Shown here: positions 1 through 64,000 of the stretch, one piece after another
How the letters are laid out: every line of letters begins with the position of its first letter
Numbering within the stretch: position 1 is the first letter of the stretch
Source of the DNA: Zeus faber
Lineage: Eukaryota > Chordata > Actinopteri > Zeiformes > Zeidae
Length of the DNA: 64,000 nt
NCBI GenBank assembly: GCA_960531495.1
Contig: OY482851.1
Location: forward strand, 21,981,033-22,045,032
Reading direction: 5' to 3'
Notes under the pieces: model-generated
Seen by the model: the letters and a program-made list of their open reading frames with translations, nothing else
Database searches by the model: none
Told to the model about the DNA's origin: nothing
Position numbers and translations under genes: made by a program

Positions 1-677
1 CCTACAGGAGCATGGCCTGACCTTCCCTGGGTTGCCTTCCTGTCTTAAGCAGGCCAGCAGGGGAGAGAAAGTGGTGCCGGCTGTTACCGGGACGGTCCAG
101 ATGGCGGGACCCGGCCTGGGACGGCAGACCGGGACGGGGGAAGAACCCGCCGGCCAAACGGTCCACTGCGGTGGCAGACAGCCACTCTGTGGGGAGCGGC
201 TTGACCACCGCTGCACCCCGCTTCCTCACTCATTGGCCGCCTTTAGCATCCAGATAGGTGAATGAGAGAATTTTTATATAGCTATAATGGGGGAAGGATT
301 CACCTGTGAGTTTGTGGTATGTTTTCCAGCTAAAGTTTCTGAATGAGCGTTTCAGCCATGGGTGTTGTTATTTAGCTCAGCTCTCTTTCTCTCGCGCTCT
401 TTATTATTCTGTGCTGGCGGCGGGGAGGGGAGACAGTGGCAGAGCCGGCTGAGCTGATGCCCCGGCATGAAGATGATTTGAGGAGAAAAGTCCAAGCTGT
501 GACCGGGAGGGCTCAACAGCAGGGGGAAGGAGAAGGCGGTGGGCGGGAGCAAGGGGGGGATGAGAGGCAGCGGGTGGCGAAGAAAGATACTTGATGGGAC
601 AGAGCCATCGCCTTGGAGCGAAGTCAACGTCACACACGCGCGAAAATAGCGTGGATTATTTTTCTTTCTCTTATGCG

Positions 678-678
<1 letters not shown>

Positions 679-738
<60 letters not shown>
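679..738. repeat. (CT)n microsatellite
   Basis: About 29 uninterrupted CT units. The Ser-Leu and Arg-Glu repeat frames across it are products of the repeat and not genes. Confidence 0.98.
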
Positions 739-739
<1 letters not shown>

Positions 740-1107
740 AGCTTCTGCTTCAATGCCGAATCAATACATACAGTAGGACCTCCACGATGTCTCTCTTTGA
801 GTGCGCCTGAAAAAAAAAATTGTGTAAACTGCAAGCCTATAAAGAATCATAAATCACAGCCAGAGTGAAGATGTTCCACTCAAACCACTTACAAGTCAGA
901 AACACTTACAAGTGGGTACAAGTGCCACTAATGCATAAAATGACGACTAGGATTGTAAGGAATATCTGGGTGTCCAGGCTGCACCCGGAGGAGCGCCTCT
1001 CCTCTCCTCTCCCCTGGCTCAGGTCTTTCTCTCTTTCTGTCTCTCCCTTCTAACCCCCGGCTGAGGTGTTGAGATGAAAGATGGGGCCTGTCTGTGCGAC
1101 GTGGCTA

Positions 1108-1178
1108 ATTTTGGGGGATTAACACCTGTTCTGCCCCGTCTGATTAATCCTAATCCTGCGTTAACCCCTTTGATCTTG
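1108..1178. promoter_or_regulatory. Candidate element: three OTX/PITX-type sites and one TCF/LEF-type site
   Basis: GGATTA at 1116-1121, TAATCC at 1145-1150 and a directly adjacent TAATCC at 1151-1156 are cores for K50 (bicoid-class) homeodomains. CTTTGATC at 1168-1175 matches the TCF/LEF core. The four sites lie within 60 bp in otherwise unique sequence. The motifs are seen directly. Enhancer function is inference, since such short motifs also occur by chance. Confidence 0.3.
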
Positions 1179-2026
1179 AGTCGGAGTGATGTGGTGGTGC
1201 GGGGGGACTGCCCCCCGGCCCTAATCCCTGCAGTACCGACCTGAACCTCAGGTGATGGATGGAGCTACCGGCAGCTCTTTGCACTCCTCCGGGCGGCCAC
1301 CACCCTCTCTCGCGCAAACCTCCCTCCACCCCGCGCGCATCCCCCGTCTCTCCTCCTCCTATTTAGAAACGATGTCGCTTTACTGTAGAATCCTCTTGTT
1401 CTCCCCTGCTCCCTCTCCCCTTCAAGAGGGATAACACACATTTGATCTGCTTTCACAGGGATAGATTAGCAAAGGCAGAAATGGCTGTAATTGGCATAAT
1501 AAGCCCTGAGTATTAAGTTATTAAAGCCCGATTATTGAAGAGGGGAAAAAAAAAAAAAAAAGTTATAAGCCAACCTTAAAGGGGGTAGAATAGCTGTTCC
1601 GGGCTCTCAGGTTTCTTTTTGTAGCTTGCTTTTGTGCTGCGTGAGTTTTAATAAGCATGGTAACCAAGCCGAGTCTTAGAAATAGTTTAATCTGTGCACA
1701 TTTTGTATCAATTGTAGTCTGTTCAAGACATCAGACATCACTCATAAATTCTTAGTGTGGCTTTAATGCTTTAATATACTCATTATGATTACCAGATTGT
1801 GGTGTGTGCGTGTGCGTGTGTGTGTGTGTGTGCATACAGTCATGTGTTTGTGATGGAAACACATGGATACATTTGATATGAGGCAGGGGAAAAAGAGACT
1901 GTGGGAGAATTGGAGATAGATTTGGTGTGGTGACGCTGGTGGGAAGAAAGGTAATTGAAAAGGAGAGGCTTGAGTTTGGTTTTTGGGGTTTCTCAGAATG
2001 AGGGTCTGGAGACGGGTGGGTCTCAT

Positions 2027-2029
<3 letters not shown>

Positions 2030-2066
<37 letters not shown>
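2030..2066. repeat. (TG)n microsatellite
   Basis: About 18 TG units, ending in GCGCACG. A shorter related tract is at 1801-1832. Confidence 0.95.
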
Positions 2067-2069
<3 letters not shown>

Positions 2070-3308
2070 ACGGGTGCTTGTTCTTGTGTACGCATGCATT
2101 GGTGCTCGGGGTAAACAGAACCGCAGGGGCCTGTTTGAGTACACATTTGTCCCGTTCCGTCTCTCTGTTTAGTGTAGGGGCCGAGGCGGACCACACAGGA
2201 TCAAGGCCCCAAGCACTGTTATTATTGATCAGGCCGCAGACGTCAAACCCCAGCGCCTCTTAAACTGCCGCCCTGATTTGAACAATATGCTGGTGCCTGT
2301 TTCATCCATGTCCAACACAACTGAATTATTAAACGCAGATCCCAATGATAAAAGGCTGTGCATAGTGTCTTCACACAAATCTGCACTTCAGCCACTTTGG
2401 GGGATAAATAAGCCTAAGTGTAATTTAGAGAATAAATAAAATAAAGTGATGGAAACAGGGAACAGAGAATGGAAAGATCACAATCTGTATCTTCATCACG
2501 CCAAGTACAGACCCACCAAAGAAAGTCTCATTAAAAACTGCATTATATCTCAACGGCAAAAAAAAAAAATATCTTTCAGTAAAGATTTCATTATCACACC
2601 CAGAGCAAAGGGACTTTGTTGTCTAAGTGAATAATGACTCGATGGAACTCAGTGAAACTTTATCAAGCCCCGCTGTTATGTTGGCTCAGTCCTAACATTC
2701 AGATGATTCAACCCTGAAGTCAGAGATGCAGTATTGATAGTCATCCAAACATGGCGGGCATTTGGGATTGTCATTTAATTTTTTTGTTCACTCAGCAAAT
2801 CGCAAATCAAAAGCTGTGTTAAAGAGCAATCGGTAGTATTGGACAAGCAGCAACAAACCGTGACCACTATAGGGCAGCCATAGAAACTACACCAACATTG
2901 CCAAATATGATGCTCCTCCATGAGGCTTCTTTTCAAGGTGTCGTAGTGGCGTAGAAGAGGGGTCTTGGGCACTGAATGCTCAACCATGTTTGCACGAACC
3001 AAAGTTAAACCAGTTTGGGGATATTAACAACATAGTTTAGGGGGTGGAGATTGACAGGTCCCAGACCGGTATGTGGCATTTCCTCCTAAACAGTCCCGAA
3101 CAGACTGCTAGTTTGTAGAGCTTGAAGTCTCAGCAGCCATTAAGGTCACCCTGGACTGACACGTATTGATCAACATCATCATTTGAAAACCCCCCACTGG
3201 TACAATATGGTCAATTTGTGCAATGGGGGAATATAATATTATTGATTGTACTTTTAACTACAACATTACTTTTAAGAAGAACTTTAGGAATTAAATCTAG
3301 CAGTTCTA

Positions 3309-4127
3309 AGCTGCTTTCACACATGCACTGCAACCCTGAAATTATCCGGACATTCCTCGGATGAGCTGTATGTGTGAACGCAAATGTCTGTATCATTTGG
3401 AACGGACTTTACCGTTAGGTAATTGAAAAGGCCAGCACCTTTACTCAGCCAGCACCTCAGTACAAAGTCTGTGTAATGTCCGATTGATGTGTGAACAGAG
3501 CAGGTGATTGTCTGGAGCATTCACAGCGAGTGAGCAGGTACGGGGACGGTCGCTCAGGAGGTAGAGCTGGTCGTCTAAAGGTTCTAAAGGTTGCTGGTTT
3601 GATCCCAGGCTCCTCCTGCTAGCATGCTGTAGTGTCCTAGAGCAAGACACCTAAGTGCTCCTGTTGGCTGCGTCCATTGGTGTTTGAATAATTGTAAGTG
3701 GCTTTGGATAAAAGCGTCTAGTTAAATGTAGGTGGCATGTTGATGACGTCTCTATCATGCGGCAGTTATTTACCTTTGTGCGGATACCTGCTTTGTTCTG
3801 CTTTCCTTTATATTCCTTTCCACTCTTTTGTTTATATTATGTCCAAAAACATGGAATATCAACGCCAAAAAAGATAAGTCGTTAGCCTCGTCCGCCATCT
3901 TGGGTGTGACGTAAAACTCTGCAGCGTCATGGGTCAATCCTTCATGTCCTCCTGCATGCTCTACCCAGGCGCCGCCCTTTGTCTAAACCAAACGGAGTAT
4001 TTCCAGTAGGAAATCGTCTGACACGGACAATCTTCGCTTGTGTGCTACATGTGTGAAAGAGTTACTCCAGACAATGTCCGGACCTGATTATCCAGATATT
4101 GTCTGGAGTTCATGTGTGAAAGCAGCT
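3309..4127. mobile_element. PIF/Harbinger-like MITE with a nested SINE
   Basis: The ends are a perfect 17-bp terminal inverted repeat (AGCTGCTTTCACACATG at 3309-3325 and its complement at 4111-4127). Similarity continues inward, with both ends carrying a TCCGGACATT-type motif. The element is flanked by CTA on both sides (3306-3308 and 4128-4130), consistent with a 3-bp target duplication as in PIF/Harbinger elements. There is no transposase frame, so it is non-autonomous. A tRNA-derived SINE occupies 3542-3730. The superfamily is a guess from duplication length; the element boundaries are firm. Confidence 0.75.
3542..3730 (+). mobile_element. tRNA-derived teleost SINE
   Basis: The head resembles a tRNA: an A-box-like GCTCAGGAGGTAG near 3552 and a B-box-like GGTTTGATCCC at 3596-3606 (one mismatch to the consensus). 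The body has the AGTGTCCTAGAGCAAGACAC-type segment. The tail, GGCTTTGGATAAAAGCGTCT, is the 3' end common to many fish SINEs that borrow an L2-type LINE tail. It lies wholly inside the MITE at 3309-4127 and so inserted after it. Confidence 0.8.
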
Positions 4128-4830
4128 CTAGACCGGCTCAGTCTAGTAGAGCCAGTAAGGTTGTTGACAATTTCAGTTTCATGTTGACATAAGCAGTTTC
4201 CTACAGTCAGTGTCATGCACAAAGAGACGCTACCATCTTTTAACCAAAACTGATAACTTAAGAGGAAAAAAGAACAGACAGTAAGTGGAGCAACAGTGGA
4301 ACCAAACTGCAATTATTATTATTATCAGGATATCTTGCCCACCTAAATGGTGGAAGATATTTTTGCATTTGCTTGTATTGCCTTTTTTGCTACTTTACAT
4401 CCTATATTTTAGGTACCGTCTGAAAATTGGTAAACGCTGTTAATCATGGTATCTAAGCATCCCCGGGCTCTAGTTTGCTTTATACCGTGGTTTTACCTGT
4501 TTGTGCGTATGTTGTCTTTTTATCGACCCTACATTCTGCCTGAAATCTACTCTACGAGATGGACCGTTCTATTCCCCATGGGCAGGACACAACAGCGAGC
4601 AAATACAATTTCGAGTGATTTTATTTTATTCTTTTCAAGGGCCGACACCTGCAGCCTTTGCTCGGAGCACGGAGGGGTTGGTCAATACGTGTGACCTCCT
4701 CAGAGTGGGGTTTGCTCGAGCCCATCTATCCCTATTAGAGAACACTTATCAGGGACAGCAGCCAGGGTGACACGCTCCCAGCTGGGCTTCCCAGGAGGAA
4801 AAACTGGGCATTGCAGAGATCCCCGCTGAG

Positions 4831-4955
4831 GTGTGTATGTGTGTGTGTGTGTGTGCGTGTGCGTGTGCGTGTGTGTGTGTGTGATGGTGCGTGTGTGTGT
4901 GTGTGTGTGTGTGTGAGTTATGGTGCGTGTGTGTGAAATGGTGTGTGTGTGTGTT
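4831..4955. repeat. Compound TG-rich repeat
   Basis: TG runs are interrupted by GCGTG units and by a larger ATGGTGCGTG/ATGGTGTG motif that recurs about three times, giving a minisatellite-like structure. Confidence 0.9.
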
Positions 4956-5493
4956 GTTCTCTCAAGATAGGACCCTGTAACTCAGAGATATGCGCAGGCT
5001 CATTAATTAGAGGCTCTCATTATCCCCCCTAAGGCTCCAGACAGTTAATCAACACCAAGCTCCAACTAAGACACACGTGCACGCGCACATGAATTTCCAT
5101 GCACGCACACACAGACACAGAAACGCACATATACGGACACACACTTCACCAGTCCACAGCAGGATCAATTCTGACACAACATCACATGAGAACAGAGCGC
5201 TCCTCAAAGAGGTGAATGGATGTTAATAATAAGAGTTATTTGTTAGCCATGATGTATGGGCGAAACGGAGAGGGCGGGAGACACGACCGCTTAATACTTT
5301 TATTATGATCCCGTTGTTAAGCGTTTCACAACAGATCCATTCATCTGTCACACCTTAATGTGGAAGTCATCGATCAGAGGCAAAATAAATATATTATTTT
5401 CACTTTGCGTGACATTGTGTGTGTGTTTGTGACAAAAATGTGTGTGAAAGATATTGGCGTTGACGAAAACCCCCTTATGGTAATACAATACTC

Positions 5494-5585
<92 letters not shown>
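5494..5585. repeat. (GT)7(TA)39 compound microsatellite
   Basis: Seven GT units pass directly into about 39 perfect TA units (5508-5585). The TA part is self-complementary and could form a cruciform. Confidence 0.97.
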
Positions 5586-5587
<2 letters not shown>

Positions 5588-5637
5588 CTTTTAAAGGGCA
5601 TGTTTCAATAGATTATTTCTGATAATGTCAGTCCTCA

Positions 5638-5641
<4 letters not shown>

Positions 5642-5694
<53 letters not shown>
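5642..5694. repeat. (TG)26 microsatellite
   Basis: A perfect tract of 53 bp, only 56 bp after the TA repeat. Confidence 0.97.
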
Positions 5695-5697
<3 letters not shown>

Positions 5698-6743
5698 CTT
5701 TATCTCTTCAGTATGTTTGTTCCTGTGGTGACCCTGCTAATTAAAAACCCGCTTTCTCCAACTGTGGCATAGTATCAAGGCCCTGACTTCATAAGTGGAA
5801 AATTGTATTGAGACGTGTGTGGTTGGGGGGTAGTGGAGGTAGTGGGGAGGGTGGGTACTGCTCTTTAGGGTTAGAGTGCTATTGTGACTTTGTTTGTTTT
5901 CCAAAGACTTGTCTGTATATCTCTCTTCCTCTTTTCCTCACCCTGACTTTAAACATAGCCTTGGCAGGCTAATACAGGGGGAGCAGAGGCACACTCTGCA
6001 GGTAAACACTCCGTTCCCCGCGGCGACGGTCGGCGCCGCGTAAAAGGAACGATTGGCTAGAACAAGGAAAGGAAGCAAAAACTTTTTACATTGTGGAAAA
6101 TGAAAGAGGGTTTCTTTTTTTTTTTTTTTTTCTTCTTTTTTTTTGGTTTCCCTCTGAAGACTGGAGTCTGATTTCCTGTGCAGCTCTGATTGGGAAAGCA
6201 GAGGCACGCACGGGGAGCTGCCTCTGTATGGAGATGCCAGATGACTGGTTTCCCTAACACTGCTTCACAACAGCAGTCAAGGGGTCTCTGATTGATCATC
6301 AAACAGGCTTTCTTTTTTATGAAACAGCCCCCTTGCGCAAACCTGTAATTGATGTTGAGGGTTGAGAATTTGCTGCTGGTGGTGCTGGTGCTGGTCGTGG
6401 GGGCTGGAGAATGCCAATATAAATGGGTGTTTTTGTGCTTTCTACAGTATTGTAGGTTTAGTACACTACAGCACCAGCAGGAGTTGGCCATTGGAATAGG
6501 GTGTGGGTTAACCCTATGCTGTAGGTGTTGGCAGCAACTCATAGATTCCCCATTTGCATCATGATAGTTTCACCATTTTCTCTACCTCTCTCTATCGGTA
6601 TCAAATCTGAATTTCAAAAGCAATACTGTGATAAGAACAATGCAAGTGATTCAGTGGTGTTATCTTTCTTTGTGACATTTGAATTACCGTTGCTAGCCAG
6701 TATCAGGAGATGGTTTGGATACATGCATTCATACACATGCAAT

Positions 6744-6745
<2 letters not shown>

Positions 6746-6826
<81 letters not shown>

Positions 6827-6832
6827 ACACAC
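6746..6832. repeat. (CA)n microsatellite
   Basis: About 38 perfect CA units, then one G interruption and five more units. Confidence 0.97.
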
Positions 6833-9209
6833 TGACCCCTCTTCCCTTTCCCTTTCCTTCTCTTCCCTATCACGCACGTTTGTCAGACAGGGCAGAAGGT
6901 GTTGTCCTAAGGGTGCCAGCTGCAGCCTCAGTGGAGGAGTTCGGCACCACATTTTGTTTATGTGCATCCAAGTGGATTAGCGAGTGCCTCTTGGACTCCA
7001 TACGCAGGAGGGTTTATCCATAAGGCCATATGTCAGCTTGTCCCTTCCTATTTGCCTTTTGTTATCTGAGTGACCCCAAGGTGCACCGTGCGTCCAACTG
7101 ACCCCGGGGGAACAACAAGCCATTGACCAAGTCACAGCACCATTGGATCCATTACCTAAGCCAATTTAAATCTCCTAGCTTGTCCACGTCATTTAAGGTT
7201 ATCTCCCCCTACACTTTAATATCGGCTGTTTGCCCTGAAAGCCAAAGCTTACTCCTACTTTGAGATCATTTCTCAACACCACTAATCAAATTACAGTATT
7301 TAGATTGAGACAAGACAAATATAGGATGGTAATCCTGTAGTCCTGGTTTTACTGCTGCGTCAACTGCGGCCATGGCCATTGGGTCTGTTTTGACTGCAGC
7401 GCCCTGTAGTTGTCACCGTCTGGGGCAGATTAATAACCAAAAATGAATAATAATAAAACTAGGGCACTGTGCTTATTTGGGTGTCGACCATCACACACTT
7501 TCCACGCTCCTGTCGTTCTGTCTTCTCAATCTGATGGCACAAGGGCAGTCATCGTCACCTCGGTCCCCTCGTGGAGCCAGGTTACCATGACAACCATATG
7601 GTGTTGAAAAACATGATTTTCTTGAGCGCTAATCGTCACAATAACAACCACAACAACAAATGACTTACAATGTAGGCGTTGGTTCTTCTTACTACAGTAC
7701 CCGTGGGTTCTGTGTCATTTGGTGCAAACACACATCAGATGGTTGCAGCACACACGTTTTCGTAACTTTTCCACGAGTAGCATTACATTGTGAACAGACT
7801 GTCAACTTCTGTTTTTAAAATGACATTTTATTGTAACTCTGAATAGCCTGAGTGAGAGCTCTGACCCTCCGTCTCAGGATGTAAGTGTGGGGGGGTTCTA
7901 CCCAGAACACAATGCTGTTATTTCTTATTTTATTCCCCGACATGATTAATGTGGAGGATTCCATTGTTTGGTGAAGCCAGAGATTTAACGCTGTCCTTGA
8001 CAACGACAAGCGTTTTGCGAGTTGTATATACTGTAGGATGTAGGAAAACAAGGATCTATTGATTGTTTATGTTTGCGGCCACAGAGTAAAGAAAGGAGAG
8101 GCGTCGTCAAATAGGGATTCACTTCAGGGGACCAAGGCTGTTTGCACTTAGTGTGAGTCCGTGTTTTTTTTCCCCTACAACTCTTCACCCTCACAAAAGA
8201 ATCAAGGCCAGTAGTCAGCAGAGACCAAGGAGATTCTTGCAGGTGTTGAGCGTTGTTTGAATAGCCCGTAAATGGCTCAATGGTGCTGAAATGTTTATGT
8301 AAATTTGCTTATCATATGCCTTGTCACTTTTTTTTTTTTTTTTTGAGGAAATGCAGGAAATGGGTCTCTGTAGGTATTATTTATAAAGTGTTAAATTTGA
8401 CTTAATTTCAACATAAATATTTAATCTGAATGTATTCATCCACATATATATTTTTGTCAAAGTTCTTCTGCATCAGTCACCATCTCTGATGTTCTTAAAC
8501 GCCTACCACTGAACCTCATATTTGCCTTCATACTTACCTGCTACCCTTGGAAAACAGTTTATCTGAAACATCTAGTTCATAGCATAGATAGATAGCTCGA
8601 TAGATGTATTTATTCATTATTTCCAGCGGCGTTACCAAAAGATCACATCAAATAACAAAAATCAAAGTGGCAAAAATAATCAAGTTATATAATTAAATAT
8701 GAATAAAACAAATAAAAAAAATAGAAAACAAAATGGTGATATACAGAACAATAAACCCAGAAATTAACAAAACAATTGAAAAAAAATGGCAAAATACAAT
8801 ACATTATTTTTAAATATTCTGAAAAAAGTAGGAAATAATGCACGTTTGCTACCAAACTGTATCAAATATATCGTACTTAACTTCATGCAAACCACCAACA
8901 CTTTATTGAAGAAGAAAAAGGAAGACGTGTCCGACTTAAAAAGGTATGAATTTGAACTCCCTGGCCCCCCTGAAGCGGATGCCCGAGGATCCCTGGTGCC
9001 GCGTCTCCATCGCTTTAAAGCGGCGCGCCTCCTTTGGGGAAGCGGTGCGGCACTATGACCCTGCTCCTCCAGGAGGCTGCAGCTCCGACTGGACCAGGAG
9101 GGGAGGAAGTCATTAGTGGGCTCCAGTCCAGACAGTTTGCTGTTGCAGGATTTCCTTCCAGCTCCTACAAGAAAATTCCAGGGATTTTTTTCTCTTGTGG
9201 CCCCCCCCT

Positions 9210-9250
9210 CCACCACCACCACCACCACCACCACCACCACCACCACCACC
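9210..9250. repeat. (CAC)n trinucleotide repeat
   Basis: About 13 CAC units after a poly-C run, about 700 bp upstream of the inferred start codon. A poly-G run follows at 9305-9314. The repeat translates to poly-His or poly-Thr in frames without other coding signs. Confidence 0.95.
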
Positions 9251-9927
9251 CGCTGCAAGTCATTTCCCTGTCTGTTGAGCTGCAATCCAAGGGGTTAGTT
9301 TCTGGGGGGGGGGGGAAAGGAAAAAAAACAACGAAAACTTTCCCTGGTGTTTTTAATTTTTTTTTGTCTTTTTTTTTTTTTTTTTTAAAGAATAGAAATC
9401 AACAATTGGATCCCCGTGCATTTCCCACGCAGAGGGGGGAAATTACACGTACGACAAGAATAGGGTCGCGATGAAAGGCGGAGTCTACCGCAGGGAATTT
9501 ACTAGGTGAGCTCGGAGAAAGAAAGTTAGAGAATTCCTTTTTTTTCCCCCCTTCTTGGGAAACGTTGTCCCGGCCGGAGCCCCGCAGGAGGAGCGCCGCC
9601 GTACGCAGGACTGCGCTCCGGGATCTTACACACGGGGAGCGACGATCGGCTGACAGAAAAAAAAAAACCAAAACAAAAAAAAAAACAACAACAACAAGCA
9701 ACGTATTTAAACTTATGGTCGACCCCCCCCCACACCCCCCCCTCCTGGGAGAAAACCGTGGATTAATCTGCCGTGGTTTTTGTTTTTTTTAATGGTGTGA
9801 CTGCGGAGCCACGGGTCCCTCAGACGCGCCGCTCGCCGGGGAGAGGGAGAGGGAATCTGCCGCAAAGAAAACTGCACAAAGTGGAGGAAGCGTGACGTCC
9901 CGCACACCCCGCCGCCCGCCTCCGACC

Positions 9928-9965
9928 ATGTCTTAATGCTGGACATTTTTGGGGCACAAATATGA
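9928..9965 (+). other. Two chained upstream ORFs before the 9962 ATG
   Basis: A two-codon uORF (Met-Ser-stop, 9928-9936, A at -3) ends in a TAA whose last A is the first base of the next ATG at 9936. That second uORF encodes MLDIFGAQI and ends in TGA at 9963-9965, overlapping the main ATG at 9962-9964 by two bases. If the leader includes these bases, ribosomes meet two stop/start overlaps in a row before the main start. This would be expected to hold translation down or make it depend on reinitiation. The pattern is seen directly; any function is inference. Confidence 0.45.
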
Positions 9966-9988
9966 TGAAATGGCAGCCCCGGAAGAAG
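9962..9988 (+). CDS. ttc28: Inferred alternative first coding exon of TTC28
   Basis: Nine codons read MMKWQPRKK and run straight into a near-perfect donor, AAG/GTGAGT, at 9989-9994. The reading frame is closed upstream by TGA at 9893-9895, with no other in-frame ATG between, so the ATG at 9962 is the only possible start; a second ATG follows at once. Both have A at position -3. The exon ends in phase 0, and the TTC28 exon at 61010 begins in phase 0, so joining gives MMKWQPRKK-AYFRQG. From recall of mammalian TTC28, the residues before AYFRQG include KWPK, so the short exon resembles that junction and keeps its final Lys. It lies in CpG-dense sequence, as first exons usually do. An isoform starting here would lack the first TPRs of the usual N terminus. 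It could instead be the first exon of another transcript. No RNA evidence is available to me. Confidence 0.5.
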
Positions 9989-11799
9989 GTGAGTGTGGGC
10001 TGTGATTTATTTCTTATGTATTTTGTTCAAGCGGGATTGTTGTTTCGTTCGCGGAGAAGTTGCGGGGGGGGGGATAACGGTGTCGGAGCGGATCGCTGTC
10101 CGTTTGCGCTTTACGTGGAGGTGGTGACGCCACAGGGATGACAGCATCGAAGTTGTTTCTTTCCTTTTCCACTTAAACGATTATCTGTTGTGATTGTGTG
10201 TTGTTATTGTTATCATTTCTTTTTTGAAATTGTTTTTCCTCATCTGGCCACGTTAAGGCGGTGTCTTCAGCAGTTTGGCGCGGTGGGCTTGCAGGGTACA
10301 TGTATATCTATCATTTAGGTTTTTGATGATTTTGGGGGGAGATCTATCCCACCCTGTGGCCCCTAATATCCCCTGTCATTCCCCCCCGATTCCACTCTAG
10401 AGCGGCTTGTCTTGCAGTTCGAGTCGATCAAACGTTGACGTTGTTGATGGAGAGCATCTTCAGTCCGTAGAGGCTGTTTAATCCTGTCCCTTTGAGATGC
10501 GTTGATCTGTAGTATTATGCCTTACTGCTGAGAGCTGCAATATTCCGTTTCAGAAAATGCACCAAAAAAAACCATTACATTCATTTATTGCGTCCTTTTA
10601 CGCAAAAGTTTCCCCAATAACCAGACGCACACTGTCTGTTATTTTTACTGTTGTTACTGCCGAGATCTATCGTCAAAATAGACGGCGGTCCGTTCTGAGG
10701 TCCGGTCTGGGTTTACAGACATTTACTATCTCCTTTCGGATGGAGTTGAAGTACATCGCACGCACTAAGGCTCCCATTTCACAGCCTTCTATGGCCACCG
10801 CACTGGAAAAAAAAAAAAAAAAGATCTGCTCCGCAAAACCTGTCAGGGCAGCGAGACGCGAGGGTTCGAATTTCTGCCGCCAGGGGGCGCCTGTCCAACG
10901 AGAAGGAGCCGTCCCCTGCATGAGGTGGGCTTTTAAAAAACTCCACTGGCTCCGGGCAATTATGAGCAGTTCTGCTTTTCTCCCCCAGTATGTGTGTGTG
11001 TGTGTGTTTTTTTTTTTTCTCTTTTCTTCTCTATCCCCCCCCCCCCCCCCCCAGCAGCCGTGACTGAAAAACATAAAATATCTTCAGCCCCGTCTTCCGC
11101 TTAATTTCACGTCAGGTCAGCAGAGTTGTGGTGATGGTGCATTATTTTATTTTTTTTTTGTAAACTGATGAGTAGGCCAGTGGTGGAGGCCTTCTTTGAT
11201 GTGCACGGCCTCAATTAGGTGCCCACGTTAAATCCTTTTACCTTGATTCCCTTTCATCAGCCTGCGTGGTTCTACATCATGTGTCATTAATAAGCGTAAT
11301 GTCAACCTGAATTATTCACAAGTGATTAAAGGGAAATTTCATGCTTTTCATGATCAAATTATTCACACAGAATATATACCAAAAAAAAAAAAAAAAAGTT
11401 GTGTGGGTGCCCTGATCATTTTAACAGCTGCGTGGCATATCTGCCAGAATCATCTGACGGAGCCCCGTTAAAAAAAAACAAAAAAAAAGCAGCTTAGTGC
11501 AGGAAGTCATTTCCAGTCACACCGCTGAAGATCTACTCAACCTGAAAATATGTCAGTAAACAAATCTCTCGTTTTTTTTGCTGAAAGCTTTCATTAAATC
11601 TCCGTGTGTGTTTATCCAGACAAATTCAGGGGGTAATAGTCGCAGAGGTTGTTGTGACTGATTAGTATGCGTTAGCCATGTTTGACAGAACACACACATT
11701 CACAGAATACACTCACTTTTGCAAAAACAGCCCACTTCTATGCATATGCTCATTAATACTTTCCTATAATATCTGCTATTGCTTGATTCCTATTCATTC

Positions 11800-11803
<4 letters not shown>

Positions 11804-11875
<72 letters not shown>
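11804..11875. repeat. (TG)36 microsatellite
   Basis: A perfect TG tract in the first part of the inferred intron. Confidence 0.97.
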
Positions 11876-11876
<1 letters not shown>

Positions 11877-12065
11877 CAAAAAAAGAACCAGATTTATTTG
11901 TGTATTGTCCCTTTAGCCAGTCATCTGTTACAGTGCCAAGCATATCTCCTGACTCAGGCGTTGCAAAAAGCAGACAGGACAGTAGACTGACCAAAAAATA
12001 CAGCCATTGTGAACCGTCAAGTGGTTTTATCTAAAATGCACTCTGAAGACATCCCACCCCACCCC

Positions 12066-12195
12066 TCACACACGCACACACACACACACATGCATGCATG
12101 CACACATACACGCACACACACACACACACATACACACACATGCACGCACGCACGCAATCACACATATACACACACACATGCATGCACCCACGCAT

Positions 12196-12249
<54 letters not shown>
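12066..12249. repeat. Interrupted CA-rich tract
   Basis: CA repeats are broken by GCATGCATGC, CGCACGCACG and CACATGCA units, then about 25 clean CA units at the end (12200-12249). The whole is a decayed compound repeat. Confidence 0.95.
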
Positions 12250-12252
<3 letters not shown>

Positions 12253-15200
12253 CAGAAGGTTTTAAAAGGTCCATGGGTTTTCCCATTCTCACTTACCTGT
12301 GTTGTCTATCTGCTTTTCCCATCTGTCTCTCTACTCCACTTGTAGTTCGATGGAGATCGATAGGCGAGTGTAGGAGGATCATATTGATTCAGACCAAGTG
12401 TCCACTCCACCTCTTTATAACGGATTACATTAATAAGACTGCGGTGATCTTGGGGAGAAAAAAAAACAACAGGGGGAAGAGCTGTTTTCCTTGTCTTTGG
12501 TGACCGATAGTTTATCTGTACAAACAATATACACTCACTCACACATATCCCCTCTTTTGGTGGAGCTATGTTCGATTACCTCCACTGATTTCCGGGAGAT
12601 TCTGTGATCACCCGAGCAGATTAGGTTCGAGGGTGTACGCCACAAAATTCAGTTCACCTTGTCTCTGACATAAAGCTAGGTGCTTGATTTGGAATGCTAA
12701 TGTTGCTCCAGCGGCGTGTTATAATATGCAAATGTAACTGGAGTTGTGCAACCGTGGTCACCAAGATGTTCTGTGTTTCACAAGATAAAAGACGTCGCAA
12801 AAATACCAGAACAAAACACAACAGCACCTGTCCTGCGGGAAGCCTAACTTAATGAAACAGGTATAAGCGAGGGCAGTATTCCTGCAACTGCAGGGAGATT
12901 ATAGGAAGGAGCTGACAGAACCCCCACCAGGGTGCATTCTGAGAATGGCGGAGGCTGCGGCATGCATGTTGAATACTGCCCATATATATATATATTTGAT
13001 TTCAGACACTGTCAAAGAAAGGCTGTTTTCTGTGGATGCCTTTGTTTGCGTCGGGGTGCAAGTGTGGGCCCGCCGCCATACATTTTGAATAGACCTGAAT
13101 CATGGGCCTGAATATCTCAGGGAGTTACTGCATGTTTTAATGCCGGGGTGTATCAGATGTCTTTGTTTCCGAAGATCAAGTGCAGTGTCCACATTGGGCT
13201 ACTTGAGCCTCAGTTATTTATGTATAATTATCACCCTATGTTACCTTAAGTGCAAAAAGAGCACAGTCTGTCGATTTGCTTGGTGGGTCTCAGTTTCCAA
13301 AACTAATCCCAGCATTTAGAGGTCATGTCCGGGCTTACTGGTTGTGTGACCCAAGATGGGGGAAGTGACTGCTAGGTTTGTGGTCACGCCAGATGTTTCT
13401 CTTGAGTTCCCCACAGTTGACTTGAAGCCTTCTCACCTGTATCTGAGAGAGACATTGTGCCCTACTCGTGGAGCTTGTGCAGCAAGAGGAGATTTTTGGG
13501 CCCTCCCTAAGGTTACTCCGGCTTTTATCATCAGCAGGCGCCCCCACACACCTCTGTTCACCTTTATCACCTCTCAATCTCGGGGAGGTTCTCTTGGTGC
13601 TTTTCTGCTTTGATTCGACATTATTTACGAGCTCTCAGGTGGGGGGTGGGAGGGCCAGCATGCCCTGTGGCGTTCATCAGTTCCTGTGACGTCTCCTGGT
13701 TGGCAGCAGCAGAGCAGTTTTGCAATACATTTTCAGCAGTGGGAATGCTGGCAGGGTGCGAGGGGCGGTCCCAGAAGACGCACATACACAGGCATGTGCA
13801 CATAGGACTCCTACACACCTACAAACACACCACACATGCACACATTGAGATGGGGGAAGGGCCGGGCAAAGGCTGTCAGTTTGGGAACGAATCACTTGGT
13901 TTAGAAAGTGGGGGAACAGAGACACATTTTGGGGACAAATGAACAGGGTGATAGGTTGTAAGCGTGTTAGAAATAAGGGGGAATGGAGGGTGTTGAAGAG
14001 AGGACATGGAATTACTGTGGAGCTCTCGACTGATAGAATTGGTGATGGATTGAATGGGAGGGAGTCAGAGAAAATGGGCTAGGGGGATGGGGGGGGCATC
14101 TTGGAAAATAAGAAAGATGGTGCAGGAGATAGAGATTTGGAGTTGAGGAGTGAGAGGGCCCTGGAGTGATGCAGCAGGGATAATTAATGATAGGGAGTGA
14201 TAGCGCCTGCTGTTCATGACGCGCCGCAGTATTTACGGCCCAGCATGCCGAGTGGAACGGGGGACGCGGCTGCGTTGCCGGCCCCTCTGCCCATCCTCCT
14301 GGGGAAGCAGGGCAAATATGCAATGCAAGGGAGGGAAAAGCAGCTCAGCACCAGAGCGGGAGTGTATGTGCAATACCCGCTCAGTTCGTCCAACCACTCC
14401 ACCACTTCCCATTGAGAGAGCCGGACACAGATTGAGGGCGCTGTGGAGCGGCAGGCCTGCCGTACTCTTATTGTGATGCAGTGGTCTGCAGAGCCAGCAA
14501 GCTGCGGGCCCACGCCTGGTTAGACACTGGGGAGCCCACTGTCAAAATACAGCAGGTGAAACTATAGGAACAATGGTGACTAGGACATTCTGCCCTCATT
14601 AATCCTCATTCCTGAGACCTGCACATTCCACTGTACATGTGGAGATGGATTTTTGGATAGCGAGCTGTAAATGGAAAGATTGATTTGTCTGTACAAAACA
14701 ATATTTGTAATCTTTTCACTCTGAGCCACAAAGCACTCAATTTAGATTTGCTGCTATTTTTTTGTAAACCCCAAGTGTGACTGTTGGAGTAAATGAAACT
14801 AGGTTTGGGTTTATTGAGGTCATTTTTCCGGGGGTGTGGTCTGTTGCTCTTAGGGTCCTGGAGGTGCCTGCTACGGGGTACCTCCACTGGGAATACCAGG
14901 GACCCGGCTCAAGGGGCTACTTCAATAGTAGCACATTTCCCTGTGCAATGAAGTGGAAGAGTCCTCTGTTGTGCTTAAGCTCCATTCTATTTGGCGGTTA
15001 AGCCGCTCCACTATGTGCATGCCACTAGTGTCCAGAAAGGCAGTGTTTCATAGTTTGTGCTGCCTAAAATAAGCTTTGAATGAGTTCTGTCCACGGCAGT
15101 AAAGACACATAAATTTATCCTTGCTGTATTTCCTAAATCATAAGGCCAGAAAAACATGCATACTGTGCTCTGTTTCACAACCTTTATCATGGGAGCTCCA

Positions 15201-18200
15201 GCCAAAACCGCAGTTCCTACATTCCATTATAACTCGGCACTGGAGGGGATCCAGTGGGCTGGGCCTGCTAACAGTCTGGACTTCAGGCCCAGCAGCTGCT
15301 TTCATCCAGCCCAATATGGAGTGCTGTGACTGACATACGTACACCATCCTAAAAGTGGTCCTAAAAGTGGGGCTGCGATTCAGTCAGGATAAAGACGTGT
15401 GAAGAGCGCCGCTAATACCACCCTGCCTCGTTCTGACGCCCCTAAATCCCAATAATTCTATCCCTTATTTTGTCAGAGATGGGACTCATAAACCTTTCTT
15501 TGAAGACTCAATTTTCCAGGAGTGTGTCCATGGCTTAGCAACCGCCTTTATGTGACTAGGGCTAAGCATTCCATTCCTTGGAAAGGCACCCTTGCCAAGG
15601 ATCCAAGTGGACAATAATCTGATGTTGTTGACTGTTGAAAGGAAAAAAAAAACGAAGTCAATTGACCCTCTAAATCATCTCGCTGCACACTTGAGTAAGT
15701 GAGACATAGTTTGAGTGCAAGAAAGATTTTGGCTAGAATCTCTCCTCTCCCCTTTAGTTATTTAGTTGGGTTAAGTCGCCAGCAGTGTGTTGTAGCCAGA
15801 GGAGTGCGGCAGACAGACATAAAGACTTTCTTCAGCAGAGTGCTCCTGCAGGGGTCACACAAACAACCAAGCCACCAAGCAGATTGCCTCATTTCCCCAC
15901 ATACTCTCGCCTACCTGTCCCTTTCTCTCCCTACACTCTTCCTGTCACACCTAATGGGATTAGTGTAGCAAGGGAAGAGTTTCACTGCTTGGCTGTAAGT
16001 TAAATAAAATGAAAAAAATACAGGAAGGGAGGAGAATTATTCCTGAAAAATAGCCAAGTAGGGTATTCCCTCACTGTCTCTCAGGGCTTGGACTAGCTGC
16101 TGGTCCATGCTGTAGGTTTGGATTTATTTATATGGGGGTTTATGTCGGGCCACAAACGACAGGCATGTGTTTAAAGCTGTGGAGGTATGTGGAACGGCAG
16201 AGCTCAGGCATTCCACTGGTGTACAGTTTATCCTCTGCGGGCTCGTCTCCATTGGGAAAGCCATGACTCTTGTGCTCGTAACAAGGCAGACAGACAAGTG
16301 GAGACTGACAGACGCACAGAGATAGAAGCAGTAATGAGGACTACAGAAAAAATATCCTCCCCTTCTCCACCCCCCTCGTGCTCCACCATCCCTAATTATC
16401 GGAGGCCTCATATATTTAATATATCTACCTAGAAGCCTGGCTGCGGTCTAATAAAGTCATTGCTACTGACACCGCTGTCAAACCCTGGCCTCCCCTATGC
16501 AACGGTGGGCATGGGGGAGGCGTTGCTTTTCCATCCGGCAGCGATGCGTGGTGCGTGACACCTTCTGTGTAAGGGAAAATAGTTTCATTTGTTATCCACA
16601 ATGCTTCTTAGATGCAAGTCTAACATTAATGCCCATCCCACTGTCTCTACTGTAATAAATGGTTCTGCCGTGGTGCTTCAGGAGAGCCGCGACAAAATAA
16701 GCAAAAGATTTATGGGCGTGTGCACGGCTGCGCGCATTTTGTATCGCACTCAAAACTATGTGCATTGTCCATTTCTGCATTTCAACCTGTTCGTGTATAT
16801 TTACTTCAGCGCATTGACAAGTGTTTGTATTTGCGAGTGAGTGAATGTTGCTGTGCCAGGCGGGAAGTGATCGATGGGAAGAGTGTGCTCTTGCCATTCT
16901 ACTGAGATAACATACGAGCATCCGCTTTTTTTTCCTTCCAGCCTTTTATTCCCCTCCCCCCTCTGTTCTCATTAGATCTATATCCCTGTGGCTGGGGTCA
17001 GAGGCCACATTAGAGCAAATATTGTTCTCCAGTCTGGAGAGTGCTCCAATTACCACTGTGAAATCTCAGGCTTTAGTAGTGCCTTAGCTGTTTAAATATA
17101 GAGGGCTGAAGGCTGCTGCTCACTCATGGATGGACAGACGTCTACCAGACACCATACTGAATTCTGTGGTGTTTGCTGTATATCTTAGTAAGACTTCAAT
17201 TTATAGCCATGTGAAATGTGCCTCCCAACACCTGCGTGGATGAGCCACACCGGGAAATGATGCTGAACCAGACAGACTTTAGCTCAGTGAATGCTGCTCT
17301 GTCTGTATTCAGTCAAGCTGCTCCATTTGGAGCTATAAAGAAAACAGAAAGCGCACATAACGACCAAGCGGAACAAAAGACTAACTTGGCACAACATTTG
17401 ATGAAGTGCTTCAGGTGTGAAATGATCCACGCAATTTACATTTGGAGTGTGATTAACCCCCCCTCCCTCTCCGATTTCATATGAACAATCTTGTCTTTAT
17501 TGCTTGGGGATTGCTGTGACTGGAATAATGGTAGATGTTTGACATCGTGGATGTATTGAAGGCACGTGAGAATACCACAGCTGCCCCCATAGAATGGGTG
17601 GAGCAGACATGCTCACAGTTATTTTGCCTTAAACCGCTGAGCCCTTTGTTAAGGCATATGCACACTTTAGGCAAGGTGACTTGAGGATCTGAATGGAAAA
17701 AAGAATTGCAGGCCGCCATTTGGCCTTCTGAATTCATGCATGCTTTTCCAGCTATTCCTTAGATGAGACTGTGACCAGCAGGATCTCTCTCTCGCTCCCT
17801 AAGATGGGGTCTAATCCATCCGCTCTTACTGGGAGCCTATAATGATTCCCATCTCAACCTGCACAATAAGCTAATTCCGGATTCCCCTCCTTTTATTTTC
17901 AGCGTCCATAACTGAGCTGTATTATTTATAGCTTTTCATTTGCTGTGCTCATGAGCTCCACCACCTGCACCAAAACTATGAATACATATTTGGGCCTCAC
18001 AATGTACTGAAGAGGGCTTTGAGCTTAACAGTTGACATTTACAAGCCGACACTTCCATTCCACCCAGCTCTCCATCACGTTTCCCGGGTCTCGACGGCGT
18101 ATGGCTGCTCTTAGCTAATAGAGCCGGGGCCCGAGGCGGAGCAGGTGCAGCCCGCCAGACTGCTGCATCCTCCCGACGTGCACCCAAGGGAGCCTGGCTA

Positions 18201-19705
18201 TCTGCGGCGCCCCTCGCAGTGAAATGGCAGGCACTGTTTGTTAGAGAGGAGAAAACACACTGCGCTAGTTGTTTTCTGTGGTCTAAAGAGGGAGTGAGCA
18301 GGTGTTTGGAAATTATAGCGGCCCTCCTTGTGCCAATGTGGTCTCGGTCCCCGAGGAGCCGTTTTGATCTGGTAAATCCTACTCGCTGCAAATCTGTTGA
18401 CAATTCAGTGTTTCTTCTTATGCCAGGCAGTGTTTGGGAGTTTGTCTTAAATTCAATAAATTGCTTGATTCCTGTTGCTGTGGTAAGCGCATATAATCAC
18501 AGAATCAGGTTTAGTACCTTTGTTAAAGGACGCAATCCAAAAGTCGTATCAGGCTTATTTGTATTCTTTATGTGTGTATGGATCGTGTTGACCAAAGTTA
18601 TTGATCAAGGCGAACAAATGTTCCCAAATCATTGAAAGTGGTGGACCATGCCCACCCTACTCCACCCTTAGAGACGAGGCCTTGAGAACATTTTCTGATT
18701 TTGATTCCATGAGGAATACGCCATCCTTCAATTTTTGAAAAACAGAATAAAACAGTTTAAAATATAATTATATCTTGCTGTTGGGTGCCTGTCTGCTCTG
18801 CGGAATAACAAAAAAATCCCTTGGCGGTTGAAGCAGATTTCTAATCAGAACGGAGGATGAATGGAAGAGTGGTTTGAATGAGATATCGGCATGACGGCTG
18901 TCTGGGATAAATCTTTTATTCAATAAAAAAAAAAATTTAAATCTCTTTTTTTTGTACTTTATTATCAGAAAACCTGCAGAACAAGAGAACATCACAAATC
19001 GCTGCTCTTTACAGTCCTGTTTAAATGGAGTTTGTCAGTCTTCTGAGCGCAAACAGACAGATGGACGAGCAGGTTGACAGATAATGGAGACGCGAGCGCG
19101 ACAGTCTGACACCGGTTTCGAGACACATCTTTGGCTGCTGTTATCTGAGCCACTTGCCCCTCATTCAACTCCCCGTCCTCATTTCCTGTGATGAGGAAAT
19201 TGTCCCCTTGGCAGACTGAGCGCTCATCTTGGGGAGGCCTACGCACCACTACACCAGACAACAACAGAAAAAAAACCAAAACGAATAAATACATTTGTTG
19301 CTGCCTATTCAGCATTCATTCCGCGACTTCCGCTTTTTCTCATTATCCCGCTGATGCACCACGTGTTCACTCGTACCAATCAATGGTTTGTGTTTTAAGT
19401 GCTTTTCCTGTTTGGGAAATTAACATGAAATGATCCTGTCTAAGGGCCAGGCAGCGCTTGGCTTTCAATGGTGGTGATTCCCAGGGGGATTTTCTTTGAG
19501 AGGATTCAGATTGGTTAGTTTATTTGGATGAGATGTGGGGAGTGGTGGTGGCGGGGGAGGGGCAGTTTTTCAACCTGATTAGAATATCGTTTGAGTCAAT
19601 TAACTCAATTTTTTTGGTTCCCTGGATCCATCCTATCTATGTGTAATCAAATTACAGATGGTGGTTTTCCAGTTCGTATCAAATGAAAATGTAACTGGTC
19701 CCACA

Positions 19706-19740
19706 GGGGTTGGGCTCGGGTTGGGTGGGGGTGGGTGGGG
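19706..19740 (+). other. Possible G-quadruplex
   Basis: Seven runs of three or more G separated by loops of 1-3 bases lie in 35 bp (GGGG, GGG, GGG, GGG, GGGGG, GGG, GGGG). This meets the usual quadruplex pattern, on the sense strand of the inferred intron. Confidence 0.6.
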
Positions 19741-22411
19741 TGTTATAGGAAATGGATTCTCCTCCCCACCCGCTTCCCCTTTTCCTCCATGTCATGGTTT
19801 GGTCCTCTCCAAAGCTGCTCTGAGCTGTTGGCAAATGAGGATATCGCAGCAATCAGAACACTTTGTCCCACTCCATGTACAACCTGGAACTGCCAGCAGA
19901 TGCCTCAGACTTTTTGGGCTCCATTTAAAATAGTGTTGCTCTGCTCTTTGTTCTGAAGAGAAATATAGTTATTTGTATTTTTATATGCATATGTAAAAAT
20001 ATCTTTGTGTTTTCCCAGAAGCAAAAGCTGCCTGGGCCCACCTGATTCAAGTCCCGGAATTTATTCCCCGGGGTTTCATAAAATGTTATCTTATCGTATT
20101 CAATACCAACCCGATTTTTGGATGCCAATTTCATCGGCAGTATTGCGATTATTCAATCATTCCGATTATTTCAGTATTGCACTTCAGTATTAAAAGTCAT
20201 TGCAATTTACACCATGAAATAAAATGTCACCATTCTTTAATGTGCACATTGTCAGTCATACTACAAAAATTCAACAGAGCAACCGATGAACACGGGTTAA
20301 ATCACCCATCCCCACACGCAGGGGGAACCTTTGTCAGGACAACGTCCCATCTGCTCCCGGCTTGTTACACCTTGCCACTCTCTCCAGTAAACTGGTGTGT
20401 TTTTACCATCGCTGCCTGTGTCTGTCTGCGAGCCACAATAGCGTACGACAGTAATGTAGATAATAAAGTCAAGTTAGAAACTGAGAAGCAGCAACGTAGC
20501 GAAAGCAACTTATATGACTCGCATGTAAACAAATACATCACACACCCAACACCCAATACTTGCGAGAATATATCTATCCATTTATTCAATTTTCTCTCCC
20601 GGCCCCAGTGCTTTTAAAGGACTCACTCCACAGACTGGAGAGGTCTGCAGGAAAACAAGTAACACAATGGAAAACCTTAGCAACACAAATGAATCACATC
20701 ATGGTCAGAGTACAAATGGAGACTAAAGATGAAAGCCCTGTTAGACACACACAGTAACACAGTCATGGCATTATTCTGTGGAATTATTGGCTCCAGAGTT
20801 TTTCAGCTGCAGCTTGAACCAGGGACATAATTACCAACAGATGGCAGAGGACCTTTTAGTCTCTTCTAGTCGTTTTCTTCCTCATATTCTTTAGTTCCGG
20901 TTGCTTCATCCAGCTTCTCCCTATTCTTCACGGCTCCAATACGGAACGGAACTTCTTTATGCTGACAACTTCTTTTGTTTCAGTTTTGTTGAATATCTGA
21001 GCGCCGCTTGTCAGACGAGCTGATTGGAAAGATCAAGAGGGCCGCTTCGACGCAACTCTCTTAACACGAGAGAAGTTAAAGCTTGAAATTGCAATTTCAG
21101 CACTTCTGCCTCTCTTCGGAGATGACACCCCTGTTATTGCCGGTGTCTTGCTCGTCTGTCTCTTACATCTCTCTTTTTTTTTTTTCCTCCATTCTTTTTT
21201 CCTCAAATTTTTACCCTCCGTTCCGTCTAAATTCGTTCTTCTCATCTCTTGTCGTCTACCTCTGCATCTCCGCTTTGTTCCGTCGGCGCGTCGGAGTCTC
21301 TGAGGGAGAAACAGCCCTCAGCTGTAAACTGGCCCATTTCTCACATTTCATCTCGAAAAGTTGAGGCAGACAAAGACGGCGGAGAACCTGCCGGCCCAGC
21401 ACATCGACGGAGCCCTGGATTCATTAGTCTCCCCGCTTCTCGCTACAAGAGTTTGAGGCTTTTTCCCCACAAATAAGCCGGGGTTTGTGTACCGCTTTTT
21501 TTTTTTTGTTGTTGTTTCGCTCTTTGTGCATGGCATCAGGAATGAAAGCGGCTCGCATGTTGGTCACGGAACGAGATGTAGAAGCACGCGGTGAAAAGAG
21601 CACATTTCGCAGCGTACAAAGCTCAGTGATTTCCTGAAAAATTGATGGACTTTTCCATTATTCTGTGAATGTATGAGTCCGTAAAAGCATAAAATTAGAT
21701 ACCCACGGAGCATAAAATTAATTCCGAGACCTCCACAAAAGGTCAAAGGATATTCTCAAACTAAAGCCACGAACAGCTTCATGTTTGACATACAGTACAC
21801 TGTTAATGTCTGATAAGAAGTTACCGGGGTTAGGAACTGCAATGTCCAGTCACTGAAAATAATCCAGCTTTGAAGTCTTAAAGTCCTTTTATGAGGAAGG
21901 ATTAAGGAGGAGTTTCCTACAACGCATTGCTACATATACAAAATGTATAAAAGGCCTTTTTTTTTATTGAGGCTCTTATTGGACCATTGAGACGTGTTGA
22001 GAAGGCTTTTGCTGTTGTTGGTATTTTTATATATTTTTTTCAGATGGAGCTTCTTTGTGTCTCGTGCTCCATTTCTACCGCTCAACGCTTTTTGGGGGGA
22101 AATCACAGAGAGGACATAGCGTTGCAGCCAATTATAGCTATATCTCAGTCCTGTCTGAGATTCCTGTGTCTACAGTCCCCTCCTCAGTCAGAAGAGCACC
22201 CTCTTGAGCAGCCCAATTTGTCCAGATCACTCATTCTGATTGGTGTCGACTTGAGTGGGGGCTGGCTGTCTCTCTGTCTCTGAAGAGCAAAATGATTGCG
22301 AGGAGGCAGATAAAAAGGCAAAATGCAAATGATTTTAATCTCTTTTGAGGAGTCGCATCTCCTTTACCTCCCGCCTTACCTCTTTATCCCATTTCCTTTT
22401 TCATTCAAAGA

Positions 22412-22770
22412 AGGGGTGCACTGATTTATCTACAGTACATTGTATGGGCCGATATTCGCCTTGTTGACTGCCATTGGTCTGTCGCAAACAAGATGATATT
22501 TATGTGGGCCGTCCAAAGTTTCCTGGGGATCCATTTCAGCATCTTTTATTTTTATTTTTTTTATCCGTCCGAGAGAATAACGCCATCCGTTTTAGAAGAC
22601 GCAAAGATGTCTCGCTGCAGCGTCTGAGCAGGAAGTGACGCTGCATTCACTAGAACTCGGAAAACTAAGTGATGCTGTGTTGACTGGGACTCGGAAAACA
22701 TTGGTATCGGCCAAAGTGTTATTTAAAGCATCGGTATCGGTCCAAAATTTCACAATTGGTGCATCCGTAT
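22412..22770. mobile_element. Small hAT-like MITE
   Basis: The left end (AGGGGTGCACTGAT) and the complement of the right end (ACGGATGCACCAATTG) form an imperfect terminal inverted repeat of the hAT type. The internal ends show the GGTATCGG and GCCGATATTCG motifs typical of such fish elements. Flanks are TTCAAAGA (22404-22411) and TTCAAAGG (22771-22778), an 8-bp target duplication with one mismatch. There is no transposase, so it is non-autonomous. Confidence 0.7.
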
Positions 22771-23618
22771 TTCAAAGGTCTTCCCAGCTGTCCCACTGAC
22801 CTCTATTTTTTTTTTGTTTGTTTTTTTCCCCCATTTCTCTTTCTTTCTCTTGATCTCCTTTCCCTCCCTATTTTCTCCTCACACTCTAATGTAGTTTCCC
22901 AGTGCAATGTCTTTCCAATTTTTTTTTTCCTTCAGTCCCAGTCTTCTTTTCGATTAGTTTCCTCCCCCCTCCTTGGCCGGCTCTTCCGGTGTGCGGACGA
23001 TACAGAGCCGACCCTGTGTAAATATGTAGGCTAATCTGGGCTTTCATTAGTTTGTGTACATGAATATTGCATGACTATTTCTCCTGTGCAGGCCCAGATT
23101 AGCGCTTGCTCTTTCCCCGGTTAATTGAATACCATTGTAGCCGACTGCAGTCAGGAGTCACACTCCAGGACGCTCCTTTTCTCAGGCTGTGCTGAGGTTG
23201 CTTGAATTTCCCCTTTCCCGTTCAAAAGATCCCTCCCCCCTCTACTTTGAAAGGGAAAAAATTATAGATGGACACCAGTCAAAAGGCTCTGCAGGGAGAG
23301 CGTTGCGGAGGAGAACGTCGGCGGAGAAATTAGGTTAAACGTGTGGACGGAGCGACCTTCAATACCGCAACGCCCTCCGTCTCAGGATTTGACAGGCCGC
23401 GAGAGCACGAGCGGAGAGCAGGGGCTTGGTAGGACGAGTTGTAATTGCAACTGGAATACTAGAGGAGATGAAGCGTTCCTGGCTCTGACCTGTCTATCTC
23501 CACAGAGCGCTGGCCGACAGAGGTTGGATGAAGGGTACGGAATGGCCCAATACACCCCTTTTAAATTTTTTTTATTTTTTATTTTTTATTATTTAATTAT
23601 TTATTAATTTTGTTCAGT

Positions 23619-23628
23619 ATTATTATTA

Positions 23629-23677
<49 letters not shown>

Positions 23678-23678
23678 T
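23619..23678. repeat. (ATT)n microsatellite
   Basis: About 19 ATT units with one slip at 23629, embedded in AT-rich sequence. Confidence 0.95.
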
Positions 23679-24352
23679 AAGTTGATTTACAGGTATTTTT
23701 TTTTATTTATTATGCTAGAGGAATAACAAATTAAATGTGAAAACGCACGCAACCAGAGACACACACACACACTTGCCCCTTCTGAGATGCCTTGTGTGTA
23801 GAAGTACTGTATGACAACTGGAGCATGCGGAACCCCTCACGGAATAATTATTTGTTATCGTGTTTCTTGGAGAGGAGCATCTCCACGCAGGGTTTTTTTT
23901 TTTTAATGGGCCTCACCCCGTTAGTCTAATTATGTGTTACTGGGGATACAGGGTAGGATATTCTGTCGAAACAAGGTCCTCCTTGTTGCCCCTGGACACT
24001 TTCCCTTATCAGGCAGCTAATTCTATGCAACCCCCTCATCAGGGCCTGTACAACTGGAGCAAGAGAGAGTGATGGAGAGAGGGAGAGATGGTATCTTTTT
24101 GGAGGAAGACGAGGGGGGAAAGTGAGTGGAAACTCTTGCTGTGCGGAGAAGGGGAGCAGTCTGTCATGGGAGGAGGTTTTTTTTTGTGCCACCCGGTCTA
24201 CCTTTCCATGTTTATTATTATATATTTTTTCCCACCTAAAGAGAATCTCCCGCTCTTGTCAGTTTTCTACTCTACTTTTACCCCTCCTTTTACCTCCTTT
24301 TCTCCCCCTCCACTCTGTCAGATTTTTTTCTTCCTGCCCTGGGAGATTAAGA

Positions 24353-24484
<132 letters not shown>

Positions 24485-26407
24485 CAGAGAGAGAAAGCTT
24501 TAAATTTTGGCTTAGTTGGATGCAAGTTTTTCCTCACAATGTGTCATAAAGGAGCCTGTACATGCGCAGAATGTTTATCCAAGATTTCCTCAGTTTATAC
24601 TCTTACAGACAAAACTTCTCCCGTTCTCACCATTTAGACTTTTGCTTTGTTTTAGCACATTTTCAAAAAATGCACAAAATATATAACCTGGAAAAAGTTA
24701 ACCTGGACTTTTTGCAGCTGTCTGAATATTTAGCTGAATATGTATTCTCCCTGTTTAACTGCGTGGCGTCGTCCCACACTGAGCCTTCGGGAGCGGAAAT
24801 GAGATGCATAGTGGCGGCATCGGAGTCAGGGAGTAGCAGATTGAACATTAGCCTTTTCCTCAATTTAAATCCAGCGTTTCTGGCCACGGAGCCAAGGGCG
24901 CCATGGGAGAGCTCTTGAGTAGATGCTGGCTTCATTAACCCCCTTGTGAGGAGGGTGTAGGTTTACGGGCCGTAATGTACAGTACGTGTGCGTTAGAGAT
25001 GGATGTTAAAAAGAGAGGTAGATCCAGCGGAGGGATAGAATGATGCGCTATACAACATGAGCGCCGCTTGCATCTCGCTCCGGTTCCCGTGTTGTGTTCT
25101 GGGATACCAAGCGTAGAATGCAAGCAGGATTTAGCTGCCTTGAGCTGCCTCTCTGCCTTCTCTTTTAACGTGGCTCTTGTCTGCTCTATATTTGTTTCCC
25201 TCCCAAAGCAAAGTGTTCTGTTTTTTTCTTTTTTGCTTTTCAACTTGGCAGACTTATATTTAGTCAAGCATCTATCTAACTGCGAGCGTAGGGAGGGCTC
25301 CTCCAGCCTGACTTTAGACAGGCTTATTTATGGTTGTGTGTGCCTGTCGTGCGTGTTTGACTTATTGCTGGATCGCAGGATGTGGGTGGATTGAGGTGGT
25401 ACTTTATCACTCTTTACCTCGCCATTCTTAATCCAGTCACGTCCCGCCCTGTCACCGCACCAGGTCACCTCCAGTATCTGCATCTGTATCTGTGTGTATA
25501 TATACGTGTGCGTGAGTTTGTCTGTGTCTGTGTACAGTGCGTGTTTGTGTGTACCGCCGTCTGTGCCACAGCATCAGGATATTGACTCAGATGACTCAGA
25601 CCGCACACCATCGCACAGACATCGAACACACGCAAAGACCACCAATCGAGTTCTCTCACACACACACACACACAACAACACACAAACAGTACACAGGCTA
25701 TACTAGCCCACACACCTACACACTATAAAATCCCACACACATACTATGCAAACCCTCTCAGTAAGATGAAAATAGCCCGCCATCTGCACGCTGGCGGCAC
25801 CCGCAAACACGCTCAGTGGAAACCAAACTCTCTCCTTCCCCCAAGACAAAATAATTTTTTTGGGCCACCTTACTGCATTGAATAGTATTTTCTGCATTTT
25901 TCTGCACTGTTTTATGTACAAGTAACACTTCTTAATAGTTGTAACTTCCAACGTTGTGTAGTCCCTCGGAACATATTGTATTTCTTTAGAAAGTGACCTC
26001 ACTGTAACAGTGTTATTATCGATCATTTTAATTAGAAACCAAACAGAAGAGAAAAATAAGATAGATGGATAGATAGATTCACATTCATTATCTGCCAAAA
26101 ATAAGAAATTGTGCTGTAATAAGTGGGGAAGAATACATGGAAAGAGTTCTATACTACGCTGATCTGTAATGTTATATCTCGTCCAGCCTTCTCACTCTGC
26201 TATCCTTCCCTCCCATCTCTCCATCCTTGGTGGGGTGTGAACGCTGCCAGTGCTGCCTGGTCAGGTGGACCGTCCTGCTTTTAACCTCCCTCTAAGCCAT
26301 GACTGATGGAATCGCTGGTCTCCTCTGTGCTCCACCTTTTCACACACCATCAGAGATGATGGATGTGTGTATGAATGTGTGTATTTATGTGTGCACTTGT
26401 GCACTGA

Positions 26408-26410
<3 letters not shown>

Positions 26411-26446
<36 letters not shown>
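26411..26446. repeat. (GT)18 microsatellite
   Basis: A perfect tract, preceded by decayed TG-rich sequence at 26360-26400. Confidence 0.95.
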
Positions 26447-26449
<3 letters not shown>

Positions 26450-29400
26450 ATTGTTGGCTCTGACCTCCACTTGGTAAAACACGGTCAAGTCCGTGTTTTA
26501 GAAGGTTTACAACATTCTTAGCCTGTGCCTCCTTTCACCGGCTGAGGAAGGGGGCAGATGTCTGGGGCTCTCCACGCCACCAGGCACTTGACTCTTTCTC
26601 CACTGACTAGATATCATGTCGGCTAGGTATTAAATGTTTAATGCCTGTGAATGTAGAAGATTGCCTCCTACTTGTCCCAATTAAATATTTAGTCATATCT
26701 GAACACTGCCTTTGACACCGCTGGGTGCGGAGGGACCCTGTTCTGCAGTGCGCAGCGTGAAGTGCATGCCCGTAAGTGACTGCCAGCTGTCTGGTTGTGA
26801 CTTGGTCGCAACTGGGACCCGGGCGGAGTCAAGAGCAGTTGTGGATCAAGAGGTGGGGGTGCGGGGACTAGGTTATATTTAGCCATGTCCTCTCTTTACG
26901 GCACTCGCATGGCTTGGTACGGGCATCCGTCTTTGTCCTTGAAACACGGAGGAGCCTGTGCTAGAACATTTAGTGTAGAACCTCTCTGAAGGCCTGTAAT
27001 CGGATATTCTGACTTAATAGTGCTTGAGAAAAAAAGAAAAATGGCAGAGACACAACGTCTGGAAATTCTGGAGATGGAGATACAGTATGTGGACTGAAGC
27101 GCAAACTACTACGCACCAACATGTGACCTACATGGATCTGCTGAATGTACTCTGCCACCCTGGTGACCATATGCTCTGGGTTAGGTGTGTCAGGAGGGGG
27201 CCCACTGGGACCAGCTGAGGAGACACCTGGTCCCACCACAGACTCCTCCAGTGTGCTGGCTCTCACTGGCGGCATTGTTCTGAGAACCTCACAATGGAGA
27301 TGTGCACGTTCGTACAAAAGGCAGATTCTGCATGGAGACACACCAGATTCCTCTTGAGGTTAGAAAAGTCCTGAACACCCCAGTTCATGCCCCCGCCCTG
27401 CTCCACACACCCAACCAACATCCACACAAGTCAAGGCCATTCAGCAGAGTGTCGCCCAGAACAACTGTAGTGTGCGGCTGGGAAGATAAACAAGAAAGAG
27501 CAGCAAACTGGGTCCAGCTGGAAAGCGTTCCCCCTGGACAGGAGTGGGAGAAGAAAGCAGGGGGAAAAAACCATGTCTGACTAAGCCTGTCTTCCCCCAG
27601 TCGGCTTGGACGGCCCACAAAGGGAGGCGAGCGGCTGCCTTTGCTTCTCCTGCCAGGAAAAGGGACTGAGGGGAGTGATCAGAGGAGGATGAGGAGACCT
27701 CCCCCGCCGAACAGCCCGGGGGCAGGAGGAACCCTCCTTTTCTGGAGTCAAAATTGATTTGAGGAGATGATGCTTAGAGGATGAAAGACGACACTAACTA
27801 TTGTGTTCGCCGCTTGAGCCCAGTAATGCCAAGGGATGTCGATGTGTGTGAATCACATTTCGTCACATGCTGCTGCGGCGGCTTCTTTACTTTCCGCGAC
27901 TTTTCACGGTTACAGGCCCGCTGCTGTAGTGCCATTGTTGACGATTACTTAAGTCCCCTAAGCTTTGGCGATACTGTCCGTGTTTGTTATACAGTCAAAA
28001 AAGTATTTTGTTGTCAGAGTTGCTCTTGAAATGTTGCTTAAATGTTTTGAAGGACTGAAAGTCTGTCAAACTATGAATTTAAAGTGACTTGTTGTGGTCC
28101 CGTGCGTAATGAGAGAGTGTGCAGCAACTTGTAATGACTGTCTGCACCGACGACTGTTTTTGTCTTTCAGACTCCCAGTGGCTGCCACTCTCTTCATGTG
28201 CTTTGTGGGTGTAGTTTAACGCTGTTTTCATTATGTGGTCTCTCTGTTTGCTTTAGTATTAACTGTCCTATTTGTTTGTTGGCATTTCCCTCAGGAATGC
28301 TGCAAGGGCTCTGCTTTTCATTAGAGGATCCCGGCCCCGTCTGGGAATGGGACAGAGGAGCTGGTCGTGTACTGTAATCCTGCTGGGCAGCGTCCCTGTA
28401 ACATGGCCTCTCCATCATTCACCAGCCATCCTCCAACCTACCACGCTGCAGCCCAAATGACAGTCTGTGGTTGGATTGTGATAGATTGTGTTCGGCAGGA
28501 AACGGGGCTGCGCGGCGAAAACATGCAAAACTTAAAAATATCTCATTAACATGCAATGTGTCCACATGAGTCATTGGTTAACATACGCATTGTGATAGTC
28601 TTTGCATTTGTAATGATTTACAGTCTTACAAATCTCTGATATTGTTTGTCCTTCTTGGTGGCCACACATAATCTACTTAATTTGCTGCAGAATACGCTCA
28701 TGACGCATAGTCATTGTATTATAAACTATATGTATACAGTGCACGCACACACACATAAACACACAAGGCAATAGGGGGGCCAGTGTTTAAGGAGTTGCTT
28801 GCTGGGTGGATCAAGGCGGGATCAGTGGCTAAGGTAGGAAGAGGCCAGATAGGCCCCGTTATGGCTGAATGGTTTAGCTTTAATCCAATTGAGAATTGAC
28901 AAAGCTGTGCCAGTCTCCCGCAGATCGACAGCCAGTTTGTTCACACCTGCCACTCTCCTCCCACACCCTCCATGTTCCAGCTGATTACTGACAGTAATTA
29001 AAATTTCTAATTATATCTGGTTCACAAACAAGCTGGATTTGTTGAAATGTGGATTATTAACTGCCTTTGTTTTGGCTCAATTACCCACTCACCTCTTATG
29101 GGAGCTGTAGCTCTTGTAAGGCAGATATTGGCCCTGCCAGCTCACCATAGCCTCCCACTCCAAACACCTGCAAGCATTTAAACCCCTCTTTGGGTTAGTG
29201 GACATGCGTAATGTTGTAGAGTTTAAGCAAGATGGCTTCCTCTGATGAGAGGCCAACACCGCGGTGGCTCTGGTTGTTGTGCAAAGAGGGAAATTAATAT
29301 TCAGCAGCTTCAACCCTAGAAACAGATGAACGGGGCAAATGCTACGTATGCAATCCATTGGGGTTCTGAAGCCAAACCGAGGCACCCTCGCTGCCGTAAT

Positions 29401-29754
29401 TTCCCCACACTGAACACGTGAGCAGGGCTCCCATACTTAGAGAAGAAAAAAAAAAGCGGGGAAAGACTTTCCAGATGAAAGAAGCGGAATCGGTGCTGGG
29501 AGACACAACTGGCAGAGCAATCCTCTAAAGCAATCCACGGCAGCCCATCCAACCTTGAAGGAGCATACAATAGCCCGAGCTGCTCCCTCGGCATTAGCAG
29601 TCCTGTGTGGGATGCACCATAATCTACCTGCCAGATTAAGATGACATGGTCATTGTCTAATAGCTAGAATTGAATTATAGTGTGTGAAGGGGTTTTAAAT
29701 GAGATTATAGGGAAAAGACTCAACCAGCTTGCGTGAGATCTACAAAGTCAGGGA

Positions 29755-29759
29755 GCGCA

Positions 29760-29790
<31 letters not shown>

Positions 29791-29792
29791 GC
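29755..29792. repeat. (CGCA)n/(CA)n repeat
   Basis: About five CGCA units grade into CA units. Confidence 0.93.
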
Positions 29793-31027
29793 ATGTGCAC
29801 AGGCATATTCTTATGCACAGTCAGCCTCCATCCTATTTTTTGCACATAGCAACAGCAAAATGTAACCCTGTATCCTCTGGGTCAGGCTGTATTGTGTCCA
29901 CACCAGCGTCCCGTATTAGCAGAGCTGATGAGTCTCCGCGGTGACGGCGCACCTTCTCGTCGTCTCTTTCTGCCTCCTAATTTGTTGACTGTGTCAGATT
30001 ACAGGGCTTCCCCAAACACCGTGCATTAACTAATCCACAGGATATTGTGCGATTAGTTTAACAACTCTTCCCCATATTTGCTACATGTGTCTGCAGTGTT
30101 AAACCGTGGCTAATCTCCCGGCGTCCCCAACACTCAGAGTTCACACGATCCTCCCTCACCGTGTTTACACTCATTCTCTTTCTCTTTTCATGTTTTCCTC
30201 AGGCTGGGTGGGCATGTATTTTCATGGGTGGAGTTGTGCTGTTTGTGATGTTTTTTTAATTTTTTTTTTTTTTATCTCCCAACGATACGGCTGTGTTTAT
30301 GTGCGTGCCCTCGGGGAAGAGAGAAGACGTTTAAAGATTCTGCAGTGGCAGCACGCCATTTGTTTTATCGCCATCGATCATCTGCTGATATGTCCCTCAA
30401 AGGCTCCATAACAATACTGATGCTATCAATTAATCACTGTTATTGTACTCTGATATCGGATGTACTACAATCTCATCTCTCAGTTTACGTGTGTTTGTCT
30501 CTGTGTGCTTGTGCGCGCAAGTGTGTGTGTAATGCAGGAGTTTGGAGCGGATGGGATTAGAGTTGGTTTAAGCAGATGGGCACCATTTGCTAAAGCAGAC
30601 ACGGCCAATCTGTTGCCCAGTCCGGTGACCAGGTTGCCGCTCACCAGGGTAGAGCCAGGCCAGGACACTCTGTCTGGGTACTAGGGCAGGAGCAGCAGGG
30701 GGTCGGGTCCTCTCTGAACACTCTGCGTGACGGAGGAAACAGCCGATTGAATCTATTCTTCAAGGACATTCCTTTTCGGTATAAGGATACGCCGTACTCT
30801 TATAGCACCATATTGAATCGGACAAGGGCGATCTTGACAACAATTGTGACTTCCAGTACAGTGTTGCCTAATTATGCTTTCCCATTATAACCCACTGTTA
30901 CTCACAATGGGTATTTCCATTTTTAACCCGCCTACCATTGTAAAAAAAACAAAAACAAAAAAGAAAAACCACTTATTGAAGCCTTTAGAACTAATAAGGC
31001 TCATTCTAAACACCTACAGATGACTGA

Positions 31028-31225
31028 TGCAGAGCGCGGTGATTATCGCTCATCAGAATCCACGGGAATCAACACGGACTAACTACGGAAACAGGAGAGA
31101 GCCGGCGAGAGCGTGTTCGGCTTTGACGGCATCCGACGTGACCGCACTAGCGGCTCAGTGCAGGCGCCGCAGAGCGTTTCTCCATGTACTCCTCGCGGGC
31201 CTCTGCGGGGCCTCTCTGATTGATC
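31028..31225. promoter_or_regulatory. Intronic CpG-dense islet
   Basis: CpG dinucleotides are frequent throughout about 200 bp (for example GAGCGCGG, CGGCGAGAGCG, GACGTGACCGC, GGCGCCGCAGAGCG), bracketed by CpG-poor, A-rich sequence at 30930-31010. No splice-flanked exon or repeat is recognisable. A CpG-rich enhancer or an unannotated start site are both possible. Confidence 0.3.
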
Positions 31226-31544
31226 GCTGTTAGAGTCGGCTTTAGTTGTTGTGTTTTATTCCGTTTCTGTAATGGTTAGTGACTTAAGAATTAAGGAGGG
31301 GAAACAAGCTGCCCCAGTAGTACTCAAGGCATTTCTTAGTGGAGAATTAAGACATTAAGGAACTAACACATGCGTTACTGTAGCGGTGGTTTCTATCGTG
31401 CGGCGGTTACAGTATAAACAAAAAAAAAAGGGAGGGGTTGAGGTTTGTGGTCCCCAGAGGTGGTTTTAGGCTGTAGAGAAGCAGGGTTTCTATTTTCGGA
31501 GGAAGGATTCTTTGAGAGAACAAGGGAGTTTGGGGGGGTTGGGT

Positions 31545-31586
<42 letters not shown>

Positions 31587-31603
31587 GGGGCGGGGGGGGG
31601 GGG
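31545..31603. repeat. (TG)n plus poly-G
   Basis: TG units with a TATATG interruption, followed by a G run broken once by C (31587-31603). A (TTTA)n tract follows at about 31621-31647. Confidence 0.93.
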
Positions 31604-31998
31604 CAGCCAAGGCGAAGCAGCCTATTTATTTATTTATTTATTTATTTTTTATTGGACCCATTACGTGTCATCACTCCAAACTAATCATGTCCTGGAAATG
31701 GAGCCCGGGGAAGACTGCTGAGCTTGGACTTTTCCGTCCTCGCCTTTTACTCTGTGCCGCCCTTCCCTTCCTCTATCTCCTCTCTCCGCTTCCCCTCCTT
31801 CCACTGCCTTCCCTTCTATCAACCCCCCCCGCCCCCCTTTTCCTCCGTTTACCCCGTCGTTCTGCCTCTTTATCTCGGCCCCATCTTCCTCCCCACCGTA
31901 TCTGTGTCCGCTTTCATTACTTTGCTTCTCTTTGCTCTTATTCCCCCCTTCCCCCGCCCCTTTCTATCTCTTTTTACCCTTCTCTCATTTTATCCCTT

Positions 31999-32000
<2 letters not shown>

Positions 32001-32038
<38 letters not shown>
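32001..32038. repeat. (TC)19 microsatellite
   Basis: A perfect tract within a 350-bp pyrimidine-rich strand (about 31730-32070). Confidence 0.95.
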
Positions 32039-32041
<3 letters not shown>

Positions 32042-33363
32042 TTCTTCCCTCCTCCTGTCTGTTCTCTTTCCGCCATTTTTTGCTATTACATAGGAAGCGG
32101 GGGGAATAGAGCGGCTGTCCCTCTCCCCCGGATTGTTTGCTCTCAGATGTAGAAGTGGATTTTCAATTAAATTGGCCGTCATTAGGGAGGCGGTGGGCGC
32201 TCCGCTGCTCGGCGACCGCAGACACTTTGATGACGGCTCATTTTCCACGATGCCTATACCCCCCCCCACCCCCACACCCCCGCTCCACCTCTTCTCCCAG
32301 GCTCCTGTCTGCGTCACAGGGGCCCCGGGTTCGTAGGAAGAGACCACTGATCTGGACTCACTCCGGGACGAATTCTGATACAGCGTTGTTCCAGTGTTCA
32401 CTAGGTGGAAGCGAGGTTCCCTCGCGATGCTGCCCGAACCGGCACCCGCACCTTCCCCTTATTTTGGTAATTGCATCGGCGTACCACTATTGCGAACCCT
32501 ATCTCCGTGTGACAGGTGGTGACACAAGATGTGGTGGATAAATCACTGCATAAATTACCCCCAGGGTGGTGGAATTACGGTTTTTACTGAAACTGAGGAA
32601 GGAGCGGCAGGGCTCAAAAGAGCGAGAGGAGAGAAGATAAGCAACTGGAATGGGACACGTGATGGGAAGAGGTGGAGAGGACTTAACCATGACATGAGGG
32701 GGGGGAAGCCGGGAAAATGAATGGTTGAAACCCGAGTGCATTGTGGACAGCTGTTATCTTTCAATACAAAAGCACAATAAGTCAGGGTCCGTGTGAATGA
32801 GTTTGAGGAGTGAGCGCTGGAGGGGGGGGGGGCCCCGGGGACAGACAGCAGACAGATTACATGCGTGCTCCATCCTCCGGGGTCAGAATACAACACCTTT
32901 TTTTTTTTTCTTTTAAATTCTGTGGCACAGGATTTTTCATACATATTTGATCCTCTCCTGTCTGTGATTACCGTTTACCACCTTGTCATTCTCCATCGCT
33001 CAGTACTCCCAGACTTCAGAAGATGAGTGGGTGTGTTTGGTTGTATGTTTGTTTGTGTGCCTGTGTGTGTGTGTGCATGCGTGTGTGTGTGTCTGTCTGT
33101 GTAGGCACACGAGCAAAAAGGGGAGGTATGGTTATATTAGATTTGGCGGTGGCAGCACAATTTGTCTGACATGTTGAGGGAGAAGATTAGAAGGGGAAAC
33201 ACAAAATGTATTCAGTATTACACTCTCATGACAGCTGTAGCAATTGATTTTTTTCTTTTTCTTGCTTAGTTTATTAGAGGAGAGGGCCGCAAATAGCCTG
33301 GAGGGAGGTGTGGAAAACTGCCATTTTCAAATTGTGGACATCAATTCACATATGCAAAAAAAA

Positions 33364-33373
33364 AATATATATA

Positions 33374-33406
<33 letters not shown>

Positions 33407-33407
33407 T
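33364..33407. repeat. (AT)n microsatellite
   Basis: TA units interrupted by GTGTA, following a poly-A run. Confidence 0.93.
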
Positions 33408-33880
33408 CAGAATGAAAAGCGGATAAACAGCAGTAATCTGTTTCCGCGGACAGAAGCGTGACTAAAGTCATTTTTGTCGGAAGCTGCTGTGTGTGAATTT
33501 CTCCACAGCTCTGGCCCATTGTCCTTTGCTCTCTGGCCCAGCCTAAGCCTGCCCTCTGGGGTCAGATTACCCACAAAATGCCTCATACCCGCTAGGATCC
33601 TTCCCAGCACCCGCCAGCTTATCATTCTGTCACACATTCGATAGCCCTCCTCTGTTGAGCGAGGGCAGTGTTTTAGCCCACATTATTTCTGCTTCCTCAC
33701 CAAATATTTAATATGGAGGACAGCAAAATAAGAGGATAGTGTTAAGTACAGTTATCAGCAATTGGCTGGTAATGTGGGGCCTCCACTGCCTCACAAAGTC
33801 CTCAGAGACAGTGGATAGGCCGCAGGACCCGACCGTGACTAAGTGCTGAAGCGGCCCAAAAGAAACAGATTGGGATATTC

Positions 33881-34567
33881 TAGGGGTGCAACAGATCACA
33901 AAACACACGGTTTTGAGTCACGGACTGGATCATTTTTCAGATCAGCAAAAAAAACAACTTTTTCCTGTGGTCTTAAATTAACGTTTAAAAAAAATTTTAA
34001 CATTAATGTGCAGTATGACTTCTTCCTTTTAATATGGTAGTGAATGGAAAAAAAAATATGATCCTCCCCCACTAACTGAATTTAATTCCAATAAGAAACC
34101 AGTATCATGATCAATCTCATCACGTTTCTAACTTCAATTTCATGAAAATCCGATCAGAATTAAGCGAGCTACAGTCGATTTTGTAGAGAAGTCTGCATAC
34201 CCATCATATATGTTTGTTCAGCAGCTACTGCCCGCTGCAATATGGCGAACGAGCAGATGCATGGCGGTGACAAACAGCAGCTCATTCAGACATGTGGTAA
34301 GCGACGTACCGTAAACCAATCATTGCGCTTCATAGTAAAACACAGCGCGCGTCTGTCTTATCTATCTCCTTTTCACTGCAACTCTGCATTCAGATTTATG
34401 GAATTATTACTTTAAAAAGTAACAGCGGCAGTAAAACTGTATTTCACTATGATGGTTAAATTTTGCAATTGATCCGCAGTTCACATGCGTTCTGATTCTA
34501 CCAAACTGTGGGGGTTGGCGGGCGATCCGTACGGTACATGGATCATCTACGTTCAGTTACACCACTA
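33881..34567. mobile_element. hAT-like non-autonomous element, copy A
   Basis: The ends are TAGGGGTGCAAC (33881) and the complement of GTTACACCACTA (ending 34567), an imperfect hAT-type inverted repeat. An 8-bp target duplication flanks it: GGATATTC (33873-33880) and GAATATTC (34568-34575), one mismatch. There is no transposase frame. The whole element matches, in reverse, the sequence at 42950-44124, which confirms it as a dispersed family rather than single-copy DNA. Confidence 0.75.
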
Positions 34568-35162
34568 GAATATTCCCGTATTCGCCAATCAATGCACAAT
34601 GTGCTCTCTAACACCCGCGCCGCTTCGTGGCCATCGATGGGTCTGAACTTTAAATTAAAGCACCAGTCAATGTCGCCCAATTAATGCTGTCCTTTGGCAA
34701 TAAATGGTTTCTTAATGGTAAGTCAATTTCCACACTTTTTCTGTGTAGTCTCATATGAAATGATTAGTGACGCATGGCTGTGCTCCAAGTGGGAAGCATC
34801 CATCAAGCCTGGGAGAAAAGGGATGGCTAATGACACATGTGTCTGGAAGGGACACCCGGGGGGGGATTAGTTTGGTTGTCATAATCAAACACGCCATTGG
34901 ACATCTCTTTTCTTTGTTCTCTTATTGGTAGTTACGCTCACAGGTGCAGAAATGGACGCTTTCAGCCCCTTTCTCTTGACCTGGGGAAGCGTTTCCAGCC
35001 TTGCAGTAGGTACTATAGTTGAGTTTATCTATGTTGACGGCGTCCTAAAGCGTTAATGACAGAAATTCTTCTGGTTCTGCGTCAGTCGTTCTGGCTGGCA
35101 ACACAACAGAGTACCTACACTCACCCGCATTATCCCCCAGTTCTGCTATGCCGAAGCTACAG

Positions 35163-35313
<151 letters not shown>

Positions 35314-36479
35314 GACAGAGAGAGAAAGCACGCACGCGCATGTGCGTGATCCACGGCTGTTGATGTAATGGCTATGTTGTTTTTACGAGTCCCCCGCTCT
35401 GTGTTTTTGGGTCTCTCTGACGTCAATGTGAAGAGCTGCGAGCTACGGATGCCCAGATATCACCATCATCGAGTCTGGTAACGGCGTGGCTCCTTTCTCC
35501 CAGTCTTTGTCTCTCTTTCTCATAAGAAGGCCACAACCAATCTCCAGCGAACCGCACGCCGGTGTCGGGGAAACATTCTCACGCCGTATTTACCTTGACA
35601 AGCAATTTAAACCGACTCGGCGGGAACGTGACCCTCGTGGGGGCTTGAGAACAAAGTGATTGTGCAAGTGCGTTATGTTGGTAAACAGATGCATAAATTA
35701 CTCTGGAGTGGCACGTTAACGGCTCCCGGACTCGTACAATCCTGGAAGCGCGAGCGCGTGGGGGATTATTTAATTCTCCCATTCGTTGAGCACCCTAAAA
35801 CCTCAGCTTGAGCGTTCTCGAAATACCATCTTCGGCGAGCGAGCCGTCTTTGTGCCGACGAGCGGCTTCCCACCCCGGCCCTGAGGTCTGTCGATGTGTG
35901 TGCATCTATCTGCTCACACGCTTTTCTTTTCCCCTATAATTTATAGCCGCCCCCCCTCCCCCTTCTCAAGAGGAAGCCCTCTGCATTCCAAATTCTTCTC
36001 CAGCTCGTTGCACACTATGAAGTACAGCTGTTATGCAAGTTAAGTACAATTGCCGAATGTGAGTGTCAGCGAGTGTACCGCTGGACATTAATACTGAGAT
36101 TTATCTTGTATCCTTTTTCTAAGGTAGTTCAATATTGTGCTTTTTCATATACACATCATTTCACTTCTTACCAACAGTCAAAGTTAATTTAATCAATCCT
36201 GGAATCCTGGAAAGATGCATACGCTGTAGGAACGCTCTCTGCAACTGTCAGAAGTACTAATTATCGACACTAATCAGGGTTAAAATGGCAATGGATCTGC
36301 ATGCAAAACCTGGTTGTATTATCCTCCCACCATGACACCGTGTATCCGAGTACTGCCTACTAAAGTGATAACTTCTCGCTTTTCGGCCGGTCTAATTAAA
36401 ATCTCAGGTCACCGGGCCAACTGGCTAATGCCAAATCTCCTCGAATTACATCCTTGATGTGTGTGTATACCCCGGTAGT

Positions 36480-36660
36480 GTTTGGGAGTGTGATAAAGCC
36501 GTGATGCTAATTTAATTACGCCTCGGCCGCTCTCCAAGGGCCCGGCCTCACCTTATCTGTGATGGCTATGAACCATAACAGATATAATCATAGTAGCCCT
36601 TATGTGGATTTGTTACCAGCACATTATCAGTTTATGGATTAATCAAATTTAGCTCCCCAC
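36480..36660. promoter_or_regulatory. Candidate conserved non-coding element
   Basis: The block combines TAATTTAATTA (36508-36518), TTATCTGT (GATA-type on the minus strand, near 36552), CAGATATAATC and GGATTAATC (near 36637), a symmetric K50-homeodomain site. It is unique sequence without repeats and ends at a C-rich tract. Dense, varied homeodomain and GATA motifs are typical of vertebrate developmental elements. Conservation cannot be tested here. Confidence 0.3.
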
Positions 36661-36834
36661 TTCGTTGGGCAGCCCTCCCTCCCCTCCCTCCCCCACGCTC
36701 CTCCTCAAGCAGTACCAGTAGAGTCCTCCTGCCCATTTCCAGGGCACTCAGGTGTGGCTCCGCCTCCGCACTCTGTTAATTAGGACGTAATGGCTCCGTA
36801 TCTGCTCCCAGGCCAAATGAATTGAATCAGTTCC

Positions 36835-37005
36835 ACCGCGTGATTAAGAGCGCGGGCCTCGATGGCCACCGGCGTCTGTCTGAGGATAATTGTGTTCAGC
36901 GCGTGTCCGTCGGCGGGCGAGGACGCGACCGGCGTCCACGCCGTCCCGGGCGCGTGGAGCCGGGGAAGGAGAGAAGTCTCCGCCCTTCACATCGGCGGCA
37001 TTAGA
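36835..37005. promoter_or_regulatory. Intronic CpG islet
   Basis: About two dozen CpG dinucleotides lie in roughly 170 bp, with runs such as GAGCGCGGGCCTCG, GGCGGGCGAGGACGCG and CGGGCGCGTGG. This is far above the surrounding intron. A 60-codon frame over it (36822-37004) is Arg-rich with no family resemblance and is probably a by-product of the composition. It may be an enhancer or an internal promoter. Confidence 0.35.
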
Positions 37006-38156
37006 ATTAGTCGGAGCTGGGTTTTCGAAAAAGGGGGGAATATTCTTTGGGCAGTCTATCTATTAGTATGGAAATGAAGCGGGGTAGAGGAGGCTCAACA
37101 GCTCAGCGGAGATTTTCCCCAACATAAGGAAGTCTCTTTGAATCATTGCACCAGTATTCCAAAGGTAATTATGGTCTCTTTTACTTCCCCGAGGGTGTTT
37201 CACAGATGAAATACAATACGCCAACATGAGCAACACATGCCTGAGCTGTCGCCGGATAACAATCACTTACCCATCTCTCGAGTTCGTTGACATTTTTTGT
37301 GAAATCGAAATTGTGAGGACGGCCGCCCGCCCCCCATCTGTACCTGGGCGCCTAATACGGCACATCTGCACGGGAACGGAACAAAGACGACAGACAAAAG
37401 CGCACAACCAACCACCTAATTAGGTATTTCTGTAGCCAACAGCCAGAGATAACGAAGGAAGCGGGGGTCGCTGGGAATTGGTTTGACAGCCGTTTTCTCT
37501 CCACGCCCCTCCGTCCCCCAACTCCCCCCCGCCCACCATACCGTACAGTCCTATTGGTCCTTTCGGTAAATACCATTGAGTTAAATTACCGTCCCTGATA
37601 AAAACAGGCCTACCACATAAGTGACGGTAATTGTCTCTCTCAGATTACTTTTCTAACCTTGGCCCCTCGCTCTCTCCTCCTCCTCCTCCCGGCGGAGCAG
37701 TTACTAATCCACCCCCTGTTATTGTAATTTGATGGGACTTTCAGCTGCGTTGTTTTCTTTATCATTTCTTCTTTCCCCATCTCCCTTTGGATGGGTTGGT
37801 TGTCATTTGTAGTGTTTTTTTTTTGTTCTGTTTTGTTTTGTCCTCCAGTGCCCCTGACAGGAGGAGAAGAGTCCTCACGTCCTTGTCAGGGATGCCTCTC
37901 TCTCTCCCGCTTCTCAGACCTCCGCCGCCTCGCCCTGACCTTAACGTCCTCACACACAGACGCAGGGCTCGCCGTGCGGGTAGGCCGCCAAAGAGGAATT
38001 AAACGGCCGCGGAGAAGCGAGACGACGGATAGAATATTATGGGAGCGATGCCGGACCGGGGAGGGAGACAAAGCAAGCGGCAGGGAGGATGGGACGTGGG
38101 GCGAGGGTGAGAGCGATAGATAAATAACTGTTTGACGGGGAATGAAAAAGCCACAG

Positions 38157-38277
<121 letters not shown>

Positions 38278-40904
38278 CAGGGGTGGGTGTGGAGCGGCAT
38301 TCTGGCGCAGCGCAGAGTTTGGGTGATTCATCACCCTAATACTCGGCCCGGCACAGCGCTATGCAGAGCAGCCGTAGAATTATGTGCTGCGCTTGCACCC
38401 GCTCAATCTGATTGAAGCACCCGGCACGGAGGCTACATTAACTCCACCCCCCGGCATGTACGCCTTATAAATCCACTCATGGATCACTTTTTTTTTTTTT
38501 TTATTATTCGGCGCTAGTAATGAAAAAATGACAGAAAACCCCAAAACAAAATAAAAAAACGATATGAGGGGTTACATGTGGATGTACTGTGCTGCCTTTG
38601 TCACTGCCAGGAACATTAAACGACAGTGACATCACCAGTGCAATGCCGCAGCACACAATTAAAACAGCAATAGGGGGTCCTCAAGATTGAGTTTGACTTT
38701 CCGTTATGCTGAAAGACAGTCAGCGGCCAGGGCTGTTGAATTATTTATATTGGCAAAAAAAAGAAAGATAAAGAGAGGAAAGATTAAAAAAAAAATTACA
38801 AAGCGGAAACTCCTAAATACTTTTTTAGCACATTTTAATTGAATCCCTCTAATTGGATCCCCCTTTGATCGTGTTATTTACATGACATGCACGCCTATAA
38901 TAGACCTGGCACTTTTTTTTTTTCCCCGAGAGGGGGCGGTGGTGGTGGTGGTGGTGGTGGTTGTCGTCTCCGAAGATGCGTTATGGCAGATGACAGCCCC
39001 ATAAATGTTTAAGCCCTGCCAATGCAAACCCCAATATAAGCTTTTATTTCGGCGCGGCTGAAACGCGGAGCTCCTCACGCATCCAGAGCGATGCCTTTGA
39101 TCTGCGGAACATGATTCAAAGTGATTGTGATGAGCTCTCAGGGCCTCGCTCTCATCCAGCTGACATTTACATTAGCCAGATTGAACTTTCTGCAGCCCCG
39201 CTCTGTGGATAATTAGCACCGTGACTGGAGCACTGGGGAGGAGTGTGATGATGTCATGGGTGCTATGACAACAACAGGTTCCTTGATAGGCTGCCAACTA
39301 TACCGCTGAGCTATGCTGCCGACCCCACTCCGGCGCCACCGACGCCGGTAGCGATCCACCCTGCCGGTGACGTCGGGATGTTTACGGCACAGGCTGTAAT
39401 GTATCAATTCTGTTCAGTGGGCAAGATCTAATTGGCCTCCGATTTAGGCCCTCAGAGCCCGCCACCTGCTTCGCACCGCTATTAGTGCCGGGGCCGCGCT
39501 GATTAACATGTCTCACCTCTCGCCCCACTCCTGGGAGCATTAGGTGCTGGGCCCCATGCCACGGAGCCATTCCCACCTCAGGGGGAGATTAATTAAGGCT
39601 GAGGGCCGACCAGGTGATCACACCTAGAAAGACAAGTGTGGAGATGATGATGAGGAGCGCTAAAGACATCGCCCGCACACATGCATGCACAAGCACACAC
39701 ACACAGACACACACACTTCACGGTGTACTCTCAACTTCCTCCCTCAGGGCACAATGCTGATTGAATAGAGCTCTTTCTTAATGGCAACCTTTCGTCAGAT
39801 GTGGGTGGGCTACCAGCAACCCGAGGGTCCGCCAGTAGAGGGAATTGAATTTCCTTCTTTAATGATAAGGGCGTGCTCACCAGGGAGTTGAAAAATGGAT
39901 GAGGGTTATCTTTGAACGCTTTGCCTGCCCGAGGGTTTCAGGGTTGGGTGAGGGGTTGATAGGTTGAGATATAGCGGTGGATCAGCGGTAGTAATAGTCT
40001 GATCGAGGATGCTATTTTCATCCGCGTCCTTCTGGGATCTGCTCTTTGGACAGGTTTGAAAAGGGTCGGCGCGTGCTGATATTCAGGAGGTTGCCAGGGT
40101 TGTGGTCGGTGTTGGAAGGGTAGAGCGCAGTTAGCTCCCCCCCTACGGGGCGCTATCCCGGCCCTGTGTGTACGGCTGTGGTATTTTGACAGGGCAGCTG
40201 TAATTGCTCCTCGGAGACCAAGAGCGGTCGGCATCATCAAAAAAAGAATTTATTTGAGAGCGATTTGCTACCGATAGGAGCTGGTGAGATGGGGACACAG
40301 AGAGACGGATGGTTCGGGCGGGGGGGAGTATTTTATTCGTTTTGGTGCTTTCCACTTCGCCTGTCTTTATTGGCATAAGCCCCTTTTCTCATAGAGCTTT
40401 TCCCCAAAAAAAACCAAAAAAACAGTGCTCTTTCCATATGAGTCTACACTTTTGTTTTGAAAAACATGAGCGTGAGAGAGAAGAAAGGGAGTGAGAGAGG
40501 CAGACCTCTAGGCTCCCCCAGGGGCGCCGCTGAGGCCTCTCAGCGCTGGGAGACGGCGTTCAAAGGCACCACAGCTGAAAGCCGAGTTTCTCAGGTGATT
40601 CACTGTAATGGCTGCACAGGGGTCAACGGAGCCAGGGCCGTGCGTAGGGGGCGGTTCGAATGTGCGGTGAGAGAGCGAGGCATCCCATAACAGCTGTAAT
40701 AGGCAACATGTTGGCTCTGCTGCTGGGAGATAGTGCGGAGCCGTGCTACGGGTTGAGTCTCTGCGTGCAAAGTTTGTCTTGAGGCTGCGATAAATATATC
40801 CCTGGTAATTGACCCGGGTGTCAGGAACCACTCTCGCTTTGTTTGTCTGGATTCAGCGAAAGTTGGACCGTGAGTGATGGGGCAGGACAGCTGGGGAGGC
40901 TACA

Positions 40905-40922
40905 TGTGTGTGTGTGTGTGTG

Positions 40923-41015
<93 letters not shown>

Positions 41016-41029
41016 TTGTGTGTGTGTGA
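40905..41029. repeat. (TG)n microsatellite
   Basis: About 60 TG units with one C at 40929 and a TATGTT interruption near the end. Confidence 0.97.
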
Positions 41030-41520
41030 GCGTCATCCGGGTCAGATGGGTCACTCTTAGAGTGAGAGGTGTGTTTTTGATGGCTGCTCTTATTCCTTCA
41101 CATCGCTCACCTGTCAGCCTCTTGCTTCATCTCTCCATCCATCACATACAACACAATCATGTCAAGGTTGTGCTACATCTGAGATATATATATGTATATA
41201 TATAAATATAAAATATGAAACTTTAATGATAAACAACGTGGTTTAACCATGAACATTGGCAATTAGTGCACTGCGTTTTGGCCATGCCGTCCTGATACAT
41301 TTGCATTAATGAGAGCTAGACCTTCATGGCCGACTGCCTACGGAGAGAAAAATAACCTTTTCCATAAACATAAATAGCACCCCCCCCCCCCAACGGACGG
41401 GACCTCGTCTTTGACCCATGAGGAACTCATGACCAGAGCTGCCATGTCCCCCTGGCTCGGCGCTGTGACATTGTGCTTCTGACGGCTAGACAGAAAGATG
41501 GAGGGACGGAGACTTCAAAA

Positions 41521-41521
<1 letters not shown>

Positions 41522-41577
<56 letters not shown>
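41522..41577. repeat. (AC)28 microsatellite
   Basis: A perfect CA tract, opposite in orientation to the neighbouring TG tract 500 bp upstream. Confidence 0.97.
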
Positions 41578-41579
<2 letters not shown>

Positions 41580-41975
41580 AGGCTGGAATGCAAATAAGGG
41601 GGGATCTATAGAGATTATACCATCCGCTTTTTTAAATAGCCTGGCTTCTCTGGTGTGCGAGTCACCCTCGGTGGAGAGGCCTGGCCAAAGAGATAGGTGT
41701 CTCCTTCCTTTTCATGTTGCGAAATGTATTTTCACCGAAACTGATTTTTTGTGTCACGAGTACATTCTTTTTTTCCCCCCTCACTTTTTATATTTTCCAT
41801 TTTTTTTTCTTTTTTTTTTTTTTTTTAAGTAGGTAGAACTTTCAAATGGGCTCAAAACACAGTGCTGTGGTAAAAGATACAGTGTCGACCTAATCTCATC
41901 CCCTCCCCCTTTTGTCTGTATGCAGCTCCAGTCTGGCTGCCTCTTAGCTACCTTTGCCTTCTTATCCTTTCATAC

Positions 41976-42006
<31 letters not shown>

Positions 42007-42883
42007 CCCTCCCTCTAGCTCTCTCGGCCTTTCTTTCTCTTTCGTTCTGACTCTCACTCAGTCTATCTCCCTCCCCTCTCCTCTCGCTGTGTCTGCTCCT
42101 GCCACATTTAGATGGTTTAATGGAAATTATTCAGTAATGGAAAGAAACCAAGCGTCCAAGGTTCGCTGCCTCTTTGTCAAGCCATATCTATTCAAGTCAG
42201 AGAAGACGTAGTACCAAGCGGGGCATACATTTTTTAACTCCTCTGAAAGGCCATTTGTTATTTAGCCGCTGTTAGTGCCATATCTCATTAGCTGGCACTA
42301 AAAAGGCTTTTTTTTTTTTTTTTTTAAAGATTGTTTATCATTTCATGCTCTCTTGACTCAGCTTTTTCTAACATATTCGATTCTGAACCGTTTATTTCTT
42401 CAAGTGAAAGATAATGTGTAGCGGATTTGTGCGTGAGGGCCAGAGTGAGTCCTCACCGGGTCCCACAACTTCCTATTTACTTCGGGCTTCTACCGGGTCC
42501 AGTCAGTATTGAAAAAAGCTTCAGTTTGAATGAATGAATGAATGAAGGTTAATGATGACAACCAGCTCTGTCCTTATGGGTAATACTCATCGGGGTTATA
42601 AGTGATGTATTTGATAGTCTGTACTCCAATAGTATTTAATAGCTTCAATGTTTCCCATTCATTGATTAATCTGTGGAGGCCCGCCGCAATATCAACGTTG
42701 ACCTCCACATATTGATTTTCTAGTTTTTGTTTTTTTTCACTATTTAAAATGGTTCAAATCTTATTTCATTGTAGGGCTGCCTGCAGCAGATTCGCTCAGC
42801 CCCTCCTTCATTCTCTCTCTCCCTCTCTCTCCCTCTCTAGAGAAAATGTTAAAATAAAGATGCTTTAAAAATCAAAAAAAAAA

Positions 42884-42884
<1 letters not shown>

Positions 42885-42949
<65 letters not shown>
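42885..42949. repeat. (CT)n microsatellite at the edge of hAT copy B
   Basis: About 32 CT units with one TTT slip. The tract replaces the expected terminal inverted repeat of the hAT-like copy that begins directly after it. Confidence 0.97.
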
Positions 42950-42951
<2 letters not shown>

Positions 42952-44124
42952 CCTGCCCCCCAGCATAGTTCGGCAGAATCAGAACGCATGTGAACCGAGG
43001 ATCAATTGCAAAATGTAACCATCATGGTGAAATACAGTTTAACGGCCGCTGTTTCTTTTTAAAGTAATAATTCCATAAATCTGGATGCAGAGTTGCAGTA
43101 AAAAAGGAGATAGACGAGACAGATGCGCGCTGTGTTTTACTATGAAGCACAATGATTGGTTTACGGTACATCGCGCTGTGTTGCTGCTACTTCACTACAT
43201 GTCTGAATGAGCTGCTGTTTTTCGCTGCTGTGCGTCTGCTCGTCCGCCATATGGAGCGGTCAAGACCCGGTGAACAAACAAATACAATGTGTATTGAGAG
43301 AAGAAGAACAGAAGAAGAAGAAACAGACTTTATTCGTCACGCAACACTACAACACATGCTTGCACACACACACGCACATGCTTTGATGGTGGCCGGTGAA
43401 ATGGATCCTCTGCATTTGACCCATCCTGGCTTGTCCTTCCTCCGGGGGCACAGCCAGGAGCAGTGGGCAGCATACGTGGACGCGCCGGGGGACCAGGTGA
43501 TAAGTGTCCATCGCTGGTCAGACGATGATGGGTGCATGTTTTTGGGGGGGTCCTTACTGACGTGAGGTGGAGGAAATATGCAAACTCCACACAGAAAGGC
43601 TCCTCTTTGGGAGATAACCCGCCCGGAGCACGGTGCCAACAGCGCCCCAGGCGGGAATCGAACTCAGGACCTTCTTGCTGTGAGGCAGCAGTGCCACAAA
43701 TAGAGATACAGATACAGATACAGATAGAGATACAGACTTCTCTATAGAGATTGACTGTAACTCGCTTAATTAGGAACCATTTTTCACGAAATTTAAGTTA
43801 TAAAGGTGAGAAATTGAACATGACACAGGTTTCTTATCGTAGTTAAATGCAGTTACTGGGGTCGGGTCTAATTGTATTTTTTTCATTCACAACCATGTTT
43901 AAAGGAAGAAGGTGAGTGCCTCATATTGCACTTTTATGTTATGTTTTCATTTCAACATTCGACTTGAATGTTAAAAGTTCCTTGCATTGCAACACAAAGT
44001 GTTTCACTTAGTGTGCTTTTTCTTTCTTTTTTTTTTTTTTGCTGATCTGAAAAATGATCCGATCCGTGACTCAAAACCATAATACAATCCAAACTGTGAG
44101 TTTCGTGATCCGTTGCACCCCCTA
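42950..44124. mobile_element. hAT-like element, copy B (reverse orientation, interrupted)
   Basis: Read on the minus strand this copy follows copy A (33881-34567) over nearly its full length. Its terminal TAGGGGGTGCAACG sits at 44124 and reads leftward. The opposite end stops at a (CT)n tract (42885-42949), so about 50 bp and the inverted repeat are missing there. A minus-strand SINE interrupts it at 43301-43697, followed by GATACA-type repeats (about 43702-43735). Without the insertion it would be close in length to copy A. Confidence 0.75.
43301..43697 (-). mobile_element. tRNA-derived SINE nested in hAT copy B
   Basis: On the minus strand the head starts GTGGCACTGCTGCCTCACAG near 43697, continues into AAGAAGGTCCTGAGTTCGAT and has a B-box-like AGTTCGATTCC at about 43654-43664. 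This is the widespread teleost SINE head. A CCTTTCTGTGTGGAGTTTGC segment follows, then GGATGGGTCAAATGCAGAGG, and the tail ends in GACGAATAAAGTCTG plus a TTC-rich run (43301-43330). It inserted into the older hAT-like element. Confidence 0.8.
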
Positions 44125-44639
44125 TGTGCGGGATTTTTTATGAATAGCCTCGGATCTAAAATATAGTTATTATTTTTTATATTTTTTTACAAAAATAAGA
44201 ATGATAAAAAATGTGCCCCCGATCTATTCCTCTGTCATTCCGATCATAACACACCTTTAAAATAATAGGAGAGGGTTGATCAAAAACACAAGTATGTTTT
44301 GGGTCCCCTCTGTGTTGATCGGGGCACAATTTGCAGGACCTTGTCTCCCCCTCCATGTAATTGAGACATTGGAGAGGGAGCGATCGCGTGTCCCGTTTCT
44401 CTAAATAGAGCAATTAAAACTATTGTGTTTTTATTTTAGATGTATTTTATTGTGCTCAATTTCGTGTGTAACGGGGACACTCTTCAGTTACTCTCCTAGC
44501 GCATCCCCCCCCTCCGGTCAGCTACCACCACAAATAGAATCTAATTCTGTGGGAAACCCTGAGCTCGACAGGGAGTTTTTAACCCCAGCGCAGTAGTCAT
44601 TCAGATAACAATCCGAGGTGGTTTGCATTCTGAATGGTA

Positions 44640-45100
44640 CAGCGTCGGCGGCACGTGGCCACACGGCGCTTCCCACTGATCCCCCCCGTCTCTGTTCAAT
44701 CACGGGCAGCTGCTCTGCGCCCGCGGGGGCCTCTCCGCCAAGACGCCGGGTCACTCTCCCAGCGCCGAGGGAGAGGAAGGGAAGACAGGATTTGTCTTCC
44801 ATTTTCCCTTCGCTTATCTCTTTTTGTTTGTCCCGGGTTCCGTCGAGGCGAGCGGTGGCCCTCCATTCTCTTCTGGAGCGAGGCAATGTGCCGGCGCTCC
44901 CCTCTCGACCGGCCGGCTCCAAATTGGCAGCCTGACCTTCCCTCTTTCTTTTTTTTCCCCTCCTCGGGCGTGTCTGTGAGAAGCCCATACCTCAACCATG
45001 AGGGGGAAAAATGCAATTAAGAGGTGACATAAACACTGAGCACCCGGCATAGACCGTCGGCGGCGGGGCGGGGATGGGATGGGGGGTGTGGTGGTGCAGC
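44640..45100. promoter_or_regulatory. CpG-rich intronic block
   Basis: CpGs are dense near 44640-44770 (for example GCGTCGGCGGCACG), 44835-44925 and 45030-45065, compared with AT-rich DNA on either side (44160-44500 and 45360-45500). Frames across it on both strands are open but Arg/Pro-rich and unlike known families. It may be an intronic regulatory island. Confidence 0.3.
45065..45086 (+). other. Possible G-quadruplex
   Basis: GGGG, GGGG, GGG and GGGGGG with loops of C, AT and AT, at the edge of the CpG-rich block 44640-45100. Confidence 0.6.
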
Positions 45101-47031
45101 TGCCACCAACGCGGCAATGCGTGGATGCATTCCCATTAATTGGACGCTACACGTTGTGGAGTGACACCGGGTGGAGCTGCGCCGGATGAAAAGCAGTCGA
45201 TGGAACAAGGTCTCACGGAGAGAAAAAGTCAAACTTTGCCCTGCAGTTTGCTGGAGGTGTAGTGACAACAGCGGGTAGAGCCGCGGCCCCATATCTCCTT
45301 TATATATCGCTCCATCTTTTTTGACTTTGCTTACCCTTCTCCTCAGTAAAACGATGCCCATGAAGTAACTGTAAATGTCCAACAAGCTGTTAATGCAGAT
45401 GAGTTTTTCAGCGAATAAGATTGCACTAAAGTTATTACCCAAATGTGTTATATATCTCACGTTTCTAACCGAATATGAGAAGTTTATTTTCCATTTCAGT
45501 TTCAGCGAAGTAAGGCTATTAAAAATCGCCACTGTGGGAGAGAATTGTTTAATTGCGAGCTTAGATGTATGACATTTAGAGCGGCACGTCAAAAGTGGCC
45601 CAAAGTCCAAAAGGTGTCGGTGAGGGACTGGTTAATTACTGCGGTCTCTCCAGGAAAGGGCTTTAATAAGACAACTCAGCGGTGGAAGGAAAGAGCACGC
45701 TCTCACTCACACGCAAACACACACACACACACACACACACAAATTACTATATATGGATTGTTGGCTGGCAGTTTTTTGGAGCGCCTGTGAAAGTTAGTTG
45801 TTTTTTTTGTGTACTTGCATTTGGGTAGAATCCAGACAGCTCCACAGTGCAGAATCCACTCACCTATACCTGACTATGTGCTTGATGGTGGGCTATTTGT
45901 TTAACAGATACACACTGAGAAGCCAAAGATTTTTTTTTTCGATTGAGCGTTGTTTTTAATTACTGTATAGAAGGAAAAAAAAAAACACAAGAGAATATAT
46001 ACAGTGTAGATCTGTGAAGTAATCTTTGTTTCAGCAGCTATTTGTCACTGTTATGGTGGATAACGTGGCCCCGTAGTCGTTTCTATCGTCAGACCGAAGG
46101 CTCCAGGGTTCCCATCTCACGGTCAATAGAGCGGCCGAATGAGCCTGAGGTATATTCTGTTATCGCTATTATATGGACCAATTTTCACAGGACCTCTGGA
46201 GTGAGCCGTAATCTCCGCGCAGTGCAACCTAGTGTGGCCTGCACGCTGTTTTAACCTGGTGAGCGACCTGCCTCTTAACCATGCAGGGGAGCCCTCCCAG
46301 GCCCATCTCCTCATGGACCTGAAACCCCCCCTAACAGGGGAAAGGAACCTCCCCCCTTGTGGGGCCGTGGAGCACCAGGGCATGTATGAAATTCTGTCCG
46401 AGCACTCCAGAAGCCCCTCTTCAATTCCGCAGGCTCTGGGGAAATGAGAGGTAGAAAAAGGTGTAAAACAGGATGTTTAATCCAACAGCAGTTGAGGGGG
46501 GAGCGTGGAGTGTTTTCTTTTTACCCAGGAGAGAAAACACTTCAAAAGCGACCCAGCATTATAGGCCAGCATAATGAGCCATCACTGGCTGATATTAGGT
46601 GGTTTATTCATAGAGTAGAAGATGGCTTAGCGCAGGATGTTATCTTAATGCCATAACATGATAAATGATGCAGGGAGGATCGCGTGGGGAAATAGTAAGG
46701 AAATGTGCAGCCACATATTATCCAGCGCCCGGACGAGTAACAGTTTGTGCGACATGAAGGATTCACTCTGCGGGGAGAAAAGGATGCTTTGCGGTCGCGC
46801 TGATAGAAAGTCCAACATGTGGCCACTAACCGCAGGTGAAAACAGTGTTAAATGAAACTGGCGTGATAGCATGAGATAAGTCTCCGTGGTCATCCTTCCT
46901 AATTACCTCAGCGAACATGATGTAATGCCGTTCACTCTCTGTATTGTAGGCGAGTAATAGTACATTGCTCACACAGGGTGCCATCTAATGATAAGTTATG
47001 AGTGTGAGTCCTCCTTAAATGGTCTGGGGGT

Positions 47032-47034
<3 letters not shown>

Positions 47035-47109
<75 letters not shown>

Positions 47110-47114
47110 TGTGT

Positions 47115-47197
<83 letters not shown>

Positions 47198-47225
47198 TGC
47201 GTTGCTGTGTGTGTGTGTGTGTGTA
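47035..47225. repeat. Long (GT)n microsatellite, the largest in the window
   Basis: About 190 bp of GT with two GGTGTGTGTGG interruptions near 47105-47117 and a CTTGCGTTGC interruption at 47196-47205. Confidence 0.97.
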
Positions 47226-49707
47226 TAAGTTATGTCGGGGTCTTCTGCAGGGCCTTGCGGCTCAGTAAATGATGTGGCGGGGTTGGCTGCATCAGCCAGG
47301 ATCATCACTCCCTGGGTAGCCTGATAGGTAATTCATACAGCCTGGCTACATTGGAGGGGTCACTGCCATTTCACCATTCATCAGGCCACATCTTCTACTG
47401 GCACCACAGTCCATTGGCCCGGTGCTCAGTCACACAATTGCTCTAGTACGGTTGGATGAGGAACACAAAAAGGTGTAACGCCAAGCCTGCAGTCAGTGTG
47501 TTTAAGCCCCAGACTATTAGCCAATGGGAGCCTTGTTCTCTAGCTATTAGACCAGAGTGATATGAGTGCCGACAGGTAGGTTCCAGACATTGTTCTAATT
47601 CAGGAGTGCAGCTATGCTAATGTACGTTTGCCAAGTGGTGTTGCGCAGCTGCACCCTGCTAGGGGGTGATCATTAGCGTCAGAGGAGGATTTGGTATTCC
47701 ACTCGGCTGGGGCTCTGACGCCGAGGCTGCCAGGCTTCTGTTTCTATTAGTGTCCAGGCCCACGGCTACGTAGCCAAAACTTCAATGACCGCTCTCTCAA
47801 TGAGTGGCCATTTCTCTGCTGCCTCCGCCGCCATCGCCACTGCTGCCCTTATGGCACTTTGATTTCCATCCAGCCTCCCCAGCTCCAAAGTGTCCATTCT
47901 TGTAAGAGGCTGATTACCGGCCTGCTTCTAGTCCGGTCTCGTCTCGTATGGTGTGCAATATGTATGCTTGTGTATGTGCCTGGATTGGTGTATTATTTTT
48001 CATCGATTGGTGTTATCACAGCATAGTCGACGGACAATTAGGAGGAGGTAGGCTGCTGCTGGAGGTGCTGGGCTTCTGAAGGATGAGTTGCTGTAGTCGA
48101 ATGGAAGGCGGCAGCACGCTCAGCGTGCACTCCGTTTTTGGTCGTCTCCAGTTTTATGACGTTTCCGACGGGCGTAAACGGCGAAACCGCGGGGCGGGTG
48201 CACCACTGCACAAGAGTCTGACTCAGCAAGATAACTGTTTTATTTGAATCAGGTTTCCTGCTCTTAAGCGAGAGAGGATAAAAAGTTAAGAGAAGCAAAG
48301 AGGAGGCATACATAGAGACTTTGCATGGGGAGGAAGGGTAAGAGGATAACGCATGAATAGACTGAGTTAAAAAAATAGAGCAGGGGTAAGTGAATAATGA
48401 ATGAATAATGAGTAATGAATAGACTAGGGTAAAAAAAAGATGAGAATGTTGGCAGATTTGGCTTTCAATTAAGAATAGTATTTTTTTAAGAGCGTTTGAA
48501 ACATGGCAGAGGGGAAATTAATTATTAGTGGTGGCACTGAAATTCAGATTTTCTTGTTCAAAGAGAAAGGGAACTGTGACGTGGATAGCAGACAGAGGAA
48601 GGGAGAAACAGATGGACGCGAGAGAAGACATGCTGACAAAACAGACCGAGGGAGAGAGAGTACACAACAATGTTTTGGTAGGGGGGAAAAAAAGAGAATT
48701 GACTAAATTTCATGGAGAATTAGCAGAGCCTCTTGGAAGATGCTGCTTAGCCGGAGCAAAGGCAGGTAAACGACTTCTCCCACCTTCTTTCCAGGTCCCT
48801 CCTCGCCGTGCCTCTCCTCTGGTGTTACCCAGATGGGACAATTATGATCGATTGTTCTACGGTCCTCCTGAGTGCACGTGCACATGTATAAGCGCGCGTG
48901 CCAGTTCCTCTCCTGCTCCCCGTCCTGCTTGCTACACCCATTTTCCCCGGCCTACCTTCACCACCCCCTTCTCCATCCTCCCGATTCTCGCACCTCAGCT
49001 GTTTTTGCACAAGGCACTTGCACGCGAATGCACAACTTCTGCGTACGCACGCAGACACGCATTCGTATACTGTCTACGAGCATAAAACATACACACATCC
49101 TACGTGTTAGGTTCCGGATGCACACACGCTCAGCTGAACGGTGTTGTACTCCGGGGCACCATTACTCTCGGGCCAAAGTGATTAATTACTTTTAACAAAG
49201 CAAACAGAGTCTTGCTTGTCCGGATCAATCTTTTTCCCAGTCGTAGTGGCTCACGCTGTCACCAGTAATTGCCAAACCCTGTGCAGTATGAAGTACCCCC
49301 CCCCACCCCGCCATTTCCCCCTTCCCCCTCCATTCTAAGTTCTCAGCCCATCATCTCCTCAATTTTCTTTACCTGTGTCCGTTTTTTCCCCAGCTCCCTC
49401 TTGCTTCTCTGGGCTTCTCTCTCTTCACCTCTCCCTCACCCACACTGGGAGTCAGGGCCGTCAATACAGGCCTGAGGTGAATGTTCAAACCATCCTCTTT
49501 TAACTCCCCACAACACACACGATCACTCTTCCTGCATACAAATGAGCATTGCTCTGCCACGTTGATCAAACACTATTAATCTATTTGTGGTTTGTATATG
49601 TTTCAGAATTAGAAAATTAATACATTCCGCCACTGTAGCCAGCTGGGTGCTCTGAGCTCCATTGACTATTGGCACACAAACTATGACTCATAGCTACAAG
49701 CAAAATG

Positions 49708-49733
49708 ATTTTGTGTGTGTGTGCGTGCGTGAA

Positions 49734-49769
<36 letters not shown>

Positions 49770-49770
49770 T
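49708..49770. repeat. (GTGC)n tetranucleotide repeat
   Basis: A short TG run, then GTGC units with one AATG interruption, then about eight clean GTGC units. Confidence 0.95.
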
Positions 49771-50159
49771 GGTTCCGGTGGTGAATTAAGTTGAGGCCAA
49801 TTGGCACAAGCAATTAGAATGAGATGCAACATTTTTGATTTGATTCATTTTGAAAGGTATGACCTGCCACACAGAGGTTGAAACAACCAATGAAATTGTG
49901 AATGAATGAAAAACAACTGATTGACATTAGGTGTTTAAGGCCCAACAGAGAACTTGCATCAATTAAAAGGATTGCCTGAGAGGTCTGCCCAATTTTATCA
50001 CTTTTATTATATTATAATAATAATAATTGTTTTATTTATAAAGCACCTTTAAAACCACAGTTTACAAAGTGCTTTGACAGATGAAATGAAAGCAGTGCTC
50101 AGATCATGAATTTCAAAAGGCAATGGAACTTTAATAAACAGGAATTAAATGTATTAATT

Positions 50160-50880
50160 TAATTGAAAAAGCGGATAAAGAGACAATTTAAATATATAAA
50201 TAGATACAATATCATTATAAGAAATAGAAATAAAAAACGGAAAAAAAGTAAAAAAATTGATAAAGAAGGGGCGACATCACATAAAAGCAGATCTATAAAA
50301 ATGGGTTTTGAGAAGTGATTTAAAGGAAGTCGCTGACTCTGCCGCTGTATCTCCTCAGGCAGGTCGTTCCAAAGCAGAGGGGCCCCTGACAGAAAAGGCA
50401 CAAGCACCCTTAGTTTTGGGTCTCGACTGGAACAGCCAGAAGAGCCCCGCCTGAGGATCTGAGGCTGCGCACTGGCTCATATGGAGTCAACATATCATTT
50501 ATGTAGCTTGGAGTCAGACCCAGACGTGCTTTAAAAGTGATCATTAAAATCCTAAAATCAATTCTGAAGCGAACAGGGAGCCAATGGAGAGAAGTCAGGA
50601 TTGTGGTGATGTGATGTCGTCTTTTGGAACCGGTAAGAAGCCGAGCTGCTGCGTTAGGAGGCGGGAGAGTGACTTTTTGTTGATGCCAGAAAGGAGGGAG
50701 TTACAGTAGCCTAGTTGTGAGAAAATTAGGGAGTGGAGGTCGCTGTGTGATAGTATTGGTTTGATTCTTGAAACTGCTCTCAGTTGAAGGACACAGGACT
50801 GGACAGTTTTTAAAATTTGTGGTTCAAGGTTTAGGTCAGACTGAAATAGTATTCCCAAGTTTCTGGAAACAGACTTCACA
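50160..50880 (-). pseudogene. C-terminal fragment of the L2-type LINE ORF2
   Basis: An open stretch at 50595-50879 gives VSRNLGILFQSDL through LLSGINKKSLSRL, matching the region after the YADD box in L2/CR1-type LINEs. A second stretch ending near 50330-50407 gives PLLWNDLPEEIQ, the usual 'W-N-x-L-P' block near the C terminus. The two lie in different frames and are separated by a degraded segment. This is a relic without function. Confidence 0.8.
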
Positions 50881-51600
50881 TTTGTAGAGTCAAATTGAGA
50901 GTGCCAAGGCCACTCTCAATTTGACTGGTAGAATTTGGGGGAGTGAGCAATGATTTCTGATTTTGAATTATTGGGCTGAAGAAAATTCTGTGCCATCCAA
51001 CAGTTGATATCATTGAGACAATCTACAACAGCAGCTCGGCTGTTTGGGTCACCAGGCCTCAGAGGAAGGTGTATCTGTGGGTCGTCTGCTTAGCAATGAA
51101 AATAGACATTGTGTCTTTGGCCAAGAGGCAGAACATAGATTGAAAATAATATTGGACCTAAAATAGAACCTTGCGGTACACCAGAGGTAATGTGAGTTGT
51201 AGAGGATGACCTATGGAGACCCCAAAGGTTCTTTCTAAAGGGTAGGAATAAAACCAGCCAAGTGCTGTGTCCTTGATGCCAACCCAGGTCAATTTAAATG
51301 GCGTGATCTACAGTGTCAAAGGCTGCACTTAGATCTAAAATAATTCAGATTGCACTTTCCTCCCTGTCAGCTGCTAAAAGGATATTGTTGGTTACTTTGA
51401 GGAGGGCAGTTTCTGTACTATCTAACTCTCTTATACCAGACTGGATTTTCTCAAAGATGTTATTATGACACATAAAAGCCAAAAGCTGGGTTGATACCAC
51501 CTTCTCTAAAACCTTTGATAGAAATGGGTCAAAAATTGTCAAGAACATAGGGATCAAGGTTAGGTTTCTTTATAGGAAACCTAATCTTAACCTTATCATG
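50880..51600 (-). pseudogene. Reverse transcriptase fragment of the L2-type LINE
   Basis: Conserved reverse transcriptase blocks are readable but broken. The frame changes between DPYVLDNF and PFLSKV near 51525. A stop separates ESAI from ILDLSAAFDTVDH near 51345. In the catalytic YADD box the Tyr codon is now TAA (51090-51092), followed by an intact ADD (51081-51089). The VPQGSILGP block lies near 51170. The fragment cannot encode an active enzyme. Confidence 0.85.
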
Positions 51601-53539
51601 TACCTGCTTTCTTTAGAAAATCACCAAGTATTTTCATAGATGTACCCAACAGTTTATTTCCAGTCTAAGGTAGTACAAAACGTAATCATCACAATTTGTT
51701 GTGCATGGCGTGCCAGTACCATATCATACCAGTGCTGGGACGACATATTTATCACATCTCACTGTTAACTCAACCCCATCTGGGCTCGGACGTGTAATCC
51801 AAACACAAGGTTGCAGCACGGGGGCTGATCTTTTCATTAATAATGAAAAACCCCACATCGGTCCACCCCGAATCTTAATTTTTCAGCTTTTGAATTTTTT
51901 TCATGTGTCCCAGCCCATTCATGTACCAAAGCACGTAATATATATGATAAGTAGTAAAGCTGATCGGGGACCTATCACACACTTAAATTGGTGCGGCAGG
52001 GAGTTCATATTGCACTGTGGCCGAGGGGAATTAGTAAGACTATATATTTATATATATATATTTATATATATAAATGTGTTGTGAATTAAAGTGCATTTAT
52101 CTGGTAATCGCTGGAGAGATCTGTGTGTGCAGAAGCATGGCGAAGCCGCAGTGCTGTGCCGACCACAGCCCGGCACCCTGCTGCTGCACAGGGACATTGG
52201 GCACAAGAGGTTCACCCACTAGCACTAATAGCCATGTTTGATGGAAGGCGTCTCAACACCTTGGGAGAGACCAACTAGAGACATCTCTGTCCTTAATGCA
52301 CAAAGTTTAATCTTCCTCTTTCCTCTGTGTTTTCATGTCCCTCTTGTTTTAAGTAGAGTATAAATCTTACCCTCTTTGCAATATCCCCATCTATTATCTC
52401 ACCCAGCAACCTCCTTTTTACAGTCCTCTTAGAGCCTCATCTATGATTTGGCTTGCCTTTACTCAATCATGTATGACCCCTTACTAGACCCCTCAAAAGC
52501 AGTGGGGCTCATGCCATGCTTTTCATTAGAGTACTCCACAAGGGCCCACTATAAGTCGTTTGAAGTGCTGCACAGCCGCTCGGAGAAGCCACACTGTCGG
52601 GCAGCCCGTGTTTCTGATTCCTGCTTGATGGAGCAACTCCCCGCAAAGGCCAGAGGAACGTAATGATCCCAACACAAGTGCTGACACAGACAAGGTGCCG
52701 CGCCTACTGTTTGACAGAGTGAGGGAAGCAATGACTTTCTGGACTCTCGGGATCTTTAAACTCAGCACGATAACCACCACAAAGACCACCTTGAGTCCAC
52801 CAGCACTCCAACCATAGCAGTTTTTCATATTATACTTTTGGAAAATGGCATTTAAACATTACGTATTTGATACAGCAACAGTGGTATTGAGAGCTGCATG
52901 TTATACCATGCCACAAATTGGGCTTTTCTTATTTTTTTACACAGATGAGAGCATCATATCACCTATGAAATGCAAATGGTCATGGTCTGTAGGGTTGCAA
53001 GTGTGGTCAGCAGGATGCATTTACCAACACTAACGTGCAGTGTGGATACCTGGTTTCCCATGTTGGGAACATGTGTCTTTCAGTCTGTGTTTCCTAAACG
53101 GGTGGATATTTTTTCCGCCATGCCTCATTTCACTGTCAAAGCCAATTAAGGGCAGTATAAATGAAGATGGAGAGCGTTGTGCCCCCGTCCAGGAAAGTGC
53201 ATCATCAGGGCCAAGCAGCCTCCTCTGTCCTCAATCTAGGGTCAACACCGGGGACACATATGGTCCCAAATGTTCATTTAATTATTTGTGATGTTATTTG
53301 TAATGATAAACCGTTTTCGATCCTAAAGAATTTATATTTATTTTTAGTAATATCTTATTTATATCTTTCTTATCAGAGTAGTGACCTGGACCCTACTTGC
53401 ACTGACCATGAGTCTGCTGTCTACCCCATGAGCATCTTTTTTCCCTTTGCTGTCTGACATACTTATATTGCAAAAAAACTCTCTAACTTTAGTAGTACTG
53501 CTTGTTTCTAGAGAATGTTCACCTGGCTGTGACTGTGAC

Positions 53540-53615
53540 ATACTGTGACAAATGCACTTGTTGTCAGTCCCTTTGGACTAAAGCGTCTGCTGAATGACGT
53601 AATGTAATATAATGT
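53540..53615 (+). mobile_element. SINE/L2 3'-tail fragment
   Basis: CTTTGGACTAAAGCGTCTGC, followed by TGAATGACGTAATGTAATAT, is the 3' end of fish SINEs with an L2-type tail, including the AATGT repeat. No tRNA-like head is recognisable upstream, so only a truncated end is present. The tail is related to that of the SINE at 3542-3730. Confidence 0.6.
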
Positions 53616-56066
53616 CTATTTAGGTCTCGCTCTTTCTCCTGTTGATTCAATAGAACTGTGGTTGTTTTAGTAATTGCTCATGTTGTTCAATCGTTATAGA
53701 CAATAGAAAACTGTCGTAAGGAGAATAATTCTGTGTTGTATTTGGTTTCCTGTAATGATGCTACAGTTTAAAATGTAAACTCTGAACACAACCTTCCATG
53801 GTCACCTCTACTGCAGTCATGGGTGAAGAGCACTTCTCCTGTAGGCTGGAGTTTGCACTCTTTTTTTAGGTCCACCATCTGGCCATGATTGATTAAAGCT
53901 CCTTTAAGTAATTAATGCCTACTTTAATTGAGAGTCAGCCCTTGTGGCTATGTGGTGCGTGTTTAATGCTGAGGCAGAGCAGAGCCAAGGATCTGTTGGA
54001 GTGGGACATGGGAATCTGTTTAGCACCCTGACCCTCTCAGTCTCACATCGCAAGACTCTAAGATGCTAATAGGAATGCAAGTATGCTGACAGAATTTTGC
54101 CGTGCAATGCGGCACATTAAGGCTTTAAATCATAACGGCGGAGTGTGACATGCCTTTCCTAGCATTGGAATAGCTGGGAGTGATCTAGGCAATGTTGCTA
54201 TTTTATCTGCTTGTTTATCGCTGTTCATTTGGCGTTTTCTTTTTGTGAAAAAGCCTTTGCTTTGTTGGACATTATCCGCATAACAGAAATAATTTAATTC
54301 CCTCTGCCAAGCAGTGCATTGTGACAGCGTGTCACCGCAGGAACCCACGACCTGCCACCATTGTGCTGTCTCATCTGTTTGTGATCAACGAGCAATATCA
54401 GTTTTTCCCTTCTGTTTCACTTTGACTGTCACAATAGATGTGCGCAGCATGACACTTCCCCGATCGCGAGACTTGACCTTCTCTATTGAAGTCCGTCTTT
54501 GTCTTTTGGTAATTGTTTTTAGAACGCATTAAACCATCCCCCAGCTGGGTAATGTGAGACATGGTGAATACAGAGTGTTCAGCATTGATTCCATATACCT
54601 GACTATGACCTTTTCCAATCTAAAGTCTTGTGCTGGCTGCCAGTTTGATGAAAGTCGTCTAATCGATGCCTCACAGCCGGGAGAGAGTACCACAATGCCT
54701 CTCCAACTGATGGTTCTACCTGGCAAGCCAACCACCTTTTACCCTGTTCTTGTATTGTATTCACCCAGAAGCTCTGCGAATAATGAAACATTTACCCTTT
54801 AATTGCCAGCCCCTCAAAGAATGATCAGCTTAATTTGCTGTCATTGAAGCCTTAGGATCTAATGGGCTAATTAAGGGCTTAGGATGGAACAGCAAACTCG
54901 AGCGTCTGCAGCCCCCTCAGGGAGGAACACATCAATGTATCATAAATATTTTATCACGTCTACCTACGTGCAGATTGCAGGGCGCTTCTGTTTGACTTGC
55001 GTAAGTACCTAACATGCTTCATTGATGTAGCTCAGGTTACCACCAAAAGAACATCAGAAATCAGTGCAGGCTTGACCTATATTGTTCTACACCCCCACCA
55101 AACCCCCCTTCAGCGCAGCGCATGAAACAAAACGAAGATAATAATCAACATAAATAATGTATTACCTCAATTAATAGGGCAGTGTAGCAGTCACTTTTAG
55201 CGAAATTGGATTTGCCCTTTCTGACTGAGAAACACAACCGCAAGCACACGCATGCACACCTACACATACTCACACTTGATCGATGTACTGTAGGTCAGGG
55301 GTGACTTCGACTGGGTCTTATTAGATCAGGAAGATAGTAATAGACATGCAGCTGTGTCATGATTCCGTCCCTCTGACCCCGGGCCAAAGGTTCGTGTTTT
55401 GCCCAGGGGCAGAAGTTGTAATCCGCCCCCCCCTGCCTCCACCCCAAATCCTGTGAGGACAGATTCTAGACATTCTCTGTCCTGAGGGAAAGATGGAATG
55501 AAGGCTGATACCTGCTGGGATGCAGAGAACGATGGTCACAAGGACAAGGATTTGGCCTCACAAACGGATTTAATTGAAAGCAGAGGCACCATTGTGCTGC
55601 TGTGTGGCGTTCAGCTCGTCAAGCTGAATGGTAGAAAGCTCACAGCAGCAGTCTATCGGTTTGCCTCTTTCTTCCTTTAACCGTTCTCTGTGCTAATTTT
55701 TCATGGCCGACAGTTCTTCCAGGATATTAAATTAAGCGGGTGACATTTTGTGTACCATTCACCTCGGCGGTGTCACCTTGAAATGCAGTGGCAGAAATGT
55801 GCGCCAGAGCCACGTGTGTGAAACTCTGGTGGACATGTAACATTTTTGGGTCAAATAAGAACCAGGCAACTGCACCTAGCAGCCAAGGTGCCAAGATATA
55901 GGGGGAAGGAAAGGCAGCAATCTCTTTGTTCCAGCCACACTATTAGTGCTAATCTGATCGCACCATTTCAGCCTATGTGGAATACTGGGGAGAGGCAGAC
56001 CAAGTAAAAGATGCTACAGATGGGTGGGATCTTGTGGTGTTATTGATGTGTTTTTTTTTGTTTGGT

Positions 56067-56068
<2 letters not shown>

Positions 56069-56101
<33 letters not shown>
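56069..56101. repeat. (TG)16 microsatellite
   Basis: A perfect tract preceded by poly-T. Confidence 0.95.
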
Positions 56102-56104
<3 letters not shown>

Positions 56105-56551
56105 TGGTTCTGCTGTGTGTTTGTAGCCTGCTGTCCCTGTTTGATGGTCTGATTTGGGTTCCATTATGGTGCTGGCAGGGGTCCTGTTCAGAAAACGCTA
56201 TGTTGGCACCAGCCGCCCTGTGGGCGATGAGAAACCATCTGCACCAGCCATATCCTAAACACACCACAGCAGAGGAGGGCGTGCTGCTATCTAAACAAGT
56301 CTTATGTGGCTACTATAGATTTCCACGTTTGGGAGCATCTCTATTTCTGTGGTTATTGTCGATCAAGGCACAGCACGCCTTCGACTGCAGGAGCATAGCT
56401 GGAGCAGCCAGTCTGATGACAGAGATGGTGTACTGTTTAGCTCCAATTGACTTAAAATTACTCAACGGACAACACAGGCTAGTTACAACTCTAATGCCCC
56501 TGCTGAGGGGCTTTGAGAAGAAATGACGGATCCAGATGCAGAAAAAAAAAT

Positions 56552-57056
56552 AGGTCCCCTTCACACCTGGTATTATCATAATTATCAATACATCGCAATA
56601 TGATTTAGATATGATCACATTAGACCTGGTATTAAGATATGTCTTCATCCAGTCCACATTGAGATCCGATTGCTTTGCACCATGCATGAATCAATGGCAG
56701 TGCATGTCACTTCCAATGATTTACGTTTTGAGGGAATCAAGTGTGGTGGCTGTTCGTCAAGCTGCGTAGTCATGTGCACTGTTTTTCTTAGCGGAGGAAG
56801 AAGCCGCATAAGAACTGGCCAACCAGACAAGAGTAAAGGCTGTTTCATGCAGCTGCGCTACCCGTCCAGAGGACTATTTGGATGGGGGAATAAAGTGAGG
56901 TTAGGAAGAGTTGTGCATGGAACGTATTTCTGCCTTCTCTATCTGCATGTGGACTGAAAACACGGTCGCATTTACACGTATTCATTGGGGTCAAAATGTG
57001 TCCTTAACCACTTGAGGTGAACGGATCACAATCTGTCCTCAGTGCATCTTTGGTAG
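56552..57056. mobile_element. Possible decayed MITE of the 'CACACCTGGTATTA' type
   Basis: The left end has AGGTCCCCTTCACACCTGGT followed by GAGATCCGATTGC. The right part, read in reverse, has a partly matching GATTGTGATCCG motif. This resembles a common fish non-autonomous DNA transposon, but the inverted ends are poorly matched and no target duplication is clear. The limits are approximate. Confidence 0.35.
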
Positions 57057-58080
57057 ACTTTTCTCTTTATCACCCAAGGTGCATGATAATGCCATGTTAA
57101 AGCCTTAGATCCCTGAAACAAAATCTTGTCGAGAGGAGCTTATTTATTGTTGGACTGGAAAGTAAACTTAAATGTAGCTGTGGATATGCTACTCAAAGAG
57201 AACGGTTCTCCAATACTGCCTGTGGCTCTACATACTTGGTAACCTGCAACATACTTTGAAAGGAGAGCTAGAAAACTGCACAGTCAGACAGAACGCTATC
57301 TGGCAGCGTTGGTAAATAAATCTGCCGCGATCAGAAACCTCGCTTTATTTGTGTATTTTTCCATAAACATTAGATGCGACAATGCCGTTGGTGGGACTAT
57401 AACGGCAATATGAACTGTCATTGTGCCAGCTCTGAATCCTGTGTGAGGTTAGAGACAATGCCCAGACTTGTGCATTCACAGAGGGGCTGATGAGATAGAG
57501 CCAAAGACTTGGGCGAGTGCATACGCCCAGGCTTATATCAGCTAATACACTCTTTCTCGAAAGTCAGTCTTGAGCCACATTCCCTATTTAAATCCCTTAA
57601 ACTTTTTTGCTCCGACTGATTACGTGCCATATTTTGACACTCAGAGCCTTTGCTGGAACAGAGTGCATAGAGTCCCCGTGTATAACAGATACAGTGAAAC
57701 AGCGGGGGGAAAAGACATTGCGTGAGGGGGATAGATGGACGGATGATGAAAGAGATTAACGGAATAAGAAAGAATGTGGTTGCTTGTCAACATGTGCGTA
57801 CGCCCGTGCACCTCGGAGCGCGCGCGTCTTTCGCGAATGTATGTACATGTGTGCGCGTAGTGTGCCTAGAGTATGTACTGTACCGCTACCGTAGTGAATA
57901 ACCCTTTTCTTTTTTTTGCGTCATTTTCCTCTTCCTCCTAAGCATAGAAAACATGAATATTTAAAACTACTTCAAACAAGCGTTCATGAAATATTTAAAC
58001 GTTCGAGAAACAAGAAAAGCTTTTATCCTCTCTCTCTTCCTTCTGTCTTTTTCAAGCCTCTCTCTGTCTCTCCCCCTCAC

Positions 58081-58145
58081 TTACACACACGCACGCGTGC
58101 ACACAGACACACACACACACACACACGCGCGCGCGCACACACACA
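58081..58145. repeat. CA/CG alternating tract
   Basis: CA units surround a run of about six CG units (near 58126-58137). It is alternating purine-pyrimidine throughout, a sequence type prone to Z-DNA. Confidence 0.93.
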
Positions 58146-58959
58146 GACCTAACCCACTCTGAGAATTGTACCCACGAGTAAGAATGACATACCTTCCCAC
58201 TTGATCCCACACTTGCATGGCATCAGCAACGCTGCTGCTTAAAACAGGAGGGAGTAAAGATGATAGGGGGGTTCAATAATGTAGCCCGGATTGAATTTCC
58301 GGCCAAAACGCATTATTAGAAGTATTGGTTGTGGTTGTCAAGGCACCGAACGGATGCCCCGGCTTGTCACAGCTCTACCTCCAGTTGAAGTGGCGGGGTT
58401 GAACGCCGGTCTGCCCCTTTTGAGTTGGCAAAGCGGGCTTTCGGCAGCGCGATTAAGCCTTGACTGGTTCCATTCTCTAGCGTTTGTAATTCCGCGTGTT
58501 GAAAGGGCAGAGTTAATCTGTACAGTCCTTTAATGCTCTTGCTCTTCCTCTCCTTCCCCTCTCCCATTCTTCTGCGCTCTCTCTGTCTCGCTCGGAGCTA
58601 CACGCTGGGCTAATCGCCGAAGTGGCAGCTTCAAGTGTTTGCCGCTGTTGTTTTTCCAAATAGAATCCTGTTAAGTGTGAATAGTAAATGTTGTGTGGGG
58701 ATAAAGGCTTGCTCTCCCTGTTCCCAAAACACTTCATGCCAATATTTCAGCCTCAACTTGTCTTAGATATATTGAAGCTGAGCATCGTCATTTGCATTTT
58801 ATAAAAGGGGGATTGGTCATAGTTTTCCCTAAATCGCTATTTATGACGTCAGTCTTTGAATCAGTATCCAGTTATTGTGTTTTGGAAGTTCCGCTGAACC
58901 CTCTGTGTTGTGTGACACTGGATGAACTAACTTGTATTCTGAAAAAGCTCAGGTTAAAT

Positions 58960-59084
<125 letters not shown>

Positions 59085-59709
59085 TGCAACTTTCTGTGGC
59101 CTACATTGATGTCTCTTGACTGCAGCGGGAGATTAATGAAAAAGAAAAACCCTCCTCATTTTTTTGGCGTGTGTCTTTGTTTCATTGACGTATGCACGTG
59201 CTTGTGTTTGCAGTAATTGAATGCTCTCGCTGACGGCTAGAGGCCTTTTTTAAATGCGTGCAGGGGCAGGAGAGGGGAAAGGAAAAGCATTAAAGGAGAC
59301 GTCACATCGTTGAGAGCAAGCCCTTGTACTTTCCTTCCCTTTCTCTCTCTTTCATTTTCCCCCTCCCTCTGTCCAGAGAATGAAATGAAAGGAAATCTCC
59401 GGGAGAGCAGTCATATTGCAAATCTAATCAAAAGGGAGAGTGCTTTTTTAAATGTCCGTTGTTCCCCGGAGCATAACGTCTATGGGCCCCTTCTCTCCGC
59501 CACTGTGCCCTGACTAAACTCCGCTACCACCAAGATGCAATTAATATTGACCGAATGCCCAGGTCCGCCCACCACCCCCCCCCCAACACACACACACACC
59601 CCTATAATAACGGCGTGTGTACAAAGGTTAATGCCTAGAATCGAATCTCTGTCCCCATTCCATTTCAATGGAGTTGCAATGCGAACGTAAGGAAGGCAGT
59701 TGGAGGAGT

Positions 59710-59729
59710 GGGTGGGGGAGCGGGTGGGG
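59710..59729 (+). other. Possible G-quadruplex
   Basis: GGG, GGGGG, GGG and GGGG with loops of T, AGC and T. A further G-rich run follows at 59759-59772. Confidence 0.6.
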
Positions 59730-61009
59730 TGCATGCGGGATGTGGATTGGTAGTCAGTGGGGGGGGTGGGGTGCTAGGGCAGAAGTGAATTAATTACTGG
59801 TCTCCATAAATTCGATGTCATGTTTCATTTTCCCTAATCCCCTCCACCACCCCTCTGCCCCCCCCCCGCGCTCCCCTCGCCACGCCAACGGAGAAGCCGG
59901 GTGAAGACTAATGAAAAGGCCTCTTAGATGCTAATGGTGAATTAGCCCCCGTGTCACTTTTGGAAGCGGCGACTGGACCGCCTGTCTGACAGACACACAC
60001 GCACACACTAACGCCAACATACACACACTCAGGGGTTATGGTTTTGGATGCAGACGGCGCAGAACTCCGTCTTTGCGGAGCTGCTCAACAGGTACAGGCT
60101 CCAGACATAACTTTTTTTCTGGAGAAGAACTCATCAGTGATCCCACGAACGACTGCGATCCCAAATAGGACATGCGCTGTAGAAACCCGAACGTGCGTTT
60201 GTGTCGAGAGGTGTCGGGATCCAAAAGGCGGTTGAGACTCTTGGGGAATCAATCAGCAGCCGCAGTCACATGCAGTTTCTGTCTCTCCGATGTTGAATCA
60301 TACTTTGTCCACCATGTGACTCCCTGAGCTAAGAGAATAAAGTAGTGAATTGAGAATGAGAATTGAGAATTCTCAGCTTTTTTTCTTCTTCTTCTTCTTT
60401 TCCCCCTGCTTGCGTAGCCTCATTTTCCCGCTTGCATGGCAACCATATGTCCAAAGCAACGGCACATGTATTATGTAAAGCGATGTGGCAGAAACAGACC
60501 GGGCTAGTCGTATTATTATTTTACAACGCCAGCCCTAAGAAAGAGAATAAAGAGTTTGAAGTATTTATGGGTTTTCTTTTATGACACTGCTGAAGTCAGT
60601 AGCTACGTCTCCTCCTCTCTTCTTCCTTTTTTAAAATTTCTTTAAAAAAAAACACATCGACACAGTCAAATGCCTTTTCGAGCAAATGAAAAATAAACTT
60701 TTGAACACAACACAACAGTTACGTCTGAGTCAGGCGGCAGGCCAACGTGTTACACGTTCCTTAATGTTGAACTTATTATCCAATTAACAAGTACAAAAAA
60801 GCCGGCGATCACTCTATTATGGGGAACACAAAAGGCGAGAGGTGCCATACTCTGAAAACTGCTCATGTGGAAAAAATGCAAATGGCGTGAAATGAGTGTC
60901 TGGTAATGTGTTTGTATAAAGCTCCATGCTGCGGTGTCAGACAGGCGCCCCAGTGGCTCTCTCTCTCTCCTTTTCTTACCCTCTCCGTGTCTTTCTTTTC
61001 TTTTCTTAG

Positions 61010-61157
61010 GCATACTTCCGACAGGGTGTTGCCCTTCAGTACCTTGGTCGCCATGCCGACGCGCTGGCTGCCTTCGCCTCCGGGCTGGCCCAGGACCCCA
61101 AGAGTCTGCAGCTGCTGGTGGGCATGGTGGAGGCCGCCATGAAGTCCCCTTTAAGAG
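61010..61157 (+). CDS. ttc28: TTC28 internal coding exon (third N-terminal TPR)
   Basis: This 148-bp exon encodes 49 residues plus one base. It starts AYFRQGVALQYLG, contains HADALAAFASGLAQDP and ends EAAMKSPLR. I recognise it as the N-terminal TPR exon of vertebrate TTC28 (TPRBK), a protein of roughly 2,500 residues with many TPRs and a C-terminal CHAT domain, reported at the spindle midzone and midbody. The TPR signature is visible: helix A with Gly-Val-Ala-Leu-Gln-Tyr-Leu-Gly, helix B with Ala-Leu-Ala-Ala-Phe, and a closing Asp-Pro. The acceptor is a long pyrimidine tract (about 60957-61007) followed by AG at 61008-61009, phase 0. The donor is AGAG/GTACGG with GT at 61158-61159, phase 1, which fits a following Asp codon as in the mammalian protein. 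Codon choice is GC-rich compared with the AT-rich flanks. No following TTC28 exon is visible before 64000. The family call is very secure. The exact exon number is not known from here. Confidence 0.95.
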
Positions 61158-64000
61158 GTACGGTGTTCCCAGTAATCCCAATCCATGTGTGGGGTAGGTA
61201 GGTTTCCTGCAAGACTTTCCTTCTGTTCTATTTTTTTCCGTCTCTTCTTTTATTTCGACTAATCACCAGACTGGCTAATTTCACTGTTGAGATCCTATGA
61301 ACCTCTGTGGGTTTGGTTCAAAATGGGCCAATCTCCTGTCGTTGCAGGGCTCTAGTCTCTACGCTCGAGTTAACGCTGCCGCCATTTCCGCGCGTTCTGT
61401 CCCGCAGGCCATTTCGACAGTCCATTTTTTGAGACAATCTTGACTCTCCGCCAGTCAATGAGTCTGTTTGGGGTGACATTAGCTGTCAACTTCTGAACCT
61501 CCTTGGCAGGCGGACTGTCACTCGACGTGTCGGTCAGTCTGCCCCGTCTATCTGCGTGACTGACATTCGCTGCCGAGTACTTCTCCCCCTCTGACTGCGA
61601 AGGCGATGCAGCCCTGCAGGTTCAGCGTATCTGATTGTGATTCCGGCCGATCACAGCCAAAGATAGACCTTTATCTAAATGAGCTCCCAACAATACAGCT
61701 ATTGTTCGTCTCGTCCCGGACAACCCGGTGAAAAGCAGATTGCCTGGAGCTGAGGGGATTTATTAGAGGCTTATTAAAACCAAGATGCCTACAAAACTAT
61801 TGGACTTCCGTCACCCGTCGTCGACCGATGACCCCGGCCAACTGCTGGGAGTTGGTTGTCAGGGAGCGGGACGTGGGAGCCAAACCTCAAACTAAACCTG
61901 GCACCGATTTCACATCAGCTGACCAGCTGCAGAGTTCTTAATGTGCTGCAGATCTGGAGACACGCACCGCCAACATGGACTGAGTCATACTGCGGTCCCT
62001 CTTTTGTCATCACCCGAAACCTGCTTCTCCAAACTGTTGCTCAATCAAGAATAAACGCACCCTTGATTTATTTTATTTATTTTTTTGATCCCAAATTTAA
62101 CGCCACAATGAGATCAGCACTTCTGAATGGCTTTGTTTTTTTTTTCCCAGAGTGAACACGAGGCTCCTTTGAATGCGTGCTTGTGAGTCACTCTTGCTGA
62201 CTACAGAGAAAAACACCCCAAAGAGAATCAAGAAAGCCAAGCTCATCCGGGCGACAGAGAGATTCTTAGCCCGTCGCTGGAACTCAAACAGCATGACACG
62301 TTTGGGTGTCGACCCAGGACCGAGCGATATGGCTCGAGTAGGCCCGCTCGGGCCAGGAAAAGACTCAACTCTTACCCTGGCGGCTGTTTAATCCCTTAGT
62401 TGTTTACCACATTTCCCACAGTGCCGGGGAGCCGGTGGGAGGACAGAATCCAAGGTGTGCTGAGGAGGGGTAGTTAGGTCAGGGGATTAAGAGCAGTGAT
62501 CCTCTTCGAGGGGGCTGCTGGCACCTGGGGGTGGGAGTGGGGGTGGGAGGGGTAATCAATGTGATGCCAGCAAACACGGAGGATAATCAGTGTTACGTAG
62601 CCAAAGCCCTCCGATGAGGCCGAGGTAGGCGAGCCTCTCATGCTTCCATTCTAGCAGAAGAGTTTTAATGTCCCTGCCAGCCTTGCTTATCGTCCTTGTA
62701 GCACCCCACCACCATTGGATTCAGCCGGGGATTACCATGCCCACTAATTTCATTTTCCCCCCCAGCTCTGAGTTTAGAGCCGAGTTTAGAACTCCTTGAA
62801 CGACGGAAGCCGCTCCCGGAAATGAACGCGGCCCTACTTATATGTAAAAGAGCGACGGTTTGAATTTAAATCATTTGTTTTCATGTTCACTTGTTACAAA
62901 TTTCTAATTATGCATTTTGTCGCTACCAGAGTAATTTCATTGTAATCCTGCATTGTGTAGACTGCAACTGTGTTTGAGTTCATAGTCACTGTGGTGTTGC
63001 TCAGAACCTGATTGTCCTCATTACTATTCATCTTTGCCACAAAGACGTGAGTGCACTGTTATGTTTTTTTTTCCCCATGCACCTCAAGAACCTTTCTGTT
63101 TATTCTTCCGTCTATGAGCTGAGGGACGCGGTTGATGATCTACTTGCGGAAAATAAATATTCAATGCCACAGGACGACACACGCAGTAATGAACCTGAAG
63201 GAGCGCTACGCCTTCAAGGACGCGACGTGTCACGAAGCGAATTCATCACGGCGCACTCCACGCCGCCAGAAAGCATATTTGGATTCCGGCGCATACCCTA
63301 ATTCTTGGTGTGTCAAATGCAAGTCTGCTCCCTCTCTTTCTCTCTCGCTCTCCTCACTTTCCTTCTCTCTTCTTCTCCTCTCCCCTCCCATTACTGCGGA
63401 GTCGGCAGCGTCGCCGATTCTTTGCCTTCCACCACAACATAGAACTTTCGCGGAAGTGCGATCCTCTAACCACCCCGCTCCCTCTCTGCCTCCACTCCCT
63501 CGCTTCCCTCGGATCAGCTCATCCTCCCTCCAATATCAGATTTTCGAGAGAGATTTGCGGGAGGGGGATCAGATCTCGCTCAAGTGTTTACGTTTAACGA
63601 AGACGTGCGTGGATCTGAAAGGTTTTGTTTTTCTCTTCCGCGGAGCTTCGTCCTGCATTGTCTCCTAGCCCACAGCCAAAAAGCTGGACGGTCATTCAAT
63701 TGTGAAATCCTGCCCGTCCATTAATTAATGATCTGTTTCACTACGTAACGTACATTTCAGTGGTAGATTTACGCTGGTGGGAAGATAGACGCTTGCAGTG
63801 GAACAGCGGGTTGCATATTAAATGTTATCATGGAATAACAGCTCGAAAGCATTTCCCCCCCGCTGTGCTATGTCAATCTGTTAATCAGCATTAAAAATTC
63901 CTCAAACGGCCGTCTGGGAATCTTAAGAATGGCTTTGTTTTTAATTGTGTGGAAAGTACACAGTAGAATTACTGATAGAAATAACGAGGAAATTTTTTTT
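61158..64000 (+). other. Start of the next TTC28 intron
   Basis: This is non-coding sequence after the GT donor at 61158. The expected next exon, which in the family starts with the split Asp codon followed by Ser-Leu-Glu-Pro, was not found. The interval contains a G-rich quadruplex motif at 62527-62552, pyrimidine-rich tracts around 63330-63390 and AT-rich unique sequence (62830-63000, 63680-63960) without recognisable repeats. An 84-codon open frame at 63047-63301 has no family resemblance that I can see. Confidence 0.6.
62527..62552 (+). other. Possible G-quadruplex downstream of the TTC28 exon
   Basis: GGGGG, GGG, GGGGG, GGG and GGGG with loops of T, AGT, T and A. It lies about 1.4 kb after the exon, on the sense strand. 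Confidence 0.6.

Follow-up and report, generated by a model that had tools for sequence, protein, structure and literature searches.

The window analysed here, the whole stretch of 64,000 nucleotides at C7:21981033-22045032 in a genome of 803 Mb, contains exon 3 of ttc28 and, ahead of it on the same strand, a short open frame with a splice donor. Exon 3 starts at 61010, is preceded by ...TTTTCTTAG, reads AYFRQGVALQYLGRHADALAAF... in phase 0 and ends at 61157, where GTACGG follows. Its translation matches seven Pfam TPR families, every one of them under its curated cut-off. Exon 2 of the C7 gene was located by reading 70 kb 5' of the window; it occupies C7:21939401-21939700, ends in NPKWPK before GTAAGG and lies 51.3 kb upstream of the short frame. 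Exon 2 encodes TPR1 and TPR2, and exon 3 encodes the third TPR. The exon numbers are inferred: the name "exon 2" was given because an acceptor-like CAG stands before TTTTC in both copies of the gene (the second, on C17, is described below) and because the C17 copy has no in-frame ATG there; exon 2 of C7 does contain ATGs in frame, and no position was assigned to exon 1. The features of the window are listed in Table 1.

Table 1. Features of the window at the putative alternative first exon and at exon 3 of ttc28 (window positions; upstream positions in the last column are relative to the first ATG of the exon)
Feature	Position	Strand	Observation
CpG-rich stretch, putative intronic promoter	9386..10188	.	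Island-like runs 9386-9788 and 9647-10188 (2 of many in the window)
Upstream mini-ORF, ATG TCT TAA	9928..9936	+	ATG at -34; C17 without ATG there
Conserved part, putative 5' UTR	9932..9961	+	21/30 bases as in C17; 10-nt bins 7, 8, 6
Upstream ORF, nine codons, TGA overlapping the ATG-ATG start	9936..9965	+	ATG at -26; C17 has ACG
Coding part, putative alternative first exon, MMKWQPRKK	9962..9988	+	26/27 bases as in the C17 ttc28 copy, 0 residue changes
Splice donor GTGAGT	9989..9994	+	Joint-best donor score (2/4209 + strand GT sites); in C17 GT kept, rest changed
Acceptor AG of exon 3	61008..61009	+	Pyrimidine-rich tract, then TTAG; AG aligned in C17
TTC28 exon 3 (third TPR; number inferred), in phase 0, out phase 1 at GTACGG	61010..61157	+	tblastn E 2.5e-24, human TTC28 as query

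Positions 9962-9988 read ATG ATG AAA TGG CAG CCC CGG AAG AAG (MMKWQPRKK) and run directly into GTGAGT at 9989-9994, and the nearest in-frame stop 5' of the double ATG is a TGA at 9893-9895. A sequence-only reading of the window had proposed that a double start, an upstream in-frame stop and an AAG/GTGAGT donor occur together here and that their phase of 0 suits the acceptor at 61010. Direct reading of the sequence bears out the combination, and the phase does fit, the TTC28 exon at 61010-61157 being entered in phase 0. Donors were scored with a matrix of textbook frequencies; by this matrix, 2 of the 4209 GT sites on the + strand of the window (9989 and 43912) reach the score of 9989, and of these two only 9989 has an open, in-frame, phase-0 ATG within 300 nt. 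The - strand likewise has two sites of this score or better among its 3374 GT sites, neither of them with such an ATG. Like alternative coding first exons, the stretch combines an in-frame start with a phase-compatible donor and lies within an intron of ttc28 on the strand of the gene, exon 2 being upstream and exon 3 downstream.

A DNA search of the genome with window positions 9880-10000 returned two places: the query, and a minus-strand match at C17:9750755-9750813 with 83% identity over 59 bp and an E value of 1.4e-8 (two candidates, two scored; the repeat counts of the tool are lower bounds). On the gene strand, the C17 sequence is ACAAAT ATG ATG AAA TGG CAG CCC CGA AAG AAG followed by GTAATC. 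Its peptide is the identical MMKWQPRKK, the one base change is synonymous, and in-frame stops stand upstream of the exon in both copies alike. With the human TTC28 N-terminus as query and 200 kb of C17 as target, the tblastn matches listed include a GLSKAEF...NPKWPK exon at 9769713-9769480, exon 3 from 9737766 and later exons beyond it, all on the minus strand. The 200 kb include 10,000 N bases, 5000 in 9720001-9730000 and 5000 in 9770001-9790000, and none between exons 2 and 3. A genome search with 61010-61158 also found two places (two candidates, two scored), and these are the same two loci as those of the exon. By its sequence, the C17 locus is a second copy of ttc28. On C7 and C17 alike, the alternative exon stands after exon 2 and before exon 3 on one strand, with spacings of 51 and 51 kb on C7 and of approximately 19 and 13 kb on C17. 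Judged from these comparisons, the match pattern of block 9880-10000 exceeds chance, its one other genomic match falling exactly at the place expected of a ttc28 first exon.

Conservation was assessed in one paralogous comparison, C7 against C17, in which the conserved block spans 59 bp, from 30 nt 5' of the ATG up to the donor GT, between flanks that cannot be aligned. Identity per 10-nt bin is 10, 10 and 8 from the ATG through the donor GT; outside the block it ranges from 0 to 5, with 0-4 of 10 in each bin further upstream, to -90. The exon is thereby conserved at a related locus in 26 of 27 coding bases with the GT kept and the full donor consensus changed. The sequence-only reading had looked to conservation of both the ATG and the GTGAGT donor, and the comparison with the C17 duplicate supports its interpretation: the ATG-ATG, the frame, the nine residues, the phase, the strand, the position and the GT are all retained, whereas the rest of the donor (GTAATC) is not. 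Exon 3, in which 125 of 148 bases are identical between C7 and C17:9737766-9737619, has changed at 15 of its 28 fourfold sites, at 4 of its 16 other degenerate sites and in one residue among 49 codons; the alternative exon differs at one of two fourfold sites and at none of four other degenerate sites, with no residue change. At the rate of 15/28 taken from the fourfold sites of exon 3, the probability of one difference or fewer in 27 bases is 3.2e-8; a lower rate, 0.25, gives 0.004. With six degenerate sites, one of them changed, protein-level selection is indistinguishable from nucleotide-level selection.

By the same matrix, the C17 donor, AAG/GTAATC, scores 2.3 bits compared to 8.2 bits for that of C7. 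In the C17 copy of the exon (C17:9750724-9750784), the GTAATC donor is followed within ∼12 bases by an ATT microsatellite. Given this weak donor and the nearby microsatellite, the C17 copy may splice poorly or be losing the exon, and the ttc28 copies on C7 and C17 may differ in their use of this start.

When the window was compared with the 200 kb of C17, the alternative exon and exon 3 were the only in-order matches beyond simple and dispersed repeats, which were sorted by eye. The remaining matches are microsatellites, dispersed-repeat-like or out of order. Window segments 3542-3730, 43316-43694, 34185-34426 and 42688-42830 have 73-89% identity to the C17 region and are dispersed-repeat-like. 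For 42688-42830 (E value of 2.4e-14 to C17, out of order), a genome search with 42688-42800 gave 216 candidates, of which 40 were scored, and all 40 were matches; with at least 40 genomic matches, this segment is a dispersed repeat and serves as a control for the two-place result of the exon. Two short AT-rich segments, both out of order with respect to the exon, also resemble C17 sequence: 44403-44451 resembles C17:9754688-9754640 (E value of 7.8e-8), and 44182-44246 resembles C17:9731950-9731879 (E value of 0.002). As expected, prokaryotic and viral sequence collections contained no match to a degenerate pattern of the exon. Structured RNAs were considered as further candidates in the window and were rejected, with no Rfam family at gathering score and no tRNA (ARAGORN, bacterial code).

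The exon was said to have CpG-rich surroundings, and it does, with an observed/expected ratio of ∼1.0 compared to a median of 0.6. The 500-bp windows starting at 9401-9801 hold 33-37 CpG each at observed/expected ratios of 0.94-1.09, and the window-wide medians are 15 and 0.6. Among the top 20 windows listed, similar richness is found at starts of 35301-35601, 36501-36901, 44501-44801 and 63101-63201. The corresponding CpG-rich stretches (35139-36063, 36655-37153, 44449-45368 and 63066-63701), which have approximately the density of 9400-10200, lie in the same intron or past exon 3. Because the density is equalled at these other sites, CpG alone is not special to the exon. For the C17 copy, the preceding 500 bp contain 46 CpG (observed/expected ratio of 1.14), and thus CpG-rich DNA lies 5' of both copies. 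A core-promoter word scan found no TATA box or CCAAT common in place to the two copies. A scan of 9300-10100 with a bacterial-type promoter model, which is uninformative for a vertebrate, gave no promoter-like and no terminator-like sites. The upstream ATGs of the C7 copy, at 9928 and 9936, could reduce translation of the exon.

The observations comprise the sequence itself, its frame and phase, the gene order and how closely the two ttc28 copies agree. By far their best reading is that 9962-9988 is very probably the coding part of an alternative first exon of ttc28, conserved and under an intronic promoter. Given its nearly letter-for-letter preservation in the duplicate copy, ttc28 probably does have a second start here. 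We propose that the alternative first exon is driven by an intronic promoter, rich in CpG and located between exon 2 (TPR1-2) and exon 3, with transcription beginning a short distance 5' of 9962. Splicing in phase 0 over 51 kb would join 9988 to exon 3 at 61010, and translation from the ATG-ATG would yield MMKWQPRKK-AYFRQG.... The predicted short TTC28 would have lost all upstream-encoded parts, including TPR1-2, and would retain everything from exon 3 onward. Promoter activity, splicing, translation and a functional consequence of the exon are what we infer from the conserved arrangement. The exon would also predate the duplication of ttc28, which, from the divergence of the copies, is taken here as the teleost genome duplication.

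Conserved DNA in an intron may instead be regulatory, an enhancer or the intronic promoter of a noncoding RNA, in which the open frame is incidental. The CpG-rich DNA around the block in both copies would suit such an element; nevertheless, conservation stops at the donor GT and is strongest over the 27 coding bases, the one base altered among these leaves the peptide the same, and both copies suit TTC28 in frame, phase and strand; we regard this explanation as improbable. If the intron housed another gene or a transcript for a small peptide, with this frame in its first exon, the donor would be joined to an acceptor other than that of TTC28 exon 3, and the 51 kb that separate the frame from exon 3 on C7 leave space for more exons. 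The C7-C17 comparison, with repeats set aside by eye, offers no other conspicuous in-order conserved stretch before exon 3, and phase 0 suits exon 3 in both copies; a nested gene is therefore very unlikely.

Short frames with a donor do arise by chance, and the nine codons could be a chance pairing of the two, or a dispersed repeat. This account is disfavoured to the point of being hardly credible: one of the 4209 + strand GT sites satisfies score, ATG and phase together, and the block occurs at two places in 803 Mb, both in ttc28 (counts being lower bounds), compared to at least 40 for a repeat from the same intron. An alternative first exon of ttc28 accounts for the arrangement better than any of these.

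The short TTC28 was expected, from the sequence-only reading, to lack its first N-terminal TPRs, and this agrees with the content of the exon that would be skipped, C7:21939401-21939700, which encodes TPR1-2. Against Pfam TPR_2, the N-terminus scores 24.9 bits with the alternative exon (cut-off of 27), compared to 55 for exons 2 and 3 together. In a PDB search with exons 2 and 3 of the C17 copy, HOP (STIP1) was the top natural protein among the best 60 of 99 matches (E value of 1.6e-36), after an engineered TPR protein. The dicarboxylate clamp of HOP TPR1 is formed by residues K8, N12, N43, K73 and R77. With this numbering, long TTC28 matches the three-TPR clamp at the equivalents of N12, N43, K73 and R77 but differs at that of K8, which is V in both the C7 and C17 proteins; with four of five positions, the N-terminus of long TTC28 is clamp-like only and falls outside the HOP type. 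The K73 equivalent is the final codon of exon 2, right before the splice. Compared with the HOP clamp, short TTC28 would lack the helices of N12 and N43 and bring a lysine of its own before the junction (RKK-AYFR). With TPR1-2 missing, short TTC28 cannot form the N-terminal three-TPR unit, and it should therefore be without whatever that unit binds. The two exon ends that precede AYFRQG are alike, PKWPK in exon 2 (C7:21939686-21939700) and KWQPRKK in the alternative exon (window 9968-9988); a duplicated exon end or a convergent helix cap is possible.

Alternative promoters with coding first exons inside long genes are well known in general, and the ttc28 exon is a new case; its interest lies in its age, in how cleanly the N-terminal TPR unit would be lost and in a possible human counterpart. 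The DLG2 promoters HPin7 and HPin8, as described in PMC5518101, are similar in that each is an intronic promoter candidate whose first exon is short and coding and joins a downstream exon in shared use. They differ in the nature of the evidence, which is CAGE, chromatin and RNA-seq data for DLG2 and conservation between two copies for ttc28. In the open-licence PMC literature, there was no mention of KWQPRKK and no mention of TTC28 together with "alternative first exon"; predicted-transcript databases may already model the isoform.

Human TTC28 has an intronic H3K4me3 region (hg19 chr22:28832791-28840308) with CAGE peaks and transcription factor sites, as listed in Table 4, row j, of PMC5518101. 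In the same source, steps in the coverage of fetal-brain RNA-seq place a splice site of the region at 28838873-4 (hg19). The region has a CEGA score for vertebrate conservation of 553 and the Ensembl type promoter, and it was deleted in two cases and one control, with no significance mark. It resembles the fish exon in belonging to the same gene on the same strand (PMC5518101), and the human intronic promoter is a possible counterpart of the exon. The well-known L1 of TTC28 sits in intron 1 near 29.065 Mb, according to PMC3996660. We put forward, as a tentative conjecture that is somewhat doubtful, that a second, ancient TTC28 promoter after the TPR1-2 exon is common to fishes and mammals, is active in the developing brain and gives a TTC28 without the HOP-like N-terminal TPR unit, and that the human promoter, among the regions deleted in neurodevelopmental patients, is its counterpart.

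TTC28 has been implicated in cell division, and zebrafish TTC28 works with Dachsous1b on microtubule dynamics, according to PMC12132318. If the second start is true, mutations or knockouts in upstream exons would leave short TTC28 intact, and the N-terminal TPR unit would be optional and regulated separately. The exon sequence (ATGATGAARTGGCARCCNMGNAARAAR then GT) provides a concrete query for the human intronic TTC28 promoter.
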